A stretch of 36,708 nt of DNA, taken from Okeania sp. SIO2B3 (GTDB lineage Bacteria > Cyanobacteriota > Cyanobacteriia > Cyanobacteriales > Microcoleaceae). How positions within the stretch are numbered: the first letter of the stretch is position 1; every line of letters begins with the position of its first letter. The stretch covers positions 1 to 36,708 of the forward strand of contig NZ_JAAHGH010000079.1 of NCBI RefSeq assembly GCF_010672525.1. The letters run 5' to 3'. Below the pieces are notes generated by a model. That model saw only the letters and a list, made by a program, of their open reading frames with translations. It ran no database searches and had not been told where the DNA came from. The position numbers and the translations under genes were made by a program. This document shows, one piece after another, positions 1 through 36,708 of this stretch.

Positions 1-86
1 CATCTCCCCATCTCCCCCTCCCCCCATCTCCCCATCTCCCCATCTCCCCATCTCCCCATCCCCCCATCTTCCCATCCCCCCATCTA
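1..86. repeat. CATCTCCCC-type simple tandem repeat
   Basis: About ten imperfect copies of a 9-10 base pyrimidine-rich unit (CATCTCCCC, drifting to CATCCCCC) run from the window edge. It is a low-complexity tract of the kind common between cyanobacterial genes. It may continue to the left of the window. Confidence 0.85.
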
Positions 87-205
87 ATCCACCATTTTGG
101 CTATGTCACACCACTAATAAGTTGCTGAATTATCTACAATTAATCAGTGTCTGTATATTGTAATAGACTTTTACTTTTGATTTTTAATTTTTAACTTGTA
201 GGAAG

Positions 206-2860
206 ATGATTAATCCTGGACAAATATTACAAAAGCACTATCGAGCGATTCGACTTATTGGAGACTGTGGTTTTGGTCAAACTTGGGAAGTTGATGATGG
301 TGGTACGATAAAAATTATGAAAATATTGCAAGTGCCAAGGGAAATAGAAGACGAAGAAATGGAGCAAGTAATTTCTTTGTTTGAGGAAGAAGCAAAAGTT
401 TTAACAAAGTTAAGCGAACCTGGATTACCAAAAGTTGAACCAGAAGGATACTTTATCTGGTCAGAAGCGGGAGATGAACCATTACACTGTCTGGTAATGG
501 AAAAAATTGAGGGTATAAATTTATCGGACTGGTTGCAACAAATTCATCATAATCAACCCATACAAGAAGAACAAGCGATCGCCTGGATAACACAATTAGT
601 AGAAATTATTGGTAAACTTCATCAGAATCATTGCATCCATCGGGATCTTAAACCAACAAATATCATGTTGCGTAGCTCCACAGCACAGAACTCGAATCAT
701 AATGGAGCAAAACAACCCTCTGGAACTTATGGTAACTTGCCTACAGAAGAAGCTAGCAGAGCAAATAATTTATCTTCCATTTCAATTACCCAAGAAAGTG
801 TTGCACGGCAACGAAATGATCCAGAAAAAACCAGAGAAACATCAGACCACAAACAGGAGGTTGAAAATGGAAAAAATCATACTGACAATCAACAACATTC
901 CCAAAAGCAGGAATGGGGTCAACTAGCATTAATTGACTTTGGTGCAACTAGACAAGTTACAGAAACATACTTAAGGCAATTTGAAGGCAAAGATGTGACT
1001 GGGATGATTTCTCAAGGTTACACATCCCCAGAACAATATGAAGGGAAAATCACACGACAGTCGGATGTCTTTGCCATTGCCCGAACTATAGTTTATTTAG
1101 TCACAGCAAAAGATCCTGGGAATTTGCCTACCGATCCTCAGAGTGGTAGATTAATGTGGCGACACCATGCTACTCAAATCTCAAAAACATTAGCAGACTT
1201 AATTGATGAGATGATGGCAAATTTACCTCAGTGTCGCCCCCAAACAACCGAAGACATTTTGGAACGTCTTACTAACTACAACCAGCAAGTACAAGCAGAA
1301 GTTGAATCTACCCAGGATAAACAACCAACCCCCGCAACGAGCAACTATTTATCTGATCTTCCATTTCAGCAAAAAATACAGAACTTCAAGGGGAAATATC
1401 AAGAAACCACACCCAAAGTAAATAAATGGTTAGGCAAGATGTCCCTTTTAACACTAGGAGCGATCGCCGTCTTAATTGCTATTTTACCAGAAGCACCAAC
1501 AACTTGTCCTTTAAAACTCAACGATAATTTGAGTTGTGGGGAAGAAATTATGATTCCAGGTTCCGCACCCACAGAAAAAGAAGAGGGAGTCAAAGCTTTT
1601 GCTGATGGTGATTATTTGCAAGCAGTCAAACTTTTAGAAATAGCTAGAAAAAAATACTTTAACGATCCAGAAATTCTGATTTACCTGAATAATGCCAGAC
1701 TAGCTGCTAGCAATACTGATACTTATACTATAGCCGTTGTAGCATCAATGACAGGTGAGTCACAAGCTCTCAACTATAGTCTAGAAAAATTACGGGGAGT
1801 TGCTCAAGCTCAGAATGCCATAAACCTGAGCGATAATTTGATTGGAGGTAAGGGTTTAACTGTAATTCTTGTTGATGATGGCAACTCTCCAGAGCAAGCA
1901 GTGAAAGTAGCAAATAGTCTGGTTTTAACAGGTCAAGTTTTGGCGGTAATTGGTCATACTTTTAGCGAAATTACGATGAAAGTAGCTCCAATTTATGAAC
2001 AGAATAAACTGGTTTTAATTTCTCCCACTGCTAGTGCTTCTAAATTATCAAATTCCAATGATTTTTTCTTTAGGATGATACCATCTGATGCCACAATGAC
2101 TCAAGCAATGGCAAGTTACTTGATTAATCAATCTACTGACGAACAGCAAAAAGTAGCTTTGTTTGATAACCCTAATGATATTTACAGTGAATCTCTCAAG
2201 AATCAATTTATGGTTAGTTTCAGTGCTGGTGGTGGCAAAATAGTTAAAGACATGAATGAAATTTTTGATTTATCAAGAACTTCTTTTAATGCCAGTGCTG
2301 CTATAGATAGAGCAGACAAACAAAAAGCTACTGCAATTGTATTACTGCCAGATATTTCCACTTTAGCAAAGGCAATAGAGGTAATAAAAGCCAATTGGCA
2401 GCTCAATTTACCGATAATTACTGGAGAAAACCTCTATAGTAACTATACTCTCAAGTTTGGCGCTCAAGAAGCAGAGAAAAATGTTGTGGTAGCTACACCA
2501 TGGCACAGCTTGAATAGTCCCGACCCAGATTTTCCACTGCAAGCAAAAAACATTTGGGGAGGAACTGTTAGTTGGCGTACAGCTTTTGCTTATGATGCAG
2601 CTAGAGCTTTGATTACAGCATTAGGAACCCTGCCAGAACGTAAAGAATTAAATCGCATTGCCCTGCAACAAATTTTAGCAAGTGAAAATTTTAGTTCCGA
2701 GGGTGCTACAGGAGAAATAACTTTTTTACCAAGTGGCGATCGCCTGGAATCAAGAATTATTTTTACTAAAGTAGTGAAGTCTAGTTGTTCGCCATTAGGT
2801 TATACATTTCTGCCTCTAGATTATCCTGTCAGTCAGTTTAGTCTTTTGGAATGTGATTAA
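206..2860 (+). CDS. Ser/Thr protein kinase fused to a periplasmic branched-chain amino acid-type substrate-binding domain
   Basis: This 884-residue protein predicts a membrane sensor that couples ligand binding outside the cytoplasm to protein phosphorylation. Residues ~10-360 are a Hanks-type kinase: glycine loop GDCGFGQT, catalytic loop HRDLKPTN near 144, metal-binding LIDFGATR near 242, and an APE-like SPEQY segment. One hydrophobic helix lies at ~411-430. From ~505 (IAVVASMTGE) to the end is a type I periplasmic-binding fold like LivJ/Peripla_BP_6; a short TPR-like stretch precedes it. Kinase plus ligand-binding protein is a known cyanobacterial architecture. About 75 Gln/Asn/Ser-rich residues (160-235) are inserted between the catalytic loop and DFG, where most kinases have ~15. 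The ATG at 206 abuts a GGAAG; no better start is seen. The ligand cannot be told from sequence. Confidence 0.9.
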   Translation: MINPGQILQKHYRAIRLIGDCGFGQTWEVDDGGTIKIMKILQVPREIEDEEMEQVISLFEEEAKVLTKLSEPGLPKVEPEGYFIWSEAGDEPLHCLVMEKIEGINLSDWLQQIHHNQPIQEEQAIAWITQLVEIIGKLHQNHCIHRDLKPTNIMLRSSTAQNSNHNGAKQPSGTYGNLPTEEASRANNLSSISITQESVARQRNDPEKTRETSDHKQEVENGKNHTDNQQHSQKQEWGQLALIDFGATRQVTETYLRQFEGKDVTGMISQGYTSPEQYEGKITRQSDVFAIARTIVYLVTAKDPGNLPTDPQSGRLMWRHHATQISKTLADLIDEMMANLPQCRPQTTEDILERLTNYNQQVQAEVESTQDKQPTPATSNYLSDLPFQQKIQNFKGKYQETTPKVNKWLGKMSLLTLGAIAVLIAILPEAPTTCPLKLNDNLSCGEEIMIPGSAPTEKEEGVKAFADGDYLQAVKLLEIARKKYFNDPEILIYLNNARLAASNTDTYTIAVVASMTGESQALNYSLEKLRGVAQAQNAINLSDNLIGGKGLTVILVDDGNSPEQAVKVANSLVLTGQVLAVIGHTFSEITMKVAPIYEQNKLVLISPTASASKLSNSNDFFFRMIPSDATMTQAMASYLINQSTDEQQKVALFDNPNDIYSESLKNQFMVSFSAGGGKIVKDMNEIFDLSRTSFNASAAIDRADKQKATAIVLLPDISTLAKAIEVIKANWQLNLPIITGENLYSNYTLKFGAQEAEKNVVVATPWHSLNSPDPDFPLQAKNIWGGTVSWRTAFAYDAARALITALGTLPERKELNRIALQQILASENFSSEGATGEITFLPSGDRLESRIIFTKVVKSSCSPLGYTFLPLDYPVSQFSLLECD

Positions 2861-2984
2861 ATCTGGTTAAACAGTTATAGATTGGTTTAGTCTATATTAG
2901 ACTTGTCGCTTTATAACTTAAAAAATCCCCAAAAACCTTGTTCTATAAGGATTGTAGCTATTGCCAACCAAAATGCATTGGAAT

Positions 2985-3016
2985 GATTGCTCTGTCTAGG
3001 TTGGAGCGATTTTTTC
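2985..3016 (+). terminator. possible intrinsic terminator downstream of the kinase gene
   Basis: GATTGCTC (2985-2992) can pair, with two G-U pairs, with GAGCGATT (3004-3011), followed by a run of T. It lies 125 bp past the kinase stop. The stem is short, so this is tentative. Confidence 0.35.
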
Positions 3017-3040
3017 CCTCTATTTAGCGACAACTCTATT

Positions 3041-3068
3041 GTAGGGGCGAATGGCCATTCGCCCTTAC
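3041..3068. repeat. 28-bp near-perfect palindrome
   Basis: The sequence reads the same on both strands except for one base pair: GTAGGGGCGAATGG followed by CCATTCGCCCTTAC. Palindromes of this form are dispersed in cyanobacterial intergenic regions. Nothing else is recognised between 3069 and 3400 apart from AT-rich sequence with a short conserved-looking but stop-interrupted stretch near 3075-3150. Confidence 0.7.
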
Positions 3069-3402
3069 GCATTGTATGAAGATCGAAGGAATTATATTAC
3101 TCCAATTTCTCGGGAACGGTAGCCAATGGATTTGATATTACAGCTTTAGAAATAGGAATACTTGATATCTCAATATATAATACATCTCCATAATAAAAAA
3201 TCAAATCAATTATTCCACAGAAATCATCAATTATTTCTCCCTACTCCCCCACTGACTACTCCCTATTTTGGAGGAGATGATTAATTTTGTCTATGTAACT
3301 AATAGAATTAGATAATTGGCCATATTAACTTTAGGCCACAAATAGCTAAAGCTTTATATAATGAGACTTGATATGAGAAAGTAGATAGAGAAATTGTTCA
3401 TC

Positions 3403-3469
3403 TCAATGTTGGTTGGAGACCCGCGCTCCCCTTCGGGAGAGCGTCGTCCGCGAAAACCAATCAATGTTG
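3403..3469. repeat. GC-rich palindromic element flanked by a 9-bp direct repeat
   Basis: The core (3418-3452) contains the hairpin GCGCTCCCC-TTCG-GGAGAGCG and is bounded by TTGGTT (3409-3414) and AACCAA (3455-3460). TCAATGTTG occurs directly on both sides (3403-3411 and 3461-3469), as a target-site duplication would. A related palindrome in the other orientation lies at 34157-34208 inside a coding sequence. Confidence 0.65.
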
Positions 3470-3520
3470 TGGTTTTACACATAATATGTTAAAGTTTGAA
3501 AAATTTTCGGTCAGTAGTAG

Positions 3521-4778
3521 ATGGTTGAAAAAGCGTACAAATTTAGGTTCTACCCTACCCCAGAACAGGAAAACCTGTTGCGGAGGACTTTGGGATGTGT
3601 ACGCCTAATCTACAACAAAGCTTTAGCTGCCAGAACTCAAGCCTGGTATGAGAAACAGGAACGGGTAGGATATGCCCAAACCTCAGCTATGCTTACCAAT
3701 TGGAAAAAGCAGGAGGACTTACAATTCTTAACAGAAGTAAGCTGTGTACCACGGAGAGCAAGGTTTAAGGCATCTGCAAACTGCCTTCGCTAATTTTTTT
3801 AGTGGGCGTGCCAAATATCCTAACTTCAAGAAAAAACGTAATGGTGGTAGTTCTGAGTTTACAAAATCGGCTTTTAAGTGGAAAGATGGTCAAGTTTATT
3901 TAGCGAAATGTACAGAACCATTACCAATAAGATGGAGTAGGCAACTACCACTTGGTTGTGTACCAACTACAATAACAGTTAAACTTGATCCCTCTGGTAG
4001 ATGGTCTGTTTCGTTGAGAGTCAATGATACCAGAGATTTAAAACTCAAGCCAACCAATAAACTCTTAGGCATTGACTTAGGAATTACCAGTTTAGTGACT
4101 ACAAGTGATGGAGAAAAAGTTGCTAACCCTAAGAATTTGAACAAATTACGCAAAAAACTAAGGTTAGCTCAAAAATCACTTTCTCGTAAAACCAAAGGTT
4201 CTAATAACTACCATAAAGCCAGGCTGAAAGTAGCCAGGATACACGCAAAAATTAAAGATTCAAGGCTTGACTATACTCACAAGCTGACAACCCAACTAAT
4301 CAGAGAAAATCAAACTGTGGTAGTGGAGGATTTGGCAGTCAAAAATATGGTCAAGAATCATAAGTTAGCTAGAGCAATAAGTGACGCTAACTGGGGAGAA
4401 ATAGTCAGACAGTTAGACTATAAAGCTCAATGGTATGGACGGGAATTAATCAAGATTGATAGATACTTTCCTAGTTCCAAACGTTGTTCTAATTGCGGTC
4501 ATGTAGTGGATAAATTACCTCTAAGTATCAGAGAGTGGAATTGTCCAGAGTGTGGTAGCCACCATGACCGGGACATTAATGCAAGTATCAATATTTTGCG
4601 GATGGGAACCCGCGTCGGCGTCAGACGCAAGGGAACGCCCACCAAGAAGGCTGCGGGACTCGCAGTGTCAGTCTGTGGAGCGACTGTAAGACCCGAGGAG
4701 AGTAAATCTCGGAAGGCGGGTGCTATGAAACAGAAAGCCCCTAGCAGTGATGTTAAGGAATCCCGCGCTGTCTCCTAG
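3521..4778 (+). pseudogene. tnpB: TnpB (IS200/IS605, IS1341 group), frameshifted
   Basis: TnpB is an RNA-guided RuvC nuclease encoded by IS605-type transposons. The first 77 or so codons (3521 to about 3753: KAYKFRFYPTPEQENLL, GCVRLIYNKAL, EVSCVP) match the family N-terminus. The rest is in another frame from about 3754 (QGLRHLQTAFANFF), so one extra base near 3751-3757 interrupts the gene. The downstream part keeps all RuvC landmarks: GIDLG, VVEDL, a CxxC...CxxC zinc ribbon (CSNC, CPEC) and HDRDINASIN. A GTG at 3744 could start the second frame but would lack the N-terminal domain. There is no tnpA nearby, so it is a solitary IS1341-type copy. Programmed frameshifting is not typical of the family; a degenerate copy is more likely, and a sequencing error cannot be excluded. 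Confidence 0.85.
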
Positions 4779-4800
4779 AGCAGCGTCGGGAGGATGTCAA
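4640..4800 (+). ncRNA. candidate omega-RNA / IS605 right end overlapping the tnpB 3' end
   Basis: TnpB guide RNAs come from the 3' end of tnpB and the element's right end. Here the right end shows an imperfect stem, CCCGCGCTG (4762-4770) with CAGCGTCGGG (4781-4790), then GGATGTCAA ending at 4800. The TnpB C-terminal tail (LAVSVCGATVRPEESKS, KAGAMKQKAP) is the stretch usually shared with this RNA. The guide would begin at about 4801. Boundaries are inferred from the family. Confidence 0.35.
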
Positions 4801-5148
4801 TTTCACATAAACTCCACAAATCAATAAATTTTTCTGAGTCAAATAAGTCTTCGGTATTTATTTAAGTGAGATCACTTAGCCACTACAAAAAACAGTTTAT
4901 TTAATCTAATTTCAACTGCTTGTCATCAGTATTGTTACTGTATTTTTGGCAAAAATTCTAGAAATAAATATATCCTTGAAAATACATAATTATATTGTTA
5001 TAGTAAATTCTTATCTTTTATCCTTGCAGTTTGTGTAGAAGTAGTGCATTATAGTAAAAGAAAGACAAGCAAGTAGAAATCGCAAATAATATACTGATTT
5101 CTGCTCTATATTATAGAAGTTAAATATTACTAAGTTTGGAGTATATAA
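4801..5148. other. AT-rich spacer upstream of the PEP-CTERM gene
   Basis: No gene or repeat is recognised. The tract is AT-rich and should hold the promoter of the PEP-CTERM gene. A GGAG ribosome-binding site lies just before the ATG at 5149. Confidence 0.5.
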
Positions 5149-6714
5149 ATGAAAACCACAAAAACTGATTCCCTACTATCTAAAGCAACATTATTCGGAA
5201 AAAGCGCATTCATAGCCACAGGTGTTGCTCTCAGCACTACAATGTTTTCTCCAGCAAATGCTGCTGCTACCTTAGAGTTCTCATCATCAGGGAATAATGA
5301 TGCAGGTGTAGATTATCTATTAAGGGAGTCTGTTACCGACCCAGGTTCAATTGAGGTTACAATTAAAGTTAATGATACTGGTGACGGTATTGCCGATATT
5401 TCCGGGGTTTGGTTCCACCTGGCAAATGAAGCTTTAATTCCTGGTTTAACTTTTGAAGCAATAACTGCTACTGCTCCTGATGGAGCAACAACAAACTTCA
5501 TTACAAACACCTCTACTGGTGCAAACAGCGCAGACAATAGACTCGGAAATGGAACAACCATAAACGGTTCTGGGCCCAAAGACTTTGATGTGGGACTAAG
5601 AATTGGCGACTCTGGTGGTATAAACGGTGGGGACGATTTCAGCAGTATCACATTTAGAATCAGCCACGATACCGAAGATTTAGATTTAAGCCAATTTCAA
5701 GAAGGTTGGGCAACACGCCTCAAGAGTGTGGGAGCGAACCGCGAAGGCAGTAGTAAACTTAAAGAGTACACAAATCCTGTTTACACAGCAGCTCCTATAG
5801 TTCCTCCTGACACAACTTCCCAAAACGGAAACAATGGAGAAGTTGATGGTACTTGGGAAAACTTTACACTTGACTTTGAAGGATTTGTCGCAGGTACAAT
5901 TATCGATGACGAATGGACAGATTCTATGGGAGTTACTATTAGTAGTGGTACTAATAAAGTTGTAACCCTGTTAAACAGTAGCTGTAACCCTGGTTATTCA
6001 GATTATGAGACTGAAGGCGACCCCATTACAGGTAACTGTAATGTTACGACTGACGGCAATACAAATGGAGACCCTGACTTAGCAACTGGAGGAAGTTTAG
6101 ACACTGAAACACGGGGTAATGTATTAATTGTTCAGGAGAATGACAGAGTAGCAGACAGTAACAATAATATCAATGAAACCCCAGACGATAATAGAAGCGG
6201 TGGCGTCATCCAATTTGAGTTTGATGAAGACGTTTTCCTAAAACATATAGAATTTCTGGATTACGATTATACAGATGCTAATAAGATAACCTTGCAAGCT
6301 AAGGATGAAAATGGCAGAAACCTTCTGGGAGTTGATGGCTTTGAAATCGCATTAGAGAATTTGGAGGGGGGTATTATTTCATTGAATAATTTGGGTCTTG
6401 CGGATAAGCAAGGCTATGACGAATCCTATGCTGAATCCAATTCTTCTCGCCACGCTACATATTTTCAAGCTACCCACGATGAATCTGTAGAGCTCGATAA
6501 CTCTGTCTGGGATTTCTATTTTGGTAATGGAGGTCTTGAAGGAGTTAGATTTTTGGAGGTTGACTTTGGTGGTACAAGTGGTGCTATCTCTGAACTAACA
6601 TACAAGAAATTCACTGCCAAGAAAAAAATTCGTGTACCAGAACCTGGCAGTATTGCAGCTCTAGCATTCATCGGTGGTGGAATGTTCCTTTCCCGTCGTC
6701 GTCACTCTCACTAA
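5149..6714 (+). CDS. PEP-CTERM sorting domain protein (exported, unknown function)
   Basis: This 521-residue protein has a Sec signal peptide (residues 1-38, cleavage expected after SPANA) and a C-terminal PEP-CTERM signal: VPEPGS at 496-501, a short hydrophobic helix, and the basic tail SRRRH. Such proteins are cut and placed at the cell surface by an exosortase, usually with exopolysaccharide. Two Asp/Asn/Gly-rich beta-type regions lie between. Residues ~45-210 have a spondin-like feel (DYLLRESVTDPG, VWFHLANEA); ~235-490 resemble lectin-like surface domains. Both fold guesses are weak. A GGAG site 8-10 nt before the ATG supports this start. No exosortase gene is in the window; the gene stands alone. 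Confidence 0.88.
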   Translation: MKTTKTDSLLSKATLFGKSAFIATGVALSTTMFSPANAAATLEFSSSGNNDAGVDYLLRESVTDPGSIEVTIKVNDTGDGIADISGVWFHLANEALIPGLTFEAITATAPDGATTNFITNTSTGANSADNRLGNGTTINGSGPKDFDVGLRIGDSGGINGGDDFSSITFRISHDTEDLDLSQFQEGWATRLKSVGANREGSSKLKEYTNPVYTAAPIVPPDTTSQNGNNGEVDGTWENFTLDFEGFVAGTIIDDEWTDSMGVTISSGTNKVVTLLNSSCNPGYSDYETEGDPITGNCNVTTDGNTNGDPDLATGGSLDTETRGNVLIVQENDRVADSNNNINETPDDNRSGGVIQFEFDEDVFLKHIEFLDYDYTDANKITLQAKDENGRNLLGVDGFEIALENLEGGIISLNNLGLADKQGYDESYAESNSSRHATYFQATHDESVELDNSVWDFYFGNGGLEGVRFLEVDFGGTSGAISELTYKKFTAKKKIRVPEPGSIAALAFIGGGMFLSRRRHSH

Positions 6715-7198
6715 GAAATTAAATTATAATTGCATCTACTATAAATTTTAATATTGAATACAAATATGGCAGAAGAAAGAAGGAAGAAGAAAGAAGGAAG
6801 AAGGAAAAACCTTGCGTTGTCTGAGTTTTAAGCTTTTAATCTGTCCTAACCTTTGCTTCGACTGCTATAAATAAAAATTCCATAACTGGGCTTCTTCTGA
6901 AAACGAAACAGGAGAATCTCAGGTTTTTTTTGTTATCAAAGATATATAGTAGGGAACAGAGGCCACTTGCATTTGGCCAACGCGGAGTTGCTGCACTATT
7001 TCCCATAGCACCAATTACCAAAAACTTTGCTATACTTAATTTTTTATTTCCACATAAGGCTAAAATATCAGTCAGATAAGTTGAGCATTATTTTTGTACA
7101 TTGCTACAATCACAGCGGGTTGAATATACTTCGATCAAAAGATTGCTATAATTATCAAGATTAATTTTCAATATATCAAAAACTAATTAATAGGAATT
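6715..7198. other. spacer with a purine-only simple repeat
   Basis: A GAAGAAAGAAGGAA-type purine tract lies at about 6770-6808. The remainder is AT-rich with no gene that I can support. An open frame of 61 codons on the minus strand (6836-7021) lacks a ribosome-binding site and protein-like composition. Confidence 0.5.
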
Positions 7199-7729
7199 GT
7201 GAGTCCAGAAAACCTAACATTATTTGAAACTGAATATAAAGCTGGCAAATATGCCTTTGAGCGGGGTCAATACCGTAATTCAGTACAACATTTAGAAACT
7301 GCTAAAGACAATATTGAGCTGAATTCAAGATTTGGGGGAGAGGTACAAATCTGGTTAGTGACAGCATATCAAGCTGCTGGCCAAATTCAAGAAGCAACAG
7401 ACCTTTGTAAACAACTAACTCGTCATCCTCGTTTAGAAACCCGCCAACAAGCAAAACGTATATTAGTAATTCTCGAAGCACCTGTATTGAGAACTAGACA
7501 AGAGTGGATGACTAAAATTCCTGACTTGGGGGCAATATCTGAAAGTGATGCTAAAGATCGTAGAGGTAGCACTATGACTTCCAAAGTTAAATCACCGCCA
7601 CCGAAGCCAAAAACTCTGAAGTTAGAAGTTGTCGATCCTAGTCAAGTTAATACAAAAGATAATCAATTTGTTTGGGTCGCGTTAGTACTAATAATTCTGA
7701 CTGTGAGTGGGTTAGTTTGGTTTAGTTGA
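7199..7729 (+). CDS. small TPR-like protein with a C-terminal membrane anchor
   Basis: The 176-residue product has a helical N-terminal part (~10-105) with TPR-like spacing: YKAGKYAFERGQYRNSVQHL, then a second pair around LVTAYQAAGQIQEATDLC. A Pro/Lys linker follows (~130-150), and one hydrophobic helix forms the last 18 residues (FVWVALVLIILTVSGLVWF). It is therefore a tail-anchored protein with its TPR face in the cytoplasm, probably a protein-protein adaptor. The start is a GTG preceded by AGGAA only 2-3 nt away, so the start is uncertain; no ATG lies near. It resembles conserved cyanobacterial hypothetical proteins of unknown role. Neighbours give no functional hint. Confidence 0.75.
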   Translation: MSPENLTLFETEYKAGKYAFERGQYRNSVQHLETAKDNIELNSRFGGEVQIWLVTAYQAAGQIQEATDLCKQLTRHPRLETRQQAKRILVILEAPVLRTRQEWMTKIPDLGAISESDAKDRRGSTMTSKVKSPPPKPKTLKLEVVDPSQVNTKDNQFVWVALVLIILTVSGLVWFS

Positions 7730-7739
7730 TTTTTGGCAA

Positions 7740-7763
7740 CAGGGAACAGGGAACAGGGAACAG
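7740..7763. repeat. heptamer repeat GGGAACA x3
   Basis: Three direct copies of GGGAACA begin just after the stop codon of the TPR gene. This is a typical short tandemly repeated repetitive (STRR) sequence of cyanobacteria. Confidence 0.85.
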
Positions 7764-7839
7764 TTGGAAAAACATTTTCTAGTCTAAGATTCGTCATTCG
7801 CATAAGTCCTAACCAATTCTTTCTGAGCTATACAAGATT

Positions 7840-7916
7840 GTGTTCGGTTGAATACTTACACTATGGAGAAAGGAAGGCAGAAGGGATAAAGTTTTTTTAT
7901 CGCTAATTATCTGGAC
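7840..7916 (-). mobile_element. inverted-repeat element family 1, copy A (degenerate)
   Basis: One end reads TGTTCGGTTGAATACTTACA and the other reads TTTTTTTATCGCTAATTATC followed by TGGAC. These match, in reversed order, the two ends of the copy at 9372-9633. The purine-rich middle is short. No transposase is inside. It lies downstream of the dehydrogenase gene, in opposite orientation to the copy upstream of it. Confidence 0.6.
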
Positions 7917-8097
7917 TAGAAGCATTTTTCCACCAACTTTTCAGAGGATGGCTTTTTGGAGTTGAATATCTTCCTTTTTTTCCAACTGCATTTAGAGCTT
8001 CAGATAGTTGTGAAAAATCAACATTTGCTGCTTCTGACCAACAGTATCCGTATCCTGCCCATCCTCGCCCTCTGTAGCATATAGCTCCACATAAAGG

Positions 8098-9162
8098 CTA
8101 CGGGGTGAGGACAACGTGGCCGAGCCCCCGTATCTCCGCGGCTCTTTGCATTGCCTTGTTGATTTCTTCCAACGGGAACATATTAACCTCCACGCAGTCC
8201 AGATCGAGGGTGCCAGATTCGACGAGCACGCCCAGTTTCCTAAAGGTATCGCGTGGGTACATAAATGCTCCAAGGATCGTGATATCACGAGCCATGATGC
8301 TGTTGTAGGGGAGTTCGAGCGGGACATTCATAGAGCCTTGAATCGCAACTCGCCCGCCGTTACGAAGGCCGCCAATCACAGCTTGAATTCCACTCGAGTC
8401 CTTAGCTTGCCCAATTAAATCGATGCCAAGGTCGATCCCGCCAGGAACAATTTTTCTTAGTTCAGCGATATCGACTTCCGGGTCTCCCATAAGTTTCACT
8501 GGAAATACTCGTGGACTTAGCTTGCTCAGTTTGTCCAGGACAGACTCATTGCGTCCAAGAGCAATGACTTTTGACGCTCCCATTGCGAGGGACAAAGGCA
8601 CGGCCGGTGAGCCGAAATTACCGGTTGCGCCGAGCACAGCCACCGTATCACCGCCAGCTAGTTGCGCTCGTGAGAGTCCCCCGTAACACACTGCGAACTT
8701 GTGCAACCGGGACCATCCCACTCCGTCCATCCCGGCAATAGTAGGTAGTTTGGTCACGTTCTCACTGGGAACCGCGACTTTTTCCGCCCACGTCCCGTCT
8801 GGCCATAGCTTCTGAACCTCGACAGCACCACTGCTTAAACCCGTGAGCGCTAATAGCATACCGTCTGGTTCTGAAACATTTTCGCGAGCAAAGATCCGCG
8901 GGTCGATTGCGACTCGATCGCCCACAGAAACATGGACTACAGTTTTTCCAGTTGCTTCAACGATTCCGACTCCATCGTTACCAGGCGTAAACGGATGTTC
9001 TGGCAAAGCGTATCCGAGACGACTGGCCAACACGTCTTCGTGATAACTGAGTACACCGGCTGCCTCAATTCTTACGAGAACATCTCCGTCTTTCAAGATA
9101 GGTTCTGACACTTCGTCTACAACGACAGGCGAATTCGTTTCTAATTGGCGAATTGCTCGCAT
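8098..9162 (-). CDS. medium-chain dehydrogenase/reductase (alcohol dehydrogenase-like, zinc-free type)
   Basis: This 354-residue NAD(P)-dependent oxidoreductase has the GroES-like N-terminal domain (GDVLVRIEAAGV, PFTPGNDGVGIVEA, GDRVAIDP) and a Rossmann half with LGATGNFGSPA at ~177-187. The usual catalytic Cys and the GHE motif are replaced (Ser39, GND), and the four-Cys structural lobe is absent. It therefore belongs with the quinone oxidoreductase-like, zinc-independent branch; the substrate is unknown. GGAG lies 6 nt before the ATG. Its base composition and GC-rich third positions are strikingly unlike the AT-rich neighbours, and no HIP1 site is in it. These are signs of recent transfer, probably from a GC-rich bacterium. 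It is flanked by inverted copies of the same small element. Confidence 0.88.
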   Translation of the reverse strand: MRAIRQLETNSPVVVDEVSEPILKDGDVLVRIEAAGVLSYHEDVLASRLGYALPEHPFTPGNDGVGIVEATGKTVVHVSVGDRVAIDPRIFARENVSEPDGMLLALTGLSSGAVEVQKLWPDGTWAEKVAVPSENVTKLPTIAGMDGVGWSRLHKFAVCYGGLSRAQLAGGDTVAVLGATGNFGSPAVPLSLAMGASKVIALGRNESVLDKLSKLSPRVFPVKLMGDPEVDIAELRKIVPGGIDLGIDLIGQAKDSSGIQAVIGGLRNGGRVAIQGSMNVPLELPYNSIMARDITILGAFMYPRDTFRKLGVLVESGTLDLDCVEVNMFPLEEINKAMQRAAEIRGLGHVVLTP

Positions 9163-9371
9163 AGAGGCTCCGTATTAGTTTTTAGGGGAAAAAAATTGGG
9201 ACTAGGCCAATTTTTGGGAGGCGTTTTTGTTACGCCTAACTTATAATCATATCGCAGTTATGGCAAAACATCCAGGGTGCGATCAAAAACAGTTGATAGC
9301 TAAAAAACGGCGATCGCCAAAATCTTCTCATCAAGTCTCATGAAGTTAAAGTTAACTAAAAAATAAATATT

Positions 9372-9633
9372 AATATCATGTCCGGATAATCAGTGATCAA
9401 AAAACCTTTTCCCTTTTAACCTTTTCTTTCCTCACAGGAGTGCGCATTCCCTCTCTTGGTCGGCATTCCCATGGCGAGGAAACCAGCTCTTGACAGAGCC
9501 GCTCCGAATGGCGCCGGGTTCCGACCGCTTGCGTCTGACGCGCCCCGCGGGGTCGCACCACTTCTGCCTCCTGCCTCCTGCCTTTTACCTTACCTCCTAC
9601 AAAGTGTAAGTATTCAATCGGACATGATATAAT
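9372..9633 (+). mobile_element. inverted-repeat element family 1, copy B
   Basis: The left end AATATCATGTCCGGATAAT and the right end ATTCAATCGGACATGATAT share the terminal inverted repeat ATATCATGTCCG. Inside are pyrimidine-rich simple repeats (CTGCCTC) and a GC-rich palindromic block at about 9430-9560 that looks like a nested insertion. There is no transposase, so it is a MITE-like, non-autonomous unit of about 260 bp. Confidence 0.7.
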
Positions 9634-10020
9634 GGGAGAATTGCAGGGCAAACGCATCTAATTTTGAAGTTCTGACAGGGAGCGATCGCTACTAATACTT
9701 CATAATTCTTTACAAACAGCCTCTTAGCAAATACCACTAGAGCAAGACCTTCTAAACCCAAAGCAAGATTTTGCATTTTTATTTCTCACACAATTTACTC
9801 TTTTTCTAGAAATTATCATCTCTAATTCTCAGTTCTGAGAATGCTTCAGTAACAATAGAATTTTTATACCAGCATATAGAATTTAATACCTTTAAACTAT
9901 TCTCAATTTTGCCAATATCTCCTAACACCTAATTTTTATAAAATTTTCTGCAAAAAATAATTTAACTTCCCATCAATCTGCTTAAATATACTATGTAAAG
10001 TTATATCCAGAGAGTTAAAC
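9634..10020. other. spacer upstream of the DUF4079-DM13 gene
   Basis: AT-rich, with a HIP1 octamer near 9682. No gene or repeat is recognised. It should contain the promoter of the following gene; an AGAG sits close to the ATG at 10021, with no strong Shine-Dalgarno site. Confidence 0.45.
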
Positions 10021-11133
10021 ATGAATCCAAAAGATATTGCGGGATTAATACATCCAACTTTGGCTGTTGTGGTGGTTTTCCCAATTATTGGTATAGTTGT
10101 CAACTTGGCTTGGCAAGCTCGTCAACGAAGGCTACAAACTGCGGATAAAAGTAAAAGTAAAATTCCTCCAGTGGTAGGACCGGAACATCGAAAAATAGGT
10201 AATTGGTTAACGGGTTCCGTTGTCGGAATAACTTTAGTTGCTATTGCTTATTCCATATATTTTAAAGGTATTTTTAAAGATTTTAAAAGTGAAAATATGG
10301 CTTTAGCAATATTAATAGTAACGATATTTATTGCTACAGTTGCTTCTCTAGTATTTCTTTATCAAGCTAAATCTAAATTATGGCGAGGAATATTTGCTAC
10401 TTTGACTGGAGCAGGTATCGTAATTTTAGGTTTTCAAGATGGTGTTTTTCGACGTGACTATGAGTGGGCATTTTCTCATTTTTATTATGGTTTAATTGCT
10501 TCAATATTGATGATTTTTTCTTTGGCTATTGTGCCAGAAATATATAAAGATAGAACTCATAAATGGCGCAAAATTCATACTGCTTTAAACTGTTTGGCAA
10601 TTCTAGTATTTTTAGGGCAAGGAATCACAGGAAGTCGGGATTTGTTAGAAATTTCTCTGAGTTGGCAAGACAAACATTTATCTAAATGTGATTGGGAAAA
10701 ACAAGTTTGTCCAGATGCACAATCTCAAACTTTATCCCCAGAAATTCTTGTTGCTTCTATTTCTAATTATCCGACTTTAGCTCAGGCAAATACTGTTTTA
10801 GCTTCTGGAGAATTTGTAACTATTACTCCGGGGGAAGATACAGAAGGTACAGCAGAAATTATTCAAGTAGGTAGTAAAACTCAAGTGCGGTTAGCGGAAA
10901 ACTTTTCTGCTATTGAAGGTCCGGCAGTAAAATTGTTATTACATAAAGAAAATCGTCCGGGAAGTTATACAGCAGAAAATTATGTGCGTTTGGGAGATTT
11001 AAAAAGTTTTACAGGAGAACAAGTTTATGACATTCCAGGAGGAATAAATTGGCAAGATTATCCAAATGTTGTGGTTTGGTGTGAAAAATTTGATGTCACT
11101 TTTGGGTCAGCAAAACTGGCGTTGTTGAATTAG
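10021..11133 (+). CDS. DUF4079 multi-helix membrane protein with C-terminal DM13 domain
   Basis: The product (370 residues) has about six hydrophobic helices in residues 8-204, including the DUF4079-type start (IHPTLAVVVVFPIIGIVVNL) and KIPPVVGPEH at 47-56. His11, His56, His153 and His186 lie in or near helices and could ligate haem, as in cytochrome b561-like proteins. From ~257 to 367 is a DM13 domain: LASGEFVTITPG, VRLAENFSAIEGPAVKLLL, GEQVYDIPGG, and VVVWCEKFDVTFGSAKL with the hallmark Cys354. DM13 domains are predicted electron-transfer modules outside the cytoplasm, often fused to b561/DOMON-type membrane proteins. I infer a membrane redox protein passing electrons across the thylakoid or plasma membrane. 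The donor and acceptor are unknown. Confidence 0.78.
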   Translation: MNPKDIAGLIHPTLAVVVVFPIIGIVVNLAWQARQRRLQTADKSKSKIPPVVGPEHRKIGNWLTGSVVGITLVAIAYSIYFKGIFKDFKSENMALAILIVTIFIATVASLVFLYQAKSKLWRGIFATLTGAGIVILGFQDGVFRRDYEWAFSHFYYGLIASILMIFSLAIVPEIYKDRTHKWRKIHTALNCLAILVFLGQGITGSRDLLEISLSWQDKHLSKCDWEKQVCPDAQSQTLSPEILVASISNYPTLAQANTVLASGEFVTITPGEDTEGTAEIIQVGSKTQVRLAENFSAIEGPAVKLLLHKENRPGSYTAENYVRLGDLKSFTGEQVYDIPGGINWQDYPNVVVWCEKFDVTFGSAKLALLN

Positions 11134-11159
11134 TGCATGATATTAATCTTAATTCTTTA

Positions 11160-11205
11160 GGAGTCAACCCACCCCTAGCCCCTCCCCCTCCCAGGAGGGG
11201 AAGTT
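11160..11205. repeat. GC-rich hairpin repeat
   Basis: The repeat CCACCCCTAGCCCCTCCC, ending in CCCTCCCAGGAGGGG, is the reverse complement of the hairpin unit tandemly repeated at 18784-18916. It lies about 30 bp past the stop of the DM13 gene and could act as a transcription or RNA-end barrier. Confidence 0.6.
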
Positions 11206-11245
11206 AGTCAGACCGAGTCAGGAGGGAAGAAAGAAGAAGAAAGAG

Positions 11246-11329
11246 AAAGTTTTTTGGTCGCTTCAGCGTTCAGCGGAGCTATGCGTCAGCAAAACGGAGT
11301 TCTATCGCACTGTGATCCGGGCATAATAT
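11246..11329 (-). mobile_element. family 1 element end, copy E (partial, interrupted)
   Basis: AAGTTTTTTGGTCG (11247-11260) and CGCACTGTGATCCGGGCATA (11307-11326) together match the end seen at 12779-12811. They are separated by ~46 bp of GC-rich sequence (CTTCAGCGTTCAGCGG...). The simplest reading is a palindromic repeat inserted into an element end. A matching other end is not clear. Confidence 0.4.
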
Positions 11330-11363
11330 CATTCTGATTCCTGACTCCTATTTTTAATTCATG

Positions 11364-11549
11364 TAGTTATATCAAATCCGCTTAATTGGACATAAAAAAA
11401 TTATCCAATTGTCATAACTACCCTCATCTTGTCTTATCTTTCTTCTCCTGAATTCTGTTTGCGAAGCATTCCGTAGGAAATTGCAGAATTGCTGAATTCT
11501 AAAGACTTAACTATTCTATGGTTGTTTAACCGGATTTGAGATCATATAG
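11364..11549. mobile_element. inverted-repeat element family 2, copy 1
   Basis: The left end ATATCAAATCCGCTTAATTG and the right end TTTAACCGGATTTGAGATCA share CAAATCCGNTTAA as an inverted repeat. A second copy with 22 of 24 identical end bases lies at 26635-26760. It is about 185 bp, with no coding capacity. Confidence 0.55.
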
Positions 11550-11603
11550 CACTACATAAATCGGTTAGGCCAATTATAAATGCTAAAACTCAGTCAGGGA
11601 TTA

Positions 11604-11648
11604 CTTCTAACTTCTGACTTCTGACTTCTGACTTGCGCGTAGCGCGTC
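11604..11648. repeat. heptamer repeat CTTCTGA and palindrome CGCGTAGCGCG at a gene 3' end
   Basis: Four near-identical CTTCT(A/G)A units followed by the small palindrome overlap the last codons and stop of the membrane-protein gene at 11607. Confidence 0.8.
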
Positions 11649-12188
11649 TCGTCGTCCCCAAGGTTTCACAAAGGAAATAATAAAGATAAAAATCAGGCTT
11701 AAAATTTGAATAGAACCACCAATAACTATTCCTTTAGTATCAAACATAAATAGAGGATTATTTAATGCTTGTAATCTTTCAGTGTTAGAAATAGAAGTCA
11801 TAGCATTAGTCCAAGGTCCTAACCAAAACGAGCCAAAAGTAATTAATGTGACAGTCATAACCCACTTAACAATTACCCAATAAAACTTAAAAAATCCCCA
11901 AACTGTGAGCCAGCAAATTAACGCTCCAGTCAACAAACTTAAATTAGCTGCTGGAATAACTACCCAATCATCTAATAATTTGACAACTGAATTAATTGCG
12001 TAAAGTTCATCGCCGTTAGTAGTGTTAAGATTTTTAATAACCATAATCACCATAGAAAGAGCAGTGCCAAACCAAATTGCTCCAGAAATAACATGAGCAG
12101 ATATTAGCCAACTTTTCTGATTTCCAGTTAGTCTAATTCCGGGCTTCTGGTTTTTTTTATCTTTAGCTAAAGTAGACTGATTAGTCAT
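11607..12188 (-). CDS. four-helix membrane protein (DUF2269-like)
   Basis: A 193-residue integral membrane protein with hydrophobic segments at ~28-50 (SAHVISGAIWFGTALSMVIM), ~72-96, ~100-122 and ~152-172. The His in the first helix and the small-residue pattern resemble DUF2269-type predicted membrane proteins; the match is by eye only and the function is unknown. The last ~14 residues (RDALRASQKSEVRS) are encoded by a CGCGTAGCGCG palindrome and a run of the heptamer CTTCTGA, so a tandem repeat has replaced the original end of the gene and supplies the stop codon. It stands alone, facing away from the giant kinase gene. The ATG at 12188 is the first in frame. Confidence 0.75.
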   Translation of the reverse strand: MTNQSTLAKDKKNQKPGIRLTGNQKSWLISAHVISGAIWFGTALSMVIMVIKNLNTTNGDELYAINSVVKLLDDWVVIPAANLSLLTGALICWLTVWGFFKFYWVIVKWVMTVTLITFGSFWLGPWTNAMTSISNTERLQALNNPLFMFDTKGIVIGGSIQILSLIFIFIISFVKPWGRRDALRASQKSEVRS

Positions 12189-12405
12189 AGTTTTGTTTCC
12201 GATTATTTATATTTATTTATCATGGCGATTGCTCCTATTTTAACTCAAAAATAACAATTTTAATTATATTTTATTTAGTACTTAAAATAATAGCAAACAA
12301 CAATAAGAGTAGGAAGGTTTCATCCAAAACTTATACTATACTTGAAATATATTGATAATTATTACTAACAAGTAGAGGAAGATTATCCACTATAAAATAT
12401 TTGTA
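12189..12405. other. AT-rich spacer
   Basis: No gene is seen. It should contain the promoter of the membrane-protein gene on the minus strand. It is followed directly by two family 1 elements. Confidence 0.4.
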
Positions 12406-12530
12406 ATATGGAATCCGGATAATTAGTTGATAAAAAATTTTGTACCTTCTTTCCTTATTTCTTCCCTTATTTCTTCCCTTCTGCCTTCCTTCTTTAGAAT
12501 AAGATAAGTATTTAATCAGATTCTATATAA
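12406..12530 (+). mobile_element. inverted-repeat element family 1, copy C (degenerate)
   Basis: It begins ATATGGAATCCGGATAATTA (continuing GTTGATAAAAAA) and ends AAGTATTTAATCAGATTCTA. These are the two family ends in the same order as the copy at 9372, with several changed bases. The middle is pyrimidine-rich (CTTCCTTATTTCTTCCC units). Confidence 0.55.
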
Positions 12531-12667
12531 CATCAGTGTTTTCACGGATTTTATCAAAAAATTTTAGATTTAAAATAGACATATGTAAATAAAAAAGTCT
12601 ATTGATTGTGTTGTTTATCAATTGTCAGCCATTTATTGATGACAAAGTGTTAGTAAGTATGATTAAT

Positions 12668-12815
12668 ATAATGTCCGGATAATAATATCATGTCCGGTTG
12701 AATAGTTATTATTAAAATAGTAGGGGACCAGGGGAGTAGGGGAGTAGGGAAAGATTTACTGTTTAAGCACTCATGATAAGTTTTTTCATCACTAATTATC
12801 CGGACATAATATAAG
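12668..12815 (-). mobile_element. inverted-repeat element family 1, copy D, with an adjoining solo end
   Basis: ATATCATGTCCGGTTGAATA begins at 12685, and CATCACTAATTATCCGGACA ends near 12806, followed by TAATAT. The middle is a GGGGAGTA purine repeat. Directly upstream, 12668-12684 (TATAATGTCCGGATAAT) is an extra end in the other orientation, suggesting nested or abutting insertions. The unit ends ~110 bp before the giant kinase gene and could affect its promoter. Confidence 0.65.
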
Positions 12816-12925
12816 TTATAAAATCGAAATAGCTGTTTCTATTGATGGAGTGTCTACATAAACAGTATTTTTAGATCCATGAAATTAATAAAAACTTGAA
12901 TTTAAAATAGACCGGGAGCATAAAT

Positions 12926-15900
12926 ATGAACGATAATCAGACTTTAAACTTTCAAAATTATCAGACAATTGAATGTATTCATCAAGGAAAAAAATCTTTA
13001 GTTTATCGTGCTCAAAATATCTCAAACAACCAACCTGTTATCCTAAAATTATTACGCAGTGAATATCCTAGTTTTTATGAGTTAGTGCAATTTCGCCATC
13101 AATACACTATGACAAAGAATCTGAACTTACCTGGAGTTGTCCAACCCCTCGCTCTGGAAAACTATCGTAATAGTTTAATCTTAGTTATGGCGGATGAAGG
13201 TTATATTTCTATTGATGAGTATACTCAAGATAATTCTTTGAGTTTGAGTCAATGTCTAACCATTGGAATTCAACTGGCTGAAATTTTAGCCGGACTTTAT
13301 CAGCATCGTATTATTCATAAAGATATTAAACCTGCAAATATTTTAATTCATCCGGCAACCTTTGAAATTCAACTGATTGACTTTAGTATTGCTTCTTTAC
13401 TGCCAAAAGAAACCCAAATTCTGAAAAATCCTAATATTTTAGAAGGAACTCTAGCTTATATTTCTCCAGAACAAACTGGACGAATGAATCGAGGAATTGA
13501 TTATCGAACTGATTTTTATTCTTTTGGTGTCACTTTGTATGAATTATTAAGTGGAAAACTGCCCTTTGAAACAACAGAACCGATGGAATTAGTTCATTGT
13601 CATATTGCGAAAATGCCTAGTTCTTTAAGTAATAGAAAAAAAATTCCCGAAGTAGTGTCTAATATTATTCTAAAATTGATGGCCAAAAATGCTGAAGAGC
13701 GTTATCAGAGTGCTTGGGGAATTCAAAAAGATTTAGAAACCTGCTTAGAACAATTAGAAAATAATGGGAGAATTGAATTATTTGAAATTGGCAAACGAGA
13801 TATTTACGACCATTTTATTATTCCCGAAAAACTCTATGGACGACAGCAACAAGTTCAACAATTATTAGATGCTTTTGAGCGTGTTGCTAATCCTATCTCC
13901 TCTCAGCATTCTTTTCAAAAGGGAGAAATAAAAGCGAAGCATCTGCTGGTCTCCCCCTTGGTAAGGGGGACGGAAGGGGGAGCGCTCTTGGGGGGAAGTT
14001 CAGAAATGATCCTAGTTGCAGGATATTCTGGAGTGGGAAAAACAGCGGTTGTCAATGAAGTTCATAAACCTATTGTCCGGCAAAGGGGATATTTTATTAA
14101 AGGGAAATTTGACCAGTTTCAACGCAATATTCCGTTTCGTGCTTTTGTAATCGCCTTGCGGGATTTGATGGGGCAATTGTTGAGTGAAAATGATGCCAAA
14201 CTCCAGCAATGGAAAGATAAAATATTAAAAGCAGTTGGGGAAAATGGACAGGTTATTATTGAAGTTATTCCTGAACTGGAAAAGATTATTGGTTCTCAAC
14301 CTGCTGTTACTGAATTATCAGGAACTGCTGCCCAAAATCGGTTTAATTTACTGTTTCAAAAATTTATTCAGGTTTTTACCACAAAAGACCATCCATTAGT
14401 CATTTTCTTAGATGATTTACAATGGGTAGATTCAGCTTCATTGAGCCTAATTAAGCTGTTGATGAGTGATGGTGATAGTCAATATTTATTGTTAATTGGA
14501 GCTTATCGATATAATGAAGTAAATTCGGCTCATCCATTGATGTTGACATTAGATGAAATTGATAAAAATCAAGGAATTGTTAATACAATTACATTAGCAC
14601 CATTGCAACAAAATGATTTAAGCCAATTAGTAGCAGATACGTTATATTGTTCTTTACAAAAAGCCTTACCATTAACTCAAGCAGTTTATCAAAAAACTCA
14701 AGGAAATCCTTTCTTTACTACTCAATTTTTGAAAGCATTATATGAGGATAAACTGATTTATTTTAATTCAAAAGAAGGGTTTTGGGAATGCGATTTAGCC
14801 CTGGTTAAATTAGCATCAGTGAGTGAAGATGTTGTCGAATTTGTGAGCAAACGGTTGCAAAAGTTGAATCCTCTAACTCAGGATTGCCTCAAATTTGCTG
14901 CTTGTATTGGCAACCAATTTGATTTAGAAACGCTGGCAATTGTTAGACAGACTTCTGAGTTAAAAACCGCTACAGATTTATGGGTAGCATTGAAAGAAGG
15001 ATTGATTTTACCGACGACAGAAGTCTATAAGTTTTATACGATTGATACCCAAGAAATTCAATCAACAACAGAAAGTCATATTTCAGCCTGTTATAAATTC
15101 TTACATGACCGAATTCAACAAGCTGCTTATTCTTTAATTCCTGAAGATTCTAAAAAAGAAACTCACTATAAAATTGGTCAACTGTTGTTGAAGAATACGC
15201 CTGAATTTGAACGAGAAGAAAGAATTTTTGAGATTGTCAATCAATTGAATTATGGTTTTGAATTAATTGCAGCACCACAAGAAAGAGATGAACTCGCTCA
15301 ACTTAATTTAATTGCCTGTCGTAAAGCGAGAACCTCTACTGCTTATCAAGCAGGTCGTGAATATGCCAAAATTGGTTTGTCTTTACTAGGAGAAAATGCT
15401 TGGCAACATAAATATGAAATGAGTTTAGCATTCCATGATTTAGCAGCAGAATTCGCTTCACTCTGTGGTGATTTTGAGGCGATGGAAAAATTTATTGAAG
15501 CGGTTATCACTCAGGCAAAATCTGTCCTAGAACAAGTCAATGTTTACCGAATTAGAATCCAAGCAAATGCTTCTGGGAATAAACTAACAGAAGCCATTAC
15601 TATTGGCCTACAACTATTACAAAAGTTTGCTATTAACTTTCCCGAAGAACCCACACAAAAGGATATTCAACAGGGAATGGCGGAAATTGACAAACTGATT
15701 GGAGACCGGGAAATTGAAAACTTAGTTGAACTGCCAACGATGACTGATGCAGAACAAATCGCTATTGTTCAAATTGTCAATAGCATCATGGCAGTTGTTG
15801 CCATTTCTGGCTCTCCATTGTATCCATTATTGGCTGCCTCCACAGTGAAACTATCCATTCAATATGGTAATACATCAGCTTCAGCTATTGGTTATGTCTC

Positions 15901-18463
15901 TTATGGTCTGATCGCTTGTAACATAAGGCAAGATATCGAACAAGGTGTTAAGTTTGGTCAGTTGGCACTTCAAGTCGTCTCCCAACAGAATGCAAAAGCT
16001 ATCAAACCACAGTTATTCATCGTGATGGGGCTATATATATTACACCGCAAATCTCATATTAAAGAAACACTGTTACTCCTGCAAGAGGGTTATGCATTTG
16101 GCTTAGAAGTCGGAGACCGGGAAATGGCAGGATATAATGCTCAAGCTTTCTGTCTGAATTCTTTTTGGTGTGGTCAACGTCTTGCAACTTTAGAGCAAGA
16201 GACTCGCACCTACTGCAATGGGTTGCTGCAATTGAATCAATTGACAACAGCGAGTTGGTGTCGAATGTATTTGCAATCAATTTTAAATTTGCTGGGGGTG
16301 GAGGTTGGGGAGTATCCTAGTGTTTTGTCTGGAGAAGTTCTCAATGAAACTGAATTTCTATCCCAACTACTTTCTGCTCATGACAGGTTGGGATTATATT
16401 TCTTCCATATATATAAACTGATGCTTTCCTACCTATTTGGGGAAATTGAATCAGCTCAAAACCATGCAGTTGAAGTCAAATTTTATTGGATGGTTGGCGC
16501 TGGAACATTTTGTGAGTCTGTGTTTTATTTCTATGATTCTTTAACCGCTTTGGCAACTTTGAGTTCACGATCGCCAAACACATCAAAAATATTACAACAG
16601 GTAGAAGAAAACCAAGCAAAACTGCAACAGCAATGGGCAAAACACGCCCCGATGAATCACCAACATAAATATGATTTAGTAGAAGCAGAAAAACACCGAG
16701 TTATGGGCAAAAAACTAGAAGCAATGGAACTTTACGACAAAGCTATTGCAGGTGCAAAAGCAAACGAATATATCCAAGAAGAAGCGATCGCTAACGAATT
16801 AGCAGCTAAATTTTATCTAGGGTTAGGACGAAAAAAAGTTGCTCAAACCTACATGATAGAAGCTTACTATTGCTATTCTCATTGGGGAGCTAAAGCCAAA
16901 ATCAAAGACTTAGAACAACGTTATCCTGAATTATTAGCACCCATTTTAGAACAACAAAAAATTAGTCTCAATCCTTTCAAAACTATTGCCAGTTTAGGAA
17001 ATACAGATAGTTATACTCAATCCACAATTAACAACAATACTGCTGGAATTTCAGACGTACTAGACTTTACAAGTGTAATCAAAGCATCTCAAGCATTATC
17101 CAGTCAAATTGAACTGAATCAATTAATTTGTCAGTTAATGCAAGTGATGATGGAAAATGCAGGTGCTTCCAAAGGAGTTTTAATCTTATCTGAAGCTGAA
17201 CAGTTAACAGTTAAAGCCATTTCCAATCACAATGCGAATGATGAAGCGATTTCTTGCACTGAAAAATCTATACCAGTTGCAGAGAGTTTTGCTGTTCCTG
17301 TGAGTATAATTAACTTAGTCAAACGCCGTTTAGAACCACTCAATCTTGATCAAGTTTCATCTCCAACTCAATTTGCATCCGATGACTACTTCATCCAACA
17401 TCAACCCCAGAGTTTATTATGTTTACCGTTATGCAGTCGTGGAGCATTTTTAGGAATTTTATATTTAGAAAATAACTTAACCACAGGAGTATTTACTGAA
17501 CAACGAGTTGAAGTGTTGAAACTGTTGTGTTCTCAAGCAGCAATTTCTTTAGAAAATGCCCAACTCTATCAAAAATCTCAAGATTATGCTCAACAATTAG
17601 AACAGTCTTTAACAGAATTACAAGAAGCACAAGTGCAACTGGTTCAGAGTGAAAAAATGTCAGCTCTAGGGCAAATGATGTCTGGTATTACCCATGAAAT
17701 TAATAATCCATTAGGCTTTATTTCGGGTAATATTAGTCAAGTGGAGGAAGCAATACAAGATTTGCTGAATTATTTAGAAATCTATCAACAAAATCATCCA
17801 CCAGGGGAACAAGTCAAAGCTTATGCGGAAGAAATTAAGCTAGAATATGTGTTAGAAGATTTACCCCCAATGCTCGCTGATATGCAAACAGGGGTTAACC
17901 GCATTGCTGAAATTAGTAAATCAATGCGTATTTTCTCCCGTAGCGATCGAGAACAAAAAGTAGCTTTTGACTTCCATGAAGGAATTGATAGCACTTTGTT
18001 AATTCTCAAACATCGCTTGAAAGGGAATGAATTTCGTCCAGAAATTAATATTATTAAAGACTATGGAAATTTGCCACAAATTCTGGGATTTCCGGGACAG
18101 TTAAACCAAGTGTTTATGAATATTATTGCTAATGCTATTGATGTGTTTGATGAGATGAGCGAAGGGCGTTCAATGGCACAAATGAAGCAAAATCCCTATA
18201 AGATTATGTTAACAACAAATTTAGACGATGCAACTCAAATGGTAAAAATTAGCATTCAAGATAATGGTTGTGGAATGTCTGAAAAAGTGAAAAATCGAAT
18301 ATTTAACCATCTATTTACAACTAAAGCAGTAGGGAAAGGAACAGGTTTAGGACTGTCGATCGCTCGTCAAATTGTGGAAGAAAAACATGATGGAAAATTA
18401 AGTTGTGAATCACAACTGGGTAAGGGTACTGAATTTGTCATTGAAATTCCTATTGGTATTTAG
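12926..18463 (+). CDS. giant Ser/Thr kinase - AAA ATPase - GAF - histidine kinase
   Basis: This 1845-residue cytoplasmic signalling protein is of the cyanobacterial trifunctional type. Residues ~8-275 are a Hanks kinase (HKDIKPANIL near 130; LIDFSIAS near 151, where DFS replaces DFG, as I recall being usual in this family). About 300-560 is an AAA/ORC-like ATPase: Walker A GYSGVGKT near 366, Walker B LVIFLDDLQWVD near 490. A long helical TPR-like region follows, then a GAF domain (~1380-1545), and a histidine kinase with H-box SGITHEINNP (His1590), N-box NIIANAIDVF, and G boxes DNGCGMS and GTGLGL. No membrane segment is seen. GGGAG lies 9-13 nt before the ATG. Residues ~326-361, between kinase and Walker A, are encoded by an intergenic-type repeat that keeps frame. 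No response regulator lies next to it. Confidence 0.93.
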   Translation: MNDNQTLNFQNYQTIECIHQGKKSLVYRAQNISNNQPVILKLLRSEYPSFYELVQFRHQYTMTKNLNLPGVVQPLALENYRNSLILVMADEGYISIDEYTQDNSLSLSQCLTIGIQLAEILAGLYQHRIIHKDIKPANILIHPATFEIQLIDFSIASLLPKETQILKNPNILEGTLAYISPEQTGRMNRGIDYRTDFYSFGVTLYELLSGKLPFETTEPMELVHCHIAKMPSSLSNRKKIPEVVSNIILKLMAKNAEERYQSAWGIQKDLETCLEQLENNGRIELFEIGKRDIYDHFIIPEKLYGRQQQVQQLLDAFERVANPISSQHSFQKGEIKAKHLLVSPLVRGTEGGALLGGSSEMILVAGYSGVGKTAVVNEVHKPIVRQRGYFIKGKFDQFQRNIPFRAFVIALRDLMGQLLSENDAKLQQWKDKILKAVGENGQVIIEVIPELEKIIGSQPAVTELSGTAAQNRFNLLFQKFIQVFTTKDHPLVIFLDDLQWVDSASLSLIKLLMSDGDSQYLLLIGAYRYNEVNSAHPLMLTLDEIDKNQGIVNTITLAPLQQNDLSQLVADTLYCSLQKALPLTQAVYQKTQGNPFFTTQFLKALYEDKLIYFNSKEGFWECDLALVKLASVSEDVVEFVSKRLQKLNPLTQDCLKFAACIGNQFDLETLAIVRQTSELKTATDLWVALKEGLILPTTEVYKFYTIDTQEIQSTTESHISACYKFLHDRIQQAAYSLIPEDSKKETHYKIGQLLLKNTPEFEREERIFEIVNQLNYGFELIAAPQERDELAQLNLIACRKARTSTAYQAGREYAKIGLSLLGENAWQHKYEMSLAFHDLAAEFASLCGDFEAMEKFIEAVITQAKSVLEQVNVYRIRIQANASGNKLTEAITIGLQLLQKFAINFPEEPTQKDIQQGMAEIDKLIGDREIENLVELPTMTDAEQIAIVQIVNSIMAVVAISGSPLYPLLAASTVKLSIQYGNTSASAIGYVSYGLIACNIRQDIEQGVKFGQLALQVVSQQNAKAIKPQLFIVMGLYILHRKSHIKETLLLLQEGYAFGLEVGDREMAGYNAQAFCLNSFWCGQRLATLEQETRTYCNGLLQLNQLTTASWCRMYLQSILNLLGVEVGEYPSVLSGEVLNETEFLSQLLSAHDRLGLYFFHIYKLMLSYLFGEIESAQNHAVEVKFYWMVGAGTFCESVFYFYDSLTALATLSSRSPNTSKILQQVEENQAKLQQQWAKHAPMNHQHKYDLVEAEKHRVMGKKLEAMELYDKAIAGAKANEYIQEEAIANELAAKFYLGLGRKKVAQTYMIEAYYCYSHWGAKAKIKDLEQRYPELLAPILEQQKISLNPFKTIASLGNTDSYTQSTINNNTAGISDVLDFTSVIKASQALSSQIELNQLICQLMQVMMENAGASKGVLILSEAEQLTVKAISNHNANDEAISCTEKSIPVAESFAVPVSIINLVKRRLEPLNLDQVSSPTQFASDDYFIQHQPQSLLCLPLCSRGAFLGILYLENNLTTGVFTEQRVEVLKLLCSQAAISLENAQLYQKSQDYAQQLEQSLTELQEAQVQLVQSEKMSALGQMMSGITHEINNPLGFISGNISQVEEAIQDLLNYLEIYQQNHPPGEQVKAYAEEIKLEYVLEDLPPMLADMQTGVNRIAEISKSMRIFSRSDREQKVAFDFHEGIDSTLLILKHRLKGNEFRPEINIIKDYGNLPQILGFPGQLNQVFMNIIANAIDVFDEMSEGRSMAQMKQNPYKIMLTTNLDDATQMVKISIQDNGCGMSEKVKNRIFNHLFTTKAVGKGTGLGLSIARQIVEEKHDGKLSCESQLGKGTEFVIEIPIGI
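13915..14004. repeat. palindromic repeat inserted in frame within the giant kinase gene
   Basis: The stretch holds CTCCCCCTTGGTAAGGGGG and GGAAGGGGGAGCGCTCTTGG, a C-rich/G-rich hairpin typical of intergenic repeats, inside an AT-rich coding region. It encodes low-complexity residues such as SPLVRGTEGGALLGG and keeps the frame. Confidence 0.6.
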
Positions 18464-18783
18464 CGTTGCATAAATGCGCAATGATTTTAATAGTTTTGTA
18501 TTTTGTGTTTTGTGGAATTGGCATCTTGCCCGTTCCTAATATTTTCACCTATACTTTTCCATGATACCTCATTTATATTCAAAATGATTTAGGATTGATA
18601 TAAATAGGGCTTGCTGATTAAATATAAAAGCATTGACAGATAAAGGTTTTAGCATTTTTTTGTCTAAAAAAGTGCCAGCTTTTCAGCTTTTTGAGCTGCA
18701 TAAAGCTAGTATTTTGGGACGATTATGGCAGAAAAATCATTCTTACAATTCTTACTCCTACCTCCTCGCTCCCGATCCATTTC
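18464..18783. other. AT-rich spacer downstream of the giant kinase
   Basis: No gene is supported. Short AGCTTTTT/AGCT stems near 18675-18710 could form weak hairpins, but no clear terminator is seen. Confidence 0.4.
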
Positions 18784-18916
18784 TCCCCTCCCCTCCTGGG
18801 AGGGGTTAGGGGTGGGTTGGGAGGGGTCAGGGGTGGGTTTTCTCCTGTCTTCCCCTCCCCTCCTGGGAGGGGCTAGGGGTGGGTTAGGAGGGGTCAGGGG
18901 TGGGTTTTCTCCTGTC
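18784..18916. repeat. 67-bp tandem repeat (two copies) built on a CCCTCCTGGGAGGGG hairpin
   Basis: The unit CCCCTCCCCTCCTGGGAGGG starts at 18785 and recurs at 18852. The copies are nearly identical through GGGTGGGTTTTCTCCTGTCT. Each copy can form a strong hairpin. It lies between the convergent 3' ends of the giant kinase and the DUF362 gene and may work as a bidirectional terminator. Confidence 0.8.
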
Positions 18917-18952
18917 TCCTACCCCTCCCAAAAGACTTTCCATACGCAAACC

Positions 18953-19900
18953 CTAAATATTCATTGGTTCTTGAATAAACTTAACGTATAGATGTTTAAA
19001 AGTAGACCTAACTATGCGTGGAATTCCAAAATCAATAGGTTTCTTAATTGTAGGTAACTGCCAATTTTCTACTTCCAATTCAGCAGGTTGTAATAATGGA
19101 AAATTAACCTTATTTAAATCAGAACAAAATCCCATTTCCTGAGCAACTGCCACTGTTGGAACTTCTGCCGGATTTACTTTGAGAATTTCTAAAAATGTTT
19201 GATCTAGAGCAAATACATCTGTCGAAGCCCCTAAAATACCTAATTTCCGAGGTTCTCCACCAATAGGACCATTACCTTCTTGAGCGATAATACTATCAAT
19301 AATAGTCAAATCTGGATTAATTGTTTTTGCTGTTTCTACCAGCATTTTTCCAAAACGGCGAGCATCTTTACCTGCCTCTAAATGCCACCAAGCTTTCATT
19401 TTTCCTGGGACACAACCAAATAAGTTTTTTACTCCCATTGTCATAGTTAGTTGAACATGGGATTTAAGCTTAGGTAAATTAATTATTACATCTGCAGCCA
19501 TTGCTTCTTTACTTAACAGCAAATGATTAAACTCTTGACTAACTGTGTCGTAACGTTTGCCATGAAACTCAACTATTGGTAAGTCAAATTCTTTGAGCAA
19601 TGATAAATAACCATTTGCTTTTGCCACACCTAGAGCACTACCAAAAGCTGGACTGTCGCCTAAAAAAGGTTTGCCTCCTGCTTTTTTGACAATTTTAGCT
19701 ACACAATAAACTATTTCTCTTCTCGTTACACATTCTTTTGTAGGGCGAGAACCTGTGAGTAAATTTGGTTTTAGTAGGACACGATCGCCAGGTTTGACAA
19801 AGGTATTAATTCCCCCTAATGGTTCTAAAAGTTCCTCTATAGATTTTTCTAATTCATTTATCTGATAGGAATTAGTCCTGATTAAACTGACAGTAGACAT
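18953..19900 (-). CDS. DUF362 family protein
   Basis: A 315-residue cytosolic protein of the DUF362 family. Conserved stretches include DRVLLKPNLLTG, GGKPFLGDSPAFG, DVIINLPKLKSH, MTMGVKNLFGCVPG and IIDSIIAQEGNGP. Many family members carry a C-terminal 2[4Fe-4S] ferredoxin domain; this one does not, so it is the short form. The biochemical role is not established. An ATG at 19990 would add 30 residues, but those come from the AGGCAAC heptamer tract (translated VACCLLPA); the family-like N-terminus begins at the ATG at 19898-19900, which I chose, although no clear ribosome-binding site precedes it. It runs toward the giant kinase gene and shares no operon with the GTPase upstream. Confidence 0.85.
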   Translation of the reverse strand: MSTVSLIRTNSYQINELEKSIEELLEPLGGINTFVKPGDRVLLKPNLLTGSRPTKECVTRREIVYCVAKIVKKAGGKPFLGDSPAFGSALGVAKANGYLSLLKEFDLPIVEFHGKRYDTVSQEFNHLLLSKEAMAADVIINLPKLKSHVQLTMTMGVKNLFGCVPGKMKAWWHLEAGKDARRFGKMLVETAKTINPDLTIIDSIIAQEGNGPIGGEPRKLGILGASTDVFALDQTFLEILKVNPAEVPTVAVAQEMGFCSDLNKVNFPLLQPAELEVENWQLPTIKKPIDFGIPRIVRSTFKHLYVKFIQEPMNI

Positions 19901-19960
19901 GATTTTTTTTATTGAACTTGTTTTAAGGGAATTTTGTAACCTTTTTATTATAGCGCTGTG

Positions 19961-19995
19961 CGCAGGCAACAGGCAACAGGCAACAGGCAACAGGG
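19961..19995. repeat. heptamer repeat AGGCAAC x4
   Basis: Four exact tandem copies of AGGCAAC, next to the palindrome GCGCTGTGCGC. STRR type. They lie just upstream of the DUF362 start. Confidence 0.9.
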
Positions 19996-20133
19996 GGAAT
20001 AAAAAACCGATATTATAAGGCTTTTAGCTATTGGACAGTTCTTGTAATTTGTAAATAGAACCAGAGCAGGAGCAAGAATTAAACATAAAAAGTAAACTGC
20101 ACCCTTTTAGCTGTTTCAGCCCAGTATATTGAA

Positions 20134-21348
20134 TCAATCTGGTGGGTTATAATCTCCCCGCTTGAGTGATTCAATAAATTCTTTCATCATCTTTATGTCT
20201 GACTTTTGTTGTACTTCTTTCTGATATTTTTTCAGTTCAGACGAAAATTTTCTTTTAAAGAATGTTGTGATTTCTTCCTTATTCATGTTGGAGTTTAAGT
20301 AATTAATTGATATTGCTTCTAAAGTAGAAGTAAATGCCAATCCGATAGCTAAAATATAACTTGCAGCTACTCCACCAGCAAGACTTTCACCTGCTATGAA
20401 AAAACCAGGAGATATTGCTGAAAATACAGTTGTAGCCACCTCTAGTATTGTTGTACCAGCGATCGCCAGTAAACCAGCAAATGCAATACTGGCAGTTGCA
20501 GCACCTTTATCAAGAAGACGATCTAGGTTATAAACTTTAGCAAGAGATGCTAGTAAAGTTGGCTGAGTTGCAATAATACTAACTGTAGTAGAACCTGGAA
20601 TAGGAACAAAAGCTGAACCAAAACATATCCCAGCTGCAGTCCCAACAAGAGAGTATGCTACTCTCCTTTTTAGTTTGACATTGACTGCCTGAGCTCTGAT
20701 AAATGCTTCTGAATATGATTCAGGAATGGCTTTTATAGATGCTTCTGTTAATTCTTTTAGACCTGAAACTGTCTTCCCTGGAATAGGATCGGCAGAAACT
20801 TCCATAATTATGAGTTGAGTATTTGCTGTCTGCTCAATGTCAGCTAAGACCTCACTCAGCTTTTTTTTAAGTTTAGAAAGCTCTTCTGGTTTAGCAATAT
20901 CACACTGACTTAACACAATGATTATAGGAATTTTTAGGCTAAGTGCTGTTTGAATCACTTCTTTATCAAAATATTCAATCCTTGTTAGTCCTGCATGAAT
21001 AAGATACCAAACAAGGTGAATACTGTCATCTACAGATTGGGTATTGGAAAGAGATTTTTCCCTAAGGAATTTTAAAGTATCTTCTAAAAAATCATCGGTT
21101 TTGCTGGCTTCATAGCCAGGAGAATCATAGAGTATGATTGGAATATCTGGATTATATGGGTTTGGATACCTTTGATAGCATTTTGTTACAGGCAACCCCA
21201 CATCTACCTTGATTTCATTGTCATTTAGCCCAAAAATAGCTTTAATCAGACCACTCTTTCCTGCACCAGTTCTACCAATTAGAGCAATGCTTGGTGGTTT
21301 GAGTCTCTCTTCTATTTTCTTCAGTTCTTGGTCTATTTCGTTGTTCAT
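20134..21348 (-). CDS. dynamin/Era-like GTPase with C-terminal membrane segments
   Basis: The 404-residue protein has a complete TRAFAC-type G domain: G1 GRTGAGKS (25-32), candidate G2 Thr55, G3 DSPG (75-78), an altered G4 SQCD (147-150; the family has N/TKxD), and G5 VSAD (184-187). After ~225 come hydrophobic, Gly/Ala-rich stretches (~231-260 and ~285-345; FVPIPGSTT recalls YcjF/DUF697-type domains), then a charged helical tail. It is probably a membrane-associated GTPase. It starts 14 nt after the stop of the ammonium transporter gene on the same strand, so the two are very likely co-transcribed. AGGAGTTTAAAC before the ATG gives a good ribosome-binding site. The partner and membrane are not known; a link to transporter regulation is inference from the operon. 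Confidence 0.85.
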   Translation of the reverse strand: MNNEIDQELKKIEERLKPPSIALIGRTGAGKSGLIKAIFGLNDNEIKVDVGLPVTKCYQRYPNPYNPDIPIILYDSPGYEASKTDDFLEDTLKFLREKSLSNTQSVDDSIHLVWYLIHAGLTRIEYFDKEVIQTALSLKIPIIIVLSQCDIAKPEELSKLKKKLSEVLADIEQTANTQLIIMEVSADPIPGKTVSGLKELTEASIKAIPESYSEAFIRAQAVNVKLKRRVAYSLVGTAAGICFGSAFVPIPGSTTVSIIATQPTLLASLAKVYNLDRLLDKGAATASIAFAGLLAIAGTTILEVATTVFSAISPGFFIAGESLAGGVAASYILAIGLAFTSTLEAISINYLNSNMNKEEITTFFKRKFSSELKKYQKEVQQKSDIKMMKEFIESLKRGDYNPPD

Positions 21349-21362
21349 GTTTAAACTCCTAT

Positions 21363-23198
21363 CTATATTATATTTTTATCCTTCAAAACCCTAATTACTC
21401 GTTTTAATTTAGATATTTCATTTGACATATATGTCAACTTTTCTACCGATTCTTGAGTAAGCTCATTATGTGTACTAGCTATAGTTCTAATATGCCATAA
21501 TTGCTTAATAACTTCGTTCATTTTTTGATTAAAGAAATTTTCTCTATCTTTTTTTGGTTGGAAAGGATATTGCTCAACCGCCCGAATAGCATTCTTAAAA
21601 TTTTCAACTAAATTCTCTTCACGAATGTTGATAACATCACCATAAAGTTTAAAATACCTTTCAACAAGTGATGAAGCTTCAACAAGCCATGACTCTAAAG
21701 CTACATCAAAAGGTATATGATTAGCTTTTATTTTCCTATTCGCTTCATCTGGAAGATTTCTTGCCTTAGCAGCTTTGTTATATGTAAAATTGCTCCTCGC
21801 ATATCTTATCGAAAGAGTCATTTTCCCTGCAAGAAATTCATTCTTTTTCTCTTTCTGAATATACTGAATGAATAGTACATCAATCCTTTGTTGAAATAGC
21901 CGAGGGGTTTCTAGATCGCCAGGAATATCATAAGCTGTCTCCTGATGATTTTCTAAATCCAAACCCCTATATATTTCAGAGTCTTCACTGCGAAGACGAT
22001 TAAGAATACCAAGCATCCCGAAAAGACCTTCATATCCATTTCTTGGTAATCTTGGTCTCCGATTAAATGCAACAAGCTTGTGCAAAAAAAACAAAAATAT
22101 TGTGAAACCCAGGAAAACAAAGATGGGAGCTAGCAGAGAAATTCCGATTTGATTTTTGGCACTATTTGGCCCCATCTCAAAAAACCTAATTATTCCTACA
22201 GCGGAACCTCCTACTACACCACAAACCAAGTGAACAATTACGGCACCAACCGGGTCATCCATTACCTCCCATGAGAATTCATTCTCAATAATGTATTTTG
22301 AGTATGAGAAAACTAGCAAACCACAAAAACCGCCAACAACAAGTGGATACAAAATATTTGCTACATCTGGTGCAGCTGTAATTCCGACTAACCCACCTAG
22401 TAAGCCATTTATTGCGATAGTTAGCCTCGGAATCTTTTTTAACCAACTCAGAAAGATTGTCACCATCATACTCACAGTTGCTGCTAAGGTTGTATTAATG
22501 GCAACAAGAGCAATTTCGTGTAAACCTTCTGGTGTCCCGACAGATAGTTGTGTACTACCCATATTAAAGCCATACCATCCGATGAGCAGTAGAAACACAC
22601 CTGCTGTCGCTAGAGGAACATTATGAGCTGGCAATCGTCTTTCTCTTGGATGTCGCGACCCTATGAGTAAAGTAGCTGCTAATGCTGCAGCTCCACCAGT
22701 TGCGTGTACGACGACTGAACCTGCGTAATCTTGAAACACTTCTAGTTTTTTATCGAGAACCTCCCACAATATGTAACCTGAGAGGGGATATATAATGCCA
22801 GAAATGAAGCCACTCATAATTAAGTAATCAGACAACTTCATTCTACCAGCGATCGCACCAGAGCATATAGTTGCAGCGGTCGCAGCAAAAGCTCCCTGGT
22901 AAAAAAATTCTACTAGGTACTCTGTATTCTTAATAATATCTGCTGGTTCTGATGTTATAATATTGAATGGATGTAAGTCCCAATTAAAACCCTTCAATAT
23001 CCAGTAACCAAAAAAGAAAAAAGCGATAAAGCTAACGCCAAAGTCAGCAAAGTTTTTGAATATGATTGAGACCGTGTGCTTGGAAGGAAGCAACCCAGCT
23101 TCTAAAAGAGCAAAACCTAGCTGCATCAAAATCACTAGGATTGCACAAAAGAGAGTAAAGACAATATTTATATATATTGGAGCAGTATCTGCTTGCAT
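21363..23198 (-). CDS. ammonium transporter (Amt) with an additional C-terminal cytosolic domain
   Basis: Residues 1-~380 are an Amt/Rh channel with 11 helices. Key positions of E. coli AmtB are all present: Phe gate F104 and F211, D158 in DYAGSVVVH, and the twin histidines H165 and H323 (VIVHLVCG). The standard cytosolic Amt tail follows (GLDLENHQETAY, 412-423), which normally ends the protein and binds PII. Here another ~185 residues continue to 611, charged and helical, with a possible coiled coil at ~570-605. This tail matches no domain I recognise; it is not a GGDEF, a histidine kinase or a PII domain. It imports ammonium and may also sense it. The gene leads a two-gene unit with the GTPase. 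An NtcA-like site and TATAAT lie just upstream, with a very short leader and no clear ribosome-binding site. Confidence 0.9.
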   Translation of the reverse strand: MQADTAPIYINIVFTLFCAILVILMQLGFALLEAGLLPSKHTVSIIFKNFADFGVSFIAFFFFGYWILKGFNWDLHPFNIITSEPADIIKNTEYLVEFFYQGAFAATAATICSGAIAGRMKLSDYLIMSGFISGIIYPLSGYILWEVLDKKLEVFQDYAGSVVVHATGGAAALAATLLIGSRHPRERRLPAHNVPLATAGVFLLLIGWYGFNMGSTQLSVGTPEGLHEIALVAINTTLAATVSMMVTIFLSWLKKIPRLTIAINGLLGGLVGITAAPDVANILYPLVVGGFCGLLVFSYSKYIIENEFSWEVMDDPVGAVIVHLVCGVVGGSAVGIIRFFEMGPNSAKNQIGISLLAPIFVFLGFTIFLFFLHKLVAFNRRPRLPRNGYEGLFGMLGILNRLRSEDSEIYRGLDLENHQETAYDIPGDLETPRLFQQRIDVLFIQYIQKEKKNEFLAGKMTLSIRYARSNFTYNKAAKARNLPDEANRKIKANHIPFDVALESWLVEASSLVERYFKLYGDVINIREENLVENFKNAIRAVEQYPFQPKKDRENFFNQKMNEVIKQLWHIRTIASTHNELTQESVEKLTYMSNEISKLKRVIRVLKDKNII

Positions 23199-23210
23199 AA
23201 AATCTGTGTA

Positions 23211-23251
23211 ATTATAATAGTAAATATAGGCGAAAAATTACTACTGGTTAC
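23211..23251 (-). promoter_or_regulatory. candidate NtcA-activated promoter of the amt-GTPase unit
   Basis: On the minus strand GTA-N8-TAA (23238-23251) differs in one base from the NtcA consensus GTAN8TAC. It is followed after 21 bp by TATAAT (23211-23216), close to the 22-24 bp of class II NtcA promoters. NtcA control fits an ammonium transporter. The predicted leader is only a few bases. Confidence 0.45.
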
Positions 23252-23270
23252 TTATTTAGTAGAGATATTC

Positions 23271-23419
23271 GGCGTTGCTGAATTGAAGTATGAATGCGCG
23301 ATTGTTTGGTTCTGGTCAAGCCCCCTAAATCCACCAAAATTGGGGGACTTTTAGAGTTTTATTCCCCCCAAAATTGGGGGGCTAGGGGGGCTTGCATCAT
23401 ACTCAGAATCAGCAACGCC
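23271..23419. mobile_element. inverted-repeat element family 3 with nested C/G-run hairpin
   Basis: The ends GGCGTTGCTGAATTGAAGTA and TACTCAGAATCAGCAACGCC form an imperfect terminal inverted repeat of about 28 bp, 149 bp overall. The middle contains two further inverted C-run/G-run repeats (CCCCCTAAATCC, CCCCCCAAAATTGGGGGG). ATATTC occurs just outside both ends (23265-23270 and 23422-23427). There is no transposase, so it is MITE-like. Confidence 0.7.
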
Positions 23420-23904
23420 ATATATTCTGATGCACCGCTATTATACTGAGTCTAGTAGCAAAGGTTTTGGTAGTTCCTACTGCCGTTCGCGTAGCACCCC
23501 CTAGGGAATCACTTAGAGCGCTGGCATCGGATTTTCGGGACATTAATTTTTTATTTTCCTACCTTACATACTTTTTTTTGGCCACCTTTAGCTTTTTTTG
23601 ACAAACAGTCCCTTACCCTGATAAAACGAGAACTCTATTATTTTTGAGATATACCGTATTTATAATATATTCCAAAAACAAAAATCGTCAACTATCGACT
23701 AATTATTCAATTGGCCATACAAATTTATTACAGCGCTACCCGCTAGGGAATAGGGAATAGGGAACAGGGAACAGCAAACTGTAAAAGGGTTTTAGGATTG
23801 AAAAAAGTCCGCGCCCAATTCTTGTAGTGCTATAGAGTCTCAATCAAGTTTGTTCAAATTAATCTAAAATTTGAGTATTTGATTACTAACAGTTAACTGA
23901 AATT
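23420..23904. other. spacer upstream of the FAD oxidoreductase
   Basis: Contains a GC-rich block near 23480-23505 and a GGGAATA/GGGAACA heptamer tract at about 23750-23776. No gene is seen. No strong ribosome-binding site precedes the ATG at 23905. Confidence 0.5.
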
Positions 23905-25914
23905 ATGCTCAAAAAAACCAAACCAATAATCAGCCTAATTCTCAGCTTATTTTCCCTATCTCCTACTATTGCACCCGCGTTAGCAGCGCCACCCCGCACC
24001 CCAGACCAAGAAGAAACCTGCGAAATACTCATCATCGGCGGCGGTTTGTCAGGAGCAGCAACTGCCTACGAATCATTATTAGCAGGACGCACCGTTTGTG
24101 TCACTGAAATTACCGACTGGGTAGGTGGTCAAATTTCTTCCCAAGGTACATCCGCTCTCGACGAACGCGGTACTCAACGCAGTCTCCTCTTTTATCCCCG
24201 TGGTTACTTAGAATTACGGGAACGCATCGAGGAAAAATACGGTAGATTAAATCCCGGTCGTTGTTGGGTAAGCGTCTCCTGTTTTATGCCTTACGATGGT
24301 CACGGTATTCTATTTCAGATGTTGCAGGATGCAGCCAAAAAAGGAGGAGGAACGTTCAAATGGTTTCCCAATACTGTTGTGAAAGAGTTAGATATTTCCA
24401 ATAATCAAATCAATAGAGCGATCGCTATCCAACACCAACCAGCAGCAGGCACCCCACCCATCAACACTGAACCCCTATCTCAAATCATCGAAGATGCTTA
24501 CCGTTACCAAAACTCAGCGCGTTTCGACAAAACCATAATTCAGTTTGTACCCCAACCTTCCCCAGAAAAAACAGGTGGTGCTGACTGGTATGTTGTCGAA
24601 GCAACCGAAACCGGAGAAATTATTGCTCTGGCAGATGTTCCCTATCGTCTCGGTATCGACCCCCAAAGCTATCTTGACCCCTCATCTCCCGTTGACACTA
24701 GAGACTCCTATTGCACTCAAGGTTTTACCTACACCTTCGCTATGGAAGCAACCGAAACACCTCAAACCCATGTCGAACCGACCTTTTATTCTCAGTATGC
24801 TCCCTACTATAGTTATGAATTATCAAGATTAGCTAGTTTCCCTCTAGTTTTCACCTATCGTCAAATTTGGTCAGTGAAACCAGACGCACCGCAACCAGGA
24901 GACTATAAAAAACGAACAATTTTTCCCGGCGATATTTCCATGCAAAATTGGACTTGGGGTAATGACTACCGTCCTGGAAACCGTGAAGATAATTTGATTT
25001 ACAGTCGAAACCAACTGCAAGCTACAGGTCAACTGCGACCGGGTGGTTGGATGGGTGGTTTGCGTGCGGAAACTCTCCGTCGGGGTGAGGAAAATGCTCT
25101 CGGTTATTTCCATTGGTTAGTTGAGGGAACTACTGACTCTCAGTTGGGAGCGGGGGTAAAGGAAAAACATCCCAATAATCGTTTTTTGAGTGGGTTTGAT
25201 GCACCGATGGGAACAGCTCACGGGTTGTCAAAATATCCTTATATGCGAGAGGGGCGACGTATTATTGGTCGTCGGGGAAAGACTCATCCAGGAGGTTTTA
25301 CCGTTGCAGAAGTTGATATTGCTAAAAAGAATTTTCGGGATAATTTTTATCTGCAAAATTTAGCACCGGATACATTACATTATTTGTGGGGAGCTGTTTC
25401 TGCTTTTGTACCTCCAGATGCACAAATTAACTCAATGCAAGAAATGCCTCAACGTGCTCGGGCGACTGTTTTTCCTGATAGTGTGGGTATTGGTCATTAT
25501 GCAATTGATTTTCATCCTTGCATGACTAAAAGTCCCGCAGAAGCACCTGGTAATTCTGAACGAGCAGGTATTAGGAGAGGTCAAGGTTCTGCTTATCCTT
25601 TTCAAATTCCTTTACGGGCAATGATCCCTCAAAAAATTGATAATTTGTTGGTAGCGGGAAAAACTATTGCTACAAGTTATATTGCTGCTGCTGCTTATCG
25701 GGTTCATTCTTTTGAATGGTCTGCTGGTGCTGCTGCTGGTACAACAATTGATTTTGCTTTGGAAAGGGGTATTTTTCCTTATGAATTGATTGATGATATG
25801 CCTTCTAAGGAATGGGAATTGGAGGTTTTACAAGGTCGTTTACAGGAAAATGGTAATCCGACTGCTTTTCCTGACACTTCGATTTTTAATAATACTTGGG
25901 ATGAATGGAAATAG
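23905..25914 (+). CDS. exported FAD-dependent oxidoreductase
   Basis: This 669-residue protein has a Sec signal peptide (residues 1-27, cleavage near APALA|APP) and, directly after it, an FAD-binding Rossmann motif ILIIGGGLSGAATA (GGGLSG at 45-50). Near the C-terminus is the second FAD-contacting segment (KIDNLLVAGKTIATSYIAAA, then VHSFEWSAGAAAGT). These fit the FAD_oxidored family. The mature protein would act in the periplasm or lumen; the substrate is unknown. Its 5' half is richer in C/G and differs from the AT-rich 3' half in codon choice, possibly a mosaic origin. It has no operon partner: the gene is isolated by 700 bp on the left and 900 bp on the right. Confidence 0.87.
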   Translation: MLKKTKPIISLILSLFSLSPTIAPALAAPPRTPDQEETCEILIIGGGLSGAATAYESLLAGRTVCVTEITDWVGGQISSQGTSALDERGTQRSLLFYPRGYLELRERIEEKYGRLNPGRCWVSVSCFMPYDGHGILFQMLQDAAKKGGGTFKWFPNTVVKELDISNNQINRAIAIQHQPAAGTPPINTEPLSQIIEDAYRYQNSARFDKTIIQFVPQPSPEKTGGADWYVVEATETGEIIALADVPYRLGIDPQSYLDPSSPVDTRDSYCTQGFTYTFAMEATETPQTHVEPTFYSQYAPYYSYELSRLASFPLVFTYRQIWSVKPDAPQPGDYKKRTIFPGDISMQNWTWGNDYRPGNREDNLIYSRNQLQATGQLRPGGWMGGLRAETLRRGEENALGYFHWLVEGTTDSQLGAGVKEKHPNNRFLSGFDAPMGTAHGLSKYPYMREGRRIIGRRGKTHPGGFTVAEVDIAKKNFRDNFYLQNLAPDTLHYLWGAVSAFVPPDAQINSMQEMPQRARATVFPDSVGIGHYAIDFHPCMTKSPAEAPGNSERAGIRRGQGSAYPFQIPLRAMIPQKIDNLLVAGKTIATSYIAAAAYRVHSFEWSAGAAAGTTIDFALERGIFPYELIDDMPSKEWELEVLQGRLQENGNPTAFPDTSIFNNTWDEWK

Positions 25915-26634
25915 TATTCTTGCTTAGTTGAGATGAATGAAGTGCAGGTGTTTTTCTTGGGCAATTTCTTGTTACTATTTATTCATCTATAGAACAAAAC
26001 TGGATATAGTGTTTTTGATGTTGGTGAGGTCAATTAACTAATATTAAAAGCACTACCAGACAAGAAAAAAAATTGAAACATTAGTGATTATTGCTATGTT
26101 GATTTGAGTATAAAAATAGAGTTTTTATACTTCTAGATTTATCTTTCGGTCATTAATTTTAAGAATCAAAAAAAATATTCGACAATATTTATAATGATTC
26201 AGGAGCCAGTTTTAATATGTTTAAACTAACCTCACATAATTATATTTATGTATATGAGAAAAAATGAATATAGATTATACTTCTTCAGCAACTGTTGCTG
26301 TCATATCCTGATTCAGATTAGAGGTTTTAAGTAGAGAAACTAAACTAGGAGCAGATATATGACAAACAGATAAATTGTAGTTGTGCCCATATCTAGGCTT
26401 TCTAATTGCAACTGATAATGTCTGGCTACAAGTTCTATCGATCGTCACTTGCTTAAATTTATAATTTTTGCACTTAGTTTGTAACATTTGCCCTGTCCTA
26501 GAAAAAATCATTTTTGTTTGCTGTCAGTATATTTGAGTATTCTATAAATTAATATAGAACCTACATAAACATTCACAATCTATCGCCAAGTTTTATACAA
26601 ATATAATTGCCAAATTAATGAATATTTACTAATT
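25915..26634. other. long AT-rich spacer
   Basis: No gene is supported. A 78-codon open frame on the minus strand (26275-26511) has no ribosome-binding site or recognisable similarity. Confidence 0.4.
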
Positions 26635-26760
26635 AAATCAAATCCGTTTAATTGTACATAGATCCAATTTAGACTGATATAGAATAGTAAACATTTCAGA
26701 GTTTAGTATCCTCTACTAACTACTAAATTGAAGTGAGTTTGTTTAAATAGATTTGATATT
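26635..26760. mobile_element. inverted-repeat element family 2, copy 2
   Basis: The left end ATCAAATCCGTTTAATTGTA and the right end GTTTAAATAGATTTGATATT form an imperfect inverted repeat. The left end continues ACATA, matching the copy at 11364-11549. About 126 bp, non-coding. Confidence 0.55.
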
Positions 26761-26850
26761 ATGTATAACCTTAACATATCTTAGTTAAATTTTCAATAAT
26801 TTAAGGTTAAGCTTCAGTAAAAAGATATATTGATGATAACAAATAAGTAT

Positions 26851-28812
26851 TTATACTGGTTTTGAAGACAGAATTAATGTCTCCTTACTCCTTCTTAGAT
26901 CGGACATTTTAGCAGGCAAAGTAATAGTAAATTCTGTTCCTTGGTCAGAATTAGAAATAACTTCAATTTGACCACAATGCTGTTGAACAATTTGATAACA
27001 ATTTGTTAATCCTAAACCTGTACCTTGACCAACAGGTTTTGTAGTAAAAAATGGGTCAAATAATTTTTTTATAATCTTTTGTGGTATGACCGGACCGTTA
27101 TTCCAAAAACTGACTCTAACTCGATCGCTCTCTATTTTTTCAGTCTGAATTTTTAGAGTAGGAATAAAATCTAGTTGATTATATTGCAGTTGAGATAATG
27201 ATTGATTGATGGCATCAATAGCATTAAAAAGAATATCTAAAAATACTTGATTTATTTTGGCTGGATAACATTCAACTAAAGATAATTCTCCATAGCTTTT
27301 AATTACTTTTATGTGCTGAATTTTATTGTTTAAAATTACAAGAGTATTTTCAATACCTTCTTGGAGATTAACAAATTTAATTTCTGACTCATCAAGGCGA
27401 GAGAAGTTTCTTAAAGATTGAACAATATGCTTAATTCTTTCTGCCCCAGTTTTCATTGAAGATAAAACTTTTAAAAAATCTTCAGCTAAAAAATCTAGGT
27501 CAATTTCCTCAATATAATCTTGAATTTCTGGTTTTGGCTGAGGATAGTGCTGCTGATATAAATCTATTAACTGTAATAAATCAAGAACATATTTTTTAGC
27601 ATACTCAGTATTACCATAAATGAAGCTAACTGGATTATTAATTTCATGGGCAACTCCACCTACCATTTTTCCTAAACTAGACATTTTTTCTGTTTGAACA
27701 AGTTGAGATTGAGCTTGTTTAAGTTGTTGAAGTGCTTTAGTCAGTTCAATAGTACGTTCTTCCACACGATTTTCTAGAGTTTTGTGAGACATTTCTAGCT
27801 GATGAGTGTATTCTCCTACCCATAAAATAAGTTGATTTAAAGAAGTAGCTAATAATCCAACTTCATCTTTTGTATTTACAGTAGCTTGTAATTGAAAATT
27901 AGATTTTTTTGTTACTTGTTGAGCAACTTCAGCGAGTTGTTTTAGAGGATTAGCAATTAAACGACTTATATAAATAGCTAAAAATGTCGCTATTCCTAGA
28001 GAAGTTAGAATACTAATAATAATAATAATTTTTTGTAGCTGAGTTACCGCTTTTAAAGCAGCATGAGCTTCATAATCTTGAGCTTCTGCTACTTTCACAA
28101 TAGCAATTAACTCTTGTGAGAGGCGATCGAATTTTAGGTCTATTTGAGTAGCTTGATTTTCACTCAATGAAATAATAATAATCTGCTGTGCTTGTAGGAT
28201 TTCCTCTTGCTTTAAATTAGGAATATCTATTTGCTGCCAGAGATTATTGATATAATTAACATACGAATTTGTTGCTGTTTTATATGACTTTAATAGTTGC
28301 CTATATTCCTTGGTGTCTATAGCTATATCATGAGGATGGTTATCTATAAAAATAGCAAGTTCTTCTAAATTTTCTCTAACTTTATTCACATATCCTAGAA
28401 ATTTTGCTTTTTCAAAATCGAACCAAATTTTTTTAGCTAATGCCGGAACTAAATTTTGCGGATGAGACCGCATCCCTAAAATAGCTTTTTCCAAATTATT
28501 CAGAATTTTACTTTGCCTATCTACAACATATAGTTTTTGTAGCATCCGTTTTTCATATTCTTCTGCAATAACTAACCCTAAAGTAATTCCAATTACAGCA
28601 ACGCTTATTGCTATAGCATAGCTATAACCAAATTTTTTAGCAATACTCAAACGCTTGAATAAATTAGCTATCCTAACTAATTTATTTTTTATCTTAAATT
28701 TAATCAAAAATTTGAACATACTATTTTGATTTTTATGTGGCATAGAAGAAGGAACTTCTATATATTGGAAATTTTCAGTTTTTTCAGATTGCATAAATAT
28801 TATTTTAGCCAT
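26851..28812 (-). CDS. membrane sensor histidine kinase with HAMP domain
   Basis: A 653-residue kinase: cytosolic N-terminal 60 residues, first membrane helix ~63-83, a helical extracytoplasmic sensor region (~84-260), second helix ~262-285, HAMP ~286-338, a coiled coil ~340-375 (EERTIELTKALQQLKQAQSQ), and an H-box MVGGVAHEINNP with His389. The ATPase part has the N-box FNAIDAI (~529-535) and GTGLGL (597-602), but the G1 box reads WNNGPVIP instead of DNGPGIP: the adenine-binding Asp is Asn and a Gly is Val. Activity may be reduced, or this may be normal for its subgroup. AGAAG sits just before the first ATG; an alternative ATG follows six codons later. No response regulator is adjacent. The next gene upstream is a PhnD-like lipoprotein, but a 460-bp gap argues against one transcript. 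Confidence 0.9.
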   Translation of the reverse strand: MAKIIFMQSEKTENFQYIEVPSSMPHKNQNSMFKFLIKFKIKNKLVRIANLFKRLSIAKKFGYSYAIAISVAVIGITLGLVIAEEYEKRMLQKLYVVDRQSKILNNLEKAILGMRSHPQNLVPALAKKIWFDFEKAKFLGYVNKVRENLEELAIFIDNHPHDIAIDTKEYRQLLKSYKTATNSYVNYINNLWQQIDIPNLKQEEILQAQQIIIISLSENQATQIDLKFDRLSQELIAIVKVAEAQDYEAHAALKAVTQLQKIIIIISILTSLGIATFLAIYISRLIANPLKQLAEVAQQVTKKSNFQLQATVNTKDEVGLLATSLNQLILWVGEYTHQLEMSHKTLENRVEERTIELTKALQQLKQAQSQLVQTEKMSSLGKMVGGVAHEINNPVSFIYGNTEYAKKYVLDLLQLIDLYQQHYPQPKPEIQDYIEEIDLDFLAEDFLKVLSSMKTGAERIKHIVQSLRNFSRLDESEIKFVNLQEGIENTLVILNNKIQHIKVIKSYGELSLVECYPAKINQVFLDILFNAIDAINQSLSQLQYNQLDFIPTLKIQTEKIESDRVRVSFWNNGPVIPQKIIKKLFDPFFTTKPVGQGTGLGLTNCYQIVQQHCGQIEVISNSDQGTEFTITLPAKMSDLRRSKETLILSSKPV

Positions 28813-29273
28813 TCTTCTGCACAGTCAATAAATCATTAAAAAATCAGGACTCTTACAGCGTCTTATCTGCAAAGGTAGCGCATTGATTTTCTTGATATTT
28901 GGCGACTTATTCCACTTAAAAAAAAGTCAATCGTCAGATAGTGTTTATCAAGTAAAGATTAAGACTGCTAAAGTGCTTAATTTTTGGTATGTTCGGTGGG
29001 TTATAGCGGACAGTTAAGAGTTTAGTGAGTAAGCATAAATATTGCTGCCTAACCCACCCTACGCATTAAAATAATATTTTAAGAGCTGCTGTTACTAGAA
29101 TTCATCAATCATAAATACATTGCCTATCTATTTTTTGATGTCTTTTCTCAGCTTAAATATTTAATTATTTCTAATTCAATATACCCATTAATTACCTATT
29201 AATTAGCATATATTGAGTTTTGTCTAAAAATCCCTGAATCAAAAACTTTTTTCCCTTCTGCCTTCTGCCTTCT
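28813..29273. other. spacer with a GGTGGGTTA/TAACCCACC inverted repeat
   Basis: A 9-bp perfect inverted repeat (28995-29003 and 29050-29058) bounds a 64-bp palindromic unit of the common cyanobacterial GGTGGGTTAT...CTAACCCACCCTACGCA kind. A CTTCTGC heptamer tract (~29255-29275) abuts the stop of the PhnD-like gene. No coding sequence is seen. Confidence 0.6.
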
Positions 29274-30155
29274 TCAAGGTGCTATTAAATCACCCTCTCC
29301 AATCACTTGATAAACATCACGAATAATATCATAATTAGCGTCATTCGCAGCAACTAAACTAGAACCCTGATACTTTTTTGTAGATTCTCCCTCTACTAAA
29401 GCTGCAATTAATTTATCTTGACTATTAACAATCAGATTTTGATATTCTTGAATCAGTTGAGAATTCAGGTTGCTACTAGCAATGATTACATCACTGGGTA
29501 GCAGAGCAGTTTTAGCTATTATAGGAAAGTCCTTTTCTGATGCACCCGTTGTTTGCAGTAGATACTGATAGTCTATAGCAGATCCTCCCCAGGCATCAAC
29601 TTTTCCTTGTTTAAAATTTTCCAGACTGCCCTCATCTCCCAACATCAGGGTTTTGAGATCGGACTTAGGATCTAATCCTGCCTCCATCAGCAATTTTGTC
29701 GGTCCAAGATGACCACTTGTAGAACCAATATCTGACAATGCTAAAGTTTTACCTTGCAGTTGGGCAACAGATTTAATTGGACTACCAGCAGGAACGGCAA
29801 TTACAGCACGATAATTAGGGCGAGTCACTCCAATTAGAGGTATGGCATTTGTCCGAGCATTAATTACAACATATTCTGAAGGCCCAGCAAGTAACAAATC
29901 TACTTGATTCAACTGTAAAGCAGCGGCGGCCATGGCAAAACTTTCAACTGGAAAAAACTCAATTTTTGTTGCCAATACTTTTTCTAGAGCAGCACGAAAC
30001 GGTTCATAATCACGTCGTAGTTTCTCCTCATTAACAACATCTGTTACTGCAAATCGTAGTTTTTCTGGTATTTGTGAGTTATTAGTATTATTTTTTGTAG
30101 CAGTACAACTTGTAATAAAGAGTAGGATATAGCCGATAAAATCACGTCGTTTCAT
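29274..30155 (-). CDS. PhnD-like phosphate/phosphite/phosphonate-binding lipoprotein
   Basis: This is a periplasmic solute-binding protein of the PhnD/PtxB type (293 residues from the chosen start). The N-terminus MKRRDFIGYILLFITSC carries a twin-Arg-like start and a lipobox ending in Cys, so it is probably a lipoprotein. Family features: RFAVTDVVNEEKLRRDYEPF, DLLLAGPSEYVV, RAVIAVPAGSPI, LQGKTLALSDIGSTSGHLGP and KVDAWGGS. An ATG six codons earlier (30173) is possible; the later one puts the lipobox at normal spacing. No permease or ATPase gene is beside it, so it either uses a transporter encoded elsewhere or serves as a sensor. It is divergent from the Pho-boxed phosphoesterase. The ligand is not determined by sequence. 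Confidence 0.85.
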   Translation of the reverse strand: MKRRDFIGYILLFITSCTATKNNTNNSQIPEKLRFAVTDVVNEEKLRRDYEPFRAALEKVLATKIEFFPVESFAMAAAALQLNQVDLLLAGPSEYVVINARTNAIPLIGVTRPNYRAVIAVPAGSPIKSVAQLQGKTLALSDIGSTSGHLGPTKLLMEAGLDPKSDLKTLMLGDEGSLENFKQGKVDAWGGSAIDYQYLLQTTGASEKDFPIIAKTALLPSDVIIASSNLNSQLIQEYQNLIVNSQDKLIAALVEGESTKKYQGSSLVAANDANYDIIRDVYQVIGEGDLIAP

Positions 30156-30195
30156 ATCTTTTTTACCAAGCATAATTAGAGTAATTATTGACCAA

Positions 30196-30225
30196 AAATT
30201 AAGGTCTCAAGGCTCCCCTTTTAAG
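30196..30225 (-). promoter_or_regulatory. possible Pho box upstream of the PhnD-like gene
   Basis: On the minus strand CTTAAAAG, AGCCTTGA and CTTAATTT are spaced by 3 bp each, the layout of cyanobacterial PhoB sites, though the middle unit is poor. The distal 8-mer lies in the end of the inverted-repeat element, so the site would be partly element-derived. Confidence 0.35.
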
Positions 30226-30488
30226 GTAAGTATTTCCTGCGGACTGCTGCGCAAACAGCTATTAGCGGTCAGCTTTCAGCTTTTTAATGACATTAAATCC
30301 GTTAGGAGCAGTATAAATAAAGTATAGAATAAGGGTTGAGATTAGATGTCCTACTATACTGACATTTGTCTCCCATAAATCTGGTTTCTTATAACACTCC
30401 GAAGTAAGCGGAAAAGCTTTAATCATGCAACCAAAAACAATAGCCGTTAATCTAGTTCCTCCGCAGGAAATGCTTACCTTTTAAGGGG
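30215..30488. mobile_element. inverted-repeat element with 29-bp ends between the divergent phosphate genes
   Basis: The left end CCCCTTTTAAGGTAAGTATT (continuing TCCTGCGGA, to 30243) and the right end TCCGCAGGAAATGCTTACCT (30460-30479, continuing to 30488) are near-perfect inverted repeats. The 274-bp unit has no coding sequence. It occupies most of the PhnD-like/phosphoesterase intergenic region. Confidence 0.7.
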
Positions 30489-30515
30489 ATAAAAAAATCA
30501 ACTTCAGTAGGAGAT

Positions 30516-30541
30516 ACTGATAACTGATAACTGATAACTGA
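30516..30541. repeat. heptamer repeat TAACTGA x3
   Basis: Three tandem TAACTGA units (GATACTGATAACTGATAACT and onward). STRR type, upstream of the Pho box. Confidence 0.85.
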
Positions 30542-30593
30542 AATGAGCCTACTTAAAAATATTAACATTTTCATAAAAGTGTGTGTTTTTTTG

Positions 30594-30659
30594 CTTAAAC
30601 TATACTTAATCTAATGGCAAACTTTTGTTAAAGCTTACTTAATTTTATGGGGGTATGAT
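30594..30659 (+). promoter_or_regulatory. Pho box and -10 element of the phosphoesterase gene
   Basis: Five 8-mers follow one another with exactly 3-bp spacers: CTTAAACT (30594), CTTAATCT (30605), GGCAAACT (30616), GTTAAAGC (30627) and CTTAATTT (30638). The cyanobacterial Pho box is tandem PyTTAAPyPy(T/A) repeats at 11-bp spacing. TATGAT (30654-30659) lies 8 bp after the last unit, where a -10 box is expected when PhoB replaces the -35 contact. This predicts induction by phosphate starvation through SphS-SphR (PhoR-PhoB). Confidence 0.8.
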
Positions 30660-30696
30660 TACCAAGAAAAATCATTAAATTTAATTAGAAAGCTAT

Positions 30697-33180
30697 ATGG
30701 AACCAATTCAACTGCAAATTCTTCATGCTGCCGATCAAGAAGCAGGTATTCCGGCGATCGAAGATGCTGTTAATTTTTCCGCAGTTATTAATGCTCTAGA
30801 AGATGATTTTGCAAATACCTTAAAATTATCTTCTGGAGACATTTATATTCCCGGACCTTTTTTCAATGCTAGTGACGGAATTTATGGCGAACCAGGCATT
30901 GGTGATATTTTAATTAACAATGCTCTGGGGTTTCAAGCAGTTGCTGTTGGAAACCATGAATTAGACTTGGGAACAGGAACGTTTGGTAATCTCATTGCAC
31001 CTAACTCCGAAATCACCGGGCCCGGAATTGATGCCGGAGGTTATCAAGGTACTCAGTTCCCCTATCTCAGCACCAATATTGATTTTACTACTGATGATAA
31101 TCTTGCTGGTTTTGTTGTGCCAGATGGTGGAACACCCCAACCTAATACAATTTCCGGGAGCGTTATCATTGAAGTAGGTGGGGAAGAAATAGGAATAGTC
31201 GGTGCAACTACTCCTGCCTTACCTGTCATTTCTTCCCCTGGCGATCTTGTTGTTTTCCCCTCAGACAGTGACGATATCGCAGCTTTGGCTGACATTATTC
31301 AAGAAACAGTAGATGAATTAACCGCCACAGGTATTAATAAAGTTATTCTGCTCACCCATATGCAGCAGATTAGTATTGAAGAAGAATTAGCAGAACTGCT
31401 GACAGATGTCGATATCATTATGGCTGGTGGCTCCAACACTCTCCTCGCCACAGAAGATGACATCCTACGAGATGGAGATACTCGCGACGGTTCCTATCCT
31501 CTTGAATTTACTTCTCCTAGCAATGAACCTGTATTAGTCATCAACACCGACGGCAATTATAGATATGTCGGTCGCCTCATTGCTGACTTTGACGCAAACG
31601 GTATTATTACAAGGTTTGACGATGAGTTAAGTGGTGTTTATGCCACTGATGATGAGGGAGTTGACCGAGTTTACGAAGAAGATGTCGATCCTGAAGATGT
31701 AGCTGACCCCACAATAGTAGCTGTTACTAATGCTATTAATGACAACATTTCTGCTAGAGATGGCAATATTTTGGGTTCCACAGAAGTATTCCTCAACGGT
31801 ACGAGAGGAGATGTCCGTACCCAAGAAACTAATCTGGGAAATTTGACAGCGGATGCAAATTTATTTATTGCCAAAGAATATGACCCGAATGTCGTAGTTT
31901 CTATTAAACATAGTGGCGGTATCCGCGACAATATCGGTCAGTCGTTTATTCCTCCTGGCGGTACTTCCGATGATTTGGTGCAGTTGCCTCCTGCTGAAAA
32001 CCCTTTTGCAGGTAAAGAAGAGGGGCAAATTTCTCAGTTAGATATTGAGAATACCCTCCGCTTCAATAACGACCTCAGTTTACTAACAGTTACCGCAGAA
32101 GAACTCAAACAAATTATCGAGCATGGTGTTGCAGCAACTACAGACGATGCAACTCCCGGTCAATTCCCGCAGGTGGGTGGCCTTACTTTCAGTTTTGATG
32201 CTACTCAACAAGCAATTGAATTTGATGATACAGGCGTTGTGACAGATGGAGAGCGGGTCAGAAGTCTGGCTATTGTTGATGAGAATGGAGCGATCGATGA
32301 TGTAGTAGTGGAGAATGGTTCCTTAGTAGGAGACCCAGACCGTGAAATTCGGCTAGTGACTCTCGGTTTCATCGCAGATGGTGGCGATAGCTATCCTTTC
32401 CCACTACTGGGAGAAGACAGAGTTGACTTGCAAGATGAAAGCTTGCCATCAGAAGCAACTAATAACGTCAACTTTACTAATAATGGTACTGAGCAAGATG
32501 CCTTAGCTGAGTACCTCACAGTTAATTTCCCGGCTAATGGCAACCCTAGTTTCAGCGATGCAGATACACCTCCAGAGGAAGACGAGCGCATTCGGAGAGT
32601 ATTATTTGTGAAAGGAACTAACGATGATGATACTCTCGTTGGTGGCGAAACTGATGATACTGTTATTGGTGGTCGGGGTAATAACTTCCTTTATGGTAAA
32701 GATGGTGATGATGTTTTAGAGGGTCGTCGTGGTTTTGACCGCTTGTTTGGTGGTAGTGGTGACGATACTCTCAATGGGGGTCAAGGTCGCGATCGCCTCA
32801 ATAGTGGTCCGGGAGATGATGTTATGACTGGTGGTGCGAGTATTGACCGCTTTATCTTTAATACAACTCAAGCTTATGACCAAGATGATTTTGGAGAAGA
32901 TAGAATTACTGATTTTGATATAGAGCAAGATATCATTCTCATCAACAGGACAACTTTCACTGCTATTGAGAGTGGGGATAGTTTTGAGGATGTATTTGCC
33001 ACTGTTACCAGTGATAATGATGCTGCGACAGAGGATGCTGTCATTGTATACAATACAGATAATGGTAATTTATTCTATAACCAAAATGGTAGTGATACTG
33101 GTTTAGGTAGTGGAGGTCTATTTGTCACATTAGACAATGCACCTGTAGTTGATGCTGACAATTTCTCATTTGTTGGATAG
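30697..33180 (+). CDS. secreted metallophosphoesterase/5'-nucleotidase-type phosphatase with RTX repeats
   Basis: The 827-residue enzyme has a calcineurin-like phosphoesterase domain (~1-310: LHAADQEAG, LKLSSGDIYIPG, GNHELD near 85, LLTHMQQ) and a 5'-nucleotidase C-terminal domain (~340-570; HSGGIRDN near 403). Nonapeptide calcium-binding RTX repeats (~640-720; GKDGDDVLEG, GGSGDDTLNGG, GPGDDVMTGG) and the usual C-terminal cap (DRITDFDIEQDIILI-like) follow. The lack of an N-terminal signal and the RTX end point to type I secretion, so it should release phosphate from nucleotides or phosphoesters outside the cell. The first metal motif is D-x-E rather than D-x-H, as in some cyanobacterial atypical alkaline phosphatases. 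The strong Pho box upstream fits a phosphate-scavenging role. AGAAAG before the ATG is a modest ribosome-binding site. Confidence 0.9.
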   Translation: MEPIQLQILHAADQEAGIPAIEDAVNFSAVINALEDDFANTLKLSSGDIYIPGPFFNASDGIYGEPGIGDILINNALGFQAVAVGNHELDLGTGTFGNLIAPNSEITGPGIDAGGYQGTQFPYLSTNIDFTTDDNLAGFVVPDGGTPQPNTISGSVIIEVGGEEIGIVGATTPALPVISSPGDLVVFPSDSDDIAALADIIQETVDELTATGINKVILLTHMQQISIEEELAELLTDVDIIMAGGSNTLLATEDDILRDGDTRDGSYPLEFTSPSNEPVLVINTDGNYRYVGRLIADFDANGIITRFDDELSGVYATDDEGVDRVYEEDVDPEDVADPTIVAVTNAINDNISARDGNILGSTEVFLNGTRGDVRTQETNLGNLTADANLFIAKEYDPNVVVSIKHSGGIRDNIGQSFIPPGGTSDDLVQLPPAENPFAGKEEGQISQLDIENTLRFNNDLSLLTVTAEELKQIIEHGVAATTDDATPGQFPQVGGLTFSFDATQQAIEFDDTGVVTDGERVRSLAIVDENGAIDDVVVENGSLVGDPDREIRLVTLGFIADGGDSYPFPLLGEDRVDLQDESLPSEATNNVNFTNNGTEQDALAEYLTVNFPANGNPSFSDADTPPEEDERIRRVLFVKGTNDDDTLVGGETDDTVIGGRGNNFLYGKDGDDVLEGRRGFDRLFGGSGDDTLNGGQGRDRLNSGPGDDVMTGGASIDRFIFNTTQAYDQDDFGEDRITDFDIEQDIILINRTTFTAIESGDSFEDVFATVTSDNDAATEDAVIVYNTDNGNLFYNQNGSDTGLGSGGLFVTLDNAPVVDADNFSFVG

Positions 33181-33210
33181 TTAGTACAGATATTAAGAGG
33201 ATATCTGAAA

Positions 33211-33688
33211 AGTTGTTTAATACTGAATTTTGCCCCCCGAGCAAACCAATTCTGGGGGGAACAAAAATCCATTAGCTGGTAAAAGTCCCCCAAAATTGGG
33301 GGATGCGCGGGGGCGCGTGATGTAGCAAATGAGACTTCTCAGACAACCTCTAAGTCCTGACTTATACCAATTCCCACTCCCTTGCTTAACAAAATGTAGA
33401 AAAGTTTTTGAGAAATGGTATTAACTACTCAATTTATCAATTAAGTTGTTTAATACTGAATTTTGCCCCCCTAGCCCCCCAATTCTGGGGGTAACAAGAA
33501 TCCATTAGCTGGTAAAAGTCCCCCAAAATTGGGGGATGCGCGGGGGCGCGTGATGTAGCAAATGAGACTTCTCAGACAACCTCTAAGTCCTGACTTATAC
33601 CAATTCCCACTCCCCCACTCCCTTGCTCAACAAAATGTAGAAAAGTTTTTGAGAAATGGTATTAACTACTCAATTTATCAATTAAGTT
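33211..33688. repeat. 233-bp tandem duplication covering the arsC 3' end
   Basis: The unit starting AGTTGTTTAATACTGAATTT occurs at 33211 and again at 33444, period 233 bp. The two copies differ only near the C-run (33233-33260) and by a short insertion of CCCACTC late in the second. Both end with the sequence for the last codons and stop of arsC, so the left copy carries a 27-bp relic (33421-33447). AAGTT microhomology marks the joints. Each unit contains C-run/G-run hairpins and ATACCA/TGGTAT ends. Confidence 0.9.
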
Positions 33689-34057
33689 TCCCACTCTTTC
33701 CTGAATATCGTCTCTGACCTGCGGAAAAATTTCTGGTTTTTCTGCCGGGTCTTCTAGTTGCCAATCTTCAAATACTTCTTGTGTCAACCATTCTGGTGGT
33801 AAATTGATACCACACCCACATAATGAAATCACCACATCAAAGTCTTGTGGTTGAAAATCACTTAATGCTTTAGAAGTTTGGTCGCTGATATCAATACCAA
33901 TGTCTGACATTGCCTGAATAGCATAGGGGTTAACCTGACTACCTTCCAAACCAGAACTGGTAACGGAAATTTTATCCTTGCCTAGTCTTTTCGCAAATGC
34001 TTCTGCCATCTGGGAACGGGCAGAATTTTTCTTGCACACAAACATTACTCGTTTCAT
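33662..34057 (-). CDS. arsC: arsenate reductase (low-Mr tyrosine phosphatase type, Synechocystis ArsC-like)
   Basis: This 131-residue enzyme reduces arsenate to arsenite. From the ATG at 34057 (AGGAG 8 nt upstream) the three catalytic cysteines fall at C8 (in FVCKKNSARSQ, the CX5R loop), C80 and C82 (SLCGCG), the numbering of the glutathione/glutaredoxin-dependent Synechocystis ArsC. PPEWLTQEVFEDWQLEDP also matches that protein closely. A TTG one codon earlier is not a better start. It is the last gene of the acr3 fragment-arsI-arsC2-arsC unit. Its final ~9 codons lie in the duplicated segment, so a copy of its 3' end lies 233 bp downstream. Confidence 0.92.
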   Translation of the reverse strand: MKRVMFVCKKNSARSQMAEAFAKRLGKDKISVTSSGLEGSQVNPYAIQAMSDIGIDISDQTSKALSDFQPQDFDVVISLCGCGINLPPEWLTQEVFEDWQLEDPAEKPEIFPQVRDDIQERVGNLIDKLSS

Positions 34058-34106
34058 CAAAATAACTCCTGATTTTTTCCTGTAATATATTTAAACTAAA
34101 TTTGGT

Positions 34107-34601
34107 TTACTGATACTGTATGAAAAGTTTGATTCTGACTTCTTTCATCTTTATTGATTGGCATTCCCATACGACGCTCCCGATCTGCGGAGAGCGCGGG
34201 TATAAATGCCAACATTTAGATAAACACTCTATCTGATGTTTCACTTGTTCCCTTGCTTGGCGAAAGACATCAATAGAATTTCCATCTGGATCGGGTATTT
34301 CCCATTCTTGAAATTCTTCTACCATGAGCCATTTTTCCGGTAACATAGAACCACAACCACACATAGAGGCAACAACATCAAAGTTTTCAGGGTTGAAATT
34401 GTCTATTACCTTAGAAACCTGCTGACTAAGATTAATTCCTACTTCAGACATAACTTTAATAGTCAGTGGATTAACTGAACTCTTTTCTAACCCTGCACTC
34501 ACAAATATAAATTTTTCATCTGGAGCTAAAGAGTGAGCAAATGCTTCTGCCATTTGGGAACGGGCAGAATTTTTCTTGCACACAAACATTACCTGTTTCA
34601 T
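34107..34601 (-). CDS. arsC: second arsenate reductase paralogue with repeat-derived C-terminal extension
   Basis: From the ATG at 34601 (AAGAAG just before it) the product is 164 residues. It shares FVCKKNSARSQMAEAFA and CGCG with the next gene, with candidate catalytic C8, C81 and C83. An earlier in-frame start at 34676 would add residues overlapping arsI and is unlikely. Homology ends near residue ~127 (REQVKHQIECLSK). The following ~35 residues (WHLYPRSPQIGSVVWECQS and on) are encoded by a GC-rich palindrome (34157-34208) that has replaced the normal stop. It is tandem with arsC at 33662 (49-nt gap) and 49 nt after arsI, in one probable transcript. Whether the extended protein is active is unknown. 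Confidence 0.88.
   Translation of the reverse strand: MKQVMFVCKKNSARSQMAEAFAHSLAPDEKFIFVSAGLEKSSVNPLTIKVMSEVGINLSQQVSKVIDNFNPENFDVVASMCGCGSMLPEKWLMVEEFQEWEIPDPDGNSIDVFRQAREQVKHQIECLSKCWHLYPRSPQIGSVVWECQSIKMKEVRIKLFIQYQ
34157..34208. repeat. GC-rich palindrome within the arsC2 3' end
   Basis: GGCATT...AATGCC bounds ACGACGCTCCC and GGAGAGCGCGGGT, the reverse complement of the palindrome at 3418-3452. It encodes the odd C-terminal tail of the second ArsC. Confidence 0.7.
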
Positions 34602-34650
34602 CTTCTTGTTTAAGCAGAATTTGATTTTACCAACAACAAAGAAGTAAATT

Positions 34651-35073
34651 TTACTGAGTTTGGCCAGAAGTCGCAACTATATTTTTCTCTGGTGCCGTAT
34701 CTGCCACTTTGACTACAAAAACCTCCCAGCGGTTACCATCAGGGTCTGTTACCCAAACTTTATCTTGAAGTGCATAACAGCAGTCTGTCTCATGTTCCTC
34801 AAATAATGATAGTCCGGCCACTTTAAATCTTTCAATGGCTGTTGCCACTTCCTGGGAACTGCTAACTTGTATTCCTAAGTGGGATAAATTCCCACCTGGT
34901 TCTACATTTTCTTCTAAATTAAGGGTAAGATTTAGAGGTGGGTTAGCAATATCAAATTTTGCGTAATCTGGCTTATATTTAACTGGTGCTACTCCAAATA
35001 AAGCTTGGTAAAATTCTACAGACTTTTCTAAGTTGGTTGCGATTAAAGCAATGTGAGTTTTAAGAGTGGACAT
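34651..35073 (-). CDS. arsI: ArsI/CadI-family vicinal-oxygen-chelate metalloenzyme
   Basis: A 140-residue glyoxalase/dioxygenase-fold protein. ArsI is a ferrous-iron C-As lyase that demethylates trivalent organoarsenicals such as MAs(III). The diagnostic adjacent cysteines C98-C99 (HETDCCYALQDKVWVTDPDG) are present, as are the metal ligands H7, H65 and E117 (WEVF), at the positions reported for ArsI of Thermomonospora to within a few residues. AGGGAAAA precedes the ATG. It lies between the acr3 remnant (21 nt) and arsC2 (49 nt) on the same strand. CadI-like proteins without arsenic activity share the motif, so the substrate is likely but not certain. Confidence 0.88.
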   Translation of the reverse strand: MSTLKTHIALIATNLEKSVEFYQALFGVAPVKYKPDYAKFDIANPPLNLTLNLEENVEPGGNLSHLGIQVSSSQEVATAIERFKVAGLSLFEEHETDCCYALQDKVWVTDPDGNRWEVFVVKVADTAPEKNIVATSGQTQ

Positions 35074-35094
35074 AATTTTTTCCCTATCTAAAAA

Positions 35095-35304
35095 TTATTC
35101 AGGTTTGGGAGCGCGAGCTGCATTTCTGGTTTGGGTAAAGTCTATTTTTACGATGATGGGATACATCATAAAAAATAAACAGATGGTAATGGGTATGGAT
35201 ACTTGATAAATACTCATGGCATCTAATGTACTGGCAACATTAGGAAATATTTTCCCTAGCGCAATACCTATGACAATGCACAAAGCTACCCAAATATCTA
35301 TTAT
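35095..35304 (-). pseudogene. acr3: Acr3 arsenite efflux pump remnant (broken at both ends)
   Basis: The open stretch encodes IWVALCIVIGIALGK, PNVASTLDAMSIYQVSIPI and CLFFMMYPIIVKIDF, the near-N-terminal helices of Acr3, an arsenite/H+ antiporter of ~350 residues. It begins after an in-frame stop at 35305-35307, in a TATCTATTATC repeat that replaces the true start, and ends after ~66 residues (PKPE-stop), where arsI begins. No further Acr3 sequence is found. It cannot make a pump. It occupies the first position of the ars operon behind the promoter at 35372-35399. Confidence 0.85.
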
Positions 35305-35371
35305 CTATTATCAACTATTGAAAGTTTGTTTATCCTGTCATTAAAAAAAGTTGATGTTGTTAGATAATTTA

Positions 35372-35399
35372 AATATAACAAAAAAAATTGATATGTCAA
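35372..35399 (-). promoter_or_regulatory. ars operon promoter with ArsR-like operator
   Basis: On the minus strand TTGACA (35394-35399) and TATATT (35372-35377) are separated by 16 bp. Between and overlapping them lies an imperfect inverted repeat, ATATCAA...TTGTTATAT (35373-35394), like ArsR/SmtB operators. It faces the acr3 remnant, arsI and both arsC genes. No arsR gene is in the window. Confidence 0.55.
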
Positions 35400-35421
35400 G
35401 CAGTGAATGAAATATATAAAC

Positions 35422-35462
35422 GAAGGCAGAAGGCAGAGGGCAGAAGGCAGAAGGAAGAAAGC
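35422..35462. repeat. heptamer repeat GAAGGCA
   Basis: Four to five GAAGGCA-type units (one GAGGGCA). STRR type. The rest of 35463-35686 holds GGCAACA/GGGAACA units and a CTTCCTTCTT tract and shows no gene. Confidence 0.8.
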
Positions 35463-35686
35463 AAAGTTTGAAGTGAAGAAGTTTTTATAACTAGGGTTTG
35501 CTGAAAAAGTCTGATGGTGATGGTAGGCAACAGGGAACAGCTCCGGAAGGCAACAGTTTAGATATCTGCTACGGCCAAATTTTCGGCATTGTCAGGGGAA
35601 AAGTATTACCATTAGGCCTAAAGCCCAACTACGAACGTTATTCCTTCTTCCTTTTTCCCTCTTCCTTCTTCCTTCCTTCTGCTATA

Positions 35687-36445
35687 TTACCAAGGACTAC
35701 CAACCATGGTAAAACCTGCCCAATAATAAGGATGGGAAAAATTTTGATTTTTCTGATGTGCCAACTCTGGAGGCAAAGACACCTCCCCACGACTACCAGA
35801 CCCCCTCAAAATCCCATCTTTGATCGCAACTTTTCCTTTCAACATTGCCAACTGGGTTTGTCGCAACACTTCTGCCTTAATATTGGTATTACCCAAATGA
35901 GAATAAAATTCTGTCATTAAACCTAATGTTCCCTCATCGCTAACCAACCATAAACTTGCCAATACTGACTTAACTCCTGTTGCCACTGCAAAACCAGCAA
36001 AACCTAATTCTGCTTCTTTATTTCCTACTGCGGTTTGACAAGCGGACAATACTAATAATTCTACTGGTGGCTGACTCCAACCTAACTTTCTGACTTGATT
36101 TAATCGCAATTTTTCATCCCACAACTGAATATATGAATTACTTATATTTCCACTATTAAATTGAGCATGAGTAGCCAAATGAATAATCGGATAAGGATAA
36201 TTTTGACGTTGATTAATTAAGTTTTTTAGAGTAAATTCTTCATTGAGAAACATATTACCCTGCCATAAATTTTGAGAAATAGTTTCTAACTCTACAGGTA
36301 CAGCAGATAAGGGCGCTTGCTCTGTAAATTCACTGGCTCCCATAGCTAATAAAGTAGTATTATGAACAGAGTTATAATGACTATCCATTAAACTGATACT
36401 GGGAATACTACTAAGAGCTGATTCATTAAGAAAATCTAAAGAAAG
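35687..36445 (-). pseudogene. CHAT-domain protein, C-terminal part only
   Basis: CHAT domains are caspase-like cysteine peptidase domains, common in cyanobacteria after TPR arrays. The open frame has the catalytic His in HLATHAQF and Cys in VLSACQTA, then GFAGFAVATGVKSVLASLW and the normal family ending YYWAGFTMVGSPW. The family N-terminal part (usually TPR repeats and several hundred residues) is missing. Reading upstream of the first ATG (36388), the frame stays open only to 36445, where a TAG occurs. Beyond it lies sequence leading to an IS5-type transposase, so the gene was cut by insertion or deletion. A short protein from the ATG at 36388 is possible but would lack its partner domains. 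Confidence 0.8.
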
Positions 36446-36504
36446 CTACATAAGAGTGAAACATAGTTTTATGATCAATGAGATTCTGGATATAATTGTG
36501 ACTA

Positions 36505-36708
36505 ATGAGCCGTATACCTGCGATACGGCTAAAGCCACGCTCCGCGAACGCTAACCCTCAACGTAAGCCATACCCAAGTGATCTGAGTGATTTAGAGTGG
36601 GAAATACTCAAGCCTTTGCTACCTAAACCAAAAGGGTTTGGTCATCCCATTGAAGTGGATTTAAGAGAGATTATCAACGGCGTATTTTATGTACAACGGA
36701 CTGGATGT
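36505..36708 (+). CDS. IS5-family transposase, N-terminal part (runs off the window)
   Basis: Open for 68 codons to the window edge. From residue ~23 it reads PYPSDLSDLEWEILKPLLP and VDLREIINGVFYVQRTGC, the DUF4096 N-terminal domain of IS5-group DDE transposases. The first ~19 residues (MSRIPAIRLKPRSANANPQ) are encoded by a perfect inverted repeat AGCCGTAT...ATACGGCT and a GC-rich block and are atypical, so they are probably repeat-derived; a start nearer the homologous part is possible. The element's left end should lie between 36446 and 36504; I cannot define its terminal repeat. Its insertion probably truncated the CHAT gene. Confidence 0.8.
   Translation, partial: MSRIPAIRLKPRSANANPQRKPYPSDLSDLEWEILKPLLPKPKGFGHPIEVDLREIINGVFYVQRTGC

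What the first reader, a model, noticed from the sequence alone, without database searches (positions are those of the whole stretch)
20134..23251. Ammonium transporter with an unknown cytosolic domain paired with a membrane GTPase
The Amt keeps every pore residue (F104, F211, D158, H165, H323) and the normal tail (GLDLENHQETAY), then continues for ~185 helical residues I cannot assign. The next gene, 14 nt away on the same strand, is a TRAFAC GTPase with its own membrane segments. Amt fusions to histidine kinases or GGDEF domains are known signalling transceptors; this fusion with a GTPase partner is not one I know of. I infer ammonium-dependent control of, or by, the GTPase, perhaps on membrane traffic or transporter clustering.
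Basis: partly seen in the sequence, partly recalled or inferred. Interest (0 to 1): 0.8.

Follow-up and report, generated by a model that had tools for sequence, protein, structure and literature searches.

The report
Sensor-type ammonium protein with GTPase partner
In some species of the cyanobacterium Okeania, an ammonium-transporter-like membrane protein whose core resembles ammonium sensors carries a new internal tail and sits in one gene pair with a membrane GTPase, which suggests a new way for bacteria to respond to ammonium but has not been tested.

Summary
A 611-residue Amt (21363-23198, minus) keeps its pore and normal Amt tail, then runs on for 188 residues; a 404-residue P-loop GTPase with a hydrophobic helical half follows 14 nt on. 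The tail matches no family convincingly and was found only in Okeania: 3 of 5 genus genomes, with no convincing hit outside the own genome in a 386-genome cyanobacterial sample. In those 3 the GTPase gene follows at 10-14 nt; no other locus tested shows the pairing.

New: the Amt core carries the Q..D pair of the intramembrane ammonium site published for the sensor Ks-Amt5. Q..D occurs in 11 of 11 C-terminally extended cyanobacterial Amts fetched and in 6 of 50 unextended ones. In the tree the tail is a second origin of an extension. The last ~48 tail residues are under strong purifying selection; the rest of the pair changes fast.

Against: the GTPase is truncated in one of three species and has lost its G3 motif in another, while the Amt stays whole; closeness to sensor structures in the PDB is shared by the ordinary Amt.

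Best reading: an ammonium receptor whose tail acts on or with the GTPase. New variant of a known kind; function inferred.

The parts
21930..23198 (-). Amt core, residues 1-423: complete pore (F104, W145, D157, H165, F211, S215, H323) and normal Amt C-terminal motif GLDLENHQETAY
   Evidence: Pfam PF00909 E 1.6e-74; TIGR00836 full-length model match below cut-off; alignment with orthologues and PDB chains
23040..23123 (-). Helix 1-2 part of the sensor-type intramembrane site: Q26, E33, N49, D52 (Ks-Amt5 Q24, E31, N47, D50); F53 replaces T51
   Evidence: Alignment to 6eu6; ligand list in PMC5764959 section 8; Q..D in 11 of 11 extended and 6 of 50 unextended cyanobacterial Amts
22860..22871 (-). 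Helix 4 part of that site: T110 and S113 (Ks-Amt5 T109, T112); these letters are shared by the unextended cyanobacterial Amts too
21363..21929 (-). Cytosolic tail, residues 424-611 plus stop; found only in Okeania, no known family
   Evidence: No Pfam or NCBIfam family at cut-off; no convincing PDB match; relatives only in Okeania
21402..21545 (-). Most constrained block of the tail, residues 552-599, ending THNELTQESVEKLTYMSNEISKLK
   Evidence: dN/dS 0.07-0.20 in three pairs, against 0.57-0.72 for residues 424-551; alignment A1
21349..21362 (-). 14-nt junction with Shine-Dalgarno-like AGGAG; 10 nt in the two orthologous loci
   Evidence: Sequence; L008 and L009 ORFs and junctions
20134..21348 (-). 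Membrane GTPase, 404 aa: P-loop G domain (about 1-215) and hydrophobic helical C-terminal half related to DUF697-type GTPases
   Evidence: PF01926 E 3.1e-8; hydropathy; alignment A4 of 17 proteins, DUF697 found in 8 of 17 members though not in this one; model pLDDT 70.5, Foldseek best matches IRG proteins
23905..25914 (+). Upstream flank: FAD-dependent oxidoreductase gene, present in 5 of 5 Okeania genomes; marks one side of the variable slot
   Evidence: PF12831 E 7.5e-47
18953..19990 (-). Downstream flank: DUF362 gene, on the other side of the slot
   Evidence: PF04015 E 1.7e-57; near-identical copies in L009, L088 and L089

Best explanation
This is an ammonium receptor module of the Amt-transceptor kind with a new output. 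Shown: the Amt core keeps the pore plus the Q, E, N, D and T residues of the intramembrane ammonium site published for the sensor Ks-Amt5. It differs from the 498-aa Amt of the same genome at the two positions (Q..D against N..V) that track C-terminal extension in this sample. It carries a soluble, lineage-specific tail whose last ~48 residues are strongly conserved. It forms a two-gene unit with a P-loop GTPase that has its own hydrophobic helical half. Inferred: ammonium enters the selectivity filter and occupies the intramembrane site; the resulting change passes through the Amt C-terminus into the tail under the trimer; and the conserved end of the tail binds the GTPase at the membrane and changes its nucleotide or assembly state. 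What the GTPase then acts on is unknown.
For: Q26, E33, N49, D52, T110, S113 in 3 of 3 orthologues, and Q..D in 7 of 7 long Amt fusions of the first set. Q..D in 11 of 11 extended against 6 of 50 unextended Amts (one gene stands twice among the 50, L058 = L117). In the quick tree all 21 Q..D rows form one side of a branch (SH-aLRT 97) and extension needs two changes. The same genome has a separate 498-aa Amt of the common N..V type and an Amt-PAS-cyclase fusion, so the tail-Amt is not the only Amt. Gene pair 3 of 3 with 10-14 nt spacing. Constraint at the tail end.
Against: The GTPase is truncated in O. hirsuta and lacks G3 D75/G78 in SIO1I7 while the Amt is intact. The three pairs are orthologous, so adjacency is one event, not three. 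The tail-Amt's best PDB matches are Ks-Amt5 and 8qj3, but a control with the genome's N..V Amt gives the same order, so that ranking says nothing. T51 is F, and two of three Ks-Amt5 pore-plugging residues are absent (L32, L36), so transport is not excluded. Q..D also occurs in unextended Amts, two of them beside a gene of PII type (L033, L034). The careful tree does not show the Q..D rows as one group against the outgroup, so Q..D may be old rather than a mark of sensing. High dN/dS fits relaxed constraint too. No tail fold could be modelled.
Confidence: 0.42

Rival explanations
1. A sensor-type Amt whose tail signals to something else (for example by self-assembly or another partner); the GTPase is a passenger or a second, independent membrane gene that is already decaying.
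For: GTPase truncated in 1 of 3 and without G3 in another, with the tail's end block still at dN/dS 0.07-0.20. GTPase residues 281-404 reach dN/dS 1.4 in the one pair where they can be compared (window and SIO1I7). GTPases of this family elsewhere stand alone, in tandem, or beside unrelated genes in the loci displayed. The slot is a gene-exchange site.
Against: The pair has stayed together in 3 of 3 genomes with one ribosome-binding arrangement; GTPase residues 216-280 stay 84.6% identical even in the copy without G3.
Confidence: 0.29
2. An accessory, fast-evolving conflict-type module: an IRG/DUF697-like membrane GTPase uses an ammonium-channel protein as its receptor or membrane effector, and the slot is a hot spot for such modules.
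For: Whole-gene or domain dN/dS of the pair 0.29-0.71 against 0.05-0.10 for the flanking oxidoreductase at similar dS and 0.08-0.19 for the 498-aa Amt; 1.4 for GTPase residues 281-404 in one pair. Present in 3 of 5 genomes; the same slot holds other genes in the remaining two and a PIN-domain gene beside the pair in one. GTPase relatives on small plasmids. Best structural matches are immunity-related GTPases. Another Okeania genome has a Q..D Amt overlapping a gene for a different unassigned protein.
Against: PADLOC matches to LeoBC and LeoA cover only residues 2-93 of the GTPase. I recognise no defence gene among the window ORFs beside the pair (by eye; those ORFs were not run against PADLOC). 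No phage or viral-contig relatives. Relaxed constraint explains the dN/dS as well.
Confidence: 0.15
3. An ordinary secondary ammonium transporter with a lineage-specific tail next to an unrelated GTPase.
For: Every pore residue is kept; the path is not plugged as in Ks-Amt5 (L32, L36). Q..D is also found in two unextended Amts beside a PII-type gene.
Against: Q..D instead of the N..V of most unextended cyanobacterial Amts in the sample; the tail end is conserved far more than a neutral tail would be; no GTAN8TAC NtcA-type box in the 600 bp upstream of the gene in 3 of 3 loci.
Confidence: 0.14

Closest known systems
Ks-Amt5, ammonium sensor histidine kinase of Kuenenia stuttgartiensis (PDB 6eu6; PMC5764959)
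   Same: Amt core with intact filter, Phe gate and His pair; Q, E, N, D, T of the intramembrane ammonium site; cytosolic C-terminal extension
   Different: No histidine kinase; T51 is F and T112 is S; pore plug residues Y30 and F34 are L; output would go through an unknown tail and a separately encoded GTPase
644/661-residue Amt of PDB 8qj3/8qj4/8qpf (a diguanylate-cyclase sensor Amt as recalled; the call gives only 'Ammonium transporter')
   Same: The same letters as here at all seven site positions; a C-terminal extension of roughly 240 residues
   Different: The extension here shows no cyclase or other family
Okeania Amt-PAS-class III cyclase fusion (L111, 1208 aa)
   Same: Same genome, Q..D Amt core, C-terminal output
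   Different: Known output domains; separate group in the trees, so the tail-Amt is a separate origin of extension
DUF697-type membrane GTPases
   Same: P-loop GTPase plus hydrophobic helical half, alignable over the whole length; DUF697 in 8 of 17 aligned members
   Different: DUF697 is not among the matches of this protein up to E 10; relatives tested are not paired with Amt
Immunity-related GTPases (IRG, e.g. Irga6)
   Same: Best Foldseek matches (4lv5 E 3.7e-6); weak IIGP match
   Different: TM-score only 0.39, IIGP below its Pfam cut-off (21.6 of 24 bits); the membrane half was modelled poorly

Membership tests
Amt/Rh ammonium transporter family (PF00909) | Match to the family model, with filter, Phe gate and His pair | tested here: met
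   251.5 bits against a cut-off of 23.2; residues present
Standalone cyanobacterial Amt | N..V at the two diagnostic positions and no C-terminal extension, as in most of the 50 unextended Amts of the sample | tested here: not met
   Q..D and a 188-residue extension
NCBI subfamily TIGR00836 (amt) | Score at or above the curated cut-off of 343.3 bits | tested here: not met
   275 bits. Controls pass: own 498-aa Amt 432.1, own cyclase fusion 409.4, L018 378.3; so this shows divergence and does not tell sensor from transporter
Ks-Amt5-type sensor Amt | Seven ligand residues of the intramembrane ammonium site | tested here: inconclusive
   Five identical (Q26, E33, N49, D52, T110), one conservative (S113), one changed (F53)
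Ks-Amt5-type sensor Amt | Pore-plugging F27, Y30, F34 | tested here: not met
   F29, L32, L36: one of three, and F29 is shared by the other cyanobacterial Amts
Ks-Amt5-type sensor Amt | Fused histidine kinase | tested here: not met
   No kinase family in the tail
Ks-Amt5-type sensor Amt | Binds but does not efficiently translocate ammonium | not testable with these tools
   Needs purified protein; shown for Ks-Amt5 in PMC5764959 (section 7)
P-loop TRAFAC GTPase | G1 and G3 motifs and a G-domain family match | tested here: met
   GRTGAGKS, DSPG; PF01926 34.2 bits against 21.9. In the SIO1I7 orthologue G3 is lost and PF01926 is just under the cut-off (21.1)
DUF697-type GTPase | Match to PF05128 | tested here: inconclusive
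   No match in this protein; 8 of 17 aligned members match
IRG (PF05049) | Match above the family cut-off | tested here: not met
   21.6 bits against 24; structural resemblance only
LeoABC defence GTPases (PADLOC) | Full-length match to a Leo protein | tested here: not met
   LeoBC match covers residues 2-93 of 404; partner genes were not searched for

The most novel reading that the evidence does not exclude
A sensor-type Amt has been recruited, with a newly evolved cytosolic adaptor domain, as the ammonium receptor of an immunity-like membrane GTPase: an ammonium-gated GTPase switch in the bacterial membrane, evolving under conflict-like pressure. More broadly, Q..D Amts would be a general receptor chassis wired to swapped-in outputs either by fusion or by an adjacent gene.
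Probability: 0.2. Interest if true: 0.8.

Novelty: new variant of a known kind. Interest (0 to 1): 0.55.

Why it matters
The outputs I know of for sensing Amts are enzymes in the same chain: a histidine kinase in Ks-Amt5 (PMC5764959), a nucleotide cyclase in Okeania's own fusion. A helical adaptor plus a separate membrane GTPase would be a new output. The Q..D pair also offers a sequence test for telling receptor Amts from transporters; in this sample it tracks C-terminal extension (11 of 11 against 6 of 50) and can be checked by mutation. If coupling is shown, it would tie ammonium to a GTPase at the bacterial membrane.

Tried and rejected
Tail as a known domain: Pfam, NCBIfam and PDB profile searches gave nothing convincing. 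The best Pfam hit, GAUT_1 at E 0.0045, is below its cut-off; the PDB hit 4d49 at 8.7e-6 rests on 25 positions of a designed repeat protein, with no stretch passing on its own. AlphaFold of the tail failed (pLDDT 44.8, 3 rows), so no fold search was run on it.

Tail relatives elsewhere: the 11 genomes other than the own one with a profile hit at E<=0.1 (best 8.7e-4) show short matches, four rows with stops inside, 9 of the 11 genomes in one family of small genomes; judged chance. Viral contigs: none. Similarity to other Amt extensions and to the L018 partner: none below E 0.7.

Closeness to sensor structures as evidence: dropped. The tail-Amt matches Ks-Amt5 and 8qj3 best, but the own N..V Amt does so too (1.8e-76 and 7e-74 against 3e-49 for AmtB). 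The low TIGR00836 score was dropped as a sign of sensing as well, since the cyclase fusion passes.

Nitrogen regulation by NtcA (box recalled): no GTAN8TAC upstream in 3 of 3 loci; the 3 sites in the window are fewer than chance gives (mean 5.4).

Horizontal acquisition from composition: tail GC 0.316 and GTPase 0.364 against window 0.376, not decisive.

Phylogenetic correction of the Q..D/extension link: only 2 independent pairs, no power. The Fisher p of 3e-8 counts related rows, and one gene twice, and is no significance claim. The join of the tail-Amt with L018 is a long-branch pair and may be false.

The 272-aa partner of L018 looked TIR-like by eye; Pfam, PADLOC and PDB gave no clear support. 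0 of 386 genomes hold a relative, in a list that did not show its own genome ringing.
Full report
WHAT IS THERE. The window is contig 227 of a 10.0-Mb cyanobacterial genome that falls in the genus of Okeania: two of its four genus mates in the held set have contigs of the same lengths as the named records NZ_RCBY01000001 (O. hirsuta) and JAAHGF010000008 (Okeania sp. SIO1I7). On the minus strand lie an Amt gene of 611 codons (21363-23198) and, 14 nt on, a GTPase gene of 404 codons (20134-21348) with AGGAG 7 nt before its ATG. The Amt core matches PF00909 (E 1.6e-74) and TIGR00836 end to end but below cut-off. After the canonical tail ending at residue 423, 188 more residues follow, with no hydrophobic segment and no known family.

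HOW WIDESPREAD. The tail was found in 1 of 243 genomes of the order sample (the window's own). In 386 genomes of the phylum sample only the own genome is convincing; the other 11 genomes with hits at E<=0.1 show short, weak matches. A pattern-based scan of the species-genome collection (84,980 species by the tool's description; it finds close relatives only) gave 2 loci, both Okeania. In the genus, 3 of 5 genomes hold the extended Amt. In all three the GTPase gene follows directly. Among 36 loci fetched around GTPase relatives (some overlapping), an Amt core or tail is present in three, all the Okeania pair. Among 63 loci fetched around Amt relatives, which do not include L008 and L009, one has the GTPase, the window's own. 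Flanks were mostly 1.5 kb.

THE SITE. The pair sits between a FAD-dependent oxidoreductase gene present in 5 of 5 Okeania genomes and a DUF362 gene. The two genomes without the pair hold other genes in that slot: an unassigned 432-aa protein, and an acyltransferase. SIO1I7 carries a PIN-domain gene there beside the pair. So it is an accessory pair at a variable site.

RATE OF CHANGE. By a simple Nei-Gojobori script on three orthologues, dN/dS is 0.29-0.46 for the Amt core, 0.47-0.71 for the tail and 0.47-0.69 for the GTPase, against 0.05-0.10 for the flanking oxidoreductase at similar dS and 0.065 for DUF362 in one pair at lower dS. The last 124 residues of the GTPase stand at 1.4 between window and SIO1I7; O. 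hirsuta lacks them. The 498-aa Amt of the same five genomes gives 0.08-0.19 in ten pairs, and the Amt-cyclase fusion, over the part held, 0.16-0.35 in ten pairs. Within the tail, residues 552-599 are at 0.07-0.20 and residues 424-551 at 0.57-0.72. So the tail is a real, selected domain with a conserved end, inside a fast-changing pair. Relaxed constraint, positive selection at some sites and new function cannot be told apart with three sequences.

IS THE CORE OF THE SIGNALLING TYPE? Ks-Amt5 binds two ammonium ions inside the membrane through Q24, E31, N47, D50, T51, T109 and T112 and does not efficiently translocate them (PMC5764959, sections 7 and 8 read). The tail-Amt has Q, E, N, D, F, T, S at these positions, the same letters as 8qj3 and as Okeania's own Amt fusion. 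E, N, T and S are shared by all 61 cyanobacterial Amts tabulated; Q and D are what differ. Of these 61 (the three tail-Amts and the PDB chains not counted), 11 have at least 80 residues after the canonical tail and 11 of 11 have Q..D. Of the other 50 (one gene stands twice, L058 = L117), 6 have Q..D. One of the six is a fragment of a broken gene (L130), one overlaps a downstream gene for an unassigned protein (L018), and two have a divergently placed gene beside them (L031, with receiver, HisKA and HATPase domains; L032 by its similar frame). The last two lie beside a P-II gene, confirmed for L033 and read by eye for L034. The sample leans toward relatives of the window protein because of how it was drawn. 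In the quick tree all 21 Q..D rows form one side of a branch (SH-aLRT 97) and extension needs two changes: one in the group with Ks-Amt5, 8qj3 and the fusions, one in the tail-Amt lineage, which sits on a long branch near L018 and L031/L032. The careful tree of 48 rows sets the N..V Amts apart but leaves the Q..D rows unresolved against the outgroup, so Q..D may be an older state. The position next to L018 is flagged as a possible long-branch artefact.

A CONTROL THAT WENT AGAINST ME. The tail-Amt matches the sensors Ks-Amt5 and 8qj3 best in the PDB, which I first took as support. The genome's own N..V Amt shows the same order with much better scores. The ranking therefore carries no weight. 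The tail-Amt's low TIGR00836 score marks divergence, since the cyclase fusion and L018 both pass that cut-off.

THE GTPASE. It has G1 and G3, an unusual G4 (SQCD), and a hydrophobic helical second half. It aligns over its length with relatives, and 8 of the 17 aligned proteins match DUF697. A model of middling quality (pLDDT 70.5, residues 281-321 mostly below 50) matches immunity-related GTPases best, at TM 0.39. Matches at E<=1e-10 occur in 18 of 386 cyanobacterial genomes, the own one included, and 55 plasmid records hold a match at E<=1e-5; two plasmids were looked at, one with two GTPase-named genes in a row. Tandem copies also occur in another Okeania genome. No phage record matched.

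EVIDENCE AGAINST A STRICT PARTNERSHIP. In O. hirsuta the GTPase reading frame ends at 295 codons, alignment being lost after about 280. In SIO1I7 the frame is whole but both G3 residues are changed (D75, G78). The Amt and its tail are intact in both. A recent loss, a nucleotide-independent role, or no coupling at all would each explain this.

LITERATURE. A review calls Ks-Amt5 the first characterised of its kind and notes that other natural combinations of Amt with other domains have been observed (PMC10433425, section 16 read; the word GTPase does not occur in its main text). Searches for Amt with GTPase or conflict systems showed no description of this pairing in the papers listed (listings only; passages of PMC7159879). 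The library lacks most subscription papers.

VERDICT. A real, conserved, Okeania-specific gene pair built on an Amt with sensor-type residues. The sensor role is the better-supported half; control of or by the GTPase is an inference from gene order.

Noticed in passing
L111:1683-5309 (G000:C135): The same genome has a 1208-residue Amt fused to PAS domains and a class III nucleotide cyclase, with the Q..D pair.
   Followed up: partly
L091 (= L018), 210-2502, genome G246: A Q..D Amt overlaps by up to 20 nt a downstream gene for a 272-aa protein with a helical first half and a TIR-like look (by eye only); a possible second Amt-plus-partner module.
   Followed up: partly
L125, L126, L131: Other cyanobacterial Amts carry extensions of about 120-430 residues after the canonical tail; that of L131 looks like a PP2C phosphatase and those of L125/L126 HAMP-like (by eye, no family call).
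   Followed up: no
L031:1402-4113 and L032: Unextended Q..D Amts lie divergently beside a gene with receiver, HisKA and HATPase domains (Pfam run on L031 only).
   Followed up: partly
window 19991-23904 against L088 and L089: The slot between the FAD-oxidoreductase and DUF362 genes is a gene-exchange site among five Okeania genomes.
   Followed up: partly
L090:3834-6697 (G246:C105): Tandem GTPases of the same family are followed by a short gene for a protein with one likely membrane segment and a repeated coiled coil (by eye), another GTPase next to a membrane-anchored helical protein.
   Followed up: no
window 12926-18463: 1845-residue protein with protein kinase, AAA, GAF and histidine-kinase ATPase domains in one chain.
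   Followed up: no
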